Shown here: piece by piece, positions 1 through 64,000 of the stretch
Numbering within the stretch: position 1 is the stretch's first letter
Layout of the letters: every line of letters starts with the position of its first letter
Assembly: GCF_001613795.1 (NCBI RefSeq)
Contig: NZ_LPVZ01000020.1
Span: 1,178,001-1,242,000, forward strand
Length of the DNA: 64,000 nucleotides
Reading direction: 5' to 3'
DNA from: Thalassospira sp. MCCC 1A01148
GTDB taxonomy: Bacteria; Pseudomonadota; Alphaproteobacteria; Rhodospirillales; Thalassospiraceae
Made by a program: the position numbers and the translations under genes
Notes under the pieces: generated by a model
The model's database searches: none
Seen by the model: only the letters and a program-made list of their open reading frames with translations
What the model was told of the DNA's origin: nothing

Positions 1-1
1 T

Positions 2-811
2 ATCGCGGCTGTCATCCTTGATATTCACATGCCCGGCATGACCGGACTTGAACTTGCCGCAGAGCTGCGCAAGGCACGCAAGGACCTGATCATCTTGATG
101 CTTACCGGGTATGCTGATCTGCAATCGGCACTGCTTGCGGTAAACGAGCTGGGCGTGTTTCGCTTCTATCCAAAGCCCACCATGCTCGAAACGATGCTCG
201 ATGACATCGACGCTGAAATCAAAAGCCGCCTTGGCCAAAACGAGGATACCCTGCCAACGGAATTCCTTGATCTGTTTGAGCTGGGCGTGATTGCCGTTGA
301 TGCAGACCTTAATATCCTGCACCTGAATGCGCAGGGGGCTGATGTATTGCGTCGATCATCCCTGGTGCGATCAGGTTCACAAGGGCAGCTGATCATTGAT
401 CCGAACCCCGAAGGACTGGCCGGCTTCTTGTCACCGCAGGGCAAGACTGTGCCGCGCAGTCATCAAAGTTTTTCGCTTGAACGCGATGGTGAAAAACTCT
501 CGCTTCTGATCCGTCGGGTCCCGAAAAAAGCCGATGGCAAACAAAGCTTCATGATCATTCTGGTTGATCCGGCCAAGCAGCGCCCGCCCGCCATCGACGA
601 TCTGATGGATCTGTTTGGCCTGACACGTTCTGAAGCCAAACTGACCCAGAAACTTGCCGAAGGTCTCGCCCTTGATCAGGCCGCCGAACTTGTCGGGATT
701 TCACATAGTTCCGCGCGCACATACCTTAAGACGATCTTTTCGAAAACCGGTGTCAACCGCCAGCCCCAGCTGATGAAAACCGTGCTCTCAAGCATTCCGT
801 CCCTACGCTAA
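2..811 (+). CDS. Response regulator, receiver plus LuxR-type HTH (5' end missing)
   Basis: The gene runs off the left edge: the reading frame is open from base 2, upstream of the first ATG at 29. The first visible residues hold the receiver core, with the likely phospho-accepting Asp encoded at 20-22 followed by the HMPGMTG loop, and the conserved Lys (FYPKP) further on. A middle segment of about 100 residues (roughly 75-175 from the ATG) looks PAS-like. The C-terminus (LTRSEAKLTQKLAEGLALD onward) is a LuxR/FixJ-type helix-turn-helix. It is therefore probably a DNA-binding output protein of a two-component system. Its sensor kinase is not in the window. It is followed after 113 bases by exopolysaccharide genes on the same strand, so it may regulate them, but that link is positional only. 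Confidence 0.85.
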   Translation: MAAVILDIHMPGMTGLELAAELRKARKDLIILMLTGYADLQSALLAVNELGVFRFYPKPTMLETMLDDIDAEIKSRLGQNEDTLPTEFLDLFELGVIAVDADLNILHLNAQGADVLRRSSLVRSGSQGQLIIDPNPEGLAGFLSPQGKTVPRSHQSFSLERDGEKLSLLIRRVPKKADGKQSFMIILVDPAKQRPPAIDDLMDLFGLTRSEAKLTQKLAEGLALDQAAELVGISHSSARTYLKTIFSKTGVNRQPQLMKTVLSSIPSLR

Positions 812-924
812 CGCGCTGTAACTTCGACCTTAAATCTGACCTTGCAGCCAAGGACACATGCCATAAAAACTTGAAAATACCGCCAATCCATCTACCCTGA
901 GTTATGAAACATCAGGGATGATGC

Positions 925-1650
925 ATGTTGGGGTGGGCATCGGGTTTGATCAGGAATACCGACATATCAGAACCGCCGCGGGCCTTGATTTGGCCCCGCT
1001 CTGCCTATGATGGATTTGCCAAACGTGCCTGTGACCTGATCCTTGCCGGGTTTGGTTTAATCCTGCTTTCGCCGGTTCTGGTTGCTATTGGTGTGTTGCT
1101 GTTCGGGTTGGGCTTTACCAAACCGCTTTTTCTTCAAAAACGCGTTGGCCAGCACGGTCAGACCTTTGTCATTTTCAAGTTCAGAACCCTGCGCAACAGG
1201 ACCTGTCGTGCGGTTCCCCCGCCGATACTTCGCGGCTCAAACAGGTTCACATTGATGTTGCGCCTCAGCGGTCTTGATGAATTGCCGCAACTCATAAATG
1301 TGCTGAAAGGCGAGATGTCGCTGGTCGGGCCGCGCCCGCACAGCCTTGTCGATGATCACAACTTTACTGCGTGCATCGCGGGCTACGCCGATCGGCTGGC
1401 AATCAAACCCGGCATGACCGGCTGGGCACAGGTTCAGGGCTGGCGTGGCCCGGTTTGTAACGAGGATCATTTACGTGCGCGCATTACCTGCGACCGCCAG
1501 TATATCCGGCGTCAAAATCTTCTGTTTGATGGCTTCATTCTGATCCGAACGCTTGCTTTGCCTTTCAAAACATTGGGGCATTCCGCGCCGTGGCAACGGC
1601 CCTGTCATGGGCTGAAACCCTGCCTTCATTGCGATCGGCGGCAGGTTTGA
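925..1650 (+). CDS. Bacterial sugar transferase (polyprenyl-phosphate sugar phosphotransferase)
   Basis: Member of the bacterial sugar transferase family (PF02397; ExoY/WcaJ catalytic-domain type), which moves a sugar phosphate from a nucleotide sugar to undecaprenyl phosphate to start a polysaccharide repeat. At 241 residues it is the short form: one N-terminal hydrophobic hairpin (about residues 35-65) and the cytoplasmic catalytic domain, without the extra N-terminal membrane segments of WcaJ. Visible family motifs are KRACDLILA, LQKRVGQHG, FKFRTL, LDELPQLINVLKGEMSLVG and KPGMTGWAQVQGWRG. The ATG at 925 follows an AGGGA at 913-917. Its TGA overlaps the ATG of the next gene by one base, so the two are probably translationally coupled. 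It likely primes an exopolysaccharide; the sugar cannot be read from sequence. Confidence 0.88.
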   Translation: MLGWASGLIRNTDISEPPRALIWPRSAYDGFAKRACDLILAGFGLILLSPVLVAIGVLLFGLGFTKPLFLQKRVGQHGQTFVIFKFRTLRNRTCRAVPPPILRGSNRFTLMLRLSGLDELPQLINVLKGEMSLVGPRPHSLVDDHNFTACIAGYADRLAIKPGMTGWAQVQGWRGPVCNEDHLRARITCDRQYIRRQNLLFDGFILIRTLALPFKTLGHSAPWQRPCHGLKPCLHCDRRQV

Positions 1651-2852
1651 TGCACAGATACTTCCTGCCCGTTGCACTTATTTTGGCAATTACGCCTGGC
1701 GCTGCGCAGGCGATGGATCAGCCCGATGATCCCGGCGGCATTCGGATCGGTCGCCTGTTGGCCACACCATCGCTTGATACCGGCGCGCGATATGACAGCA
1801 ACATCTTTCAAAGCGATGCCAACCCGACCAGCGATGTCATCACAACCCTGACCCCGCGCCTGACCCTGCAAGGCGACTGGCGGGTTTTTCAGCTGCATCT
1901 TTCTGCGGGTGGCGAGCTCGGCTTTTTTGCCGACTCTTCGGCCGACGATTATCAGGATGCCACTGTCGAGATTGCAGGCAGTGTTGAACTGGGCACCACT
2001 TCGATAGAGGGCGGGATTGATATCAAACGCAGCCATGACGCGCGGGGTAGCAACGATGTCCCGACAAGTGCGACCGAACCTGTGATCTATCGCGATGTCC
2101 GTGCGCAAATCGGCGGACGCCATGTGACCAACGGCTTGCATTACGAATCACAGTTTTCGCTGCGCCGTCTGGCGTTCGAGGACAGCACGGCGCGCAACGG
2201 ATCGCATATCCGCAATGATGACCGTGATCGTCTTGAACTGCGCGAAACCCTGCGTGTTCTCTGGCCGCTTGATCTTGGCCGCGAAGCGTATGGCGAAGTC
2301 ACGTTCAACCAGCGCCAATATGACCGTATTCCCGATGATGGCGGACGTGTTCGCGATTCTTCTGGCTATCAGCTCCTTGGTGGTATCCGCCTTGACCTGA
2401 CCGATCTGATCCGCGCTGATCTGGCCGCAGGACGGATGAGCCAGACCTATGCCGACCCGGCCTTCGGCGACATCGCCGATTATACGCTGCGTGGTGATTT
2501 TGACTGGTCGGTCACCCGTCTGACCAACATTACGTTCAATGCCGCGCGCACCGTGCGCGAAACCACCCAAACCGGGGCCAGCGGCATTCTGGCCCTTGAA
2601 GCAGGGGCGGGCATTTCCCATGAACTGCGCCGGTGGCTAAGCCTTTCAATCAACGCTGCCTACAGCTCTGAAAACTATCAACAGACCACGCGGCGCGACA
2701 CCATCACGCAGTTGGGGTTTGGTATCGGCTATGACCTTAATCGCTTTGCACAGATCGAAGGCGGCATTGCCTATGACCAACGAGATTCAAACAGCTCTGG
2801 TGAGGATTATGAACGCCTGCAAAGCCACCTCCGCCTCACGCTGGAGATGTAA
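1650..2852 (+). CDS. Outer-membrane beta-barrel protein of the exopolysaccharide cluster
   Basis: The frame is open from 1590, but the ATG at 1650 is preferred: it gives a clean signal peptide (basic start, hydrophobic core, APGAAQA-like cleavage region) and overlaps the upstream stop as TGATG. The mature part is rich in alternating beta-strand pattern, aromatic belt residues and ends in an amphipathic strand (SHLRLTLEM), as expected of an outer-membrane barrel. The opening motif GARYDSNIFQSDANPTSD is typical of the putative beta-barrel porin 2 family (PF10082), members of which often sit beside polysaccharide-secretion genes. It could be the outer-membrane conduit or an accessory porin for the polymer made by this cluster; that role is inference. 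The 400-residue size fits the family. Confidence 0.78.
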   Translation: MHRYFLPVALILAITPGAAQAMDQPDDPGGIRIGRLLATPSLDTGARYDSNIFQSDANPTSDVITTLTPRLTLQGDWRVFQLHLSAGGELGFFADSSADDYQDATVEIAGSVELGTTSIEGGIDIKRSHDARGSNDVPTSATEPVIYRDVRAQIGGRHVTNGLHYESQFSLRRLAFEDSTARNGSHIRNDDRDRLELRETLRVLWPLDLGREAYGEVTFNQRQYDRIPDDGGRVRDSSGYQLLGGIRLDLTDLIRADLAAGRMSQTYADPAFGDIADYTLRGDFDWSVTRLTNITFNAARTVRETTQTGASGILALEAGAGISHELRRWLSLSINAAYSSENYQQTTRRDTITQLGFGIGYDLNRFAQIEGGIAYDQRDSNSSGEDYERLQSHLRLTLEM

Positions 2853-3413
2853 ATGACCGAAAAAGCGCACCGATCCATTTCCCGACTCCCACAACTTTAT
2901 GCCGCCCTTGTCATGCTGATGACCATGGTGATGGTCCCGATGGCAGCGGCGCAAACCATTTATGTCATGGATAGTGGCGATACAGTGCGCGTCACCGTGT
3001 TTGGCGAACCGGACCTGTCTGGCGAATTCAAGGTCGATGCCATGGGCAGGTTAAACCTTGCACTGATTGGGCAAGTTGATGTTCGCAACCTCACCACCGA
3101 TCAGGCCCGTCAGAAAATCCATGATGCCTATCAGGATGGCTATTTGCGTCATCCCGATGTTGCGGTTGAAATCGTCGCCTTTCGCCCGTTTTTCATCATG
3201 GGGGAGGTCAATCAGCCGGGTTCCTATGATTATGTGCCGGGCATGAATGTGCTCAATGCCATCGCAATTGGCGGTGGGCTGAGCTATCGCGGCGATGAAG
3301 ACGATATCGAAATCCTGCGCGGTCATGACGCATCCCGCGTCGTCATTCCGGCAACGCTCGCCACCATCGTCATGCCCGGTGATATCGTACGCGTGGCAGA
3401 AAGATACTTCTAA
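2853..3413 (+). CDS. Polysaccharide export protein (Wza/ExoF-type, Poly_export and SLBB)
   Basis: Starts at the ATG directly after the stop of the barrel gene (no gap). Residues 1-33 form a signal peptide ending AAAQ. There is no lipobox Cys, so it is not an obvious lipoprotein. The polysaccharide export domain follows (YVMDSGDTVRVTVFGEPDLS, then GEFKVDAMGRLNLALIGQVDV), then one SLBB domain (FFIMGEVNQPGSYDYVPGM). At 186 residues it is about half the length of E. coli Wza and lacks the C-terminal helix that forms Wza's outer-membrane pore, so the preceding barrel protein may supply the pore. No tyrosine-kinase/co-polymerase (Wzc or ExoP) gene is visible nearby. Confidence 0.87.
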   Translation: MTEKAHRSISRLPQLYAALVMLMTMVMVPMAAAQTIYVMDSGDTVRVTVFGEPDLSGEFKVDAMGRLNLALIGQVDVRNLTTDQARQKIHDAYQDGYLRHPDVAVEIVAFRPFFIMGEVNQPGSYDYVPGMNVLNAIAIGGGLSYRGDEDDIEILRGHDASRVVIPATLATIVMPGDIVRVAERYF

Positions 3414-3654
3414 ATCACTACGATTTGGCAGATTTGCAGTATAATCGACCATGAATTTTCGATCAAAACGCAGGGATTTTAGAACTGCTCGACACATCGT
3501 CGGACTTTCTGCCATTTTGCCGATCTGGCATCTTTACCTTTGCCCGTTTTCCATGATGAAATCGCGATCACGCCATCATTAGGGTCAGAACCCGTATGGC
3601 AAACCGATAAACTCAAAAAGCCCACTTTGCCCCACGCAACGGAGTTCACGAAAC
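3414..3654. other. Intergenic spacer, exopolysaccharide export to TPP enzyme
   Basis: The 241-base spacer has no credible gene. It holds a TATAAT at 3440-3445 without a well-spaced -35 partner, and a 14-base stretch at 3582-3595 that matches 13 of 14 bases of the outer end of the inverted-repeat element at 8168-8428. No second end is visible here, so this is at best a solitary remnant. Confidence 0.4.
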
Positions 3655-5322
3655 ATGTCCGGGAAAACAGAAACGCGCCATGGCGGACGCATTCTGGTCG
3701 ATCAACTGGCCCTGCACGGGGCCGAACGCGTCTTTCTTGTTCCGGGCGAAAGTTACCTCGCCGTGCTGGATGGCCTTGTCGATCATCCCGACATGGAACC
3801 GATCATCTGCCGACAGGAAGGTGGTGCTGCCATCATGGCAGAGGCCTATGGCAAGCTGACCAACAAACCCGGCATTTGCATGGTCACCCGTGGTCCGGGT
3901 GCGACAAATGCATCAGCCGGCGTGCATGTCGCCCATCAGGACAGCACGCCAATGATCCTGCTGGTCGGGCAGATCGGGCGGGACATGGTCGATCGCGAAG
4001 CGTTTCAGGAAGTCGATTATCGCAAGATGTTCGAACCGCTTGCCAAGTGGGTCGGGCAGATTGATGACATCAACCGCATCCCGGAATATATCAGCCACGC
4101 CTATCACATCGCGACATCCGGTCGCCCCGGCCCGGTGGTTCTGGCCCTACCTGAAGACATGCTGTCTTCAAGCACCGATGTTGCCGATGCCAAACCCTAC
4201 GTCCCGGTCGAGGCCAAAACAGCGCCTGAAGATGTCTCTCGCTTCCGTGATGCCCTTGCGAAATCCGAAAAGCCCGTCATGATCGTTGGCGGGGGCGGCT
4301 GGACCCGCGAAGCGACTGAAAACCTTAAATCGTTTGCAGTTCGTAACAATGTGCCGATTGCGACAAGCTTCCGCTGTCAGGACTATATCCCCAACACGCA
4401 TAGCCACTTCATTGGTGATGTCGGTATTGGCATCAATCCCAAGCTGGCCGCGTTCATCAAGGACAGTGATCTTGTGATTTTGGTCGGCTCGCGCATGGGG
4501 GAAATGACCAGCAGCGGCTATAGCCTGCTTGATATCCCCTGCCCGCAACAAAAACTCGTCCATGTATATAGCGGGCCGGATGAACTGGGCCGGGTCTATC
4601 GCCCGGATGTTGCAATCAATGCGTCCCAGCGATCCTTCCTGCGTGCGATTGCGATGATGGAACCGGTGGATGGATCGGCCCGCGACGAAATGATCGAAAC
4701 AGCACACGCCAACTACATCACCTTTTCCACCCCGGTTGAAACCCCGGGCGATGTCAAAATGGCCCATGTGGTGGCGGAATTGCGCGAAAAGCTGCCCGAT
4801 AATGCGATTGTCACCAATGGGGCGGGCAACTATGCCGCCTTTTTGCATCGCTTTTTCCGTTACCGGGAATACCGCACCGAACTGGCACCGACCTCGGGTT
4901 CGATGGGTTATGGCCTTCCGGCCTCGGTCTCGGCCAAGCTCGCCCATCCGGATCGTCCGGTGGTCTGTCTTGCCGGCGACGGGTGTTTCTTGATGCACGG
5001 GCAGGAATTTGCCACCGCCGTGCAATATGGCGCGAATATCATCACGCTGGTGGTCAATAACGGCATGTTTGGCACCATCCGCATGCATCAGGAACGCAAC
5101 TATCCCGGTCGCGTTTCGGGGACCGAACTGCACAACCCGGATTTCGCCGCCTACGCCAAGGCCTTTGGCGGATATGGCGAAACCGTCACCAAAACCGCGG
5201 ATTTCGGCCCGGCCTTTGACCGCGCTGTCGCCTCCGGCAAACCGGCCATCCTTGAAATCCAGGTGGACCCACAGGCACTCACCCCGATCAAAACCCTTGA
5301 TCAAATCCGCGCAGGCACCTGA
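3655..5322 (+). CDS. Thiamine-diphosphate-dependent enzyme, acetolactate synthase-like
   Basis: A 555-residue protein with the three-domain layout of the pyruvate oxidase/acetolactate synthase family: N-terminal Pyr domain with the catalytic Glu (ICRQEGGAAIMAEAYG, about residue 60), central domain, and C-terminal PP domain with the ThDP/Mg motif (AGDGCFLMHGQEFATA ending LVVNN). The length fits IlvB, but no small regulatory subunit gene follows and the neighbours are not branched-chain amino acid genes. It could be a catabolic acetolactate synthase, a decarboxylase or a related ThDP enzyme; substrate cannot be assigned from sequence. It is convergent with the nucleosidase-type gene that ends at 5359. 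Confidence 0.85.
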   Translation: MSGKTETRHGGRILVDQLALHGAERVFLVPGESYLAVLDGLVDHPDMEPIICRQEGGAAIMAEAYGKLTNKPGICMVTRGPGATNASAGVHVAHQDSTPMILLVGQIGRDMVDREAFQEVDYRKMFEPLAKWVGQIDDINRIPEYISHAYHIATSGRPGPVVLALPEDMLSSSTDVADAKPYVPVEAKTAPEDVSRFRDALAKSEKPVMIVGGGGWTREATENLKSFAVRNNVPIATSFRCQDYIPNTHSHFIGDVGIGINPKLAAFIKDSDLVILVGSRMGEMTSSGYSLLDIPCPQQKLVHVYSGPDELGRVYRPDVAINASQRSFLRAIAMMEPVDGSARDEMIETAHANYITFSTPVETPGDVKMAHVVAELREKLPDNAIVTNGAGNYAAFLHRFFRYREYRTELAPTSGSMGYGLPASVSAKLAHPDRPVVCLAGDGCFLMHGQEFATAVQYGANIITLVVNNGMFGTIRMHQERNYPGRVSGTELHNPDFAAYAKAFGGYGETVTKTADFGPAFDRAVASGKPAILEIQVDPQALTPIKTLDQIRAGT

Positions 5323-5358
5323 GAATTCTTGATTGTTTCGAAAATGCAATAAGCGGGA

Positions 5359-6006
5359 TCAGCGTTTGGGAATGCTGATCTCGCCGCTTTCCAGTCCTGC
5401 TTTCAGGGCATCAACGGCAACGGCCAGCTTTTCGTCAACGACATGCAGATAAGCCGTCCAGTCCGAAAGCTTGGAAAGCTCTTCCTTGCCATCGGAAATG
5501 CCGCGCAAACCAATCAGCGGCACATCAAACTTGTGGCACGCACGCAGGATGGCAAAGCTTTCCATATCAACCATGTCGGCATCAATGACGTCGTAAGCAG
5601 CCCCTGACACCACATTGGCCCCGGTCGACAAACGTGCTTCGGGGATGCCTGGAATGCGCAACGCCATCTCGATCTCGGCGGGCAGATCAACAAACGGCGT
5701 GCAGCCCTTCTCAAAGCCCAGAACCGACGCATCCATATCGCGATAGGATACCGATACCGCCTGATAAACCTCGGCCTGCTCCAACGTGCGCGAACCGGCC
5801 GACCCCAAGGTCACCACAAGATCAGGCAAATCACCCGCCAACTTCAATTCGGTCAACGCAGCCGTCAGATTGATCGCAGCCTCCACCGGCCCGACCCCGA
5901 TCATCAGCGGCGTAAACCGCGCCTTGAGGAAATCCCCATACTCCGCCGGTGCCGCCATACAAAACAGCACGTTATGGCCAGACAGGTTGTGAAGGTAGCC
6001 GCGCAT
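5359..6006 (-). CDS. Nucleoside phosphorylase-type nucleosidase (MTA/SAH nucleosidase-like)
   Basis: Belongs to the purine nucleoside phosphorylase/nucleosidase superfamily (PF01048). The signature is VDMESFAILRACHKFDVP, where Met-Glu binds the ribose, followed by GLRGISDG with the Asp that protonates N7 in MTA/SAH nucleosidases. Length (215) is close to E. coli MtnN (232). The likely reaction is hydrolysis of 5'-methylthioadenosine and S-adenosylhomocysteine to adenine plus thioribose or ribosyl-homocysteine. The N-terminus is less typical of MtnN, so another nucleosidase is possible. A 7-bp hairpin (6015-6021 with 6033-6039) lies in its leader, just upstream of the ATG. Confidence 0.75.
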   Translation of the reverse strand: MRGYLHNLSGHNVLFCMAAPAEYGDFLKARFTPLMIGVGPVEAAINLTAALTELKLAGDLPDLVVTLGSAGSRTLEQAEVYQAVSVSYRDMDASVLGFEKGCTPFVDLPAEIEMALRIPGIPEARLSTGANVVSGAAYDVIDADMVDMESFAILRACHKFDVPLIGLRGISDGKEELSKLSDWTAYLHVVDEKLAVAVDALKAGLESGEISIPKR

Positions 6007-6098
6007 AATCCTAATCCCGAATTTCGAATGATTTCGGGAAGATTAAACACCCATGCCGGAAATACCAGCACAAACAAGGCTATGATTTTGGAGAGAAT

Positions 6099-6175
6099 TG
6101 GCGCACCCGACAGGATTCGAACCTGTGGCCTTCGCCTTCGGAGGGCGACGCTCTATCCAGCTGAGCTACGGGTGC
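6099..6175 (-). tRNA. tRNA-Arg(CCG)
   Basis: The reverse strand folds as a full cloverleaf. The acceptor GCACCCG (ending at 6175) pairs perfectly with CGGGTGC. The D arm is GCTCAGCTGGATAGAGC, the anticodon loop CTCCGAA gives CCG for Arg codon CGG, and the T loop is TTCGAAT. The discriminator G is followed by an encoded CCA (6099-6101). It is a single gene in the gap between the nucleosidase-type gene and the cyclase, with no sign of an insertion at its 3' end. Confidence 0.97.
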
Positions 6176-6325
6176 GCAATATATGGGGCCATGACTGGAA
6201 TATGTGGCCCGAGTGCGATGGGTGATACAGGTTTTGGCCTGAACGGGCAAGGGTTTTCGAACCCTTTTGGCACCTTCGTCATCACCAATCCCGGTTAAGG
6301 TAACCTTGGCAGGTTCCGGCTGCAA

Positions 6326-8062
6326 TCAGCTTTCGACGTCGCGGCGTTCATATGGGTCACGCACCACCCAGGTGCCGTTCCATTCGCGGTCCTGTTCGCG
6401 CCTCTCAAGGCGTTCCATCCGGTTCATCATCAGCTGGGCGGCAAAGTCGCTGTCATCAAATTCCATGACTTCTTCATACAGCGGGCGGGCGGCATCGAAA
6501 TTGCCATCGCGATAATGCGCCATGGCGGTTTCATATTTGCTGCGCCATTCGCGCCGTTCATCGGAAAGCTGTCCACCGGGGGCGAGGACTTCGTAAAGGA
6601 AGACAACCTTTTCCGTACCCAGCAGCACCACATGATCCAGATCGCGCATTTCAACCTCGCCCGATGCCATGCTGGCGGTTTCGTGGGACGCGAGAATTTG
6701 CGTGCCATAAACCCGGTTGGCCTTTTCAAGGCGGTTGGCGTAGTTCACGCAATCGCCAACCACGGTATAGGCGCGGGATTTATCCGTGCCGATGGAACCA
6801 ACCACGACCTCGCCGGTCGCAATGCCAACACGGATTTCAAGGCCATGATCACCGATCAGATCGGCATATTTGGTCTTGAGCGCGTTAAAGCGCGCGACCT
6901 GTTCAAGGGCGGCCTGACAGGCATGCTTGGCATGCGCCCCTTCGCCGCAGAAGGGTGGACCCCAGAAGCCAATCACCCGGTCACCAACAAAGTTGTCGAT
7001 AATGCCGCTTTGATTGGCAATCGGTTCGGTCATCGCGGTCAGATAGTCATTGAGGAAATCGACAAGTTTTTCGGGCGGGGTATGTTCGGCCAGCCAGTCA
7101 AACCCGGTCAGGTTCACGACACTGACCGTCATCACGCGCTTTTCGGAATTCTCAAGCGCGGTTTCCTGATTGATAAGATTATTGATGACTTTCGGATCGA
7201 CATATTTGCCAAACCGTTCGCGCATCCGAAACCGCACACGGAGTTCACGGGTCATGCGGTTAAAGGCATCGGCCATGCGGCCAAAATCACCCTTGGTGCT
7301 GAATTCAAGCTTGGTATCAAGCTTGCCCGATTGAACGGAGTTAAGCGCATTGGTCGTCTTGCGCACGGCAATCACCACCGCATGCGCCATGTAATAGGCC
7401 AGCGAGATACCGATAATCACGGCGGCCAGCATCATGATGAATTCGGCCTGAATCAGGAAATCTTCGCGCTTGGAAACGTTTTCCACCGTATCGGCGGCGT
7501 AATCTTCAAGCAGGCGAATTTCGTTGCGCAGGTTCAGCACGATAATCCGGTGCAGGCCGCGCACGGTTTTTTCCTGCGCCCCGGCATCGGGAAGATTGCC
7601 CTCGCTGACCTGATCAAGCAGCCGTTCAACACCAAGGGAAAACTGTGCCGACACATCGGCGAATTCACGCATGCGCACATCAAGATCAAGCAGTACGCCT
7701 TCGTCAAAATGACCGGATGCCTGCGCCCGACCAAGGGCCGCAAAGGTAAAGGATTTGCGAAACGCCTGTTCGATCTGGGTTTGCTTGGCTTCGATTTCGA
7801 TTTCGAGACCATTCAAAAGCGATGTCTGCGGCCCGTCACGTTCGACCACGCGCATGTATCGGTCAATCAGTGAAATCTGTTCAAGCTGGCGCGCACGAAC
7901 ATCCGAAAGCGAGTCCTTGACCGGCGTGACATAGCGCGACACCGCTTCAAGATCGCCATTGATGCCAAGGGACTGGATCACGGAGAACCCGGTGGCCACG
8001 ACGAGCCACACGACAAAAAAGGCCGCGACACCCAGGAACTTCGCCCGAATGGTCCTTAGCAT
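6326..8062 (-). CDS. Membrane-bound class III adenylate/guanylate cyclase with HAMP domain
   Basis: The frame is open from 8143, but the ATG at 8062 is chosen: it starts directly before the first membrane helix and has GGAGG upstream. The order is TM1 (residues about 5-30), a periplasmic four-helix-like sensor, TM2 (about 200-225), HAMP linker, then the class III cyclase domain (about 310-500). The domain shows FVGDRVIGFWGPP, VGIATGEVVVGSIG and VVGDCVNYANRLE. It would make a cyclic nucleotide in response to an external signal. One oddity: the first metal-binding Asp of class III enzymes (usual DIRGFT) is Asn here (NLTGFD, codon AAC), while the second (VGD) is kept, so activity may be reduced or metal use altered. 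No cAMP receptor gene is adjacent. Confidence 0.88.
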   Translation of the reverse strand: MLRTIRAKFLGVAAFFVVWLVVATGFSVIQSLGINGDLEAVSRYVTPVKDSLSDVRARQLEQISLIDRYMRVVERDGPQTSLLNGLEIEIEAKQTQIEQAFRKSFTFAALGRAQASGHFDEGVLLDLDVRMREFADVSAQFSLGVERLLDQVSEGNLPDAGAQEKTVRGLHRIIVLNLRNEIRLLEDYAADTVENVSKREDFLIQAEFIMMLAAVIIGISLAYYMAHAVVIAVRKTTNALNSVQSGKLDTKLEFSTKGDFGRMADAFNRMTRELRVRFRMRERFGKYVDPKVINNLINQETALENSEKRVMTVSVVNLTGFDWLAEHTPPEKLVDFLNDYLTAMTEPIANQSGIIDNFVGDRVIGFWGPPFCGEGAHAKHACQAALEQVARFNALKTKYADLIGDHGLEIRVGIATGEVVVGSIGTDKSRAYTVVGDCVNYANRLEKANRVYGTQILASHETASMASGEVEMRDLDHVVLLGTEKVVFLYEVLAPGGQLSDERREWRSKYETAMAHYRDGNFDAARPLYEEVMEFDDSDFAAQLMMNRMERLERREQDREWNGTWVVRDPYERRDVES

Positions 8063-8470
8063 GCCGGTCCTGATCCTCCGGTTAAGTGATGGTGCACCGT
8101 CAAACGCTGCTTGGCATATCGGAACGAAACAGCGGTTCGACAACCCGCATAATGCATTGCAACTGCAGGGTCAGGACCCGTCAATATGCTTGCAGTGGTC
8201 TGCAAAATTTGTGCGGATACGCGAAGCAAGATCGCAGGGATATATTTATATTTCAAGATTTTGCGACAAAGTAGCGGTGCAAATTTTACTGATCCGAAGG
8301 ACAATCGCTATCTATGCAACCTTCTGCGTCAAAGTCCTCGACCGGGCATTAGCCCGCTCTTCGAACATTTCCTAGTATTTCGCATAGATAGCGATTGCCA
8401 CTGTAACCATATTGACGGGTCCTGACCCTTGAAAAGGCTACCTGATCATGCATTGGTGGTCAAAACGCAA
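8063..8470. other. Intergenic region carrying an inverted-repeat element
   Basis: A 408-base gap without a supported gene. Most of it (8168-8428) is the MITE-like element listed separately. The segment 8063-8167 should hold the promoter and ribosome-binding site of the cyclase gene. An 8-base direct repeat, atgcattg, occurs at 8152-8159 and 8448-8455 but does not abut the element ends, so it is probably chance. Confidence 0.6.
8168..8428. mobile_element. MITE-like 261-bp element with terminal inverted repeats
   Basis: A perfect 21-bp inverted repeat at 8168-8188 and 8408-8428 extends inward to 31 bp with two mismatches (8168-8198 against 8398-8428). The outer end begins gggtcaggacccgtc, itself an interrupted palindrome. 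A second, nested perfect 16-bp inverted repeat lies at 8302-8317 and 8382-8397. There is no coding capacity for a transposase. Size, termini and lack of genes fit a miniature inverted-repeat element moved by a transposase elsewhere, but no target-site duplication is clear and the parent family was not identified. The alternative is a large structured RNA or regulatory cruciform. It separates a lipoprotein-hydrolase gene end from the cyclase promoter. Confidence 0.6.
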
Positions 8471-9493
8471 TCAGTTAATGGTGCAGGAATAATTTTGATC
8501 GGTTTGCCCACCCATCACCCAACGCCGGATATCCTCGATCGCCACCGGCCCGTTCAGATCGCGCAGCAGCATGTGATAACCCGCCCGATAGAGGCAGCGA
8601 TGATAGGCAGGCAGACCAAGGCTTGAGAGTTCATCATCAAGGGCCACAACCGCATCGGGCGGGATCACCTGATCCTGCACGCCCGACAGCAAAAGGGTCG
8701 GCACTGAAATGTCGCGGGCGCGAATGCGCGCCAGATCCATGATATCCGCAACACCAGCGATCAGATCGACCCGAACGGCGGACATCATGTATGGATCACG
8801 CGAAAGCCGACGCAGCATTTCGATATTGTCTGACGGCCAGATATCAAGCCCCTGCCCGGTTAGCGGCAACCAGGGCAGGCTGTGCGACATGATCGAAAGC
8901 GGGGCTGTCTGATACCACGGCATCATATCGCGGTTCCAAACTGCGGGTGCCACCAGAACCAATCCATCCATCAAATGCCCACGGGTAGCTGCGGTAATGA
9001 TTGCCACCGCCCCGCCCATTGAATTGCCCAGAAGATAAACCGGCGTATCAGGGTAACGTGCGCGCAACAGGGTCAAAACATCGCTGGCATCATTGACAAG
9101 GCTTGCCGCGCCGGCCCAGAACGGGCGCGACGGGCTTCGACCAAAGCCCCGCTGATCAAAGGCATAAATGGCAATCCCGCTTGGGCCGATCTGCTCGCCC
9201 AACTCCATGAAGGCATTGGCATAATCGCCCATCCCGTGCAGACCAAGAATCACCGCATCGGGATTTTCAAGATCACCCCAGCTTTGCAACGGCAGCTCCG
9301 TCCCGTCAGCCGCAACAAAAACATCTGGCCCAAGCACGGTCTGGGCAATCGGTGGCCCCGCCGGACGAACGGTCGGCGCACAGGCGCCAACCATCCCGGC
9401 AAACAAAAGCATGGCACAAAGGCGAAAAACGGGACGCAAAAAATACGCTGACAAGACGGCGACCAACCCTAAGCAGGAAACAGGGACACTCAA
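8471..9493 (-). CDS. Alpha/beta hydrolase lipoprotein, lysophospholipase-like
   Basis: A 340-residue serine hydrolase of the alpha/beta fold, monoglyceride lipase/lysophospholipase type (Hydrolase_4). The catalytic set is visible: oxyanion LHGMGDYAN, nucleophile elbow GNSMGGA, acid SGVQDQVIPP and His in AGYHMLLRD. The N-terminus carries a hydrophobic stretch and a lipobox-like AGMVGAC (Cys about residue 38), so it is probably secreted and lipid-anchored. The start could be internal (Met 27), which would give a shorter signal peptide. It may cleave lysophospholipids or monoacylglycerols at the envelope; substrate is inferred from family only. It is transcribed alone. Confidence 0.82.
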   Translation of the reverse strand: MSVPVSCLGLVAVLSAYFLRPVFRLCAMLLFAGMVGACAPTVRPAGPPIAQTVLGPDVFVAADGTELPLQSWGDLENPDAVILGLHGMGDYANAFMELGEQIGPSGIAIYAFDQRGFGRSPSRPFWAGAASLVNDASDVLTLLRARYPDTPVYLLGNSMGGAVAIITAATRGHLMDGLVLVAPAVWNRDMMPWYQTAPLSIMSHSLPWLPLTGQGLDIWPSDNIEMLRRLSRDPYMMSAVRVDLIAGVADIMDLARIRARDISVPTLLLSGVQDQVIPPDAVVALDDELSSLGLPAYHRCLYRAGYHMLLRDLNGPVAIEDIRRWVMGGQTDQNYSCTIN

Positions 9494-9724
9494 TGAAGAT
9501 CATAATGCGTTCGCCCGCAAGGTGTTGTCACACATTACATATTCCAGGCAGGCAGACGGGTTATTGAGGAAATTCTGGTTTAAGGTTTAACCAATCGGCG
9601 CAATCTAGTAGAACTACAGCAGGTTCAGCGGGTTTTTTAATCCAATGACAGATGCAGACATTGGTTATTTTGCCTTGTTGCCATAACGATCGTTCCACAC
9701 GTTTTCCAACGAAAGGATACGACC

Positions 9725-10012
9725 ATGAGCATGAAAGAAGCTTACGAGAAAAAACTGGAAGCCCAACTCAACGAGTGGAGTGCCCAGATTGACAAGCTTA
9801 AGGCGCAGGCTGATTTGGCAGAAGCCGACGTACAACTGCAATATCAGAAACAGGTCCAGGAACTGCGCGCCATGCAAGACGAGGCCGAGCAGAAGCTCCG
9901 CGAATTGCAGCAATCAAGCGATGACGCCTGGAACGACCTGAAAGCGGGCATGGATAACGCTTGGGACTCGATTGAAGCCGCGATGAAGGCGGCTTCCAAC
10001 AGGTTCAAGTAA
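9725..10012 (+). CDS. Small coiled-coil protein
   Basis: A 95-residue, highly charged protein made almost wholly of heptad-type helix (KKLEAQLNEWSAQIDKLKAQ, then QKQVQELRAMQDEAEQKL). There is no signal peptide or membrane segment. The start at 9725 has a good AAAGGA ribosome-binding site. It resembles short coiled-coil proteins of unknown function seen in proteobacteria and cyanobacteria, some linked to stress, but no function can be claimed. It is a single-gene transcription unit closed by the strong terminator at 10038-10069. Confidence 0.75.
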   Translation: MSMKEAYEKKLEAQLNEWSAQIDKLKAQADLAEADVQLQYQKQVQELRAMQDEAEQKLRELQQSSDDAWNDLKAGMDNAWDSIEAAMKAASNRFK

Positions 10013-10037
10013 TCAAGCGGTTCAAAACGTAATCACA

Positions 10038-10069
10038 CAAAACCCCGCAAGTTTTCTTGCGGGGTTTTG
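10038..10069 (+). terminator. Rho-independent terminator after the coiled-coil gene
   Basis: A 13-base arm caaaaccccgcaa (10038-10050) pairs with ttgcggggttttg (10057-10069) around a short loop. The T run is within the right arm. It reads as a terminator in both directions and lies between the convergent coiled-coil and ABC ATPase genes. Confidence 0.9.
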
Positions 10070-10110
10070 CATATCTGGCCAAATCACAGACCAGGTTCAG
10101 GCCGTCAGGA

Positions 10111-11073
10111 TCACGCAGCCTTGCCTGCGCGTTCCTTGTTATTGTCACGCGTCAGCATCAGGAAGATGTCTTCCAGATCGCCTTCTTCGGTCGACAAGTC
10201 CTTGATCGCAAGGCCACAGCCGTGAATCGCCTCAAGGATCTCCGCCATCTGCGTGTTGCTTGGGCGGTAATGAAGGGCGATCTGGTTTTCCGATTTAAGC
10301 TCCGCACCCCAGGGCGACAGAGCTTCGGGTACTGCGTTCAGTTCGTTGTTCACGGTCAGAATCAGCGTCTTGTGATCAATCCGGCGCAGCAGGCTGCGCT
10401 TGTCTTCATGGGCAATCACGTTGCCCTGATTGATGATCGCGATCTCGTCACACAGTTCTTCGGCTTCTTCAAGATAATGCGTGGTCAGGACGATGGTCAC
10501 ACCCGCCGCGTTCAGTTCCTTGACGTAAGCCCAAAGCTGCTGGCGCAGTTCGATATCGACACCGGCCGTCGGTTCATCAAGGACCAGTACGGGCGGTGTA
10601 TGCACCATGGCCTTGCCGACCAGAAGACGGCGACGCATCCCGCCCGACAGCGAACGGGCATACGAGTCTGCCTTGTCTGCCAGGCCAATGGCGGCCAGAA
10701 TCTCGTCGGTGCGGCGTTCGGGTTTGGGCACGCCATACAGGCCCGCCTGCAATTCCATCACCTGACGCGGGGTGAAAAATGCATCAAGGTTCAGTTCCTG
10801 GGGCACAATCCCGATGGAACAGCGTGCTGCACGCATCTGGGCTTCGATATCATATCCCCAGATTTTTGCCGTACCGCTGGACTTGGTCACGAGACCGGCC
10901 AGGATGTTGATAAATGTAGATTTTCCGGCACCGTTCGGACCCAGCAGGGCAAAAAACGAGCCGCGCGGTATTTTGAGCGAAACGTTATCAAGGGCGAGTT
11001 TTTCGCCGTTTGATCCCTTATAGACCTTTGTCAGCCCCTCGACTTCGATGGCATAGTCGGGCATTGCAGTCAT
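10111..11073 (-). CDS. ABC transporter ATP-binding protein, ABC-2 (YadG-like) type
   Basis: A 320-residue ATPase with Walker [13 protein letters not shown] (about residue 45), Q-loop IVPQELNLD, signature SLSGGMRRRL, Walker B VLVLDEPTAGVD and the H-loop TTHYLEEAEEL. The C-terminal 80 residues form the regulatory extension common in ABC-2 exporters of the YadG/NodI group. ABC-2 permeases are usually encoded next door, but the flanking genes here are convergent or divergent and unrelated, so this ATPase is an orphan in the window. Its permease must lie elsewhere or be absent. The substrate is unknown. Confidence 0.88.
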   Translation of the reverse strand: MTAMPDYAIEVEGLTKVYKGSNGEKLALDNVSLKIPRGSFFALLGPNGAGKSTFINILAGLVTKSSGTAKIWGYDIEAQMRAARCSIGIVPQELNLDAFFTPRQVMELQAGLYGVPKPERRTDEILAAIGLADKADSYARSLSGGMRRRLLVGKAMVHTPPVLVLDEPTAGVDIELRQQLWAYVKELNAAGVTIVLTTHYLEEAEELCDEIAIINQGNVIAHEDKRSLLRRIDHKTLILTVNNELNAVPEALSPWGAELKSENQIALHYRPSNTQMAEILEAIHGCGLAIKDLSTEEGDLEDIFLMLTRDNNKERAGKAA

Positions 11074-11268
11074 ATGTCAGTGATCTCCACTCTTTTCCGC
11101 GTCGCCTGTTTGCGCTAAGACCATGGGGCGCCATGAGCACGCGGAAGTATTGATTGAATATGCCCAATCGGTATCATTCCCGGGAAACCGGGGTCAATGC
11201 TGTCCACAGTGCGTGGCCAATCCCGATGGTCATACAAGCCTGAAAATGGCAAACTTGGAACTGGATAT

Positions 11269-11448
11269 ATGAAGATCACCGAAGAAATCAAAGTCGGCAC
11301 GTTAAATGTTGCCTGTGACGGCGGAAAAGGTCACCTTGGGCACCCGACCGTTTACCTCAATCTTGAGGACAAGGGTGAGGTGGTCTGCCCGTACTGCTCG
11401 AAAAAATATATCTTCGACAAATCCTTGGCCGAGCACGCAGCCCACTAA
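11269..11448 (+). CDS. Zinc-finger domain protein, CHCC (NDUFS6-like) type
   Basis: The frame is open from 11197, but the Met at 11269 gives the family's usual length of about 59 residues. The zinc ligands fit the CHCC pattern (PF10276): Cys in VACDGGKG, His in LGHPTVYL, and the CPYC knuckle. In alphaproteobacteria and mitochondria such proteins relate to the 13-kDa accessory subunit of complex I (NDUFS6). The bacterial protein's role is not settled. It stands alone between the divergent ABC ATPase and the trp genes. Confidence 0.82.
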   Translation: MKITEEIKVGTLNVACDGGKGHLGHPTVYLNLEDKGEVVCPYCSKKYIFDKSLAEHAAH

Positions 11449-11596
11449 TCCAAACCCTGCTATTTCGGGTACAGTATGGGGCCAGACACCGCCGGTCCTT
11501 GCGCACTGGCGGTCTGGCAAACCATATAGTGTCACCTGATTTGTACCTGCCTATGCTGTCGTGAACGCCATCACGGCCAATCCACGGGGAACTTCC

Positions 11597-12814
11597 ATGA
11601 CGTCTTCTGCACCTAACAGCTTTCGCGCCCTGCCCGATCCGGACGGACATTTTGGCAATTTCGGTGGACGCTTTGTCGCCGAAACCCTGATGCCGCTGAT
11701 CCTGGAGCTGGAACAGGCCTATAAGGACGCCAAGGCAGACCCCGCCTTCAAAAAGGAGATGGACTACTATCTCCGTCACTATGTTGGCCGTGAAAATCCG
11801 CTTTATTTTGCCGAACGCCTGTCCGAGCACCTTGGCGGCGCAAAAATCTATTTCAAGCGCGAGGATCTCAACCATACCGGCGCGCACAAGATCAACAACT
11901 GCATCGGCCAGATCCTGTTGGCCAAGCGCATGGGCAAAACCCGTATTATCGCCGAAACCGGTGCTGGTCAGCATGGCGTTGCGACCGCGACCGTTTGTGC
12001 ACGCTTTGGCCTGCCCTGCACGGTCTATATGGGTTCGAAGGACATCGAACGTCAGTCGCCCAACGTGTTCCGCATGCGCCTGCTTGGTGCCGAAGTCAAA
12101 CCGGTGGTATCGGGCTCAAATTCGCTCAAGGATGCGATGAACGAAGCCCTGCGTGACTGGGTCACCAACGTTGAAGATACGTTCTATATCATCGGTACCG
12201 CTGCTGGCCCGCACCCCTATCCGGAAATGGTCCGTGATTTCCAGTCAGTAATTGGCAACGAATCCCGTCAACAGATCATGGAAGCCGAAGGCCGCCTGCC
12301 CGATCAGGTGATTGCCTCTGTCGGTGGCGGTTCGAATGCGATTGGCCTGTTCCATCCGTTCCTGGATGACAAGGGCGTTGATGTCGTGGGTGTCGAAGCC
12401 GCCGGTCACGGCGTTCACACCGGCAACCATGCCGCAAGCCTGTCTGCCGGTCGGCCGGGTGTTCTGCACGGCAACCGGACCTATCTGCTGATGGATGATG
12501 ACGGCCAGATCAAGGAAGCCGATTCGATTTCGGCCGGTCTGGATTATCCGGGCATCGGGCCGGAGCACAGCTGGCTTAAGGATATCGGTCGCGCGCGCTA
12601 TGAGCCGATCACGGATAAAGAGGCGCTTGAGGCCTTCAAACTCTGTTCGGAACTTGAAGGCATCATTCCGGCACTGGAATGCAGCCACGCGATTGCGCAG
12701 ATCATGAAAGAGGCCCCGAAAATGGGCAAGGACCAGATCATCCTCATGTGTCTGAGTGGCCGGGGTGACAAGGACATCTTTACCGTGGCCGAAGCACTGG
12801 GAGTAGAATTGTGA
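11597..12814 (+). CDS. trpB: Tryptophan synthase beta subunit
   Basis: Condenses indole with L-serine to make tryptophan, using pyridoxal phosphate. The family signatures are clear: [10 protein letters not shown] near the start, [15 protein letters not shown] containing the PLP Lys, [12 protein letters not shown], and the phosphate-binding glycine loop [10 protein letters not shown]. The ATG at 11597 is preferred over the upstream in-frame 11561 because it has GGGGA six bases before it and matches the family N-terminus. It overlaps trpA by four bases (GTGA), the normal arrangement for subunits of one complex. Confidence 0.97.
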
Positions 12815-13659
12815 GCGACGCTATCATCGGCGGCCAGGACCGCATCGCCAAACGTTTTGCCAAGCTCAAGGAAGAAGACCGTGCAGGTCTGGTAACCTTT
12901 ATCACTGCAGGCGATCCGGACCCGGAAACCTCGTTTGAAATCCTCAAACAGCTGCCTGATGCCGGTGCAGACATCATCGAGCTGGGCATGCCGTTTACCG
13001 ACCCGATGGCCGATGGCCCCGCCATTCAGGAAGCATCGATCCGGGCCCTTGATGCCGGCATGCATATGCGCAAGACCCTGTCGATTGTGCGCGGCTTCCG
13101 CGATCAGGACCATGAAACGCCGATCATTCTGATGGGCTATTACAACCCGATCTATATCTATGGCGTTGCCGAATTTCTTGAAGATGCACGCAATGCCGGT
13201 GTTGATGGCCTGATCGTTGTTGATTTGCCGCCAGAAGAAGATCCGGAACTGTGCATCCCGACGGTGGAAAAGGGCCTGTCCTTTATCCGCCTGACCACGC
13301 CGACCTCTGATGACAAGCGTCTTCCGAAACTTGTTCAGAATACCTCGGGCTTTGTTTACTATGTCTCGGTTGCCGGTGTGACCGGTGCCGGATCGGCCAG
13401 CAATGACCAGATTGTCGAAGCGATGGGGCGTCTGAAGCGCCATACCGACCTTCCGATTGCGGTCGGATTTGGCATCAAGACTGCCGAACAGGCAGCAGAC
13501 GTGGCAAAGCAGGCAGATGCCGCGGTGGTAGGTTCGGCAATCGTATCAAAAATTGCCGAAAGTCTTGACGAAAACGGCAAGGCCACCGATAAGACCGCCT
13601 CTATGGTTACCGGCCTTGTGCGTGAACTTGCAAACGGGGTCCGAAACGCGCGCAAGTAA
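12811..13659 (+). CDS. trpA: Tryptophan synthase alpha subunit
   Basis: Cleaves indole-3-glycerol phosphate to indole and passes it to TrpB through the intersubunit tunnel. The TIM-barrel signature is visible: [14 protein letters not shown], the catalytic Glu in [18 protein letters not shown], the second acid in [14 protein letters not shown], and the phosphate site GFGIKTAEQ. It starts with GTG at 12811 inside the trpB stop. It is 282 residues, normal for TrpA. It is followed by accD after 55 bases, as in many alphaproteobacteria. Confidence 0.97.
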
Positions 13660-13714
13660 GCTGTGCTGCGTTTGAAAGAACCGATATAGACAGAACCAAG
13701 GATCAGTATCCGAT

Positions 13715-14641
13715 ATGTCGTGGCTGACTGAATTCGTCCGTCCAAAGATTCAGAAACTTGTTCGCCGCACTGATGTGCCCGAAAATCTGTGGCACAAATG
13801 CAAATCTTGCGAACAGATGATTTTCCACCGCGATCTGGCAAAGAACAATCATGTTTGCCAGCACTGCGGTCATCACATGCGCATTTCTGCCAAGGACCGT
13901 CTTGCGACCCTGTTTGATGATGGCAAGTACCAGACCATCGAACTGCCGAATGTCCCGGTCGATCCGCTGAGATTCCGCGATCAGAAGAAATATACCGACC
14001 GCCTCAAGGCCGCACAGGCCAAAGCGACCTTCAAGGATGCGCTGGCTGTGGCGCACGGCGAAGTCGGCGGTCATGCGACCGTTGTTGCTGTTTTTGACTT
14101 CTCCTTCATGGGCGGATCAATGGGCATTGCGGTGGGCGAAGGCATTGTTGCTGCAGCCGAACTGGCCTGTGTGCAGGATGCGGCCCTGATCATCGTACCG
14201 GCTTCGGGTGGCGCACGTATGCAGGAAGGCATTCTCAGCCTGATGCAGATGGCCCGCACCACGGCGGCGATTGAAAAGGTCAAGGAACAGGGTCTGCCCT
14301 ATTTCGTGCTTCTGACCGATCCGACCACCGGCGGTGTTTCGGCATCCTTTGCCATGCTGGGCGATATCCAGATCGCCGAGCCGGGCGCACAAATCGGCTT
14401 TGCCGGGCGTCGCGTGATCGAAAGCACCATCCGCGAAAAACTGCCGGATGACTTCCAGACGGCCGAATACCTTCTGGAACATGGCATGGTGGATATGGTC
14501 GTGCCGCGTTCGGAACTGAACGCGACCTTTGGCCGCCTGATCGACATGATCCGTCGCACCAAACCGGGTGCGGCTGTGGTCCCGATCAAGGATGCCAAGG
14601 CGAAATCGACCAAATCCAAAACTCCGAGTGCGGATAAATAA
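13715..14641 (+). CDS. accD: Acetyl-CoA carboxylase carboxyltransferase beta subunit
   Basis: Half of the carboxyltransferase that moves CO2 from biotin to acetyl-CoA to give malonyl-CoA. An N-terminal zinc ribbon is visible (CKSCEQMIFHRD, later CQHCGHHMR), followed by the crotonase-like carboxyltransferase domain with FMGGSMGIAVGEGI, ASGGARMQEGILSLMQMA and TTGGVSASFAMLGD. The Lys-rich C-terminal tail is typical of the subunit. The stop at 14639-14641 is one base before the likely TTG start of folC, so the two are probably co-translated. Confidence 0.97.
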   Translation: MSWLTEFVRPKIQKLVRRTDVPENLWHKCKSCEQMIFHRDLAKNNHVCQHCGHHMRISAKDRLATLFDDGKYQTIELPNVPVDPLRFRDQKKYTDRLKAAQAKATFKDALAVAHGEVGGHATVVAVFDFSFMGGSMGIAVGEGIVAAAELACVQDAALIIVPASGGARMQEGILSLMQMARTTAAIEKVKEQGLPYFVLLTDPTTGGVSASFAMLGDIQIAEPGAQIGFAGRRVIESTIREKLPDDFQTAEYLLEHGMVDMVVPRSELNATFGRLIDMIRRTKPGAAVVPIKDAKAKSTKSKTPSADK

Positions 14642-14642
14642 C

Positions 14643-15932
14643 TTGGCGGGCAGCGACGCAATCCTTGCTCGCCTCGGCAAGCTGCACCCGAAAGTCATCG
14701 ATCTTTCGCTGGGGCGGATTACCCGACTGCTTGAAAAGCTGGGCAATCCGCACCTTGCCCTTCCCCCTGTCATTCATATTGCCGGCACCAATGGCAAGGG
14801 ATCGACCCTGGCCTATCTGCGGGCGATCTACGAGGCTGCGGGTCTTCGGGTGCATTGCTCCACCTCGCCGCACCTGGTGCGCTTCCACGAACGTATCACC
14901 CTTGCCGGGGACATGATCTCCGAAGATGCGCTTTGTGAACTTCTTGAAGAAGTCGAAGCGGTCAATGGCGGGGAATCGATTACCTTCTTTGAAATCACCC
15001 AGGCGGCGGCGTTCCTTGCCTTTTCGCGCGTTCCAGCCGATGTTTTGTTGCTTGAAACCGGTCTTGGCGGGCGCGTGGATGCATCCAACGTCATTGATAC
15101 CCCGGCAGCAACCGTGATTACCCCGATTTCGCTCGATCATCAGGGGTTCCTTGGCGATACAATTGCCAAGATCGCCTTTGAAAAAGCCGGGATCATGAAA
15201 ACCGGGGTTCCCTGTATCACTGCCCCGCAAAGCCTTGAGGCCTTTAATAAACTGGCCTGCTATGCCAACCGGATCTCGGCCCCGATCTTCAATGATTTCG
15301 CCGTCATTGAAGAACGCGAAGACGGCTTTGCCATTCGCATTGGCACCGATCAGATCGACCTGCCACACCCGGCCCTGCCCGGGCGCCATCAATACACCAA
15401 TGCCGCCACCGCGATTGCCACCGTGCGCAAGGCGGGTATTCCCGGCTCTGACGGCATGGATACGGATATCCTTGCGCGCGGCCTTGAAACCGCAAGCTGG
15501 CCTGCACGTCTGCAAAAACTGACCACCGGGCCACTGTGTGATGCCTTGCCTGCTGGCTGCGAGCTGATTCTGGATGGTGGCCACAACATCGCCGCGTCCG
15601 AAGCCATCGCCGACTGGCTATCGCGTCAGCCCGCTGGCGATACCGTGGTGATCATGGGCATGCTTGATAATCGCGATGCCAAGGCATTCCTCAAACCGTT
15701 GGTAACACACATCACAGCCTTTGCCGGCGTCCCGATCCCCGGCGAACATCAGGCCCACCTGCCCGAAACACTGCGTGATGCCGCGATTGCGTCCGGTATT
15801 AGCCCGGCCTTTTCCTGTGACGGGTTCGAAGCGGCCATTACGCCGCTTCTGGATGCCTGTGCAACGCCGAAGCGGGTACTGATTCTCGGTTCGCTTTATC
15901 TGGCCGGGCTGGTTCTGGAAAATCACGCCTGA
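14643..15932 (+). CDS. folC: Bifunctional folylpolyglutamate/dihydrofolate synthase
   Basis: Adds glutamate to dihydropteroate and to folates. Visible are the ATP P-loop HIAGTNGKGSTLAYLRAIY, the family motif TSPHLVRFHERI, the ETGLGGRVDASN loop and ISLDHQGFLGDT. The frame is open back into accD (14568), but the accD-encoding overlap is not protein-like. The TTG at 14643, two bases after the accD stop codon begins to close, gives LAGSDAILARLGKLHP, a normal FolC N-terminus of about 429 residues. A TTG start is inferred; no ATG is available in that region. The stop abuts the end of the convergent hydrolase gene. Confidence 0.93.
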   Translation: MAGSDAILARLGKLHPKVIDLSLGRITRLLEKLGNPHLALPPVIHIAGTNGKGSTLAYLRAIYEAAGLRVHCSTSPHLVRFHERITLAGDMISEDALCELLEEVEAVNGGESITFFEITQAAAFLAFSRVPADVLLLETGLGGRVDASNVIDTPAATVITPISLDHQGFLGDTIAKIAFEKAGIMKTGVPCITAPQSLEAFNKLACYANRISAPIFNDFAVIEEREDGFAIRIGTDQIDLPHPALPGRHQYTNAATAIATVRKAGIPGSDGMDTDILARGLETASWPARLQKLTTGPLCDALPAGCELILDGGHNIAASEAIADWLSRQPAGDTVVIMGMLDNRDAKAFLKPLVTHITAFAGVPIPGEHQAHLPETLRDAAIASGISPAFSCDGFEAAITPLLDACATPKRVLILGSLYLAGLVLENHA

Positions 15933-16505
15933 TCAAGCGTATATAAGAATTTTCTCAATCAATGCCGTAATATCACCGTCTAACAGTAAGTGTCCGGCGG
16001 TGTTTAACCGAATTTGGTCCGCGTGGGCGAAGTGCTGCAGATAGGTTTCGCAATGCGCGAACCTGACAATTTTGTCATCGACGCTGTGGCAAAAATGCAT
16101 TGGTTTACATTCTTCTAGGACCGCAACTTCATCCTCGGTCAGAGAAAACTCAGTGACTTCCCAATCCGCCAGCCCCCAAAACGGTGCGGCGATGCTAAAG
16201 ATCGCGGAAAATCGGTCCTTGCCGCGCCAGATATCGGGGTTTCGCGCCAAGTATTGCAAAATGGATGATCCACCAAGCGAATGGCCAACCAAAACGGCCC
16301 CTGATTTCGCTTGCGATACCGTCTGGTCGATCTGAGACAACCATGCATCTATATCCGGGCGCTCAGGAGCGGGCATCAAGGGTGCGATGATGTTGAATTT
16401 GTCGCCCAATGCCGCTTCAAGCCGTGAAATCAGGCCGGTACTGCCATTCTTACCGCCTTGCGGGCCAGCACTGTGGATAAAAACCAGATCACGTTTCACT
16501 GCCAT
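15933..16505 (-). CDS. Small alpha/beta hydrolase
   Basis: A 190-residue serine hydrolase: FIHSAGPQGG near the start, nucleophile elbow VGHSLGGSS, acid in HSVDDKIV and His in TAGHLLLDG. The size and layout resemble the short RBBP9/YdeN-like hydrolases rather than a lipase. It has no signal peptide. Tail-to-tail with folC with no bases between the two stops. Substrate unknown. Confidence 0.75.
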   Translation of the reverse strand: MAVKRDLVFIHSAGPQGGKNGSTGLISRLEAALGDKFNIIAPLMPAPERPDIDAWLSQIDQTVSQAKSGAVLVGHSLGGSSILQYLARNPDIWRGKDRFSAIFSIAAPFWGLADWEVTEFSLTEDEVAVLEECKPMHFCHSVDDKIVRFAHCETYLQHFAHADQIRLNTAGHLLLDGDITALIEKILIYA

Positions 16506-16547
16506 GATGCCTCCGTCATTTTTCAGCGGTCATCAAACCGTCCGTGT

Positions 16548-17309
16548 TCAGACGTCGGGCAACTCGACTTTGCGGCGCGCATTGCCATTTGTCGGTCCGC
16601 CACCACCGTCGGTACTGCGCAGGCGCAGATTACCTGCCTTGTGCACACGGCGGCGATCACCCTGAACCGGGGGCGGCAGACCCTTGTTACCCTTTTTGGT
16701 GTCGTCATTTTTGGTCAATCCGGGGTCGCCATTTTTGGCCGCCTCGCGTTTGACCTTGCGCCCGGTAATCCAAGTATAACCCAGCACATACAGCAAAAAT
16801 CCACCCACACCGACGGTCAGGGTCAGGAACTGCAAAACCGGTATAAAACTGCCAAAAATCTGCCCGCCGCCATAGATCATGAAAATGCAAAGCGCGGCCA
16901 CCGGGGCAAGTGCCAAAAAGAAGATACCGCGTACCTTGTGGCGGATCGGGCCATAATGCATCAGCATCGCATAGAACAGATACATCAGCGCGACAAAGAC
17001 CACGAGTTTGATCAGCAAGATGAAGTGATCAAAATTGGCAAGACGTTGATTGCGTTCGTAAATGCCAAAGACAACAAACAAGCCATGGACGATCAGACCA
17101 AAGATCCCGAAGGTGAGAATAAAGCGCAGCCAAACGCTGACGCTAAAAAACCTGCGCCATCCCGTACCGTTCGCATTGCGACGGTCTTTCTGCTTTTTGC
17201 GTTTCCGGGTGGCGAGCTTCATATCATCTGAAAGCTCACGCGCCGGACCTGCAGTTTCCACGCCGATGCCTTTTGGCAAGAATTCCGGCTTGCTTGTTTT
17301 CCGGGCCAC
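16548..17309 (-). CDS. Hypothetical four-helix inner-membrane protein
   Basis: No family recognised. A basic N-terminal tail of about 50 residues (KLATRKRKKQKDRRN) precedes four predicted membrane helices (roughly residues 58-80, 92-115, 127-147 and 152-175), then a polar, Gly/Lys-rich C-terminal tail of about 75 residues. Both tails are positively charged and so probably cytoplasmic. It is transcribed leftward ahead of the small hydrolase with a 42-base gap, so the two may share a message. Confidence 0.65.
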   Translation of the reverse strand: MARKTSKPEFLPKGIGVETAGPARELSDDMKLATRKRKKQKDRRNANGTGWRRFFSVSVWLRFILTFGIFGLIVHGLFVVFGIYERNQRLANFDHFILLIKLVVFVALMYLFYAMLMHYGPIRHKVRGIFFLALAPVAALCIFMIYGGGQIFGSFIPVLQFLTLTVGVGGFLLYVLGYTWITGRKVKREAAKNGDPGLTKNDDTKKGNKGLPPPVQGDRRRVHKAGNLRLRSTDGGGGPTNGNARRKVELPDV

Positions 17310-17611
17310 GAACCCGATCTCCCATGTCCCTTGGGATGAAGTTATTCGTTACCATAGCAATCCCGGGGCAAGCTGATAAGCACAAAGAAGAACCGTGCTA
17401 GAAAACCCCGCGAATGAGGGCGTTACCGTTCTTGTTTCGAATTCGAAACTTTATCGAGTGCAAGCTCTGAACACCATCAAACTCTCTTGCCCAAATCTGT
17501 CAGGAGGTCGGGTTGTTTTTGCCTGAAATCGGCAGGCGGTACTCGACTTAAGGGCCCGGATCGGGCATTCTTCGGGCCAATCATTTTCACGCATAAAAGA
17601 GCACGAGACGC
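17310..17611. other. Divergent promoter region upstream of polA
   Basis: A 302-base region with no gene. It contains a perfect 16-bp palindrome at 17434-17449 (gtttcgaattcgaaac) and a small GC hairpin (gcctg at 17521 pairing with caggc ending 17537) in the probable polA leader. Promoters for both polA and the leftward membrane-protein gene must lie here, but no convincing -35/-10 pair was chosen. Confidence 0.45.
17434..17449. promoter_or_regulatory. Perfect 16-bp palindrome, possible operator
   Basis: The 16 bases gtttcgaattcgaaac are fully self-complementary and lie between the divergent membrane-protein and polA genes. It does not match the alphaproteobacterial LexA pattern (GTTC or GAAC spaced by seven bases). 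It could bind a dimeric regulator. A chance palindrome is possible. Confidence 0.35.
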
Positions 17612-20431
17612 ATGACAGATTCCGCCCCGTCCGATACCGGTTCGTCCGCCGACAAAGCCCCGCGTCGCGTCGTTCTGGTTGACGGTTCCGGCTTTATTTT
17701 CCGCGCTTTCCACGCCCTGCCACCGATGACGAGCCCCGATGGCACGCCGGTGAATGCGGTCTATGGCTTCTGCACCATGCTGATGAAGCTGCGCGAAGAT
17801 ACCAAACCCGACCATATGGCGGTGATCTTTGACACCAAGGGCAAGTCGTTCCGCAACGACTTCTATCCGGATTACAAGGCACATCGTCCGCCACCCCCCG
17901 AAGAACTGGTCCCGCAGTTCGGCCTGATCCGTGATGCGACACGCGCTTTCAACCTGCCGTCGATCGAACTTGACGGCTTTGAAGCCGACGATCTGATCGC
18001 GACCTATGCCCGCCAGGCCGAGGCAGAAGGTTCTGACGTGATTATCGTGTCTTCGGACAAGGACCTCATGCAACTTGTCACCGATCGGGTGCAAATGTTT
18101 GATGCGATGAAGAATCGCACCATCGGTGCTGCCGAAGTTCTGGAAAAATTCGGCGTCAACCCGGACAAGGTCATTGATATTCAGGCCCTTGCAGGCGATT
18201 CCGTTGATAACGTGCCCGGTGTGCCGGGCATTGGTGTTAAGACCGCCGCACAACTTATTGATGAATATGGTGATCTTGATTCTCTACTGGAGCGCGCTGG
18301 CGAAATCAAACAGCCCAAGCGCCGCGAGAAACTGATCGAAAATGCCGAACTTGCCCGTATTTCGCGCGATCTGGTGACGCTCAAGACCGATGTGCCGGTG
18401 GTTGAACCGCTGGGTGACTTCGAATTGCGCGAACCTGATCCCGAAGTTCTTTTAAGCTTCATCGCAAGTCACGGCTTTAAATCATTGCTTTCTAAAGTAA
18501 AGTCGAAATTTGGCGGCGATGTTGAGTTTGAAAGCCCGACGGCCGCCGGTGTTGGCGTCAATGATATCAAGGTCGGAAAGGCCGAATATGAACTGGTGCA
18601 GGATGAAGATCGTCTAAAGCACTGGATTTCCGAGGCCGAGTATCTTGGCACCGTCGCGGTTGATACCGAAACCACATCCCTTGATGCCCATCAGGCCAAA
18701 CTGGTCGGCATTTCGCTTTCGACCGAGCCCGGCAATGGCTGCTACATCCCGCTCGGCCATGTTGGTGGCGAGGCACAAGGTGGCTTTGACTTCGGCGACA
18801 ATCCTGCTGAAAACAAGGACGCGCCCAAGCAAATCAAGCTTGAACGCGCGATTGAGCTTCTCAAACCGCTACTTGAAGACCCGGGTGTTCTCAAGGTCGG
18901 TCAGAACCTGAAATACGATATGATCGTTCTGGCCCGCCATGGCGTCAATGTTGCCCCGATGGATGACACCATGGTGCTGTCCTATGTGCTTGACGGCACC
19001 AGCCACGGGCACGGTATAGATGAACTGGCCGAACTGCATCTTGATTACAAGCCGATTTCCTTCAAGGACGTCTGTGGCAGTGGCAAAACCCAGATCACCT
19101 TTGATCAGGTCCCGCTCGACAAGGCGCTCGATTACGCGGCCGAGGATGCCGATATCACACTGCGCCTGCATCGATTGCTCAAACCCCGCATCGCACAGGA
19201 ACATATGGCCAGCGTCTATGAGACGCTTGATCGTCCGCTGGTCCCGGTTCTGGCCAAGATGGAAGGCCTTGGGGTCAAGGTCGATGCCGAAATCCTGAAA
19301 AACCTGTCCGATGATTTCGCCAAACGCATGGCATCGCTTGAAGAAACCATTCACGAAATGGCGGGCGAGCCATTCAATCTTGGCAGTCCCAAGCAGTTGG
19401 GCGAGATCCTGTTTGATAAAATGAGCCTGCCCGGCGGTAAAAAGACCAAAACCGGCGCCTGGCAGACCGGGGCCGACGTGCTTGAAGCCCTGGCCGCACA
19501 GGGCCATGACCTGCCAGCCAAGCTTCTGGAATGGCGTCAGCTTTCCAAGCTCAAAAGCACCTATACAGACGCCCTTGCCCATCACATCAATCCCAATACA
19601 GGGCGGGTACACACCAGTTACGGACAGACCAACGTCAATACCGGGCGTTTGTCATCCAACGACCCGAACCTGCAAAACATCCCGATCCGAAGCGAAGAAG
19701 GCCGGAAAATCCGTACCGCCTTTGTCGCCGAGCCGGGTCACAAGCTGATTTCAGCCGACTATTCGCAGATCGAGCTGCGCCTTTTGGCCCATGTGGCCGA
19801 GATCGAAGCCCTTCGCGAAGCGTTCAAGAACGGCGAGGACATCCACGCCGCAACCGCCTCAAAGGTCTTTGGTGTGCCGATCGAGGGCATGGACCCGATG
19901 GTCCGCCGCAAGGCCAAGGCGATTAACTTCGGCATCATTTACGGCATCTCGGCCTTTGGTCTGGCCAACCAGCTTGGCATTCCGCAAAAAGAAGCCAAGG
20001 CCTTCATCGAAGCCTATTTCGAGATTTATCCCGGCATCCGCGATTACATGGACGAGGCCAAGGAATTTGCCAAAAAGCACGGCTTTGTCCGCACCCTGTT
20101 TGGCCGCCATATCCATATCAGTGGCATCAATGACAAGAATGGCATGCGCCGGAGCTTTGGTGAACGTGCGGCCATCAACGCCCCAATTCAGGGCGGGGCG
20201 GCAGACATCATCAAACGCGCGATGATCGCCGTTCCCGGTGCATTGCTTGATGCCGGGCTCAAGACCCGCATGCTACTTCAGGTCCACGATGAATTGATCT
20301 TTGAAGCCCCGGAAGACGAAACCGAAAGGGCGATCAAGACCATCCGCGAGGTCATGGAAAATGCCGCCCATCTTTCAGTACCGCTGATTGCTGATGCTGG
20401 CACCGGCGATAGCTGGGCCGACGCGCACTGA
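17612..20431 (+). CDS. polA: DNA polymerase I
   Basis: Full-length enzyme of 939 residues for primer removal and gap filling. Residues about 15-310 are the 5' nuclease (VVLVDGSGFIFRAFHALP, DLIATYARQAE, GDSVDNVPGVPGIG). Residues about 330-530 are the 3'-5' exonuclease, with VDTETTSLD keeping the catalytic acids, so proofreading is probably active. The rest is the polymerase with motif A SADYSQIELRLLAH, motif B RRKAKAINFGIIYG and motif C QVHDELIFE. It is a single-gene unit, with a perfect terminator 30 bases after the stop. Confidence 0.98.
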   Translation: MTDSAPSDTGSSADKAPRRVVLVDGSGFIFRAFHALPPMTSPDGTPVNAVYGFCTMLMKLREDTKPDHMAVIFDTKGKSFRNDFYPDYKAHRPPPPEELVPQFGLIRDATRAFNLPSIELDGFEADDLIATYARQAEAEGSDVIIVSSDKDLMQLVTDRVQMFDAMKNRTIGAAEVLEKFGVNPDKVIDIQALAGDSVDNVPGVPGIGVKTAAQLIDEYGDLDSLLERAGEIKQPKRREKLIENAELARISRDLVTLKTDVPVVEPLGDFELREPDPEVLLSFIASHGFKSLLSKVKSKFGGDVEFESPTAAGVGVNDIKVGKAEYELVQDEDRLKHWISEAEYLGTVAVDTETTSLDAHQAKLVGISLSTEPGNGCYIPLGHVGGEAQGGFDFGDNPAENKDAPKQIKLERAIELLKPLLEDPGVLKVGQNLKYDMIVLARHGVNVAPMDDTMVLSYVLDGTSHGHGIDELAELHLDYKPISFKDVCGSGKTQITFDQVPLDKALDYAAEDADITLRLHRLLKPRIAQEHMASVYETLDRPLVPVLAKMEGLGVKVDAEILKNLSDDFAKRMASLEETIHEMAGEPFNLGSPKQLGEILFDKMSLPGGKKTKTGAWQTGADVLEALAAQGHDLPAKLLEWRQLSKLKSTYTDALAHHINPNTGRVHTSYGQTNVNTGRLSSNDPNLQNIPIRSEEGRKIRTAFVAEPGHKLISADYSQIELRLLAHVAEIEALREAFKNGEDIHAATASKVFGVPIEGMDPMVRRKAKAINFGIIYGISAFGLANQLGIPQKEAKAFIEAYFEIYPGIRDYMDEAKEFAKKHGFVRTLFGRHIHISGINDKNGMRRSFGERAAINAPIQGGAADIIKRAMIAVPGALLDAGLKTRMLLQVHDELIFEAPEDETERAIKTIREVMENAAHLSVPLIADAGTGDSWADAH

Positions 20432-20460
20432 TCAGCGCGTCCAAACGCACAGAAACCAAA

Positions 20461-20500
20461 AAGAAGACCCCGCTGCAGTTCATTGCAGCGGGGTCTTCTT
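20461..20500. terminator. Bidirectional terminator between polA and dapB
   Basis: A perfect 17-bp stem (20461-20477 with 20484-20500) around a six-base loop. AAGAAG and CTTCTT at the ends give a partial U run on either strand. It lies between the convergent polA and dapB genes and can stop both. Confidence 0.93.
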
Positions 20501-20530
20501 GTATTAGGTTCGCTTTGTCGCGCTAAGCGA

Positions 20531-21331
20531 TTAGAGTCCCAGTACTTCACGCATGGAATAAAGCCCCGGTGCCTTGCCTTCGGCCCATTTGGCGGCACGG
20601 ACAGCACCCTTGGCAAAGACTTCGCGTGACGATGCCTTGTGGGTGATCTCGATCCGCTCTCCCTCGCAGGCAAAGACAACCGTGTGGTCACCAACCACAT
20701 CACCACCGCGCAGGGTCGCAAAGCCGATGGTGCCGTCTTCACGTGCACCGGTATGGCCATCGCGCGATCGCACAGAAACCTCATCAAGCTTCACTCCACG
20801 GCCCTTGGCCGCGGCTTCACCCAGGCCAAGCGCTGTGCCCGACGGCGCATCGACCTTGTGTTTATGGTGCATTTCAACGATTTCGATGTCCGCCACATCC
20901 TTGTCCAGGACGCTCGCCACCTTCTCGACCAGCGCAAAGGCCAGGTTCACACCAACACTCATATTCGGGGCAAAGATGATCGGGGCCTTTTCGGCGGCAA
21001 CCTTCAGCTCTTCTTTCTGATCATTGGACAGGCCCGTGGTGCCAATCACAAGGATCTTGCCGGTTTCTGCAGCCAGTTTTGCATGTTTCATCGTCGCGGC
21101 CGGGGCGGTGAAATCAATCACCGCGTCAACGGCCTCAAACAACGCCTTGGGATCATCGCCGACCACAACGCCGCTTTCTTCCAGACCGGCGATCAGGGTA
21201 ACGTCCTTGCCGATGAACGGGCTTCCGGGCAGGTCCGTGCCGCCACCAACTTCACAGCCCTTGGTCTTGGCGGTTTCATTCACCAGCATCCGTCCCATAC
21301 GGCCAGCACATCCAACAATCCCGATCTTCAT
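20531..21331 (-). CDS. dapB: 4-hydroxy-tetrahydrodipicolinate reductase
   Basis: Reduces the product of DapA in the lysine/diaminopimelate pathway. The dinucleotide-binding loop is at the N-terminus (MKIGIVGCAGRMGRML) and the catalytic His/Lys motif EMHHKHKVDAPSGTA is intact, with GTTGLSNDQ and FAPNMSVGVN between. The ATG at 21331 has GGAGGA about nine bases upstream and is preferred over 21361. It lies after dnaJ on the same strand, a common alphaproteobacterial order, but the terminator at 21402-21433 makes it largely a separate unit. Confidence 0.96.
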   Translation of the reverse strand: MKIGIVGCAGRMGRMLVNETAKTKGCEVGGGTDLPGSPFIGKDVTLIAGLEESGVVVGDDPKALFEAVDAVIDFTAPAATMKHAKLAAETGKILVIGTTGLSNDQKEELKVAAEKAPIIFAPNMSVGVNLAFALVEKVASVLDKDVADIEIVEMHHKHKVDAPSGTALGLGEAAAKGRGVKLDEVSVRSRDGHTGAREDGTIGFATLRGGDVVGDHTVVFACEGERIEITHKASSREVFAKGAVRAAKWAEGKAPGLYSMREVLGL

Positions 21332-21401
21332 TTCCGGTCTCCTCCGGGCAAGCAAGTTCAAATTTGTAATTGCTTTAACACAAGGCCCTGACAGCGCAAA
21401 A

Positions 21402-21433
21402 CAAAACCCCCGACAAAGCTGCCGGGGGTTTTG
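21402..21433 (-). terminator. Terminator after dnaJ
   Basis: Arms caaaacccccg (21402-21412) and cgggggttttg (21423-21433), an 11-bp stem with a ten-base loop. On the minus strand the stem ends in a T run. It stands between dnaJ and dapB. Confidence 0.88.
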
Positions 21434-21461
21434 GAAATCAATCTTTCACAGCACACGCCGA

Positions 21462-22610
21462 TCAGTCGGTCAGGTCTTTCCAGATTTCTTTCATCTTGGA
21501 AAAGAACCCTTCGCTTTCCGGGCTGGAACCTTCTTCGCGCGAAATCTCGTCGAATTCCTCAAGCAGTTCCTTCTGACGGTCTGTCAGATTGACCGGAGTT
21601 TCGACGCTGACTTCGACAAACATGTCACCCCGTGCCTGACTGCGCAGGATGGTCATCCCCTTGCCGCGCAGACGAAGCTGCTGACCGGATTGTGTGCCTG
21701 CCGGGATGTTGATCCGCGTACGGGTCCCTTCGATCGTTGGCACCTCGATGGTGCCACCAAGGGCAGCCTTGCCCATCGGGATCGGAATCCGGCAATAAAG
21801 GTTGGCACCTTCACGCTGGAAGAAGCGGTGATGGGCAATATCAAGAAAGATATAAAGATCGCCCGCTGGCGCCCCGTTCGTCCCTGCCTCGCCCTCGCCT
21901 GCAAGGCGAATGCGCGTGCCGTCTTCGACACCGGCCGGAATGGTGACCTGAAGGGTCTTTTCCTTTTCGACGCGGCCAACACCGTGACAGGCCTTGCACG
22001 GGTTCTTGACGATCTTGCCCTTGCCATGGCAGCTCGGGCAGGTGCGTTCAATGGTAAAGAATCCCTGCTGCGCGCGAACCTTGCCGTGACCATTACAGGT
22101 CGGGCAATTGACCGGCTGCGAACCGGCTTCGGCACCGGTACCGTCACAGCTTTCGCACGATACGGACCCGGGGATGGTAATCTCGGCCTTTTTGCCTTCG
22201 AACGCTTCTTCAAGCGAGATCGCCATGTTGTAGCGCAGATCTGCCCCGCGGGAAGATCCGCCACCACCGCGGCGACCGCCGCCCATGGCGCCAAAGATTT
22301 CGTCAAAGACGTCGGCAAATCCACCGCCACCAAATCCACCGCCGAAGCCGCCACCAAAGCCGCCTCCGCCACCGGGGCCACCCTGTTCGAAGGCGGCGTG
22401 GCCAAAGCGGTCATAGGCCGCACGTTTTTCCTGATCCTTCAGGATTTCGTAGGCTTCGTTAACCTGCTTGAATTTGATTTCAGCTTCGGTATCGCCCGGA
22501 TTTTTATCCGGGTGATATTTCATGGCTTGCTTGCGATAGGCGCTTTTCAGCTCGGCTGCGCTGGCATCTTTGCTGACACCCAACAGCTCGTAATAATCTT
22601 CTTTCGCCAT
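21462..22610 (-). CDS. dnaJ: Chaperone DnaJ (Hsp40)
   Basis: Co-chaperone that delivers unfolded clients to DnaK and triggers its ATPase. The domains are complete: J domain ([10 protein letters not shown], then KYHPDKNPG with the HPD tripeptide), a Gly/Phe-rich linker, a zinc-binding region with four CxxCxGxG repeats ([32 protein letters not shown]), and the C-terminal client-binding domains. The ATG at 22610 has GGAG seven bases upstream. Length 382 is normal. It follows dnaK by 104 bases containing a hairpin. Confidence 0.98.
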
Positions 22611-22629
22611 CTGTAACTCCGAAATACGG

Positions 22630-22670
22630 TCGGGCCGTTCCAGCAAATACTTGCGTCCGGAACGGCCCGA
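22630..22670. promoter_or_regulatory. Hairpin in the dnaK-dnaJ spacer
   Basis: A perfect 12-bp GC-rich stem (22630-22641 with 22659-22670) with a 17-base loop lies between the two genes. In the dnaK-to-dnaJ direction no U run follows it, so it is unlikely to be a full terminator. It may be a stabilising or attenuating hairpin that keeps dnaJ message below dnaK. On the plus strand it is followed by five Ts, but no plus-strand gene ends here. Confidence 0.6.
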
Positions 22671-22714
22671 TTTTTCTTTACAGGGCGTCGTTCAAGACGA
22701 CCTCTGCGGTCGCC

Positions 22715-24631
<1,917 letters not shown>

Positions 24632-24967
24632 AGTAAGTTCCTCTTTTAGCGGCCGGTCCGTCCCGCAGCCTCCGAACTGAAGCGCCGCGCAGGACCTCCT
24701 GGGACCAATGGTTGTAATACACGTATTTTTTCTGGGGGCTCTTCGTTACCCCGCGAACCTATATATGAAAGTCGCCACAAAGTCGCAAGCGGTCAAAGTG
24801 GGGAATCTTGGCTGTTTTTTGCCTTCCAACCGCAATTTTCACCCGATCACCACGGCAATAACCCCTTTAAACTGGCAAAATCGTGGGAAATCATCCGTTT
24901 TGGAGGCGTAAAACCCGGCTTTCAATTTGTTTCATAACCGGGTTGCAAAACATTCAGACCAGCGCAC
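24632..24967. other. dnaK upstream region
   Basis: This 336-base gap holds no supported gene. It carries the probable heat-shock promoter of dnaK (24761-24790) and an unusually long dnaK leader of about 120 bases. No CIRCE inverted repeat (the HrcA operator) is visible in it. Confidence 0.5.
24761..24790 (-). promoter_or_regulatory. Probable RpoH (sigma-32) promoter of dnaK
   Basis: Read on the minus strand, CTTGCG (from 24789 leftward) is followed after 15 bases by TCATATAT (to 24761). This resembles the heat-shock consensus of a CTTG-type -35 and a CATAT-type -10. The position, about 130 bases before the dnaK start, is plausible. The call is by pattern only. Confidence 0.45.
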
Positions 24968-25468
24968 TCAGATCGGAATATCGGCGGGATTACAACGGGT
25001 CTGACGCAAGACAGCCTCAAGCTTGATCGCCAGGCTCTCCTTTTCATCTGGGCCCAGAAAACGTGCGATTTCCAGACTTTTGCCATGTGTGCGCAGGAAA
25101 AGGGTGGCCTGTTCATCTTCGCCCCGTTCCAAAACGACACGTAGCCAATAGGGCTGAAAATCAAATTCCTGACGTTCCCCGCGCACCGAAATCCGCGTCA
25201 CCCTGAGATTACCTTGGGCAAGTTCAATCCGTTCTTCCTGCCGGGCAGAGCGGAAGCTGAAATAAAACGCCAATGACAGCAAGACAACATCCAGCCCCAG
25301 AAACCCGATCACCGGCCACGCCCCCACAGACCAGAAAATAAAGCCGATGGTCGTGATCAGACCTGTCAGAAACAGCACAATATTTCGCGCCGCACGGCGC
25401 GACAGCGACCGCGGCGGAAACAGATCCACCCGAAAGATCGGTTTTGCTGAACGCGGCACGTTTGGCAT
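24968..25468 (-). CDS. DUF2244 membrane protein
   Basis: A small membrane protein of the DUF2244 family, often found next to nth in alphaproteobacteria. Two adjacent membrane helices (IVLFLTGLITTIGFIF and a second one reaching LLSLAFYFSF) are followed by a soluble beta-rich domain (LRVTRISVRGERQEFDFQPY). The Met at 25468 (MPNVPRSAKPIFRVDLFPPR) is preferred because the domain begins there. The frame is open to 25534, but that start has no ribosome-binding site. Function is unknown. Confidence 0.78.
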   Translation of the reverse strand: MPNVPRSAKPIFRVDLFPPRSLSRRAARNIVLFLTGLITTIGFIFWSVGAWPVIGFLGLDVVLLSLAFYFSFRSARQEERIELAQGNLRVTRISVRGERQEFDFQPYWLRVVLERGEDEQATLFLRTHGKSLEIARFLGPDEKESLAIKLEAVLRQTRCNPADIPI

Positions 25469-25595
25469 TTGCAGTCTCACGAAAGCTGAGTGATATCCGC
25501 AGAAGGGTTTCTTGCACCAATGAAGCAACGTCATTTACATTGCGTCGCCAAACGCTAGATTGGCAGCTTGCTTATCCTTCATCGTGGTAAAATCA

Positions 25596-26546
25596 ATGAC
25601 CAAAGTCAGTTACGTTATAACACTGTTTAACAAGCAAGAATATATTCGACCGGTATTGGATTCCGTACTTGCGCAGACAGGCGATTTCGAACGTGAAGTT
25701 ATTCTGGTCAATGATGGATCTACGGATGAAACGCTGCCACGGATCGAGGCCTATGCCAGTAAACAACCCAATATAGTGATTATATCGATCGAAAATTCCG
25801 GTCCCTCTGTTGCGTTGAACACTGGAATCAAATCCGCCACGGGGGACTTTATCAAGTTTGTCGATGGCGACGACGTATTGTGCCCGAATTCCACAGAGCT
25901 TTTGTTAAACGCGCTCACAAAAACCGGGGCCGGTTTGGCCCACTCAAGGATTGAAGAGGTTGAAGTGTATTCTGAAACTTATCAGAAACCAACTGCGAAC
26001 CTTGCCAACCAACATCCAATACCAAACACGAATGCCATCGCAACGATGATCGAAAAAGCCCATTTCAATCCTAGCTGCGTTCTTCTCCGGACCGAACTTG
26101 CGCAAAAGGTGGGCGGCTCTGATGAAAGAGTATTTATTCAGGATTACTCCCTATGTTTGCGGGTTTCGCGCATTGCCAATTTCGTTGAGGTCCCAATTGT
26201 TCTAGCCTATGCCCCGAAAGAGGCTGCAAGCCGTTTGTCGGGATATGGTGCTGGCGCACAAGTGTTACACGACCTCAACCTTGCGCTCGCCTACCTGTTG
26301 GAAGCCCATACCGACTTGCCGCCTGAAATGCGCAGTAAAATTGTCAAACGAGCAACAAGCAGGTCCTGGCGCTGGGCCAAACGCTTGGAAAAAAAGTCCG
26401 TATTCTCAAAGGAATTCAGAAATTACATACTTTCGAAACTTGGACTTGTTGGATCAAGGCCCGAAAGGCTCGTTTTTGACAGCTGTGAAACATTCCGGCG
26501 GACCTCCACAATCAGGTTCCCCAGACATCTCACCGGCCAATCTTGA
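25596..26546 (+). CDS. Family 2 glycosyltransferase
   Basis: A GT-A fold glycosyltransferase (GT2): SYVITLFNKQEYIRPVLDSV, VILVNDGSTDET, and the metal-binding DxD equivalent in FVDGDDVLCP. It transfers a sugar from a nucleotide donor; acceptor unknown. The ATG at 25596 is used, since the in-frame 25560 start lies before the family N-terminus. The gene is visibly more AT-rich than its neighbours and sits between DUF2244 and nth, which are adjacent in many relatives. That suggests it was inserted by transfer. It lies apart from the exopolysaccharide genes at the left end of the window. Confidence 0.83.
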   Translation: MTKVSYVITLFNKQEYIRPVLDSVLAQTGDFEREVILVNDGSTDETLPRIEAYASKQPNIVIISIENSGPSVALNTGIKSATGDFIKFVDGDDVLCPNSTELLLNALTKTGAGLAHSRIEEVEVYSETYQKPTANLANQHPIPNTNAIATMIEKAHFNPSCVLLRTELAQKVGGSDERVFIQDYSLCLRVSRIANFVEVPIVLAYAPKEAASRLSGYGAGAQVLHDLNLALAYLLEAHTDLPPEMRSKIVKRATSRSWRWAKRLEKKSVFSKEFRNYILSKLGLVGSRPERLVFDSCETFRRTSTIRFPRHLTGQS

Positions 26547-26559
26547 TAAGGACGTCCTC

Positions 26560-27213
26560 ATGGCCCGCCCGATGAACAAAGCCGCCATCGAAGAGTTTTT
26601 CCAGCGTCTTTCCGATGCCGACCCGGAACCGAAGGGGGAGCTCGATTACACCAATCCCTACACCCTTCTGGTCGCGGTTGCTCTTTCGGCGCAAGCCACC
26701 GATGTCGGGGTGAACAAGGCGACCAAAAAGCTGTTTCAGATCGTCGAAACCCCGCAGGATATGCTCGACCTTGGCGAAGAGGCCTTGATCGAGCACATCA
26801 AGACCATCGGGCTTTATCGCGGCAAGGCCAAGAATGTCATGGCCGCAGCCAAGATCCTTGTTGAAAAACATGGCGGGATCGTACCCAACGATCAGGAAGC
26901 ACTCGAAGCACTGCCCGGTGTCGGGCGCAAAACAGCCAATGTGGTGCGCAATATCGCCTGGGGTGAGCATACCATGGCGGTCGATACCCATATCTTCCGG
27001 CTGGGCAACCGGACCGGCATGGCCAATGGCAAAACAGTTCTGGCCGTTGAAAAGGCGTTGCTCAAAAAAGTCCCGCCGCGCTTCATGACCCATGCCCATC
27101 ACTGGCTGATCCTGCATGGGCGGTATATCTGCAAGGCGCGCAAGCCACGCTGTGGTGACTGCATCGTCAATGATCTTTGCAACTACAAAGACAAAACGCC
27201 TGCCGAGGCATAA
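26560..27213 (+). CDS. nth: Endonuclease III
   Basis: DNA glycosylase/AP lyase that removes oxidised pyrimidines. The helix-hairpin-helix carries the catalytic Lys (LPGVGRKTANVV), the catalytic Asp is in VDTHIFRLGNR, and the C-terminal 4Fe-4S ligands are spaced C-x6-C-x2-C-x5-C (CKARKPRCGDCIVNDLC). The ATG at 26560 has AAGGA seven bases upstream and gives the standard 217 residues. The longer open frame from 26209 overlaps the glycosyltransferase and is not family-like. The stop lies in the left part of a terminator hairpin. Confidence 0.96.
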   Translation: MARPMNKAAIEEFFQRLSDADPEPKGELDYTNPYTLLVAVALSAQATDVGVNKATKKLFQIVETPQDMLDLGEEALIEHIKTIGLYRGKAKNVMAAAKILVEKHGGIVPNDQEALEALPGVGRKTANVVRNIAWGEHTMAVDTHIFRLGNRTGMANGKTVLAVEKALLKKVPPRFMTHAHHWLILHGRYICKARKPRCGDCIVNDLCNYKDKTPAEA

Positions 27214-27225
27214 TTCGGCAGGCGT
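27196..27225. terminator. Terminator shared by nth and the LpoA-like gene
   Basis: An 11-bp stem, acgcctgccga (27196-27206) with tcggcaggcgt (27215-27225), overlaps the nth stop codon. On the minus strand it is followed by a T-rich run (TTTTGTCTTTG), so it mainly serves the leftward LpoA-like gene. Confidence 0.8.
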
Positions 27226-27257
27226 CTGGAAGATTTACGCGGGTTCAGCTTCCCTGA

Positions 27258-28649
27258 TCAGAAAACCAGATCAAAGCTTGCCGGGGCTGGTGCAATCACC
27301 TTTGCGCCATCGGGCTCAATTTGCATGATGGCATAGCCGCGCTCGGACTGGCCGTCCGGGGTCAGGCGGAAAATACCATCCACACCGACAAACCCGCCCG
27401 GATTGGTCAGGGTTTCCTGGCTCATATTATTTCCATCGCGCGCCATCAGGGCGGCCAAGGCCGTACTGTCATAGGCAAGGCTTGAGATCCTTGGCGGCTG
27501 ACTGCCAAATGTGCGTTCAAAGCGCGACGCAAACAGTTCCCAGTTTTCCGGATTGGGGGCGGCAAAAATCCCGCCCTGAAGGGCCGGTTCCGAAAACAGG
27601 GCCGGATCGTTCCAGCCAAACGTGCCGATAAACTGCACGACCGACGGATCAATATCGTAATAGGCCAGAAGCGAGGAAACCTGACGCAATTCCCCACCAG
27701 TCGCGGGCAGGATCAGGGCGTCAAAATCGAGCTCGCCAAAAGTATCAACACCTTCAAGGCGGCGCAGCGCGCGTTTTGATCCGGCACTGCCATCGGCTTC
27801 AAGCTGTGCCTTGTGCGCCCGCAAGTTCGCGCGCCTTGCGTCGTAATTGGCAAAGTCACGAATGGTTTGCTGCAGGTTTTCCGAGCCGGGCTGATAAAAA
27901 GCCACGCGGCCAAGATTGCCTCCAACGCGCGAGACAACGCTATTCAATCCGCTGGCGATCTGACGGCCATAGTCGTTTTGCGGCAGAAGGGCCGCGAAAC
28001 GATAGCGCCCTTGCGTTGTGGCATAACCAGCCGCACGGGCAATCTGGTCTTCCGGGATCAGGCCATTGACCCAGACACCGCTTTCAGCCACCCGGCGATT
28101 GTTGGAAAAGGCCACCACCGGCACATTGGCCGACTTGGCAACTTCGCTGGCGCCACTGACCGATTCGGCAAATAGCGGCCCCAGGATCATCTTCGCACCG
28201 GCCTCAACCGCTTCACGCGCGGCATTTTGCCCGCCCTGATAAGTTCCGGCGGTATCAATTGGCATCAAAACAAAGTCGTCACCGGCAATATCAAACATGG
28301 CAAGCTCTGCGGCGTGACGCATGGCACGCCCCAGATCCCCGTGCTGACCAGACAGCGGAAGCAACAAGGCAACCCGCTTTTCAAAGACCGCAGCTTCGTC
28401 ATTGAACAGCATCGGAAGTTCCGCACCCTCACCTTCCGGCAGGGCGGCTTCACTGGGCCATGGGTTGGCATCGGGGATCAATCCCTGATCCGGGGCGCTG
28501 GTGGGATCGACGGTGTTCGTCCCGGGCTGATTGGTACTTTCAACCGGGGCTCCGTCACGTTGCGATCCGAACAGGTCCGTGATACTCGTGGTCGCATTAC
28601 ATGCGCTTAGCCCGAAAGAGAGGACAACCACAGATGCCGTCCGGCGCAC
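27258..28649 (-). CDS. Penicillin-binding protein activator, LpoA/YraM-like lipoprotein
   Basis: Periplasmic-binding-protein-like lipoprotein of the LpoA C-terminal family, which in E. coli activates the peptidoglycan synthase PBP1A. Its neighbours rsmI, yraN and a DolP-like gene match the E. coli yraL-yraM-yraN-diaA-yraP cluster. The core shows VALLLPLSGQHGDLGRAMRH, KMILGPLFAESVSGASEVA and VVAFSNNRRVA. The start is uncertain: GTG at 28649 gives a compact lipoprotein signal (VRRTASVVVLSFGLSAC), whereas ATG codons at 28730 and 28853 add a long, unusual n-region and would overlap rsmI more. It has only the PBP-like part, without the N-terminal TPR domain of E. coli LpoA. Confidence 0.82.
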   Translation of the reverse strand: MRRTASVVVLSFGLSACNATTSITDLFGSQRDGAPVESTNQPGTNTVDPTSAPDQGLIPDANPWPSEAALPEGEGAELPMLFNDEAAVFEKRVALLLPLSGQHGDLGRAMRHAAELAMFDIAGDDFVLMPIDTAGTYQGGQNAAREAVEAGAKMILGPLFAESVSGASEVAKSANVPVVAFSNNRRVAESGVWVNGLIPEDQIARAAGYATTQGRYRFAALLPQNDYGRQIASGLNSVVSRVGGNLGRVAFYQPGSENLQQTIRDFANYDARRANLRAHKAQLEADGSAGSKRALRRLEGVDTFGELDFDALILPATGGELRQVSSLLAYYDIDPSVVQFIGTFGWNDPALFSEPALQGGIFAAPNPENWELFASRFERTFGSQPPRISSLAYDSTALAALMARDGNNMSQETLTNPGGFVGVDGIFRLTPDGQSERGYAIMQIEPDGAKVIAPAPASFDLVF

Positions 28650-29692
28650 GATCCGGCCCCAAGCCGGAAAAAGATCCGAAAACCGATCCCGATCTGACAA
28701 CGCCTGACACGGCAGCGCCTCTTTCTGCATCCGGTTCTTTGACGGATGACGTTTCGGACAACCCACTCTCACCTCCAGATAAGTCGTTTCGACCGCAGGG
28801 TAATGCGGGCGAGGATGCAAGTAAACATGATGAAAGCCATTTGCCGCTTTCATCTGGTCTTTATCTGGTTGCTACTCCAATCGGAAATTTGGGCGATATT
28901 ACGTTCAGGGCGCTCGAAATCCTCAAACGCGCCGATGTCATCCTGTGCGAAGACACCCGAACATCGGGCAAATTGCTGTCGCGCTATGGCGTGAAAACCA
29001 AGCGAATCGCCTATCACGAACATAACGCGGCAAAGATGCGCCCCGAAATCATGGACCGTCTTGGCAAGGGTCAGGGACTGGCACTGATTTCCGATGCAGG
29101 CACCCCGTTGATCAATGATCCCGGCTATAAGCTGGTGCGCGATTGCAAGGAAGAAGGCTTTAACGTCACCGCAGCACCGGGTGCGGCATCGCCGATTGTC
29201 GCCCTGATCCTGTCCGGTCTGCCAAGCGATCACTTCTTTTATGCTGGTTTCCTGCCGCCCAAAACGATGGCGCGCAAAAAGGAACTCGCCCGGTTCGCCC
29301 CGATCCCGGGCAGCCTGATCTTTCTTGAAAGCCCCAAACGACTGGCGGCAAGCCTGAAAGATATGGGCGAAATGCTCGGTGGCACGCGCGAAGCCGCGGT
29401 GACCCGCGAACTCACCAAGATGTTTGAAGAAGTCCGCAACGGCACGCTGGCCGATCTTGCCGCCCATTATGACGAGGCGGGCGCACCAAAGGGCGAGATC
29501 GTGGTGATTGTCGGCCCGGCCGATGCCAGCGCAGCAGAACCCAGTGCCGAGGATATTGACGCGCGCCTAAGCGAGCTGATCAAAACCCACCGCACCAAGG
29601 AGGCGGCTGATATCCTTGCCAAGGAAACCGGCCTCAAGAAGCGCGACCTTTATAATCGTGCCCTTGAACTGGCCAAATCGGACCCGAACTGA
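28634..29692 (+). CDS. rsmI: 16S rRNA 2'-O-ribose C1402 methyltransferase
   Basis: SAM-dependent methyltransferase of the tetrapyrrole-methylase fold that modifies C1402 of 16S rRNA. Core motifs are YLVATPIGNLGDITFRALE, CEDTRTSGKLL, ISDAGTPLINDPGY and TAAPGAASPIVALILSGLP. The ATG at 28634 has an AGGA about nine bases upstream. The core begins only about 70 residues in; the leading segment is Pro/Ser/Asp-rich and looks disordered. The 5' ends of rsmI and the divergent LpoA-like gene overlap by at least 16 bases. Confidence 0.94.
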   Translation: MPSGARSGPKPEKDPKTDPDLTTPDTAAPLSASGSLTDDVSDNPLSPPDKSFRPQGNAGEDASKHDESHLPLSSGLYLVATPIGNLGDITFRALEILKRADVILCEDTRTSGKLLSRYGVKTKRIAYHEHNAAKMRPEIMDRLGKGQGLALISDAGTPLINDPGYKLVRDCKEEGFNVTAAPGAASPIVALILSGLPSDHFFYAGFLPPKTMARKKELARFAPIPGSLIFLESPKRLAASLKDMGEMLGGTREAAVTRELTKMFEEVRNGTLADLAAHYDEAGAPKGEIVVIVGPADASAAEPSAEDIDARLSELIKTHRTKEAADILAKETGLKKRDLYNRALELAKSDPN

Positions 29693-29694
29693 CC

Positions 29695-30078
29695 ATGACC
29701 CGATCCCGTCCCTTGCCTGATGACACATCAAGCCGCAAGCGGGCGGAAAAGGCCGGACGCCGGGCGGAAAAGCTTTGTGAATTCTGGCTGCGCCTGAAGG
29801 GCTATCGCATTCTTGCCACCCGCCATAAAAGCCCTGCCGGTGAGATTGACATCATCGCCAGACGCGGAAATATCCTGATCGCCATTGAGGTCAAAAACCG
29901 CGCTGATCATGAAGCCGCCCTTCACGCCATCACACCCAGACAACAAAACCGCATCGCCCGCGCGCTTGAAGCCTATGCGGGCAAAATCGGCCATGCGGGC
30001 GACCTGCGGCTTGATCTGATGATTGTCGGCAAATGGGGCTGGATCACCCATCTCGGAAATGCTTGGCAGGTTTCTTAG
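29695..30078 (+). CDS. yraN: YraN family (UPF0102) nuclease-like protein
   Basis: Small protein of the Holliday-junction-resolvase-like fold. The motif AGEIDIIARRGNILIAIEVKNR (split as GEIDIIARRG and AIEVKNR) holds the Asp and Glu-x-Lys of the restriction-nuclease core. Its function is not settled. It starts two bases after the rsmI stop, the usual neighbour, and is 127 residues, normal for the family. Confidence 0.9.
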   Translation: MTRSRPLPDDTSSRKRAEKAGRRAEKLCEFWLRLKGYRILATRHKSPAGEIDIIARRGNILIAIEVKNRADHEAALHAITPRQQNRIARALEAYAGKIGHAGDLRLDLMIVGKWGWITHLGNAWQVS

Positions 30079-30101
30079 GCAGCGAAACCTGCCATCCGGG
30101 C

Positions 30102-30509
30102 TCAGGGATGCATCTTCGCACCCTTGGTAATTTTATCGACACTGCGTTTGTCAGCGTGAATGCCAATACCTACAAACTTAGCGTTTTGCGGATCAGCCTT
30201 GGCAAACACATCGCGATTGGCGCCGTCATGGCCGGTGGCAAACATGTCCTCGATATAGGCAGACATTCGGACACCGCGGTTTAACGCCCGCTGATGGATT
30301 TTGGCGATGGTGTCACTGTCAGCCGCCAGAACGATGGCGGGCTGCCGTGATAGCGGGTTATAGACGTTCTGGTTTGCATCAATATAGGGCTCCCCGATAA
30401 TATCTGGGGTCTGGGCGACAATGCCGCTCATCAGGAACGCCGTGACATTCAGGGATTGCCAAGCTTCAAGGTCATTGCGCAAAATCAGGGCAACTTTGGT
30501 ATCAAACAT
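30102..30509 (-). CDS. DUF2000 domain protein
   Basis: A 135-residue protein matching the DUF2000 pattern: KVALILRNDLEAWQSLNVTA at the start, EPYIDANQNVY, and the conserved end KFVGIGIHADKRSVDKITKG. Members resemble peptidyl-tRNA hydrolase-fold proteins, but no activity is established. It is divergent from the AraC-type regulator at 30542 with a 32-base gap, so the regulator probably controls it. Confidence 0.82.
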   Translation of the reverse strand: MFDTKVALILRNDLEAWQSLNVTAFLMSGIVAQTPDIIGEPYIDANQNVYNPLSRQPAIVLAADSDTIAKIHQRALNRGVRMSAYIEDMFATGHDGANRDVFAKADPQNAKFVGIGIHADKRSVDKITKGAKMHP

Positions 30510-30541
30510 CTACTTACTCCAGTCGGTCGGGTAATCTGGTA

Positions 30542-31405
30542 ATGAAAGAAGCAATAGACCAGCCTGATGATCGCGGTATTGAACGTTTGTGCAAAAAACG
30601 TGAACGCTTCGTCGCTGCGCCGACCGCACCGGGGATCGAGCGGATCGAAGCCCTTTTTTATGGCAACATGTTCACCCCGCATCGCCACGATACCTATGCG
30701 CTTGGCATCACCCTGCAAGGCATTCAGACCTTCAACTATCGCGGGGAATTTCGCGCCAGCAATCCGGGCAATATCATCATCCTGCATCCAGACGAGCTGC
30801 ATGATGGCGGGGCGGGTACCGATGATGGCTTGCAATATCGCATGCTTTATCTTGAACCGGCCTTGTTGCGATCGGGCCTTGATCATGAAAGCGACCCCCT
30901 GCCCTTTGTCGGCGAACCGGTTATTCAGGACCCGGTGTTGTGGTCGATCATGGCGTCTGCATTGGGTGAACTTGAATGCGACATGGATCCGCTTTTGCGT
31001 GACCAGTTTGTTGGCGATATTGCCCAACGCCTGTCATTGCACGCCAAGGCACCGCTGAAACGCCCGCGCTTCAACGCCAGCCAAAGCATGGATCAGGTGC
31101 GCGCCTTTCTTGAAGACAACTTTGACCGCCCGGTGCAGTCTGACGAGCTTGAACAGGTTGCCAATATGGACCGTTTTCGTCTGATCCGCCATTTCCGGGC
31201 ACGGTTCGGGACAACACCCTATCGCTATTTGATGATGCGCCGCCTGCAAAAGGCACGTGCGATGATGGCGCTGGGCCAGTCGCTTGCCGGAATCGCGGCC
31301 GAAACGGGCTTTGCCGATCAAAGCCATTTCAACCGCCATTTCCGCCAGACTTATGGCGTGTCACCGGGACGCTGGGCGGAATTGCTGACTAGCAAAACCC
31401 ATTGA
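30542..31405 (+). CDS. AraC-family transcriptional regulator
   Basis: A 287-residue regulator with an N-terminal cupin-like ligand domain (MFTPHRHDTYALGITLQG, then IILHPDELHDGG) and a C-terminal double HTH (DQVRAFLEDNFDRPVQSDEL, then FADQSHFNRHFRQTYGVSP). It probably senses a small molecule and regulates the adjacent divergent DUF2000 gene. The ligand is unknown. The pair interrupts the yraN-dolP order seen in other bacteria. Confidence 0.9.
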   Translation: MKEAIDQPDDRGIERLCKKRERFVAAPTAPGIERIEALFYGNMFTPHRHDTYALGITLQGIQTFNYRGEFRASNPGNIIILHPDELHDGGAGTDDGLQYRMLYLEPALLRSGLDHESDPLPFVGEPVIQDPVLWSIMASALGELECDMDPLLRDQFVGDIAQRLSLHAKAPLKRPRFNASQSMDQVRAFLEDNFDRPVQSDELEQVANMDRFRLIRHFRARFGTTPYRYLMMRRLQKARAMMALGQSLAGIAAETGFADQSHFNRHFRQTYGVSPGRWAELLTSKTH

Positions 31406-31551
31406 CGGGTGCCACTGGCCATCCAGCCTGACGCCCAATTTTCAGAAAAATGCATTTTTACTGATAAAGCGGCCCGGATTTTAAAACTCTTTAACCCCCG
31501 CGCTCCAGTATGGACCCTGAAGACTGGGGGAACTGGACGAGACATCCGTAT

Positions 31552-32184
31552 ATGTCACCAACAATAATGGTCAATCGGCCACTTGGCATCGCCAAAGCAC
31601 TTTTACTGAGCGCTATTTGCCTGATACCGCTTGCGGGATGCACGCCTGCATCCGTTGTGGTCGGGGCCGGCGCAACCGCGGGCGTTGCAGCGTTTCAGGA
31701 GCGCGGCCTGAACGGCGCGGTCAGTGATACAGCGATCACCGCCCAGATATGGCAGAAGTTTCTGGCACAGGACGAAAAGCTGTTTCTCGATATCGAGATC
31801 GAAGTGGTTGAAGGCGAAGTTCTTTTGGCAGGCCAGGTGCCGACTGTCAGCGATCAGCTTGAAGCCGTGCGATTAAGCTGGCAGGTTAATGGGGTCAAAA
31901 GCGTTCATAACGAGATCGAGATCGGCGAGGGCATGACCTTCGTAGATAATGCGAGTGATCTTTTGATCACCACCAAGATCAAAACCGCACTGATGTTTGA
32001 TGGCGATGTGTTCGCGATCAATTACAGCGTCGAGACCGTAAACGGGACAGTTCATCTTATGGGGATCGCGCAGGACGAACTTGAACGCAATCGCGTGATT
32101 TCGCATGCCCGAGACACCAGTTACGTCAAACGGGTTGTCAGTCACATCCGTCTGAAAGACGACGCCATCCGACAAGGAACCTGA
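31552..32184 (+). CDS. BON-domain outer-membrane lipoprotein, DolP (YraP)-like
   Basis: A lipoprotein signal with lipobox LAGC is followed by two BON domains (DTAITAQIWQKFLAQDEKLF with the GEVLLAGQVP turn, then TTKIKTALMFDGDVF with NGTVHLMGIA). Two BON domains, the lipobox and the location near rsmI, LpoA-like and yraN genes fit DolP/YraP, which guards outer-membrane integrity in E. coli. The ATG at 31552 is used; 31510 and 31567 are possible. Its TGA is in frame with the next gene, which lacks a normal start codon. Confidence 0.85.
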   Translation: MSPTIMVNRPLGIAKALLLSAICLIPLAGCTPASVVVGAGATAGVAAFQERGLNGAVSDTAITAQIWQKFLAQDEKLFLDIEIEVVEGEVLLAGQVPTVSDQLEAVRLSWQVNGVKSVHNEIEIGEGMTFVDNASDLLITTKIKTALMFDGDVFAINYSVETVNGTVHLMGIAQDELERNRVISHARDTSYVKRVVSHIRLKDDAIRQGT

Positions 32185-32277
32185 ACCATCAGCAGCGTCA
32201 GCCACATAACAGCACCGACCGATGCGGATCGCCAATGGCTTGTCGATTATGGCAAGGGCAAAAAGCCTGATGCCAGC

Positions 32278-33240
32278 GTGGCCGAGGCAGCCCTGCATTT
32301 TGCCCGCCTCAATCAGTCGAATGGAACACACAAGCGCGATATCGTGCCGTTTCTTGCCATCCTTGACGATCTGGCCGATCAGGTCCGGTCCGAGTTGGCG
32401 GGGCTTACCCTGCAACCCGATCTGGCAGTTGATGGCGGCAATCAGCCGCTTCCGGTCGATGACAAGGAAGCCGAACCGACCATTGATCAGGTTGTCCGCG
32501 CCCTGCAAACCGTGATTGCCGAACGCAATGGTTTTCAGGGGGATGCGGAAAACTACGACGACCTGGCCAATGCCGACCTGATGCAGGTGATTGAGCGCAA
32601 GCGCGGCCTGCCGGTTGCGCTTGGCATGCTGTATATCCACGCGGCACGGCGTTGTGGCATTGCCGTAACCGGAATTGATTTTCCGGGTCACTTTCTGCTG
32701 CGTGTTCAGGCCAATGGCAAACGCAAGATGATCGACCCGTTCCATGGCGCAATCAGCCTTGGTCCAGCGGAATTGCGCGAACTGCTGAAGTCTTTCAGTG
32801 GGCTGGATGCCGAATTGGCCCCGGAACACTACAAGCCATCATCCGACATCGATATTTTGTTGCGACTTCAAAACAATATAAAGGTACGGGCCCTTCGCGC
32901 CGGTGAATTGGAGCTCGCAACCCGTGTTATCGAGCACAGTCTGCTGATTGATCCGGAACATGAAGGCCTTTGGCACCAGCTTGGTGCGCTTTATGCCCGC
33001 CTTGATCAGGACCATATGGCCCTTGGTGCGTTTGAACAGTTCGTCAAACGTTGTGATGACCCGCTTCATCGCGCCCGGATCGAAGCCGTGATCGAAGAAT
33101 TGCGGGATAGACTAACCCACAATACGGCCCACCAGAACGCCAATGGCAAATCCGGCGACGATGCGGCAAACCTGACCGCCGAGGACAGCACGGAACCACG
33201 GGAAAACAACGATCCGATCCCGCTTTTCCCCGATAAGTAG
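32278..33240 (+). CDS. SirB1-family (transglutaminase-like/TPR) protein, start uncertain
   Basis: Transglut_core2/SirB1 family: a transglutaminase-like domain (ERKRGLPVALGMLYIHAARR, then GIDFPGHFLLRVQ) and a C-terminal TPR region (HEGLWHQLGALYARLDQDHM). Function unknown; not expected to be a true transglutaminase. The first conventional start is GTG at 32278, without a ribosome-binding site. The frame upstream is open to the DolP-like stop and reads like family N-terminus (ADRQWLVDYGKGKKPDAS). Between that stop and 32278 there is no ATG, GTG, TTG or CTG in frame. An ATC at 32188, ten bases after AAGGA, may be the true start. The product would gain 30 residues. Confidence 0.8.
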   Translation: MAEAALHFARLNQSNGTHKRDIVPFLAILDDLADQVRSELAGLTLQPDLAVDGGNQPLPVDDKEAEPTIDQVVRALQTVIAERNGFQGDAENYDDLANADLMQVIERKRGLPVALGMLYIHAARRCGIAVTGIDFPGHFLLRVQANGKRKMIDPFHGAISLGPAELRELLKSFSGLDAELAPEHYKPSSDIDILLRLQNNIKVRALRAGELELATRVIEHSLLIDPEHEGLWHQLGALYARLDQDHMALGAFEQFVKRCDDPLHRARIEAVIEELRDRLTHNTAHQNANGKSGDDAANLTAEDSTEPRENNDPIPLFPDK

Positions 33241-33415
33241 TCGCCGACTTCCCCCGGAAAATCCCCTGATTCATACTGGAACACCCCTTTTTGCGGGATG
33301 CTCATCATGGCGTCCTGTCGATGCTCCCGCACGCTTAAACTGCTATTTATCCAATATAGACATAATCATCATTGCCTATTAATAGATAATTAGCTGACTA
33401 CATTTAGCTCTATTT

Positions 33416-33437
33416 CAAGACAAAACGGTTTGTCTTG
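33416..33437. repeat. Short perfect inverted repeat
   Basis: The 9-bp arms caagacaaa and tttgtcttg enclose a four-base acgg loop. No T run follows, so it is more likely an operator or an RNA hairpin than a terminator. Confidence 0.5.
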
Positions 33438-33763
33438 AACACTGCTCTGCTGCGAAACGCCGAAATTGGCCTTTCAAAAACATGTAAGTTTGCTTGTTAT
33501 GGTATTTTTGGCCACTTTTCCGGCGCCATGCGCGCCCTTATCTTCGAAAAGACTGAATAAAGCGCGACCCGTTGATTTCTGCGGCTTTGCGGCGGGTGGC
33601 TTTTGAACAGGCGAGCTCAGAAGCGATTTCCTCGACCCATGGTTTCAATTTCAAATCGCTCCGGGATCGAATTTCGTTGATCAACGCCCCAAAAAACATC
33701 TTTTGTAGTTTTTCCGGAGGTTAATGACCGGTTAAACGACCGGGGACGAAACAGTTGCAAGGC

Positions 33764-33791
33764 TTGCACCGCACAATGCATTCCCTATACT
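33764..33791 (+). promoter_or_regulatory. Sigma-70-type promoter of the PfkB kinase gene
   Basis: TTGCAC (33764-33769) and TATACT (33786-33791) are separated by 16 bases. Transcription would begin about 110 bases before the ATG at 33909. Confidence 0.6.
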
Positions 33792-33908
33792 CCGCATCAG
33801 ACAATATAGAAGGCAATCGAGCACGGCCTTGTGCTGTCTCTCTCGCCGCACGGCTTACCGGGAATATCACGGTGCCGTTCACACCGACTAACCGCAGGAA
33901 ATTACTAC

Positions 33909-34898
33909 ATGAACGACACCAAATTCGACGTCGTTGGGATCGGCAACGCCATCGTTGATGTCCTTGCCCATTGCAAGGAAGAAGACCTTGTGCGCCTCGA
34001 CCTTGTCAAAAACGCCATGACCCTGATTGATGCCGACAAGGCAGATGCGCTTTATGACCAGATGGGGCCGGGCCTTGAAATGTCGGGCGGTTCGGCTGGC
34101 AACACCATGGCAGGCATCGCAGCCCTTGGCGGCAAGGGTGCCTATATCGGCAAGGTCCGCGATGATCAGCTTGGTCAGGTTTTCCGCCACGATATCCGCG
34201 CGATTGGTGTCGCATTCGACACGGCAGCTGCCACCGAAGGTTCGCCGACGGCACGCTGCCTGATCTTTGTCACCCCGGATGGTCACCGCACCATGAACAC
34301 CTTCCTTGGCGCCTGCACAGAGCTTGGCCCGGATGACATTGATGAAGATCTGATCAAATCCGCCAAGGTCACCTATATGGAGGGTTATCTTTGGGATCGC
34401 CCCGAAGCCAAGGACGCCTTCATCAAGGCTGCCAAGGTCGCCCATGATGCTGGCCGTCAGGTTTCGATCAGCTTGTCTGACTCTTTCTGCGTTGATCGCC
34501 ATCGCGAATCCTTCCGCGAACTGGTCGATGACCATATCGACGTGCTGTTTGCCAACGAAGACGAGATCAAGTCGCTTTACGAAGTCGAGACCTTTGAAGA
34601 AGCGCTGGCCGAAGTCCGCAAGCATTGCCGTGTCGCGGCCCTGACCCGCAGTGAAAAGGGTGCCGTTATCGTAAGCCAGGACGAACTTTACGAAATCAGC
34701 GCCGAGCCGGTCACCAAAGTGGTCGATACCACCGGTGCCGGTGATCTGTTTGCTTCGGGCTTCCTGTTTGGCTACACGCAGGGTCATACCCTTGAGATTT
34801 GTGGTCAGCTTGGCGCGATCTGTGCGGCAGAAGTGATTTCGCATATGGGTGCGCGCCCGGATGCGGACCTTAAGGAGCTGATCGCAAAGGCGATCTGA
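33909..34898 (+). CDS. PfkB-family carbohydrate kinase, adenosine kinase-like
   Basis: A 329-residue ribokinase-fold kinase. The family signatures are GIGNAIVDVLA, the substrate loop GGSAGNTMAGIAALGG and the catalytic DTTGAGDLFASGFLFG with the base Asp. The overall look, including HMGARPDADL near the end, is that of the adenosine kinase group common in alphaproteobacteria, which phosphorylates adenosine to AMP; ribokinase or another sugar kinase cannot be excluded. The ATG at 33909 follows AGGAA. It is a monocistronic unit between a clear promoter and a clear terminator. Confidence 0.87.
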   Translation: MNDTKFDVVGIGNAIVDVLAHCKEEDLVRLDLVKNAMTLIDADKADALYDQMGPGLEMSGGSAGNTMAGIAALGGKGAYIGKVRDDQLGQVFRHDIRAIGVAFDTAAATEGSPTARCLIFVTPDGHRTMNTFLGACTELGPDDIDEDLIKSAKVTYMEGYLWDRPEAKDAFIKAAKVAHDAGRQVSISLSDSFCVDRHRESFRELVDDHIDVLFANEDEIKSLYEVETFEEALAEVRKHCRVAALTRSEKGAVIVSQDELYEISAEPVTKVVDTTGAGDLFASGFLFGYTQGHTLEICGQLGAICAAEVISHMGARPDADLKELIAKAI

Positions 34899-34939
34899 TC
34901 ACTCTTTTATATAGAGCGTGCAAACGCTCGTAAGATTTC

Positions 34940-34976
34940 ACGGGACGGCAACAATTCAATGCCGTCCCGTTTTTTG
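34940..34976 (+). terminator. Terminator after the PfkB kinase gene
   Basis: An 11-bp stem, acgggacggca (34940-34950) with tgccgtcccgt (34960-34970), is followed by a T6 run. Confidence 0.93.
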
Positions 34977-35335
34977 CTCACAAATGCAGGGTTTGCGCGG
35001 CGCTGCAGCGCAACACAAGCATTGACTTTGTCCAGAGTTTGGCGCAAACAGCCCGCATTGCAGAATAATCAACCCGACATGGCGCTTACAACGCTGGCCT
35101 TTCGCCTTCACATTGGCTATGACAGGGCGGCCTTCGGGCATATCTGCACGATTACGATCCGGGCCAGTAAACATTCAGCACATATGTTGATGTCGGGTTC
35201 CCGCCGGTGATACCGGCGTGTGGCAACCCCAAACCGTTTTGCTGAATATCTACTGGCCTTGAAACACTTACTTATTGACCGATGCGCATGGGCGTTTCCC
35301 GGCGCGCGGCATTTTTATTTCTGGAGTCCGCGCCA
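34977..35335. other. typA upstream region
   Basis: The 359 bases to the typA start contain no supported gene. A 10-bp inverted repeat (35071-35080 with 35190-35199, aacccgacat) is present but of a size expected by chance. No firm promoter was chosen. Confidence 0.4.
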
Positions 35336-37147
35336 ATGAGCTTGCGCAATATCGCCATCATCGCCCACGTTGACCACGGCAAAACCACGCTGGTCGATTC
35401 CATGTTCCGTCAGTCCGGTGTCTATCGTGACAACCAGCGCGTTGACGAACGCGCCATGGACAGCAACGACCTGGAACGTGAACGTGGCATTACCATCGTC
35501 GCAAAACCGACGGCTGTTCAGTGGGGCGACACCCGTGTGAACATCGTTGATACCCCGGGCCACGCCGATTTCGGCGGTGAGGTCGAACGTATCCTGTCCA
35601 TGGTTGAAGGCGTTGTCTTGCTGGTGGATTCGGCCGAAGGCCCGATGCCGCAGACCAAATTCGTTCTGGGCAAGGCGCTTAAACTCGGTCTGCGCCCGAT
35701 TGTCGTCATTAACAAGATTGACCGTCCGGACCAGCGCGCCGAAGAAGTTCTCGACGAGATTTTTGATCTGTTCGTATCGCTTGAAGCATCTGACGAACAG
35801 CTCGACTTCCCGGTTCTGTATGCATCCGGTCGTGACGGCTGGGCGGCTGAAAGCCCGGAAGGCCCGAAAGACAACCTGACCCCGCTGATGGAACTCGTTC
35901 TCAAACATGTTCCGGCACCCGACGTTGATGAAAACGCCCCGTTCGCCATGCTGACCACCATGCTGCATGCCGATAACTTCCTGGGCCGCATTCTGACCGG
36001 TCGTGTTTATCAGGGTCGTGCGAAACTCAACATGCCGGTGAAGGTCCTTCGCGAAGATGGCACGGTTGAAACCGGCCGCCTGTCCAAACTGATGGGCTTC
36101 CGCGGTCTGGAACGTGTCCCGCAGGACGAAGCCGTTGCTGGTGACATCATCGCGATTGCCGGTCTGACCGAAGCAACCGTGGCCGACACCATCTGTTCGA
36201 CCGAAGTCACCAAGTCCATCGAAAGCCAGCCGATCGATCCGCCGACCCTGGCGATGACCTTCTCGGTCAACAACTCGCCGCTGGCCGGCCAGGAAGGTGA
36301 CAAGGTTACCTCGCGCATGATCCGTGCGCGTCTGGAACGCGAAGCCGAAGGCAACATCGCGATCAAGATTGGCGAAACCGCCGACAAGGATGCGTTCGAA
36401 GTTGCCGGTCGTGGTGAATTGCAGCTTGGCGTTCTGGTCGAAACCATGCGCCGCGAAGGCTTCGAGCTTTCCATCTCGCGTCCGCGCGTTCTGTTCCAGG
36501 AAATCGACGGCGTCCTGTCCGAGCCGTTCGAAGAAGTCCAGGTTGACGTCGACGAGGAATATTCCGGCGTCGTGGTCGAGAAAATGAGCCTGCGCAAGGC
36601 TGAAATGACCGACATGCGCTCCAGCGGTGGCGGCAAGACCCGTATCATCTTCATCGCGCCGTCGCGCGGCCTGATCGGTTATCACGGTGAATTCCTGACC
36701 GATACCCGCGGTACCGGCGTTATGAACCGCGTGTTCCATTCCTATGGCCCGGTCAAGGGTTCCATTGCGGGTCGTCGTAACGGTGCGCTGATTTCCAACG
36801 ATCAGGGCGATGCGGTTGCCTATGCGCTGTTTAACCTTGAAGATCGCGGCATCATGTTCATCGAGCCGGGCGAGCGTGTCTATCAGGGCATGATCGTTGG
36901 CGAACATAACCGTGACAACGATCTCGAGATCAACGTACTCAAGGGCAAGAAGCTGACCAACGTCCGCGCATCGGGCAAGGATGACGCCATCCTGCTGACC
37001 CCGCCGCGCCGCATGTCGCTTGAAGAAGCCCTGTCCTATATTCAGGACGACGAACTGGTCGAAGTGACCCCGCAAAGTGTGCGTATCCGCAAGCAACACC
37101 TTGACCCGAACGTTCGTAAGCGCGAAAGCCGCAAAAAAGAAGGCTAA
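35336..37147 (+). CDS. typA: Ribosome-binding GTPase TypA/BipA
   Basis: Translational GTPase linked to 50S assembly and stress adaptation. G1 is in [14 protein letters not shown], the switch region in [15 protein letters not shown]3 in [13 protein letters not shown] and G4 in [13 protein letters not shown]. The EF-G-like domains III and V and the TypA-specific C-terminus ([20 protein letters not shown], then IRKQHLD) follow. The ATG at 35336 has GGAG ten bases upstream and gives 603 residues, normal for the family. It is a single-gene unit. Confidence 0.97.
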
Positions 37148-37170
37148 GCCTTTCTTTCAAAACCACATGC

Positions 37171-37205
37171 AAAAAGGGCCGGTCCAAAAGGATCGGCCTT
37201 TTTTC
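37171..37205 (+). terminator. Terminator after typA
   Basis: A GC-rich hairpin (aaaaagggccggtcc at 37171-37185 against ggatcggcctttttt) with an AAAA loop and a run of Ts follows typA. Two arm positions are not standard pairs, but the stem and T tract are strong. Confidence 0.85.
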
Positions 37206-37303
37206 TTGTCTGCCCGTCCAACGGGCATCCGCCCTTGGTTTCGGCTTTCATTAACCTGTTTGGCCTAGCTTCGTGCCAGCGTATTTCAACTCGGGGGAAA
37301 TCA

Positions 37304-38869
37304 ATGAACAGCATGGAAAAGCGAAGCTGGGGCGAGGCCTTTGGCGCCTTTATTCATCCGCGCGTGATTACGATGCTGTTTTTGGGATTGTCGGCGGGCA
37401 TTCCCATCCTTTTGATTTTCTCGACCCTGTCGATCTGGCTGCGCGAAGCTGGCGTCGATCGCTCTACGGTGACCTATTTCAGTTGGGCCGCCCTTGGCTA
37501 TTCCTTCAAGTTTGTCTGGGCACCGCTGATTGACCGGCTGCCCTTCCCGGTCCTGCACAGCCTTATGGGCAGAAGGCGCTCCTGGCTGATCATTTCCCAG
37601 ATCGCGATCATTGCCGCCATCCTGTGGATGGGCCTGACCGACCCGGCGCAAAACCTGACCATGATGGCCTTTGCCGCCGTTGCCCTTGGTTTCGCCTCTG
37701 CCACACAGGATATCGTCATTGATGCCTACCGGATCGAGGCCGCAGATACCGACCTGCAGGCAATGATGAGTTCGGCCTATATTGGCGGATATCGCATCGG
37801 CATGATCGTCGCCGGTGCCGGGGCACTCACCATTGCTGGCCTGTTTGAGGCCGAAGGCGCCTATCAGCACTTTGCGTGGACCATGGCCTATGGCTGCATG
37901 GCGCTTGCCATGTGTATCGGGGTGATCACCACCCTCCTCGTCAGTGAACCCAGGTCGGTTAAGCTCGACAGCAAATATTTCCACGAAACATCTGACTATG
38001 TCCGGTTTCTTGCGATGTTTGCACTTACCGTGATCGCCTTCATCCTTGCCAATGTCTATGCGGGAAACATCACCGATCCACTCAAAACGGCCCTGACCGA
38101 CAACGGGATGATCCGCGAACTGGCCGGCTTTATCGCAGGAACCCTCAAACTTGCGGTTTCGGTGGTATTTGCTGTCTTTGTCGCCTGGCTCACCACGCGG
38201 GTTGGCCTGACCCCGACCGGCATGGTTCAGGAAACCTATATTTCGCCGGTGAGGGACTTCATTGATCGCTATGGCAAGGCCGCCATCGTCATCCTCGCCC
38301 TGATCGGGGTGTATCGCATTGCCGACATCGTCATGGGCGTGATGGCCAACGTGTTTTACACCGACCTTGGTTTCTCCAAGGAAGAAATCGCCGCCGTTTC
38401 CAAGACATTTGGCCTGTTCATGACCATTGGCGGCAGTTTCCTGGGCGGGGTGCTGTCGGTTCGCTATGGCGTGGTACGGATCCTGTTTCTTGGCGCGTTG
38501 TTATCGGCAATCACCAATATCCTGTTTGCCTTCATGGCGCAGCTTGGCCCCGACACCACAATGTTTGTCGTGGTGATCATGGCCGACAACATGTCGGGTG
38601 GTCTCGCAACCGCAGCCTTCATCGCCTATCTGTCGGGCCTGACCAATATCTCGTTCACGGCCATGCAATACGCGATCTTCAGTTCGATCATGACCCTGTT
38701 TCCCAAAATCCTTGCAGGGTTCTCCGGCACGGTGGTCGATATGGTCGGCTATAGCTGGTTCTTTATCGGCACGGCCGTGATCGGCATTCCAGTTCTGTAT
38801 CTTGTTGTTCTTGCCGGGCGCCTGACAAAGGTCAAGGAAGCAGAGGACGCCAGACAGGCCGGAGTCTGA
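37304..38869 (+). CDS. Major facilitator transporter, AmpG-type muropeptide permease
   Basis: A 521-residue membrane protein with 12 or more predicted helices. The AmpG pattern is visible: FLGLSAGIPILLIFSTLSIWL, FVWAPLIDRLPFPVLHSLMGRRRSW and ATQDIVIDAYRIE. AmpG imports anhydro-muropeptides for cell-wall recycling. The ATG at 37304 follows GGGGGA. A soluble gap in the middle (about residues 245-300) is longer than in E. coli AmpG. No amp regulators or beta-lactamase are nearby. Assignment to AmpG rather than another MFS group is by motif only. Confidence 0.83.
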   Translation: MNSMEKRSWGEAFGAFIHPRVITMLFLGLSAGIPILLIFSTLSIWLREAGVDRSTVTYFSWAALGYSFKFVWAPLIDRLPFPVLHSLMGRRRSWLIISQIAIIAAILWMGLTDPAQNLTMMAFAAVALGFASATQDIVIDAYRIEAADTDLQAMMSSAYIGGYRIGMIVAGAGALTIAGLFEAEGAYQHFAWTMAYGCMALAMCIGVITTLLVSEPRSVKLDSKYFHETSDYVRFLAMFALTVIAFILANVYAGNITDPLKTALTDNGMIRELAGFIAGTLKLAVSVVFAVFVAWLTTRVGLTPTGMVQETYISPVRDFIDRYGKAAIVILALIGVYRIADIVMGVMANVFYTDLGFSKEEIAAVSKTFGLFMTIGGSFLGGVLSVRYGVVRILFLGALLSAITNILFAFMAQLGPDTTMFVVVIMADNMSGGLATAAFIAYLSGLTNISFTAMQYAIFSSIMTLFPKILAGFSGTVVDMVGYSWFFIGTAVIGIPVLYLVVLAGRLTKVKEAEDARQAGV

Positions 38870-38923
38870 GCCGCCAGGATGCCTGTAACCTGTAGCTGGT
38901 CAGAAACATCAATGACCCAAAAC

Positions 38924-38957
38924 AAAACCGGACGCCTGATATGGCGTCCGGTTTTTT
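38924..38957 (+). terminator. Terminator after the AmpG-like gene
   Basis: A perfect 13-bp stem (38924-38936 with 38943-38955) with a six-base loop and a T6 run. It also separates this gene from the convergent ptsN operon. Confidence 0.93.
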
Positions 38958-39003
38958 AAATCTTGTATCTGTTACGGGGACTACCCGCCGCTCACTGACC
39001 GTT

Positions 39004-39510
39004 TCACGCGGCCTGTTCGGCCTCGTCCTGGGTCAGCAGTGCGTAGATCGCGTCGGCTGAGCCAGCCCCGCGCAGTTTGTCACACATGCCCTGGTTACGC
39101 AGCAGGCGGGAAATCCGCGCCAGTGCTTTCAGGTGATCGGCCCCGGCTTCTTCAGGTGCAATCAGCATGCAGAACAGGTCGACCGGATGTTCATCCACGG
39201 CATCGAACTCGATCGGATTGCCTGCACGGGCAAAGACCATATGCAGACGGTCCAGATCATTGAGCTTGCCATGTGGAATTGCCACACCGCCACCAACGCC
39301 GGTGCTGCCAAGCTTTTCACGGTCAAGCAGGACAGAGAAAATCTCGCTCGCAGGGCGTCCGGTAACTTCGGCAGCCTTTTCGGCAAGTTCCTCAAGCACA
39401 GCCTTCTTCGCGCCGGAACGCAGTGCCGGGATAACTCCGGACGGAGTAAGAATCGATGATATGTCCATTTTTCGCGTTGCGTTGTTTGGCTCGGAATCTG
39501 TGTCAGTCAC
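39004..39510 (-). CDS. ptsN: PTS IIA-like nitrogen-regulatory protein
   Basis: EIIA(Ntr) of the nitrogen phosphotransfer system, which signals through its phosphorylation state. The phosphorylated His is in VAIPHGKLNDLDRL, and EKLGSTGVGGG and DLFCMLIAPEEAG are family motifs. It begins with GTG at 39510, overlapping the hpf stop as GTGA. A shorter start at 39468 (MDISSIL) would match the family N-terminus more closely, so 14 residues are uncertain. It is last in the lpt-rpoN-hpf-ptsN set. Confidence 0.93.
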   Translation of the reverse strand: MTDTDSEPNNATRKMDISSILTPSGVIPALRSGAKKAVLEELAEKAAEVTGRPASEIFSVLLDREKLGSTGVGGGVAIPHGKLNDLDRLHMVFARAGNPIEFDAVDEHPVDLFCMLIAPEEAGADHLKALARISRLLRNQGMCDKLRGAGSADAIYALLTQDEAEQAA

Positions 39511-40103
39511 CCGCCGCTCGCCTCGCTATCGTTTGGATCCAGCCATCCGATATTACCGTCCGAGCGACGATAGACAACATTCAGTCCGCCATGTTTGCCA
39601 TTCCGGAACATAAGTGCCGGAATGTCCCCCAAGTCGAGCCGCATGACAGCCTCCCCAACGGAAAGCGTATCGATGCGATCGGGTGTCTCGGCCACAATCA
39701 CCGGTTCATAGCCGTTTACGTGATTGTCATCCGTTTGATCTTCATCTTCCTGTTCGATCACATAATGGATCGCTTCCAGGCGAGCCTCCTCATAGTGGTC
39801 CCGGGTTGCGTGATGATCACGCAGGCGTCGTTTATAACGCCGCAACTGTTTGGCTACTCTGTCACAGGCGGCATCAAATGCGGGATAAACCTCATTTGCT
39901 GATGCTTTTGCCTGAATCATCATGCCTTTGCCGACATGGACCGATATCTGCGCGTGAAAGAGATGTGCCTGTTTGGTGACGGTCACCGTGGCTTCGATCG
40001 CGTGATCGAAATATTTCTCTACTGCAGGGTCCAAGGTCTCGACGACGTGTTGGCGAAACGCTTCGCCTACGTCAAGTTGCTTACCGATAACCGTAATTTG
40101 CAT
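39507..40103 (-). CDS. hpf: Ribosome hibernation-promoting factor, long form
   Basis: Binds idle ribosomes and dimerises them to 100S particles. The N-terminal HPF/RaiA domain (residues 1-100: MQITVIGKQLDVGEAFRQHV, then KASANEVYPAFDAACDRVAK) is followed by an acidic linker and the C-terminal domain of long HPF (GEAVMRLDLGDIPALMFRN, then YRRSDGNIGWLDP). At 198 residues it is the long version, which works without RMF. A promoter is recognisable at 40176-40204. It precedes ptsN. Confidence 0.95.
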   Translation of the reverse strand: MQITVIGKQLDVGEAFRQHVVETLDPAVEKYFDHAIEATVTVTKQAHLFHAQISVHVGKGMMIQAKASANEVYPAFDAACDRVAKQLRRYKRRLRDHHATRDHYEEARLEAIHYVIEQEDEDQTDDNHVNGYEPVIVAETPDRIDTLSVGEAVMRLDLGDIPALMFRNGKHGGLNVVYRRSDGNIGWLDPNDSEASGG

Positions 40104-40175
40104 GGATCGCCTATCCCCGGTTGAGTGACTTACCAGTACATTTGAATGTTCGGTGCCCCTCAGTCAGGTGGGCGC

Positions 40176-40204
40176 ACCATATTCCCTCGTCATTACCAAG
40201 TCAA
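40176..40204 (-). promoter_or_regulatory. Sigma-70-type promoter of hpf-ptsN
   Basis: On the minus strand, TTGACT (40204-40199) and TATGGT (40181-40176) are 17 bases apart, 73 bases ahead of the hpf ATG. This suggests hpf-ptsN can be transcribed apart from rpoN. Confidence 0.55.
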
Positions 40205-40265
40205 GATATGGGTATGTTCCCTTGAATTACAGCACCTTAAGGTACATTTTTTCGATAAAATCGTG

Positions 40266-41846
40266 CTAGGACGCACGTGATTTTTTCTCGCGCCGACGCT
40301 GGACTGACGAAGGAATGCGCATAGCTTCCCTGTATTTTGCCACTGTTCGGCGCGCAATGTCGATTCCTTCCTTGCCCAGAAGCTCAACCAGTTTGTCATC
40401 AGACAAAATCTTCTTAGGTTCTTCGTTGTCGATCAATGACTTGATCCGATGGCGCACGGCCTCTGATGAATAGGCGTCACCACCGTCAGAAGACGAGATG
40501 GCTGTGGTAAAGAAGTATTTCAGTTCGAACATCCCACGCGGGGTCGACATGAACTTGCCATTGGTCACGCGTGAAACCGTACTTTCATGCATGCCGATCG
40601 CCTCGGCAATGTCGCGCAGAATAAGCGGACGCAGATGCCCGACCCCGTGGGTAAAGAATCCGTCCTGCTGGCGCACGATCTCGCTGGCGACCTTCATGAT
40701 GGTGGTTGCACGCTGATGCAGCGCCTTGACCAGCCAGTTGGCACTCTGCAGTTTTTCGCTCATGAAGCCGCGTTCTTCGCGGTCACGCAGCCCGGATCCG
40801 ATTTGGGCGACATAGTCCTCATTGACCAGAACCCGTGGCAGGGCCTCGGAATTCAGTTCCAGATGCCAGTTGCCATTCCCTGCCGAACGCATCAGAACAT
40901 CCGGGATCACAGGGGTTGCGATTTCGCCATCAGCGGTTTTACCCGGTCGCGGATCAAGGGTTTTGATCTCGTCGATCATGTCGTAAAGGTCATCCGAATC
41001 GACCCCGCAGACACGCCGCAAACGATCAAAATCACGCTTGGCCAGCAATTCCAGATTGGCCAGAAGGGCGGCCATCGCCGGATCAAAGCGGTTGAGTTCC
41101 CGCAACTGCAGTTCCAGACATTCCGCCAGATCACGGGCAAAGATGCCGACCGGATCAAAGCCCTGCATGATTTTCAGAACGCGCTCGACATCGGTCAAAT
41201 CGCATTCAAGCGCCTCGGAAACTTCATCAAGCGCGCCGCTGATATAGCCATTCTCATCAAGCATATCGATCAGATAGCTTCCGATCATGCGCGACGTGGC
41301 ATCGGCAAAGGCAATGTTGAGCTGATCATCAAGTGACTGGCGCAGTGTCGCCTCGTCCGCAAGGGTCTGTTCCAGCCCCGGCAGGTCATCGCCCCCGGCT
41401 GCCGAACCGCCGACACCGCCACCTGTCCCGCCGCCATAGGGCGCGGAATAATCGTGGCTGCCCGAAACCGGTTCGCCATTGCGGGTGATTTCGCCCTCGC
41501 CGCCATACAGCGCGTCACTTGAAACATCAAGCGGGCCATCATCGCTGCCCATGGATTCACTCGATGTCAGACGATCCGTGCCAAACTGGTCATCGCGATC
41601 TGCGAAATTGTCGTTGGAGCGACTATCAAGGCCTTCATCGCCATTGCCCACCGCACCGTCGCCGGCCTCGGCATAGGTTTGGCCGGGATCGGCCCGCTCG
41701 AGCAGCGGGTTTTCCATCAGTTCACTGTCGATGAAATTGGAAAGCTCAATATTATTGAATTGCAGCAGTTTGATAGCCTGCTGCAGCTGGGGAGTCATGA
41801 CAAGTGACTGGGACTGGCGTAGATCCAGACGCGCCTTCAGGGCCAT
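40266..41846 (-). CDS. rpoN: RNA polymerase sigma-54 factor
   Basis: The 526-residue alternative sigma factor for nitrogen and related regulons. Region I is Gln/Leu-rich (LDLRQSQSLVMTPQLQQAIK). A long acidic, Gly-rich region II (about residues 50-155) is followed by the core-binding domain and the -12-contacting HTH (MHESTVSRVTNGKFMSTPRG). The diagnostic RpoN box ARRTVAKYREAM, which reads the -24 element, is intact near the C-terminus. It sits between lptB and hpf as in many proteobacteria. Confidence 0.97.
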   Translation of the reverse strand: MALKARLDLRQSQSLVMTPQLQQAIKLLQFNNIELSNFIDSELMENPLLERADPGQTYAEAGDGAVGNGDEGLDSRSNDNFADRDDQFGTDRLTSSESMGSDDGPLDVSSDALYGGEGEITRNGEPVSGSHDYSAPYGGGTGGGVGGSAAGGDDLPGLEQTLADEATLRQSLDDQLNIAFADATSRMIGSYLIDMLDENGYISGALDEVSEALECDLTDVERVLKIMQGFDPVGIFARDLAECLELQLRELNRFDPAMAALLANLELLAKRDFDRLRRVCGVDSDDLYDMIDEIKTLDPRPGKTADGEIATPVIPDVLMRSAGNGNWHLELNSEALPRVLVNEDYVAQIGSGLRDREERGFMSEKLQSANWLVKALHQRATTIMKVASEIVRQQDGFFTHGVGHLRPLILRDIAEAIGMHESTVSRVTNGKFMSTPRGMFELKYFFTTAISSSDGGDAYSSEAVRHRIKSLIDNEEPKKILSDDKLVELLGKEGIDIARRTVAKYREAMRIPSSVQRRREKKSRAS

Positions 41847-41911
41847 TTATGCACTACCCCGTGTCAATCCGAACTCTCCCCCCAAGACTTCATTGACGGC
41901 TGGCGGCGTTA

Positions 41912-42745
41912 TCAAAGGCTGAAACGATCGCCCAGATAAACCCTGCGTACATCGTCATTTCGAACGATTTCCTCAGGTCCACCTTCCATCAAAACCCGAC
42001 CATCATGCAAGATATATGCCCGGTCGATAATGTCTAGAGTCTCGCGCACATTGTGGTCAGTAATCAAGACCCCAATGCCACGATCTTTCAGATGACGTAC
42101 AAGATCGCGAATATCACCCACTGCAATCGGGTCAATCCCGGCAAGTGGTTCATCAAGCAGAACAAAATTCGGATGGGCCGCAAGCGCACGCGCAATCTCG
42201 CAACGGCGGCGTTCCCCGCCCGAAAGGGCAAGTGCGGGTGTACGGCGCAAATGTTCGATCGCAAATTCTGCCAGAAGGTCTTCAAGGGATTGTTCGCGCT
42301 TAAGGCGGTCATCCTCGACCACTTCAAGAACAGCCATGATATTCTGTTCGACGGTCATACCGCGAAAGATCGAGGCTTCCTGTGGCAAATAGCCGATTCC
42401 CATGCGTGCGCGCTGATACATCGGCATCATGGTGATGTCACGCCCATCAAGGGAAATCGTGCCGCGATCTGCGGCAATAAGGCCGGTAATGATATAGAAA
42501 CTGGTGGTTTTGCCTGCGCCGTTCGGGCCCAGAAGGCCAACCGCTTCACCGCGCTGTACCGACACCGAGACATCTTTGAGCACCGGACGCTTCTTGAAGC
42601 TTTTGCCAAGATTATGCGCCACAAGACCCTTGTTCGTGCTGATCAGGCGCGGACCGGTTGTCCCGCCGTCAGTTGGCTGTGCGCTGCCAGATGCAGCTGT
42701 CGCCTTGGCGTTGTCGGATTTTACGCTTTTGCGCGACCAGAACAA
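41912..42745 (-). CDS. lptB: LPS export ABC transporter ATP-binding protein
   Basis: ATPase that powers lipopolysaccharide extraction from the inner membrane with LptFG. Walker [17 protein letters not shown]-loop [12 protein letters not shown], signature [14 protein letters not shown], Walker [14 protein letters not shown] and H-loop [12 protein letters not shown] are present. About 40 residues precede the usual LptB start and look disordered, so an internal start is possible. It follows lptA by 14 bases. LptF and LptG are not in the window. Confidence 0.95.
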
Positions 42746-42759
42746 ATGACCGACCTTTC

Positions 42760-43653
42760 TCAGTTACCGGTCCCGGCATCGGCCGGGCTGTTGTTTTCGT
42801 CTTTTTGCGGAACCAGAAGGCCCCGAACACGGGTTTTGCCATCGCCACTACCGTCGGCCGTCAGACGACTGATCCCGGTATTCAGGTCCACAACGGCACG
42901 ATCCCCGTTCAACTGGTTTTCCCCGCGGGTGATCTTAACCGATCCAATAAGGGTCGCGATACCTGTTTTCGCATCATAAACACCCTGGTCGCCGACAACA
43001 AACTCTGTCGCTGTGCGAATATTCACATTGCCCTGGCCATCGATGCGGCGCAATTCGTTGGCCCCGCCCTCGCCGGCCTCAAAGCGCGCGGTCAATACAT
43101 CCCCGCGCAGCGTGCGATCTTCGGCCACGGCAACCGCATCACCGCGTGCCACCGCCACACGCTCTGTTTCCCAATATTCAAGGCTGTCGCGTGCGGTCAG
43201 GGTTTCAGTGGGGGTGGTGTATTTAAGGTTATCCCCAGTCAGCACGACCACGGCCTCGTCAATGTCATAAACGGCGCGATCGCCAATGGCGACGTCGGTA
43301 TCGGATGAAAGCTTCACATTGCCGGTCGCGATGATGCGGTAAATCTCGCTATTGCCGTCGCGGTCGCGATAAAGTGCCTGCAACTCGTCGGCATCAACAC
43401 GCGATCCGCCACGTTTGGCCACCGCATTGCCACGCGCGATCAGAACCTGCTCGTTGCGGCGCCATTCGATGCCGTTATCAGACTCGACTTCAAGCCCGCC
43501 ACTGCCATTCTGGGCCAAACCCAACGGATTGGCCGCAGCATCCTTGACCGTGCTGGACAGGCCGATCACGGCCGCACCCAGCATAAGCCCCCCCAGCACA
43601 AGGGGTGTCAGAACCGTTCCAGTCTTGCGGGCGAGATGCGGCATCGCAATCAT
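42760..43653 (-). CDS. lptA: Periplasmic LPS transport protein LptA (OstA-like)
   Basis: OstA/LptA jelly-roll protein that bridges the periplasm in LPS export. An N-terminal export signal (about residues 8-40, ending AAANP) is followed by repeated beta motifs of the family ([55 protein letters not shown]). At 297 residues it is longer than E. coli LptA (185), with more repeats. The ATG pair at 43653 and 43644 leaves the exact start open. Confidence 0.92.
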
Positions 43654-43663
43654 GACTTCCCTC

Positions 43664-44410
43664 TCATTGCTCCGTCGAATTCATTGCACTGTCGAAAATC
43701 ACCAGACGGGATTTCCCCAAAAAGCGGATCACCGCCCCCTTGTCTTCAAGCTCAAACCCGGAATCGGATGCAATGGTGCCAAACGGCCCCTGCCCGTCAA
43801 CCGGCACATCACCGCTGGCACTGCCGGAATTCATGGCAATTTCAGCTTCTTCCGTATGAATTTCAAAGCCCTGATCGTGGTACATGTTCACCGTGCCCAC
43901 CAGATCAAGTATCCCGTCAGCTTCAGTATAGAACCCCTCATTGGCGGTCATCGCGATCCACGATCCGTCATTAAGCGTGATATCGGCCTGCGGCGCTGAC
44001 AGGTAAATATGGTCGGGTCGCGTTTCGGTTTCTGCGGTTTCAACGGCCTCACTGGCCGTGACGGTAAAGGGCTGTCGATTGCCATCCACGCCAAAGAAGC
44101 GGGGTTTGCTCATCGCAACATTTTCCATCAGATCTTCGGGCGAGGTGGAAAAGCCCAGCCGAAAGCCGCTTTCCTGCACCTGTTCGATCTGCGGCCACAG
44201 CACCACAAGGGCGAGGATCGTCATCGCGATCAGCGGCAGGACGAATTTCAGCATATTGACGATGACACGGCGGAACGGATTGATCCGCACATTACGCCGC
44301 GCCGAGGGCATGCGATCACGCGAAAAGCCGCGTGCGTGGCGTTGCTCACGTGCTTCGGCCTTCTGGCTTTCGTCGTGATCCTCGACCTGTGGCGTGCCCT
44401 CTGTGCTCAT
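43664..44410 (-). CDS. lptC: LPS export protein LptC
   Basis: Bitopic inner-membrane protein that hands LPS from LptBFG to LptA. A basic cytoplasmic N-terminus (about 45 residues) precedes one membrane helix (LKFVLPLIAMTILALVVLW) and a periplasmic OstA-like fold (ITLNDGSWIAMTANEGFYTE, GTVNMYHDQGFEIHTEEAEI). It lies between kdsD and lptA with gaps of only 3 and 10 bases, the usual order. Confidence 0.9.
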   Translation of the reverse strand: MSTEGTPQVEDHDESQKAEAREQRHARGFSRDRMPSARRNVRINPFRRVIVNMLKFVLPLIAMTILALVVLWPQIEQVQESGFRLGFSTSPEDLMENVAMSKPRFFGVDGNRQPFTVTASEAVETAETETRPDHIYLSAPQADITLNDGSWIAMTANEGFYTEADGILDLVGTVNMYHDQGFEIHTEEAEIAMNSGSASGDVPVDGQGPFGTIASDSGFELEDKGAVIRFLGKSRLVIFDSAMNSTEQ

Positions 44411-44413
44411 GCG

Positions 44414-45424
44414 TCAGGCCACTCCGACACGCAAAAGATCGTGGATATGAACCAGTCCGACCGGCACACCAGCGTCATCAAGGACAAACAATGACGTGAT
44501 TGAACGATCATTCATGATGGCAAGGGCCTCAACCGCCAGCGCATCGGCACTGGTTACTTTCGGCCCGGCAGTCATGACATCACCGACCTTCATCGCCACC
44601 AGATTATCAGCCATGTGACGGCGCAAATCGCCATCGGTCACGATCCCGGCCAGGGCCCCGGCATCATCGACCACGCCAACACAGCCAAACGAATGGCTGG
44701 TCATGGTCACAAGTGCCTCGGCCATCAGCGCATCCGGTTTGACCAATGGCAGGGTATCGGCCCCATGCATGACATCCCCGACATGGAGCAACCGCTGACC
44801 CAGCTTGCCACCGGGGTGGAAGGTTCGGAAATCATCAGATGAAAAACCGCGCCGCTCCATCAATGTCACGGCCAGCGCATCGGCAAAGGCCAGCATCGCC
44901 GTGGTTGATGTCGTCGGCGCCTGCTTGTTCGGGCAGGCTTCCGGACTTGCCGGCAGAACCAGCGGGCAATCGGACTGCTTGGCAAGCGAGCTTTCCGGTT
45001 TGCGGGTCATGCCGATCAGCGGCACATTAAAACGCCGGGTAAAGGCAATAATATCGGACAGTTCCGGTGTTTCACCGGAATTGGACAGGGCCAGCACCGC
45101 ATCATCCTTGCCAATCATGCCCAGATCCCCGTGGCTGGCCTCGGCCGGATGAACGAAAAAGGACGGGGTGCCGGTCGAGGCAAAGGTCGCAGCGATTTTC
45201 TTCGCGATATGGCCGCTTTTGCCCATGCCGGTCACAACCAGACGGCCTTTCAGGCCCTCGATCAGGTTGATGGCATCGCAGAACGCACCATTTAGCGATT
45301 CTGCAAGTTCGCGCAGCGCATTGGCTTCGATACCAAGAACACGGCGCGCAATGGCAAGATCGGCATCAGATGCCGGTGCCGGCAGGTTGGAGGACTCTTT
45401 GGACACGTCTGGGGTCACTGTCAT
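44414..45424 (-). CDS. kdsD: D-arabinose 5-phosphate isomerase (KpsF/GutQ family)
   Basis: Makes arabinose 5-phosphate from ribulose 5-phosphate, the first step toward Kdo for LPS. The N-terminal SIS domain shows VTGMGKSGHIAKKIAATFAS and HPAEASHGDLGMI with ALSNSGETPEL. Two CBS domains occupy the last 130 residues (VVDDAGALAGIVTDGDLRRH, then VLDDAGVPVGLVHIHDLL). It heads the lpt set here. kdsC, the Kdo-8-phosphate phosphatase gene that follows it in E. coli, is absent from the cluster. Confidence 0.94.
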   Translation of the reverse strand: MTVTPDVSKESSNLPAPASDADLAIARRVLGIEANALRELAESLNGAFCDAINLIEGLKGRLVVTGMGKSGHIAKKIAATFASTGTPSFFVHPAEASHGDLGMIGKDDAVLALSNSGETPELSDIIAFTRRFNVPLIGMTRKPESSLAKQSDCPLVLPASPEACPNKQAPTTSTTAMLAFADALAVTLMERRGFSSDDFRTFHPGGKLGQRLLHVGDVMHGADTLPLVKPDALMAEALVTMTSHSFGCVGVVDDAGALAGIVTDGDLRRHMADNLVAMKVGDVMTAGPKVTSADALAVEALAIMNDRSITSLFVLDDAGVPVGLVHIHDLLRVGVA

Positions 45425-45584
45425 TGTTTCTTGTTAGCGTTTTCCGCCCGGAGATAGCCTGTATCGCCCATCTTGCAAGATCATTGGGCCGAAACTATGA
45501 ACCCGGTTGGCCTAGGGGTCAATTCCCTAGCACAGGCAATACAGGATCAATCTTCACAGGCGGTTAACCGACCTTATGCCGACC

Positions 45585-46199
45585 TCAGGAATGGGCAAAG
45601 ATATCGGTTTCTTCCCAGCCCGCCAGATCAAGCGTCGCGCGCATCGGCAGGAAGTCAAAACAGGCCTGCGCCATCTCCATCCGGCCTTCACGGACGAGAC
45701 GACGATCAAGCTCTTCTTTTGCCTTGTGCAGATACAGCACATCGGATGCGGCATAATCGATCTGTTCCTTGGAAAGCTCGGCTGCACCCCAGTCGGAACT
45801 CTGCTGCTGCTTGGAAATCTCGACCCCGACAGTCTCGCGCAGCACATCCTTCAGACCATGACGGTCGGTATAGGTGCGCACCAGTTTGGAGGCGATCTTG
45901 GTGCAATAGACCGGCGCACAGCGCACGCCGAGATATTTGTCCATCACGGCGATGTCAAAACGTCCGAAATGAAACAGCTTCAGGACCGACGGATCGGCCA
46001 GAAGCTTTTTCAGGTTCGGCGCGCTGTAATCTTCCCCATCAAACTTGACCAGATGGGCGTTACCATCCCCGCGTGAAAGCTGCACGACACACAAACGGTC
46101 GCGGTGCGGGTTAAGGCCCATGGTCTCACTGTCAATGGCCACAACCTTTCCAAGGTCAAGGTCATCAGGCAGATCTCCGAGATGGAGGAAATTGGTCAT
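45585..46199 (-). CDS. Short RNase D-like 3'-5' exonuclease
   Basis: A DEDDy exonuclease domain only: DSET at the first metal site, HFGRFD at the second and YAASDVLYL at the third. At 204 residues it lacks the HRDC domains of E. coli RNase D (375 residues), as is common in alphaproteobacteria, where it often precedes kdsD. It probably trims RNA 3' ends. Before the island inserted it lay directly downstream of tRNA-Leu and its terminator. Confidence 0.9.
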   Translation of the reverse strand: MTNFLHLGDLPDDLDLGKVVAIDSETMGLNPHRDRLCVVQLSRGDGNAHLVKFDGEDYSAPNLKKLLADPSVLKLFHFGRFDIAVMDKYLGVRCAPVYCTKIASKLVRTYTDRHGLKDVLRETVGVEISKQQQSSDWGAAELSKEQIDYAASDVLYLHKAKEELDRRLVREGRMEMAQACFDFLPMRATLDLAGWEETDIFAHS

Positions 46200-46343
46200 C
46201 GCGGTTCTCCAAATGTCAGAATTTGCCTGTTCTTAACACAGCAAACAGCGCATCGCACCGCAAAAGTCGTACCAATTGCGCGGTTTTCGACGCCACAAGC
46301 AGCGCCCATCAGACAAATTCGGAAAATGTAAGCCAAAACGACA

Positions 46344-46376
46344 ATACCCCAGCACATCAACGATGTGCTGGGGTAT
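46344..46376 (-). terminator. Displaced terminator hairpin of tRNA-Leu
   Basis: A perfect 15-bp stem (46344-46358 with 46362-46376) with a three-base loop, directly next to the copy of the tRNA 3' end. On the minus strand it would follow the tRNA's CCA by two bases if the island were removed, and a loosely T-rich tract follows. Therefore it is most simply the native terminator of the tRNA-Leu gene now at 56728. Confidence 0.8.
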
Positions 46377-46392
46377 GGTGCCCAGGAGAAGA
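46375..46392. repeat. Left attachment site (18-bp direct repeat)
   Basis: The 18 bases match 56727-56744 exactly and correspond to the 3' end of tRNA-Leu(CAG): CCA, acceptor arm and part of the T stem. After an indel the match resumes for a few bases. This is the expected product of site-specific integration at a tRNA. Confidence 0.92.
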
Positions 46393-46529
46393 TTGAACAA
46401 AAATCACCTGAGAACCGCAGAAAACCTATGGATATTTCCTCACAAATTTAGATTTGTTTACCAGTAGTGTTACCGATGAGCAAACGAAGAATCGAAGTCC
46501 CCCTCATCGGTTCCCAGCTATTTATCATA

Positions 46530-48125
46530 TCAGTTCACGGTCATGTGATGGCAGAGGGACGCCATAAGACTCTGATTCAGGGTTTGGGATGATAGGATTT
46601 GTGCTTCTAGCTCATCACACAAAGTCATGAGTTGATTGACTTTGGCGACGATGCGTTTTTGTTCTCCCTTGGGAGGCACGGTTACGATTATCGGATATAC
46701 TTTTTTTCCAGATATAACTGGTTGGGCCGTCGCAGAATCTCTTTCCTTTAAGTTTGTGGTCCTCAACAACCAATACAAAAACTCAATGTCGAAACAGTAT
46801 TCGGAAAACGTGGTGATAAAGGCATTATCTGTGACCCACGCTTGCGCGGGAGTAATATGTACACTGCCACAATAGAATCCTACTCTGCCAATAACTAAAG
46901 TAGGTTCAATGACGTTTGATGAAGAATGGTACCCTGTGATGCCATTCCCGCCAAAAACAGGAATTGAACCAAGCTCCATATTAGCTTTTGTCAGACCATC
47001 CCCTGATCTAATCGAAATAAGATTTCCCAATTCAGTGCGCGCCCAGCCTCTAGGTAATTGCGCGTCAACTTGTTGATTTGACGATTGGTATTTGTTTTTG
47101 GCGCATATACCTTCAGCTTTAACCTTCTCCAACAAAACACTAGCTGGCTCATCATTCGGGTCCTGCTCAACCAGTTTTCCCTGCACAGCCAATTGAAGAA
47201 TTGTTGCCCTCAGATTTTTGACCGTTTCGAGGTCATCAAACCATTTGCCAAAATTGTTCTCAGCAATAGACCAATTGGATTTGATTTCATCTTTGTCACT
47301 GGCTTCGGATAGATGATGAAGGGTGGAGGCAACACAGTCACGTTTAAGGGTGACATTGGTTTCTTGAGATGCTTCCAGCTCATCACACAAAGCCATCAAT
47401 TCATCGACCTTGGCAACGATGCGTTTTTGTTCGGCAAGGGGGGGGAGAGGAAAGGGAGAAGCAAAGAACTTTGAATCGTTAATTGCAGGGTATGCCATTC
47501 CCATCATTTGACTTTCGACGTGCCCAACAAAATCAGGGCTTCTGAGATAATGTTTGATGAAAGTTGCATCTATGCCTGAAAAAGGCGCGATTACTGCAAA
47601 GGCTGTGCTTGCTATAGGTTTTGGAGAATATTCCTGTTCAATCACAGCAATGTTTTTCAGATAGGGGCGAACGGTCGAATATATAACGGTTCCAGGTTTG
47701 ACCAGCTTTCTTGCTCGAGACGGAGCATCTTCAGGAGTAATAAGAGGAACATTACTGCCAACTTTACCCAGAACATTGTCGATAACGCTGACATCAATAT
47801 ACAAAAAATCTTGAGACGGTTTTTCTTGGCCCCATTCGTGACCAGTTTCTGCCATAGAAATCCATTTCCAGCTTTTTGGAATTAGAAATAGTGGTGAAAT
47901 CTCTTTAGGCTTTTGGCGAGATTTTTTAAATACACCTTTGGCAATCAGATTTTTCTTTTCAGCCTCAATTTTCTCCAAAAGCACACTAGCAGGCTCATCA
48001 TCTGAGTCTTGCCCTACCAATTTCCCTTGAACAGCCAACTGCAAAATCAAGTCTCTGAGCTTCTTAACCCCATCGGGTCCTTGGGCGAGGTGGCCGAACT
48101 CGGTTAGAAAGATTTCTTTATCCAT
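46530..48125 (-). CDS. hsdS: Type I restriction enzyme specificity subunit
   Basis: DNA-recognition subunit of the HsdRMS complex, 531 residues. Two target-recognition halves are apparent, each followed by a conserved helical region (LAEQKRIVAKVDELMALCDE, then GEQKRIVAKVNQLMTLCDE). The repeated segment KLRDLILQLAVQGKLVGQDS / NLRATILQLAVQGKLVEQDP separates them. The bipartite target sequence cannot be predicted. It is complete and ends 138 bases from the left attachment site. The start is two bases after the hsdM stop. Confidence 0.95.
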   Translation of the reverse strand: MDKEIFLTEFGHLAQGPDGVKKLRDLILQLAVQGKLVGQDSDDEPASVLLEKIEAEKKNLIAKGVFKKSRQKPKEISPLFLIPKSWKWISMAETGHEWGQEKPSQDFLYIDVSVIDNVLGKVGSNVPLITPEDAPSRARKLVKPGTVIYSTVRPYLKNIAVIEQEYSPKPIASTAFAVIAPFSGIDATFIKHYLRSPDFVGHVESQMMGMAYPAINDSKFFASPFPLPPLAEQKRIVAKVDELMALCDELEASQETNVTLKRDCVASTLHHLSEASDKDEIKSNWSIAENNFGKWFDDLETVKNLRATILQLAVQGKLVEQDPNDEPASVLLEKVKAEGICAKNKYQSSNQQVDAQLPRGWARTELGNLISIRSGDGLTKANMELGSIPVFGGNGITGYHSSSNVIEPTLVIGRVGFYCGSVHITPAQAWVTDNAFITTFSEYCFDIEFLYWLLRTTNLKERDSATAQPVISGKKVYPIIVTVPPKGEQKRIVAKVNQLMTLCDELEAQILSSQTLNQSLMASLCHHMTVN

Positions 48126-48127
48126 AG

Positions 48128-49585
48128 TTATTCTCCCGCCAAACGATTTAAGGCTTCAGCGAGAATGGATTTCAGCTTGTCCTGAGTTGCTGTCATGTCC
48201 TGCTGGTTCTTGTTGAACTTTTCCAACAGTTCGGCAGGGTCCATATGCGTGACATCTTGAATGTTGGGGTTCTTGATGTCCAAATTGAAGTTGTTCGCTT
48301 TGATGTCTTCAAATGACACCTTCCAAGCGTGGTCGTTTTCTTCCCTGTTATCCCACCAAGCCTTTTCAGGTTCGAACTCTTCAATCTTCATGGGCTTGGT
48401 TTTTGAATAGCTTTTGTAGCCTTCGGGGTACGGATGCTCATAAAACCAAACGTCTTTTGTCGGTTCGCCCTTGGTGAAGAACAATAGGTTGGTTTTGATG
48501 CCCGTATATGGATTGAAAACACCGTTCGGCAATCGGACAATGGTGTGCAGATTGCATTCCGTCAGGAGCTTTTCTTTGATGCGGGTTTTGATGCCCTCGC
48601 CAAAGAGAGTGCCATCAGGCAAAACAACGCCAGCCCGGCCACCATCTTTCAGAAGATGGATAATCAGCACAAGGAAGAGGTCTGCCGTTTCACGGGTTCG
48701 GAAGCTGGCGGGGAAATTATTTTCAATGCCGTCTTCTTCCATACCTCCAAAAGGCGGGTTGGTCAGGATCACTTGAACCCTGTCAGACTCTGAGTAATCC
48801 ACCAAAGGACGGGACAAGGTGTTGCTGTGTCGAATGTTGGTGGGAACATCAATGCCATGCAGAACCATGTTGGTAACGGCAAGCAAGTGGGGGAGAGACT
48901 TTTTCTCAACGCCAAAGATAGACTTTTGCAAAGTTTCTCTGTCTTCGGCACTTTTCTCGTACTGAGCGCGTTTGTGGTCAATGGTGCAGGCTAAGAAACC
49001 ACCTGTTCCACAGGCAGGGTCAAAGACCTTTTCATCCAACTTCGGGTCAAGAATATCCACCATGAATTGGGTGACGGCCCGTGGCGTGTAGAACTCACCT
49101 GCGTTTCCGGCACTTTGAAGGTCTTTGAGGATTTGTTCGTAAATGTCGCCAAAGGTATGGCGGTCATCACTTGCGTTAAAATCAATCTCGTTGATTTTGT
49201 TGATGACCTGGCGCATCAGGGTGCCAGACTTCATATAGTTGTAGGCATCCTCAAACACGTTTTTGATGACAGTGGCACGTTGCCCTTCTGCACCCGTTGA
49301 CGGCAGTTCTTTCAGTTTGGGGAAAAGCTCGTTGTTGACAAAATCAAGCAAGGCATCGCCTGTAATGCCCTCAGCATCCTTCGCCCAATTACACCAGCGC
49401 AGGTTTTCTGGCATGGGGGAAGTGAAGTCATCATCAAGGAGCTCAAGCTCCTCTTCACGGTCATCAAGGATTTTCAGAAAGAACATCCAGACGAGCTGGC
49501 TAATCCTTTGAGCGTCACCATCCACACCAACGTCTTTTCTCATTATGTCTTGGATGGATTTGATGATGCCCGATACGTTACTCAT
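48128..49585 (-). CDS. hsdM: Type I restriction enzyme methyltransferase subunit
   Basis: N6-adenine methyltransferase of the type I complex, 485 residues. Motif [13 protein letters not shown] binds SAM and motif IV NPPFGG is the catalytic site. The N-terminal HsdM helical domain is present ([20 protein letters not shown]). The ATG overlaps the hsdR stop by four bases (ATGA). It protects host DNA at the HsdS-defined site and is required for restriction. Confidence 0.97.
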
Positions 49586-51942
49586 GCAGGTTGGTCCTGT
49601 TTAAAAAGCTCGGTTTCAAGGTCATTGATGGCTTTGCCATACTGAGCCTTACCGCCGAAAATAGATTTAATGATTTCAGTGGGGGTACCGATTTGCGGGA
49701 AGGGGGCCATCATGAGGATTTTGTTGTCCTCCAATGTCGTCAAACCTTCATCGGCATATTTATCAAGTAGGGCTTCTAAAACTGCTCTGGCTTTGTCCTC
49801 GTACTTGGCAAAATAGTTTCGTTTTTTGACTTTCTCGGCACGTTCCTTCCGAGTCAGTGGGGGCTGTCCGTAAGCGACATGGCAGATCAAGTCAAAGGTG
49901 CTGTAAGACTCGCCATTGGGAACGGTTTCGCGCAAGACGTTGACGGGAACACCCTGTTCCTCAAGTTCCTTGATGATAGCGGTCTTCTTGTCTGCTTCGT
50001 TCCAGCGACGCAAAAAGGCATCCAAGGTTTCAAACTCCTTGGTGATGCTCTTGCGGGAATAGTCCTTCAAGGATTCCGTTATCAGATTGCCGTCGGCATC
50101 GAGATATTGAACCCGCTTTGAAAGGACATCCACTTCAACATCATTGATGTAGTATTTCTGCTGGCCTTCGTTGTCTTCGTGGTTGTCCCATGTGACATCC
50201 GGGGGGATTTCCTGCCCACTATCATCTACATTGTCTGGCGTTTCACCATCGTCAGGGACAACATTAGCATCTGGTTCTGGGGTATAGACTTGAACGGGTT
50301 GCCCATCAAAATCAGGGTCCGCAAAAAGCTCAGTGGCTTTTTTGAAATCCATGATGGTGAAAAACTTTTTACCGTGCTCTTCGTTGACCCGCGTGCCACG
50401 ACCTATGATTTGCTTGAACTCGGTCATGGATTGGATGCGTTGGTCCAAGACAATCAATTTACAGGTTTTGGCATCCACCCCAGTGGTCATCAGTTTTGAG
50501 GTGGTAGCAATAACGGGGTATCTGGATTCAGGATTGATAAAATTGTCCAGCTCGGCTTTGCCTTCAGGATTGTCACCTGTAATCCGCATGACGTAACGGT
50601 GGTTTTCTGCCATGCGCTCCGGGTTGGCGTTGGCAATTGCTTGTCTCATGCGCTCGGCATGGTCGATATCTTCACAGAATATGATGGTCTTGTCATAGGG
50701 GTTTGTTTCCGTGAGGAACTCCGTCACCTTTTGAGCAACCTTTTCTGTGCGCTTTTCAAGAACAAGGGTTCTATCAAAGTCCTTGGTGTTATAGATGCGG
50801 TCTTCAATCAGATTGCCGAACTTGTCCGTCTTGCCCTTTTCAGGGCGATAGCCCTCTAGGTCCTTATCAAAATCAATGCGAATGACCTTGTAAGGCGCAA
50901 GGAAGCCATCGCTGATGCCTTGTTTCAGGGAATAGCTGTAAACGGGTTCGCCAAAGTAGGCGATGTTGGAAACGTCATTTGTTTCCTTTGGCGTTGCCGT
51001 CAAACCGATATGGGTCGCGCTTGAGAAGTAATCGAGGATTCTTCGCCATGCCGAGGCTTCGGATGCACTTCCACGATGGCACTCGTCAATGACAATCAAA
51101 TCAAAGAAGTCCGGGGAGAACTGCTTGTATATGTTTTGCTCTTCTTCGGTCCCTGTGACTGCCTGATACAGAGACAGATAGATTTCATAGGACTTGTCTA
51201 CTGTCCGATTATGAATCTTCGTCATCTTGTCGCCAAAAGGGGCGAAGTCCTGTTGTTTGGTTTGGTCAACAAGGATGTTTCTATCGGCAAGGAAAAGGAT
51301 GCGTTTCTTTTGTTTGGCTTTCCACAAACGCCAGATGATTTGGAATGCCGTGTAGGTTTTGCCCGTTCCCGTCGCCATAACCAGAAGAATCTTGTTTTGC
51401 CCCTTGGCAATGGCTTCGATGGTTCTGTTGATGGCTATGGATTGGTAATAGCGGGGAGCACGACCACTGCCATCATCATAGTAATCTTGGGAGACAATTT
51501 CTGCGGCAGTGTCGGAAAGACCCTTCATGGCTTTGAACTTCTGCCAAAGCACATCAGGGGATGGGAACTCATCTAGGGTGAGTTCGGTTTCCAGCTTCTC
51601 CGAGGTTCCCGATTTGTCGTGAAACAAGAATCCCTTACCGTTGGATGAGAAGATAAACGGAATGTCCAGCATATCCGAATATTCAAGGGCTTGTTGCATT
51701 CCTGAGCCAACAGTGTGGGAATCGTCTTTGGCTTCGACAATAGCTAGGGGAATGTTCGGCTTGTGATAAAGGATATAGTCAGCACGCTTGGTTTTGCCTC
51801 GTGCCGTCATCTTACCACGCACAATGATGCGTCCGGCGGTGAAGGTAACTTCTTCCCGCATTTGGCTGTTAATATCCCAGCCTGATTTCATGATTGCCGG
51901 TGTGATGAGTTTGGTCTTCACATCGGCTTCAGACTTCTTCAT
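49582..51942 (-). CDS. hsdR: Type I restriction enzyme endonuclease/translocase subunit
   Basis: A 786-residue motor subunit. The N-terminal nuclease core carries D-x(n)-E-x-K (ADYILYHKP, then IVEAKDD and MQQALEY). The SF2 motor follows, with Walker [13 protein letters not shown], the DECH box [13 protein letters not shown], motif III GLTATP and motif [13 protein letters not shown]. The length and C-terminal layout resemble the short EcoEI/EcoAI (type IB) subunit more than EcoKI. The ATG at 51942, eight bases after GGGGGAG, is preferred over the TTG two codons earlier. It is the first gene of the hsdR-hsdM-hsdS operon. Confidence 0.95.
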
Positions 51943-52139
51943 AGCCAATGCTCCCCCGAACGTCTTTTCACCTCACAAATATGCTATGCTGAACAATATC
52001 TGCATTGTCATTTTAAGCAATAGGTTGCGGGAAAAAACACCATCATAGCGAGTTTCCGATGGTCGCAACTCTCGCATTTAGCTGGAGGCAAACAGATATT
52101 CATAGAATCAGTGGGCTATGACGGTCATAGGCCCATTTG
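51943..52139. other. hsdR promoter region and recombinase 3' flank
   Basis: The 197 bases between hsdR and the serine recombinase are AT-rich near hsdR and probably hold its promoter; an ATGACA with a CATAG-type -10 is a weak candidate. A hairpin directly follows the recombinase stop (52112-52135). Confidence 0.4.
52112..52135. terminator. Hairpin after the serine recombinase gene
   Basis: The arms tgggctatgac and gtcata-g-gccca (one bulged base) form a strong stem immediately beyond the recombinase stop. A T-rich tract follows on the plus strand but not on the minus strand, so as a terminator of the leftward gene it is imperfect. Confidence 0.5.
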
Positions 52140-52802
52140 TTATTTCTTTTGAAGACGTTCCAACAAACGCTTGACCTGCACAGCCTGCCAATCACCACCG
52201 CGCGGTGTGCTAATTCCTGCTGCATTCAAAGACGCGGCAATATCACGAAGGGTTGCCCCTTGTTCCCTGAGCGGTTTCACAATGCCTTCTAGCTTGTGCG
52301 CCCTACTATCAGCTTGTGCCTTGAGAGCCTCATTGCGCTTCATGGTCTTGTCTCTGAGTCCACCTAGCTTTTGACCACGCAGCTTGGCTTGCTTCAAAGC
52401 CGCCTTTGTCCGTTGCGATATGAAGTCACGTTCTTGCTCCGCCAATGCTGCATAGATATGAAGCTGGAACTTGTCAGCCGAAGGCATTGAAGCCACCCGG
52501 AAATCCAGCCTCTTGTCTTCCATGAGCTGCGATATAAAGGAGACCTTACGGCTCAGGCGGTCGAGCTTTGCAACCAGAAGAACGGCTTTGTCACGTTTGG
52601 CATGGTCAATTGCTTTGGTCAGTTCTGGACGGTCATCATCCTTGCCGGATTGCACATCAACGTATTCTGCAATGACCTCGAACGGTTCAGGGCTGTATGT
52701 CTCAAGATACAGGGCCAAGTCCCTCGCCTGAGCCTCAAGACCCAATCCACTTCGCCCTTGGTCTGTTGTACTTACCCGCTTGTAGATGACGTAACGTTCC
52801 AT
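52140..52802 (-). CDS. Serine recombinase (resolvase/invertase family)
   Basis: A 220-residue resolvase. The catalytic Ser is in YKRVSTTDQGRSGLGLEAQ, with AKLDRLSRKV and the long E helix (LAEQERDFISQRTKAALKQA) typical of the family. A C-terminal HTH (LRDIAASLNAAGISTPRGG) completes it. It could resolve dimers, invert a segment or assist excision. No paired inverted target segment is apparent. Its promoter overlaps several dyads. It is a second recombinase in an element that already has a tyrosine integrase. Confidence 0.92.
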   Translation of the reverse strand: MERYVIYKRVSTTDQGRSGLGLEAQARDLALYLETYSPEPFEVIAEYVDVQSGKDDDRPELTKAIDHAKRDKAVLLVAKLDRLSRKVSFISQLMEDKRLDFRVASMPSADKFQLHIYAALAEQERDFISQRTKAALKQAKLRGQKLGGLRDKTMKRNEALKAQADSRAHKLEGIVKPLREQGATLRDIAASLNAAGISTPRGGDWQAVQVKRLLERLQKK

Positions 52803-52816
52803 AAGCCTGCCCTTGC

Positions 52817-52885
52817 TAACTGGTTTGTAATTGCCAGTTAAATCGGTTTGTTACAAATGTCAACGTTCGTTGTGGTTGTAACAAA
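52817..52885 (-). promoter_or_regulatory. Operator-rich promoter of the serine recombinase gene
   Basis: On the minus strand a perfect TTGACA (52863-52858) lies 17 bases from TAACTG (52840-52835). Three dyads cover it: tttgttacaaa (52847-52857) in the spacer, an inverted match ttgtaacaaa (52876-52885) upstream, and taactgg/ccagtta (52817-52823 with 52834-52840) over the -10 and start. This is the layout of a repressed promoter or a resolvase binding site. Confidence 0.55.
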
Positions 52886-53387
52886 AAGGGGAAAACCGTT
52901 GGTAAGGACCGTGAAAATTGACAAGGCTGGGGCAATAGCCGGGACCACCCTATGGGGGGAAGTTTGCGCTAGCTCGTATACGAATGCCTGATCAGATTTG
53001 CGACCCAAAAACATCCGCGTTCAACCGGCACAATGGGACAACGAAAACATATTAAATATTATTAATATAAATAAAAAGCCCCCCTTCCCCCCATAGGTAC
53101 TCCTAAAGAATTCCTTTAGTCATCCTAAGTCTGCTTTGGCTGTTTATGGTTTCTGAGACCCTCAAACAAGGAAGGAAAGAAGAACCAGTATTCAGAGTGT
53201 CCTAGAGTCGTCTTTAAGTAAGACCTAGGTAGTCTTGGATGCCATCACAGGAAGGAAAAACACTGCCACAAAACATGTGCCTCTTCCTTCTATGGTGGCA
53301 CCCAATTGGAAGCCCGCAGAAACACTGTGGTTTCTGGTTCCTTCTTCCGGGTCAGGAAAACGAGGATCAACCCCTTAACTCCCACCC
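52886..53387. other. Non-coding block of the island with inverted repeats
   Basis: About 500 bases with no open frame of useful length. A perfect 14-bp inverted repeat (cctatggggggaag at 52949-52962 and its complement at 53084-53097) encloses 121 bases that include a very AT-rich run (53047-53077). Further right are a small hairpin (ctaaag/ctttag, 53103-53119), purine-rich tracts and an imperfect inverted pair of about 30 bases (53171-53202 with 53316-53349). It could be a replication or transfer origin, a structured RNA, or decayed DNA. Confidence 0.45.
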
Positions 53388-53882
53388 CTAAATTTTCAGG
53401 CATGAACTATTGATGCTGTTCCCTGCTGCTCCCGCCGCAAGCACATGAACTCGTTCATTTAGTTCGTCGCCGGAATGTCCTCTAACCCATTCCCAAGTTA
53501 TATCGTGCCGGGTACTGAGTTCATCCAGTTCACGCCAGAGGTCTGTGTTCTTAACAGCCTTTCCGTTTGATCCACGCCACCCCTTGGCTTTCCAGTCACT
53601 TATCCAAGTAGTCATGCCCTTGCTCAGATATTGGCTGTCAGTCACTACCCGAACGCTTGACCTACTCTGGTCAAGTGCTTTGAGCGCAGCAATAGCTGCA
53701 CTTAACTCCATTCGATTGTTCGTTGTCTCGGTCTCGCTCCCGGTAATGATACGCTCACGATCACCCTCGCAGATAATAGCAGCATACCCTCCCGGACCGG
53801 GATTCCCGGTACATGAACCATCGGTATAAATCGTAATCTGGTTGTTAGTTATCATCGTCGTCATTTTTGATTTGTTATTCAT
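53388..53882 (-). CDS. rnhA: Ribonuclease HI, mobile-element version
   Basis: Cleaves RNA in RNA-DNA hybrids. Three of four active-site acids are clear: YTDGSCTGNPGPGG, the Glu in NNRMELSAAIAAL and the Asp in VVTDSQYLSKGM. The fourth, Asp134 of E. coli, lies in the usual NERCDELA, but here the residues are NERVHVLA (codon CAT, His). Reports on E. coli RNase HI indicate this position tolerates His, so activity may remain. It starts inside the stop of the 34-codon gene (ATGA). It is a second-copy type, carried by the island. The host gene would lie elsewhere. Confidence 0.93.
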   Translation of the reverse strand: MNNKSKMTTMITNNQITIYTDGSCTGNPGPGGYAAIICEGDRERIITGSETETTNNRMELSAAIAALKALDQSRSSVRVVTDSQYLSKGMTTWISDWKAKGWRGSNGKAVKNTDLWRELDELSTRHDITWEWVRGHSGDELNERVHVLAAGAAGNSINSSCLKI

Positions 53883-53983
53883 CCAGCCGATACAGGCCGA
53901 CTATTTGGCAGCGCGAAGATCCCCTCACGAATGAGCCGATCAAGAATTGCTGCCTTCTGGTTTTGTGTAAGTTGGATCACCAT
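53879..53983 (-). CDS. 34-residue protein encoded between the DUF3102 and RNase H genes
   Basis: A small gene too short for usual callers. The ATG at 53983 has a strong GAAGGAGG seven bases upstream, inside the end of the DUF3102 gene. The TGA overlaps the rnhA ATG by four bases. The product begins MVIQLTQNQKAAILDRLIR and is mostly a predicted amphipathic helix, then a short Pro/Ser tail. No family is recognised. Either it has its own function or its translation mainly drives coupling to rnhA. The ribosome-binding site and overlap support translation. Confidence 0.65.
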   Translation of the reverse strand: MVIQLTQNQKAAILDRLIREGIFALPNSRPVSAG

Positions 53984-53985
53984 GA

Positions 53986-54633
53986 TCAGTCCTCCTTCTG
54001 CGTCAGTTTGGTAATCAGTTCAGGGTATTCGGCCATGCAGTAGCCAATGATCTGGATAAGTTGGGCGCGTGATTTCTTCCCAAAGGCTTGCTGAAGGAAG
54101 TCATCAACCTTTTCCTCAACTTCTGTCTTGGAGGGGTTCTTCTTCCCTGCCTCCTCCATCAGTTCTTCAGGGGTCTTTCCGAAGGATTTGGCGAAGGCTT
54201 CGAGTTTTCCCTTGGCAACCTCACGCTCATGCTCAGTGCCACGCACAGCCATTGCATGTAGCTTCTGTGCATATTCAGCGTCTGTCTGTGAGAAGGACTG
54301 AAGGTGGGCTTTGGGTTTGCGACTGTTAGCAACTTGGTCGAGGAAAGAGTTGATCCCCGCGTCCATATCAAAGGTGCCCTGCGGGGCACTTTTAGCGATC
54401 TGCATATACTTCGCTGCCTGCCGGTAGCTGAAGCTACAGTTCTCCTTGATCCACGGCTTGAACTCCCCGTGCTTCAAAGTCTTTTTCACACGGAGCAATT
54501 CCTCACCAGCAGCTTTCGCTTCACGGAGCATCCCCTTGCCATGCTCAAGGATGTTCTTGTGGTGGGTGTTGATTGTTTGGGCGCTGAGAGATAGTGGCGC
54601 GATTGTGACTGTGGTGTTGGTACCTCGGGTCAT
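53986..54633 (-). CDS. DUF3102 domain protein
   Basis: The central part matches DUF3102 (GEELLRVKKTLKHGEFKPWI, then CSFSYRQAAKYMQIAK), a domain common in phage and plasmid proteins of unknown role. The rest is highly charged and helical. Two ATGs are possible, 54636 and 54633; the second is six bases from the GGAGG and is preferred. The GGAGG lies in the arm of a 9-bp stem, so translation may be controlled. It leads an operon with the small gene and rnhA, each tightly joined. Confidence 0.8.
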   Translation of the reverse strand: MTRGTNTTVTIAPLSLSAQTINTHHKNILEHGKGMLREAKAAGEELLRVKKTLKHGEFKPWIKENCSFSYRQAAKYMQIAKSAPQGTFDMDAGINSFLDQVANSRKPKAHLQSFSQTDAEYAQKLHAMAVRGTEHEREVAKGKLEAFAKSFGKTPEELMEEAGKKNPSKTEVEEKVDDFLQQAFGKKSRAQLIQIIGYCMAEYPELITKLTQKED

Positions 54634-54639
54634 CATAAA

Positions 54640-54681
54640 CCTCCATAGTCAAGCAAAGTGTGATTGGGCTATCTATGGAGG
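54640..54681 (-). promoter_or_regulatory. Inverted repeat covering the DUF3102 ribosome-binding site
   Basis: The 9-bp arms cctccatag (54640-54648) and ctatggagg (54673-54681) are perfect complements, 24 bases apart. In the message the right arm is the Shine-Dalgarno GGAGG of the DUF3102 gene, three to six bases before its start. A hairpin here would hide the ribosome-binding site. Alternatively it is an operator dyad. Confidence 0.6.
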
Positions 54682-54997
54682 CACCTAATCAACATCGCCG
54701 TAGATGGCTATAATTTGACCACACAGAGGGTTTAAACTTTAATGCTCTTATGGTAGCGAAAAAAGATCAAGGGACGTCAGTGACGAAAAAATCGGCATTT
54801 ACGTTGTTTTTTGGTTTCCTGATAAGTGTCGGTTTCGACTACAATCAAAATGGTGATAGTTGCCCGAGACCGTAAATACAGGAAGGCAACAATGATACCT
54901 CTCAACATTACTTCACGACAGGTACCGAGCTGATATTTGAATCCACCCATGCAGCTACCCCAGAACCCCAAGAATCTCTTGGTTCGGCTCGGGGTAT
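54682..54997. other. AT-rich spacer between the DUF3102 operon and integrase
   Basis: There is no supported gene. It should hold the promoter of the DUF3102 operon; a TATAAT on the plus strand at 54709-54714 is not clearly placed. An imperfect hairpin at 54957-54995 (accc c/ggggt, gaacc/ggttc and aaga/tctt pairs) directly follows the integrase stop and may be its terminator, although a T run is lacking. Confidence 0.45.
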
Positions 54998-56683
54998 TCA
55001 GACCTGATAACGAGGTATCTTGCAGATTTCCCGATAAAGCCCGGCGGGGTCACCATATTCCCGCTCATCGACCCCCGCACCTGTATGACCTGTGATCATC
55101 CGACGCAGTTCCTGAGACATACCGTATTCACGCGCCATCGTAACAAAACGATGCCGCCACCCGTGATTAGGCTTTACATTCGGGTCTGTAATCACCTGCC
55201 GTGCAAATTCCCGTAATCTGTTCTTTGCAGAATTCCACGACCCCCTGATCTCACCTTTGGCATTTGGCTTAAGGAACAAATAGCCGTCGTCCTGAGACCG
55301 CACAAAGTCAATGAACCCGGTCTCGACAAGGTGGGGGTGTATCGGGACCTCTCTGTATTCGCCATCCTTCACAGTTACTGTCCCATCAGGCGTTATGAAG
55401 ATCGCGAAATGTTTGCCATGGTCGATCAGATCAGACTTGCGTAACTGAACAATCTCACCCACCCGCGCCCCTGTATAAGCGCAGACCCAAGGCACCCATC
55501 GCTTTGCATTGAGAAGCTTTTGCGTCTCATTTGGCTGTGTCCGTGAATAGTTCAGGGAATGACGCAACAAAGCAACGGCCTCAGCTTCGGTAAAGCCTTT
55601 GGGCCTACTACGTTTGACCTTGGGCAGAGCAACAGTCACCCCCTTGGCAGGGTTATCTGCGATCAGGTGCTGACTTACACCCCAGTTAAAGACGGACTTC
55701 AAACCTGCCAACTCAGAATCCTTGATTGTCCGTGCTGAGATCGGCTTTCCGGTTCGGGGGTTTACATCTGAAAGTCGTTTGTCCTTGTAGCCAACAACAT
55801 CACGAGGCGTTACCTTGGTTGCGTCATCATGTCCAAGGTAGTCGATAAAGTATCGAACGGCTTTGCTGTAACTCTCGTATGTACTTACGGAGCGACCACC
55901 ATCTCGGCCAGCTTCTTTCCACCAGCCCTCCAAAAGCTGGGTGATGGTAACTTGGGGCGCGGCCTTTGTCTCAGGAGCCTTACGGTCTTCCCAGTCTGGA
56001 AAACGAGATTCGTAACTGTCAGGTGTGTAATCACCAAAGCTGTGACGTTGCAGTTTTTCTGCTGCAAGATCCATCGCAACAGCAACCTGCTCCAGTAGCT
56101 TTGCGCGGCTATCGTCATCGACAACGAGCCCACGCTTGGATAATGCAACGTCCGCAAATGCACCAAAGCGATCTTCTAGGCTTTTTCTGGTCTTAGAGGG
56201 ACTAGGGATCATCAGTTGGGCCACGCCAAACTCACCACGCAGGGCAGCTTTGTCATCAGCTTTTACCCTTCCCCATAACGATGGGGAACCCGGATCGTCT
56301 TCAAGTGCGCCTACCCAAGCCCTGTATATTTCTCCGGCAAGCGCAACAGCCTGCTTCATTGTCAGTTTTTCAGGTCCGCTCCGAATCGACTGCCAAACCC
56401 CTTCGAGATAAGCGGCAATCTGTGCCTGTCTGATTTTGGCTTCATGAGGATCACGAGTGGCAAGCGATACCTTAACGACCGATGCAGATGCACTAACCGT
56501 GCGAGAGACGATTTTGTCACCCACAGGGATAGAAAGTTTCGTACCGGAAATCTTTGGACGTATGTCAGCCGGAATACGCTGAACAAAGTATAGGATGCTT
56601 GAATCTTTACGCCGCATCGGACGGACCAACCGGAAAAGCATTGTTCCCCACCATTGTGTACCAGTTTGGTGAGGAATAACCAT
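54998..56683 (-). CDS. Tyrosine recombinase/integrase of the island
   Basis: A 561-residue phage-type integrase. An N-terminal region (YFVQRIPADIRPKI) like those of large proteobacterial integrases is followed by a SAM-like core-binding domain (QVTITQLLEGWWKEAGRDGG) and the catalytic domain. Active-site residues are Arg in YTGARVGEIVQL, His-x-x-Arg in HGWRHRFVTM and His/Tyr in ITGHTGAGVDEREYG. The start may be internal (Met at 56641). The gene lies 44 bases from the tRNA-Leu 3' end with its product suited to recombine the 18-bp core. Confidence 0.95.
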   Translation of the reverse strand: MVIPHQTGTQWWGTMLFRLVRPMRRKDSSILYFVQRIPADIRPKISGTKLSIPVGDKIVSRTVSASASVVKVSLATRDPHEAKIRQAQIAAYLEGVWQSIRSGPEKLTMKQAVALAGEIYRAWVGALEDDPGSPSLWGRVKADDKAALRGEFGVAQLMIPSPSKTRKSLEDRFGAFADVALSKRGLVVDDDSRAKLLEQVAVAMDLAAEKLQRHSFGDYTPDSYESRFPDWEDRKAPETKAAPQVTITQLLEGWWKEAGRDGGRSVSTYESYSKAVRYFIDYLGHDDATKVTPRDVVGYKDKRLSDVNPRTGKPISARTIKDSELAGLKSVFNWGVSQHLIADNPAKGVTVALPKVKRSRPKGFTEAEAVALLRHSLNYSRTQPNETQKLLNAKRWVPWVCAYTGARVGEIVQLRKSDLIDHGKHFAIFITPDGTVTVKDGEYREVPIHPHLVETGFIDFVRSQDDGYLFLKPNAKGEIRGSWNSAKNRLREFARQVITDPNVKPNHGWRHRFVTMAREYGMSQELRRMITGHTGAGVDEREYGDPAGLYREICKIPRYQV

Positions 56684-56727
56684 TTGTTTTCGGGAGGTTC
56701 CCGGTATCTCTAGGATACGCGGGAGAA

Positions 56728-56814
<87 letters not shown>

Positions 56815-56984
56815 ATAGGGGCTTGTGGTATTTGTTCGGGCGGTGTCCGCCGGAACGGGGCGGAATATACGCGGTCAGGCTTAAGTGTCAACCAACTTTT
56901 TGATGGTTTGGTGAAACTTCCTGCGCCCGATTGCAGGCACCCGCCAATTGTGCGGTTTTTCGTGGTGTTTTGCGGGTTTCGGGC

Positions 56985-58178
56985 TTACACCGCGTGGTCG
57001 AACAAATAGGCCAGAACACCGTTCAAACGGTTCCTGCCCTGATCGGTGGCGCGTAGTCCTGACGAATCACAGATCAGATCACCGGACTCGATCAGGGTTT
57101 CCAACCGGTCACCTGCCAGAACATCACGCGGTCCCTTGCCGATAATGCGCTTAAACCGTTCCGTCGGGATGGTTTCGTTAAGCCTGAGGCCCATCATCAC
57201 CATTTCAAGCAGGCGTTCATCAGCCTCGAGCGCGGTTTCTTCCTGTGTGCCATGACCATGCTTTTCCACCCGGTCCAGCCAGATATCTGGCGCACGGTGA
57301 CGCCTAACCGCCATCGGCGTGGTGTTGCCACTGGCCCCGACCACCGCTTCGCGGCCATGTGCGCCGGGGCCAATGCCCAGATAATCGCCATAGCGCCAGT
57401 AAACCAGGTTATGGCGGCTTTCCTGCCCCGGTTTGGCGTGGTTGGACACCTCGTAACAGCGATAGCCGGCACGCTCGGTTTCTTCCTGGGTGATCTCATA
57501 AAGTTCGGTCGCAAGATCTTCGTCCGGCACGACCAGATCACCGCGCTGATGCAGGGTATAGAACTGTGTGCCCGGCTCGATGGTCAGCTGATAGAGCGAG
57601 ATATGGCCATTGGCGATGCCAAGCCCTTCGCGCAGCTCCGCCCGCCAGGCCTTGGGATCGTGTTCCGGGCGGGCATAGATCAGATCAAACGAAAAACGAT
57701 CAAACACCGATGTCGCAACATCCAGGGCCCGCATGGCTTCCTCGGCACTGTGCAGGCGACCAAGGAACTTCAGATCGCGGTCATTAAGCGCCTGAATGCC
57801 AATCGATACCCGGTTGATCCCGTTGGCGGCAAAGGCCGAAAACCGGTCAATTTCGACCGTGCCCGGATTGGCTTCCAGCGTGATTTCCAGATCATCCGTC
57901 ACCGACCAGAAAGATTTGATGTCCTCGATCAAGGCCCCGGCGGTTTCCGGGTCCATCAGGGAGGGTGTGCCGCCACCAAAAAAGACAGATCCCACCGTCC
58001 GCCCCGGATGGCGGGCCGCACCATGGGCAAGCTCGGCCCGGAGTGCGGTGCGCCAGCGCGCATGATCAACACTGTTCGCAACATGACTGTTGAAATCGCA
58101 ATACGGGCATTTCGACAGGCAGAACGGCCAGTGGATATAGATGCCAAACGGCACGGTTTCACTTGAGGCTGCGGACAC
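56985..58178 (-). CDS. hemW: Radical SAM protein HemW (coproporphyrinogen oxidase-like)
   Basis: Radical SAM protein with the CxxxCxxC cluster motif in PFCLSKCPYCDFNSHV, followed by FFGGGTPSLM and the SAM-binding LEANPGTVE. It resembles HemN but the 397-residue length and single-Cys-cluster start fit HemW, now seen as a heme chaperone rather than a coproporphyrinogen dehydrogenase. It is the last of rph-rdgB-hemW, all leftward. The spacing to rdgB is 108 bases. Confidence 0.93.
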   Translation of the reverse strand: MSAASSETVPFGIYIHWPFCLSKCPYCDFNSHVANSVDHARWRTALRAELAHGAARHPGRTVGSVFFGGGTPSLMDPETAGALIEDIKSFWSVTDDLEITLEANPGTVEIDRFSAFAANGINRVSIGIQALNDRDLKFLGRLHSAEEAMRALDVATSVFDRFSFDLIYARPEHDPKAWRAELREGLGIANGHISLYQLTIEPGTQFYTLHQRGDLVVPDEDLATELYEITQEETERAGYRCYEVSNHAKPGQESRHNLVYWRYGDYLGIGPGAHGREAVVGASGNTTPMAVRRHRAPDIWLDRVEKHGHGTQEETALEADERLLEMVMMGLRLNETIPTERFKRIIGKGPRDVLAGDRLETLIESGDLICDSSGLRATDQGRNRLNGVLAYLFDHAV

Positions 58179-58285
58179 GCGGGACTCTTTTCAAACGCGG
58201 AAATGTTGGCCAATAAATTAACACGCACCGCCGATGATGACATCCGCGATGCGTGCATGGGTTTAATGCGGGGAAATGCCCCGGA

Positions 58286-58885
58286 TCAGTCTTCGAAGCA
58301 GGCCTTGACCAGCTGGGCAAAGGCATCGGCCCGGTGGCTCATTTCATGCTTTTTCGCCGGGTCCATTTCGCCAAAGGTTTCCTCGAAACCATTTGGCTGG
58401 AAGATCGGGTCATAGCCAAAGCCGTGAGCACCGCGTTTTGGCCAGACGATTTCGCCTTCAACCCGGCCTTCGAAATTCTCGACATGCCCGTCCGGCCAGG
58501 CCAGCGACAAGGCACAAATAAACGACGCACGACGATCCGGATGGTTGCCAATGCCGTTCTGGACCTTTTCCATCGCCATGTCGAAATCCTTGTCCGGCCC
58601 GGCCCAGCGCGCGGAATAAATCCCCGGTGCGCCATCAAGGGCCGAAACCGCAAGACCACTGTCATCGGCAAGGGCCGGAAGATTGGCGCCATTGGCCGCA
58701 GCGGTTGATTTCAGCTGCGCATTGCCAATGAAGGTTTTTTCGGTTTCTTCGGGTTCTGGAAGATCAAGTTCACCGGCCGAGAACACCTCGATCCCGAGCG
58801 GTGCAAGCAGTTCGGCGATTTCCTTGATCTTGCCTTTGTTGTGGCTGGCGATGACGAGTTTTTTTTCCGTGAAACGACGGGCCAT
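58286..58885 (-). CDS. rdgB: Non-canonical purine NTP pyrophosphatase (ITPase)
   Basis: Hydrolyses dITP, dXTP and related NTPs. The family motifs are [15 protein letters not shown] near the start, [40 protein letters not shown] and the C-terminal [17 protein letters not shown] with EMSHRADAF. The ATG at 58885 is used; the frame is open to 58945 but the family start is at MARRFTEKK. It follows rph by 75 bases, the usual alphaproteobacterial order. Confidence 0.95.
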
Positions 58886-58960
58886 GGTCTTGCCTGAAAT
58901 ACGATATCCAACAGATGCGAGAAGCGGCAGGTGGGTGCCTGCCATTGAAATTACTCTGCC

Positions 58961-59677
58961 CTAAAGGCCAAGGGCCTCTCGCTGTTTGGCGAACAATTCC
59001 TTGCAGCCTTTTTCGGCCAGCGCGAACATTTGGTCATAGGACGCGCGATCAAACGGAACGTCTTCGGCGGTTGCCTGTACCTCGACGATGCCGCCATTGC
59101 CCGCCAGCACGAAGTTGGCGTCAGCCCCGGCATTGCTGTCTTCGGCGTAATCAAGGTCGAGTACCGCTTCACCTTCATAGATACCGCACGAAATGGCAGC
59201 AACCGGCTGGGTCAGCGGGATTTCCTTGATCAGGCCAAGGCGGCGCACGCCCTGAAATGCCAGATGGGCAGCAACATACGCGCCCGTGATCGATGCGGTA
59301 CGTGTACCGCCATCGGCCTGAATGACATCACAATCAAGGCGCATCTGCATTTCACCCATCGCCTTCATGTCGGCAACCGCACGGATCGAACGACCGATCA
59401 GACGCTGGATTTCCTGGGTACGGCCAGACTGGCTACCGCGCGCTGCTTCGCGGTTCATGCGGCTATCGGTTGCGCGTGGCAGCATGCCGTATTCCGCAGT
59501 GATCCATCCCTTGCCGGAATTGCGCATCCAGCCCGGCACCTTGTCTTCGACCGTGGCGGTACAGATCACATGCGTGTCGCCGAATTTGATCAGGCAGGAG
59601 CCTTCGGCATATTTGGAAATGCCGGTTTCAATCGTCACATCGCGAAGCTGATCGGGGGTACGGCCGGAAGGGCGCAT
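58961..59677 (-). CDS. rph: Ribonuclease PH
   Basis: Phosphorolytic 3' exonuclease that trims tRNA precursors. Visible motifs are [58 protein letters not shown] and [20 protein letters not shown]. The ATG at 59677 has AGAGG about ten bases upstream and gives the normal 238 residues. The longer frame to 59854 has no family support. A perfect 26-base dyad sits 26 bases upstream of the start. Confidence 0.96.
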
Positions 59678-59702
59678 AAGATGGAACCTCTTGGTTGTTT
59701 TA

Positions 59703-59728
59703 GCGGTGTTCAGAGATCTGAACACCGC
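59703..59728 (-). promoter_or_regulatory. Perfect hairpin in the rph leader
   Basis: The 11-bp arms gcggtgttcag (59703-59713) and ctgaacaccgc (59718-59728) enclose a four-base loop. On the minus strand the stem ends 25 bases before the rph ATG and is followed by TAAAAC, not a T run. It may be an RNA control hairpin or an operator. Confidence 0.6.
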
Positions 59729-59880
59729 AAATTTGTCCTGTGAAATTTGGCCCAAAGTAAGATGTGACCTGGCAAACGTCCAGCAGTTTCCCCGCATGTT
59801 TTTATCCGTTCTGGTGCAATGCAGACAAACCAACACCTTGAGGCAATTTCGCAAGCCCGGCGTTGTATTCGGTCGTGCAA

Positions 59881-59908
59881 TTGACGCAATGCGTTTGCCT
59901 GACTAAAT
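59881..59908 (+). promoter_or_regulatory. Promoter of hrcA-grpE
   Basis: TTGACG (59881-59886) and CTAAAT (59903-59908) are 16 bases apart, 41 bases before the hrcA ATG. This is a reasonable sigma-70-type promoter. No CIRCE repeat is visible in the 271 bases between rph and hrcA. Confidence 0.5.
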
Positions 59909-59948
59909 TCTGTTCAGTTTCACGACAATAGGGCCCGAAGCAAACCAG

Positions 59949-61007
59949 ATGGCGCATTTTGACGATACATTGCTGGGCGACATGAATGCGCGGTCACGTG
60001 AAGTGTTCCGCCAGATTGTCGATGCCTATGTCGAAACCGGCGAACCGATCGGCTCGCGGTCCATTGCGCGGCGCATGTCGGAAAACCTCTCGGCTGCGAC
60101 CATTCGCAATGTCATGTCCGATCTTGAGGAAATGGGTCTGCTGGTCGCACCGCACATTTCGGCCGGTCGCCTGCCCAGTGAAAAGGGCCTGCGTCTTTTT
60201 GTGAATGCATTGATGGAGGTCGGCGACCTTCCCAATGCCGAACGAGACCAACTGACGAAAAACTGCGAACAGGCGGGTTATTCCCTTGATCAGATGCTGG
60301 GCGAAGCAACCACGATGTTGTCGGGCCTGTCGCGCTGTGCCGGACTGGTGGTCGCACCCAAGACCGATGGCATTCGCTTAAAACAGATCGAATTTGTCGC
60401 CCTGTCACCGGGCAAGGTTCTGGCCGTTCTGGTCTCGGAAAACGGCAATGTGGAAAACCGAATCCTTGATGTCCCGGCGGATTTGCCCGCCTCGGCATTG
60501 ACAGAAGCAGCAAATTATCTAAATACCCGGTTGGCTGGAAAGACGCTTGATGATGCGCGCCTTCTGATTACCCAGGAGCGTGATCGCCTCAAACAAGAGC
60601 TTGATGATCTTTCCGCCAATCTGATTGATGCGGGCCTGGCAACATGGGCTGGCGGGGTCAAGGGATCGTCCCTGATTGTGAAAGGGCAATCCCAGCTGCT
60701 GGAAAATATCGATACGATTGAACAGCTTGAGACCGTCCGCCGTTTGTTCAACGTGCTTGAAGCCCGCGATCAGATGATAGAATTGCTCGATGTGACGACG
60801 GATGCCCAGGGCGTTCAGATTTTCATCGGGTCGGAGAACAAACTGTTCGGCGGATCGGGTCTTTCGATGGTGATTTCGCCCTATCAGAATGCTGAAGGCA
60901 GCATTGTGGGTGCAATCGGGGTTGTCGGACCGACCCGGATCAATTATGCCCGGATCATTCCGCTGGTCGATTACACCGCCAAGCTGGTCGGTCGACTGAT
61001 TGGATAA
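59949..61007 (+). CDS. hrcA: Heat-shock repressor HrcA
   Basis: Represses heat-shock genes through the CIRCE operator, with GroEL helping it fold. The N-terminal winged HTH is clear (REVFRQIVDAYVETGEPIGS, then SAATIRNVMSDLEEMGLL), and the central GAF-like region and C-terminal FIGSENKLFGGSGLSMVISP with GVVGPTRINYARIIPLVDY match the family. Length 352 is normal. It is first of hrcA-grpE. CIRCE was not found in this window, so its targets (usually groESL) are elsewhere. Confidence 0.95.
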   Translation: MAHFDDTLLGDMNARSREVFRQIVDAYVETGEPIGSRSIARRMSENLSAATIRNVMSDLEEMGLLVAPHISAGRLPSEKGLRLFVNALMEVGDLPNAERDQLTKNCEQAGYSLDQMLGEATTMLSGLSRCAGLVVAPKTDGIRLKQIEFVALSPGKVLAVLVSENGNVENRILDVPADLPASALTEAANYLNTRLAGKTLDDARLLITQERDRLKQELDDLSANLIDAGLATWAGGVKGSSLIVKGQSQLLENIDTIEQLETVRRLFNVLEARDQMIELLDVTTDAQGVQIFIGSENKLFGGSGLSMVISPYQNAEGSIVGAIGVVGPTRINYARIIPLVDYTAKLVGRLIG

Positions 61008-61058
61008 ATCGCGGCGCTGCGTGTCAGGCCGCATAACGTGAAAGTAGCAAGGTTAGCC

Positions 61059-61700
61059 ATGTCGGAAACCGCAAAGAACACTCCGGAAGATCTGCACGAC
61101 GTCAATGCAGAGGAAACCGCTTCTGAAGAGGTCGCAGCAGAGGCGACCGAGGAAGAGCTCGAAGATGCCGCCCTTCAGGACCCGGTCGAGGCGCTTGAAG
61201 CCGAAGTCGCAGAACTCAAAGACCGTCTGCTGCGTCAGGCCGCCGAGGTGGAAAACACCCGCCGCCGCGCCAAAAAAGACGTCGAGGATGCCGGCAACTA
61301 CGCCATCACAAAATTTGCCCGCGACCTTCTGGATGTCAGCGACAACCTGCGTCGCGCCCTTGATGCCGCCGGTGACACGTCAGATGCCGATCCGGCAATG
61401 AAAACGCTGGTCGATGGTGTCGAGATGACCGAACAGGCCCTGCAAAAGGCCCTTGAAAAGAACGGCATCGAAAAGCTCGAGCCGCTTGGCGAAAAGCTTG
61501 ATCCGAACAAACATCAGGCCGTGTTTGAACTGCCGCATCCGGAATATCCGGACGGCCATGTCGCACAGGTCATGCAGGCCGGTTACGTGCTCAAGGGGCG
61601 CTTGCTGCGTCCGGCCATGGTTGGTGTCACCAAAAACCCGGCCGGCGAAAAACCAAGCCAGGACGATACCCCGGGCGGCAATGTCGATACCTCTGCCTGA
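61059..61700 (+). CDS. grpE: Nucleotide exchange factor GrpE
   Basis: Releases ADP from DnaK. A long acidic, coiled-coil N-terminus (EEVAAEATEEELEDAALQDP) is followed by the dimerisation helices (ENTRRRAKKDVEDAGNYAIT) and the C-terminal beta domain ending HVAQVMQAGYVLKGRLLRPA. The ATG at 61059 with an upstream AAGG is preferred over the in-frame GTG at 61038. It is 51 bases after hrcA and closed by the terminator at 61751. Confidence 0.95.
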   Translation: MSETAKNTPEDLHDVNAEETASEEVAAEATEEELEDAALQDPVEALEAEVAELKDRLLRQAAEVENTRRRAKKDVEDAGNYAITKFARDLLDVSDNLRRALDAAGDTSDADPAMKTLVDGVEMTEQALQKALEKNGIEKLEPLGEKLDPNKHQAVFELPHPEYPDGHVAQVMQAGYVLKGRLLRPAMVGVTKNPAGEKPSQDDTPGGNVDTSA

Positions 61701-61750
61701 TCGGCAGAAAAATCTCAGATAAACCGGTTAAAGCGGATCGGTTTCGCATT

Positions 61751-61784
61751 CACCCCTGCCAGACAGACTTGGCGGGGGTGTTTT
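61751..61784 (+). terminator. Terminator after grpE
   Basis: The arms cacccctgcca (61751-61761) and tggcgggggtg (61770-61780) pair with one G-T wobble and are followed by TTTTG. Confidence 0.88.
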
Positions 61785-61832
61785 GTTTGCATTAGGCTAC
61801 CGCTACCCGACACCAGCACAGGACCGCACCCC

Positions 61833-62579
61833 ATGCCGCTTCGTCCCAACTTGATCGACATCCTGCGCGATGAAAACGCCCCGATTGTCATCCTTACGGG
61901 GGCGGGCATTTCCAAGGAAAGCGGGTTGCATACTTTCCGCGACGCGGACGGTATCTGGGCGAAATACGATATTTCCGAGGTCGCAACGCCCGAGGCCTTC
62001 ATTGCCAATCCCGATCTGGTGCATCATTTCTATAATGACCGCCGTTCCGGGTTACATGACCCCGATGTCGTGCCCAATGCCGCCCATCTGGCCCTGGCAC
62101 GGCTGGAGGCCGAATGGCCAGGTGATGTGTTGCTGGTGACGCAAAACATCGACGATCTGCATGGCCGGGCCGGGTCAAAAAACCTGATCCACATGCATGG
62201 TGAACTTCTGAAAATCCGCTGTAATCACTGTGATCTGCTTACCGATTGGCCGGGCGACCTTGCCAAGGAAACGCCATGTCCAGGTTGCAGCAAAGCCGGT
62301 GGATTGCGCCCGCATGTCGTGTGGTTTGGCGAAATGCCCCTTGAGATGGAACGCATTTATGCCGCCCTTGGCGCATGCGGGCTTTTTATCTCGATCGGGA
62401 CATCAGGCAATGTCTATCCGGCAGCCGGGTTCGTTCAGGTCGCCCATGAAGAAGCCGGTGCCGAAACGGTCGAGCTCAATCTCGAACCCAGTTCGGGTGC
62501 CACCAGTTTTGATCACAGCACCTATGGCCCCGCCACCGAACTTGTCCCGGCCTTCGTTGCCGCCCTGCTCGGTGATTGA
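61833..62579 (+). CDS. cobB: NAD-dependent protein deacylase (sirtuin)
   Basis: Sirtuin that removes acyl groups from lysines. NAD-binding GAGISKESGLHTFRD, catalytic TQNIDDLHGRAG with the His in IHMHGEL, and zinc Cys pairs CNHC and CPGC are present. The FYNDRRSG segment resembles the Tyr/Arg pair of CobB that favours succinyl-lysine. Length 248 is normal. It is convergent with the ArsR regulator. Confidence 0.92.
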   Translation: MPLRPNLIDILRDENAPIVILTGAGISKESGLHTFRDADGIWAKYDISEVATPEAFIANPDLVHHFYNDRRSGLHDPDVVPNAAHLALARLEAEWPGDVLLVTQNIDDLHGRAGSKNLIHMHGELLKIRCNHCDLLTDWPGDLAKETPCPGCSKAGGLRPHVVWFGEMPLEMERIYAALGACGLFISIGTSGNVYPAAGFVQVAHEEAGAETVELNLEPSSGATSFDHSTYGPATELVPAFVAALLGD

Positions 62580-62587
62580 TAGCTGGC

Positions 62588-63268
62588 CTAGGGGTTTATC
62601 AAGTCCCGAAATGACTTCTCGCCGGTATCACTGAATCGCACGATCCGCGACTCCGGCACCCGCCGGGCCCAGCCAAGGTCATAAAACCGGTCCAGCAGGG
62701 CCGCCCCAAATGACCCCGCCAGATGCGATTGCCGGGCACTCCAATCCAGACATTCCCGGCACAACGGCCGACGCTTGGCGCGCAAGCCATCCAGATCGAT
62801 GCCAAACATGGTGGCAAAATCTATGCCGGCCGGGGTCAGGGCAACCCCATTCACATCGCTTGCAATCAGCTTGCGTTTGGCAAGGCCATCAAACAGCGCA
62901 ACCCCCATATCCCCGGCCAGATGGTCATAACAAACGCGTGCCTTGCGCAGTTCCGGGTACTTGGGCCCGGTACGCACGCGGTTATGCCCGACCCGGTTGG
63001 CAATCCCCATCAGGACTTCCAATGCCTCGACAATATCGGGGCCCGAAAGCGTGAAATAACGATGCCGCCCCTGTTTGCGCGGCACAACGATCTGCCCGCT
63101 CTCAAGCTTTGCCAGATGCGAGCTGGCGGTTTGTGGCGTTACACCGGCTTCTTGCGCCAGCTCGGCCGCGGTCAATGCCCGGCCACTCATGAGGACTGTC
63201 AGCATGTTTGCGCGCGCCGGATCGCCAAGCAATGCGGCCACGCGGGCGATATCGGGTCCTTCTTTCAT
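62588..63268 (-). CDS. ArsR-family transcriptional regulator
   Basis: A winged-HTH regulator: LGDPARANMLTVLMSGRALT, recognition helix TPQTASSHLAKLESGQIV and wing RKQGRHRYFTL. It is about twice the usual ArsR length (226): the second half has its own domain (LCRECLDWSARQSHLAGSFG) with no metal-site Cys pair of the ArsR type. It is divergent from the NIPSNAP/monooxygenase pair and probably regulates it. Confidence 0.88.
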   Translation of the reverse strand: MKEGPDIARVAALLGDPARANMLTVLMSGRALTAAELAQEAGVTPQTASSHLAKLESGQIVVPRKQGRHRYFTLSGPDIVEALEVLMGIANRVGHNRVRTGPKYPELRKARVCYDHLAGDMGVALFDGLAKRKLIASDVNGVALTPAGIDFATMFGIDLDGLRAKRRPLCRECLDWSARQSHLAGSFGAALLDRFYDLGWARRVPESRIVRFSDTGEKSFRDLINP

Positions 63269-63358
63269 AGTTCGATGCTAATCGAAGCATTGATGCACAG
63301 CAATCGGGATAATGGGCCGCGTCACCAAACAAGATGTTTCTCCTGAAAGGACGCTGTC

Positions 63359-63700
63359 ATGATCACCTGTTTCATTCGCTATGAAATCGACCCGTACAAA
63401 AAAGATGCCTTCATGGAATATGCCCGCAACTGGGGGCAGGCCATTCCGCGCTGCGGGGCCGACCTTGTCGGCTATTTCGCCCCGCATGAAGGTTCGGTCT
63501 CAACCGCTTATGGTATCTATCATCTGCCCGATCTGGCATCATACGAAGCCTATCGTGCGCGGCTGAAGGACGATCCGCTGGGACGGGAAAACTATGAATT
63601 TTCCCAACGCGAAAAATTCATCCTGCGCGAAGAACGCCAGTTTCTGAAAATCGCCTCGACACCACACGCTGGCCCGCATAAGGAGTTGATCAAACCATGA
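63359..63700 (+). CDS. NIPSNAP family protein
   Basis: A small dimeric alpha-beta barrel protein of the NIPSNAP family (MITCFIRYEIDPYKKDAFME, then YFAPHEGSVSTAYGIYHLPD). Family roles are not settled. It overlaps the following monooxygenase start by four bases (ATGA), so the two are probably made together, and it is divergent from the ArsR-type gene. Confidence 0.85.
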   Translation: MITCFIRYEIDPYKKDAFMEYARNWGQAIPRCGADLVGYFAPHEGSVSTAYGIYHLPDLASYEAYRARLKDDPLGRENYEFSQREKFILREERQFLKIASTPHAGPHKELIKP

Positions 63701-64000
63701 TTGCCGTCATTTTCGAAGTCACACCGCGCGAAGGGCACTATGACGATTACCTTGCGATTGCCGGCGATCTCAAACCCGTGCTTGAAACCATGGATGGCTT
63801 TATCTCGATCGAGCGATTTCAAAGCCTGACCAATCCGGGCAAGGTTTTGTCGCTGTCCTTCTGGCGCGATGAGGACGCCATTGCCGCCTGGCGCAATCTG
63901 GGCGAGCACCGCACAGCCCAGATCAAGGGACGGCACAAGATTTTTGAAGATTACCGTTTGCGGGTGGCTGGCGTGATCCGGGATTACGGCCTTCATGACC
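63697..64000 (+). CDS. Antibiotic biosynthesis monooxygenase-domain protein (3' end missing)
   Basis: The 101 residues present begin MIAVIFEVTPREGHYDDYLA and include FISIERFQSLTNPGKVLSLS and FWRDEDAIAAWRNLGEHR, which match the ABM ferredoxin-like fold (PF03992). It continues past the right edge, so its length and stop are unknown. Such proteins range from heme-degrading enzymes to small-molecule oxygenases; no substrate can be given. It is coupled to the NIPSNAP gene. Confidence 0.85.
   Translation, partial: MIAVIFEVTPREGHYDDYLAIAGDLKPVLETMDGFISIERFQSLTNPGKVLSLSFWRDEDAIAAWRNLGEHRTAQIKGRHKIFEDYRLRVAGVIRDYGLHD

Follow-up and report, generated by a model that had tools for sequence, protein, structure and literature searches.

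A probable overlooked 34-codon gene behind a DUF3102 gene on an apparent mobile island of Thalassospira

Introduction

Between a DUF3102 gene and an RNase HI-like gene (rnhA) in a Thalassospira genome lies an open reading frame (ORF) of 34 codons, stop included, which raises the questions of whether it is a gene and, if so, to which of its two neighbours it belongs. An earlier inspection of the DNA (referred to below as the sequence-only reading) had proposed a real, overlooked small gene coupled to that of RNase H. We have reexamined the locus within the stretch of 64,000 nucleotides that was analysed, referred to as the window, and by comparison with related loci in other genomes. The result is real but small. 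There is probably an overlooked gene and it was correctly spotted, for reasons that were partly wrong and with the wrong partner emphasised. A 34-codon ORF of this kind, easily missed by annotation, can gain support at the protein level from one distant neighbour with the same gene order, and the comparison corrects which neighbour matters, namely DUF3102, a name that a full-text search located in only three papers.

The ORF and Its Genomic Setting

The ORF, encoding MVIQLTQNQKAAILDRLIREGIFALPNSRPVSAG, lies within an apparent mobile island of about 10.4 kb, the main features of which are summarised in Table 1. Its ATG, at 53983, is 2 nt past the DUF3102 stop and is preceded, at a spacing of 7 nt, by the Shine-Dalgarno motif AAGGAGG, while its stop codon, TGA, shares bases with the earliest ATG available to rnhA, as ATGA. 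The computed pairing of this ribosome-binding site with the 16S tail yields -12.2 kcal/mol, a value matched by none of 600 randomly drawn window ATGs. The strong and correctly placed Shine-Dalgarno sequence and the two-base distance to the upstream gene are therefore as the sequence-only reading described them.

Table 1. Features of the apparent island and of the small ORF, with window coordinates.
Feature	Coordinates	Strand	Basis
Apparent mobile island holding the ORF, about 10.4 kb	46375..56814	.	tRNA, repeat, integrase, resolvase
18-nt exact repeat of the tRNA 3' end	near 46392		Repeat; on this basis the insertion is apparent only
Type I restriction-modification-like genes	46530-51948		Names assigned by visual inspection of ORFs
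Serine resolvase	52140-52802		Pfam
rnhA, RNase HI-like, downstream of the ORF	53388..53882	-	Pfam PF00075, 1.9e-44; NCBIfam NF001236, above cut-off
34-codon ORF	53879..53983	-	Open frame, confirmed as first described
Conserved core of the ORF, codons 1-21	53921..53983	-	Matched by the G128 ORF behind DUF3102, L073:1501-1563
Shine-Dalgarno AAGGAGG, within the DUF3102 gene end	53991..53997	-	Duplex energy with the 16S tail
DUF3102 gene, upstream of the ORF	53986..54636	-	Pfam PF11300, 35.4 bits against a cut-off of 24.4
Integrase	54998-56683		Pfam
tRNA-Leu(CAG)	56728-56814		Adjoins island genes

No family above threshold was found for the peptide in Pfam, PHROGs or NCBIfam, in agreement with the initial view that its product has no known family. 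The sole listing was Pfam HTH_22 (PF13309), for which residues 4-30 weakly resemble profile positions 19-45 of 63 (E 0.019). Membership was rejected given a score of 15.5 bits, against a cut-off of 29.6, and the coverage of those positions only; the ORF lacks the second half of the domain, and the homologue described below, in genome G128, matches no Pfam profile even at E-values up to 10.

Packing, Codon Usage and Predicted Structure

The sequence-only reading attached weight to the close packing of the ORF between its neighbours, holding it to be rare by chance. The 103-nt gap was shuffled 20,000 times with its dinucleotide composition preserved and the real flanks kept, and mononucleotide shuffles were run alongside. 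Packing was scored as comparable where an ORF started within -10 to +15 nt of the DUF3102 stop and ended within 10 nt of rnhA Met1. Comparably packed ORFs arose in 6,016 of the dinucleotide shuffles (30%), 3,994 of them with an ATG, and the exact ATGA layout, within 5 nt, arose in 277 (1.4%); the corresponding numbers for mononucleotide shuffles were 3,064, 1,392 and 135. The high frequency occurs partly because rnhA opens with ATGAATAA, which forces stops in two of the three frames. Chance thus yields comparable ORFs often, and packing alone is weak evidence for a gene and was rejected as proof of one.

The codon usage of the ORF falls between that of spurious and real reading frames. Its score of 0.93 was reached by 6% of 274 window ORFs of similar length, a spurious set that possibly contains genuine small genes as well as the ORF under study. 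It was exceeded by 88% of 82 real-gene fragments, with 12% at or below it, the fragments being taken from the same seven island genes on which the codon model was trained.

The peptide had also been described as mostly an amphipathic helix. AlphaFold2, run with two sequences, predicts a single helix at residues 7-19 (mean pLDDT 76, pTM 0.39), so that the helix is retained, but its amphipathicity is ordinary: the hydrophobic moment is 0.33 against a shuffle mean of 0.28, and 34% of shuffles reach 0.33. Amphipathicity was consequently discarded as evidence for a gene.

A Close Copy in Thalassospira australica

A species-level scan, with one genome per species, revealed four loci encoding a close relative of the DUF3102 protein, and one of these, from T. 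australica (G003), has its genes in the same order and keeps the 34-codon frame intact (L002:4654-4758). It is the sole other island found in which DUF3102 and rnhA are both intact (n = 1), the setting in which a broken frame had originally been named as the observation that would speak against a gene. The peptides are identical at 31 of 34 residues and the stop-start overlap with rnhA is retained. The T. australica Shine-Dalgarno sequence, AAGGATGA, is weaker, at -6.0, with 12.7% of random ATGs equally good.

The two Thalassospira copies differ at six nucleotides, three synonymous and three nonsynonymous, and these are unevenly placed, with two synonymous and no nonsynonymous differences in codons 1-24 and one synonymous and three nonsynonymous in codons 25-34. 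Since DNA identity is 97.1% for DUF3102 and 94.3% for the ORF, this pair alone cannot prove that the ORF is coding.

A Homologue behind DUF3102 in Another Family

A second comparison concerns G128, a genome from another family of the same order, in which the DUF3102 gene is 46% identical. Directly behind it, with its ATG 1 nt past the DUF3102 stop, lies an ORF of 116 codons (L073:1501-1851) that has a strong ribosome-binding site (-11.4) and starts with MTVQLTTKQKAALFDRMLEEG, compared with MVIQLTQNQKAAILDRLIREG for the window ORF. Over codons 1-21, a limit that was chosen after the local alignment was seen, 12 of 21 residues (57%) and 42 of 63 nt are identical, and the mismatches are distributed over codon positions 1, 2 and 3 as 8, 3 and 10. 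The ungapped BLOSUM62 score over these codons is 67, which was reached by one of 20,000 mutation controls with an equal number of mismatches randomly placed, by none of 20,000 peptide shuffles and by none of 21,833 start-anchored 21-codon windows (maximum 28), the last drawn from the fetched loci with those of the three carriers excluded. When all 34 codons are compared, the score drops to 44 and the pattern across codon positions weakens (17, 13 and 21). The silent and conservative bias indicative of selection at the protein level is therefore present over codons 1-21 and not visible over the full length.

By itself, the G128 peptide match is not significant (E = 0.024 in 317 genomes of the order), and its strength lies in its position directly behind DUF3102. 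The peptide search yielded six genomes at E <= 0.05 among the 317 and the DUF3102 search yielded 16; beyond the two Thalassospira genomes, only G128 occurs in both lists, and with the match at the same spot. The intact T. australica frame and the match of the first 21 codons behind DUF3102 in G128, with its coding substitution pattern, together make it very probable that the ORF encodes a protein, and the same comparison points to DUF3102, not rnhA, as its conserved neighbour.

The two ORFs also differ. That of G128 is more than three times longer, shows no similarity past residue 21, and has no RNase H seen nearby: none was recognised by eye among the long ORFs (at least 90 residues) in its 16-kb stretch, which include, also read by eye, a resolvase, a helicase-like protein and an integrase. 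Coupling to RNase H, in the sense of a conserved association, is accordingly not borne out. Within the order, none of the other genomes among the 317 contained a convincing homologue of the G128 ORF (the best E-value apart from its own was 0.005), and none was detected in plasmids, phages or viral contigs. A stretch of about 30 nt of the G128 DUF3102 gene (L073 about 1192-1222) recurs, as judged by eye, at 1789-1819 in the 3' part of the ORF, a sign of local rearrangement, and the end of the ORF may be rearranged given that its last part lies beyond this repeat. Length is thus not conserved, and the 34-codon form may be either complete or shortened.

Distribution among DUF3102 Loci

The ORF lies beside DUF3102 in three of the 16 DUF3102-bearing genomes of the order and is absent from the other 13. 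On examining the region 3' of the DUF3102 frame in 22 loci, which include several from one genome, it was present in three of the 21 that were readable, the remaining one being too short. The DUF3102 loci of other genomes carried no such peptide behind them. In a sample of the phylum, DUF3102 occurred in 23 of 398 genomes, and the peptide was matched, within the fetched flanks, only at the window's own locus. Apart from the carriers' loci, the best peptide score among 60 loci was 60, in a locus picked by the peptide search, the others reaching at most 39. A match in G275 (score 60), inside a 518-residue frame that resembles a class III aminotransferase, was attributed to chance. It illustrates that a score near 60 arises in a search of 317 genomes, such that the G128 case depends on position. 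Weak peptide hits elsewhere in Thalassospira (E 0.016 to 2) were put down to chance on their E-values.

Neither the DNA of the region nor the peptide matched in plasmids; the phage matches of the peptide, at E 5, were to two records of a single phage, and viral contigs yielded no DUF3102 relative with either a single-sequence or an alignment scan.

Start and Possible Coupling of rnhA

Two starts are candidates for rnhA, Met1 at 53882 and Met7, the seventh codon, at 53864. Several chromosomal Thalassospira rnhA genes open with MTS or MTT, about 13-14 residues ahead of the TDG motif of the active site, a spacing that fits Met7 better than Met1, and the G014 rnhA, closest to that of the island (56%), begins MGNK, like Met1. 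The overlap as ATGA with the first rnhA ATG, as originally described, is therefore present, but that rnhA starts there is uncertain. By computed duplex energies, none of the candidate starts is preceded by a good ribosome-binding site (Met1 -1.7, Met7 -3.1 and Met10 +0.7, against a random ATG mean of -2.76).

The review PMC12548453 describes short ORFs that hand ribosomes on to the gene behind them. In PMC6728339, 13 of 14 tests of overlapping gene pairs revealed coupling, and reinitiation at such pairs is reported to be common. The present locus shares with these delivery ORFs a strong site, a short ORF, a stop at or near the next start and a following gene that appears, by computed energies, to lack a good site; the layout, ATGA with Met1 or 14 nt to Met7, occurs in both Thalassospira copies and is not rare by chance. 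It differs from the cases described there in that the N-terminus of the peptide is conserved beside another gene, DUF3102, at a locus in which no rnhA was recognised. Translational coupling of the ORF to rnhA is plausible from this layout and would be a local link.

Interpretation and Alternatives

We favour the view, at a probability of about 0.6, that the ORF is a real, translated small gene of a DUF3102 operon on a tRNA-Leu-borne mobile island, with a functional N-terminal peptide and probable reinitiation at rnhA. Ribosomes would load at the strong Shine-Dalgarno sequence inside the DUF3102 gene end and produce a 34-residue peptide, the first 21 or so residues of which, mostly one predicted helix, would constitute the conserved functional part, while the last 10 or so may drift freely. 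The peptide would most likely act with the DUF3102 protein or with the regulatory target of DUF3102. In Thalassospira islands, ribosomes terminating on the ORF would probably help to start rnhA, a step proposed because rnhA appears to lack a good ribosome-binding site. Of this most likely mechanism, the accessory-protein half draws on the comparison and the rnhA-feeding half on the layout. We count against it that the comparison is limited to two close copies and a partial, distant homologue, that the G128 match lacks significance by itself and the 34-codon length is not conserved, that 13 of the 16 DUF3102-bearing genomes of the order do not carry the ORF, that the T. australica Shine-Dalgarno sequence is weaker, and that the codon score is below that of most real-gene fragments.

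The first of three alternatives, which we regard as unlikely though deserving attention, is that the ORF is the 5' remnant of a longer gene, comparable to the 116-codon ORF of G128, that was cut when rnhA came to lie behind DUF3102 and is perhaps still translated with its function lost. The G128 ORF shares the start and then continues, the T. australica locus yielded no match to its later part, and the last ten codons show the excess of nonsynonymous change given above. Against this reading, the start and frame are kept and codons 1-24 differ only synonymously between the Thalassospira copies, and the G128 ORF, itself an orphan with an end that reads through the copied DUF3102 stretch, is a poor standard for the full-length gene.

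The second alternative, doubtful in our estimation, assumes that the ORF is solely a translational adapter that brings ribosomes to rnhA and that its peptide has no function. The strong site of the ORF, the weak computed sites of rnhA, the overlap kept in T. australica and the precedents cited above all accord with it, whereas an adapter for rnhA would not need the protein-level conservation of the N-terminus seen in G128, and rnhA may start 14 nt past the ORF stop.

That the ORF is a chance open frame between two genes is very improbable, and is largely refuted by the homologue in G128, by where it lies and by how its mismatches fall on codon positions, with the very strong ribosome-binding site of the window ORF adding to the case, even though the packing frequency in shuffles and the intermediate codon score are compatible with chance and the intact T. 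australica frame says little when neighbouring genes are 92.5-99.7% identical there.

Returning to the favoured reading of a functional peptide, our best guess is a small helical accessory protein, perhaps cut down from a longer one, that belongs to a DUF3102 mobile-island operon and also supplies rnhA with ribosomes. If the partnership is true, it offers a handle on the role of DUF3102 proteins on islands, plasmids and phages. Tentatively, and with considerable reserve, this might be extended to some alphaproteobacterial island DUF3102 proteins having a dedicated small helical partner that has not been described before and whose gene immediately follows theirs. The N-terminal helix of this partner, QLTxxQKAAxxDRxxxEG, would be the conserved module, occurring alone (34 residues) or heading a longer protein, and the partner would modulate the DUF3102 protein.

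Other Observations

At two other loci from genomes of the order (L081 and L090), DUF3102 is closely followed by a different gene of about 208-210 residues (MHYIRRVTDLETGEVK... and MDYIRRVTDLETGEVK...), so that a partner lying close downstream is sometimes found with DUF3102 genes. On the Leptospira interrogans plasmid p5 (L119, 2225-3501), a DUF3102 gene lies directly behind, and overlaps, a ParA-family gene, which suggests that some DUF3102 proteins act in partition or regulation.

Near the C-terminus of the island RNase H (ERVHVLA), a His occurs where nine of ten aligned RNases H (every one except the island enzyme, and with that of T. australica among them) carry Asp, a position that we take to be E. 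coli Asp134. In E. coli, Asp134 is one of the four metal-coordinating carboxylates of RNase H, as stated in passages of PMC8042393. The island enzyme may be altered or metal-shifted.
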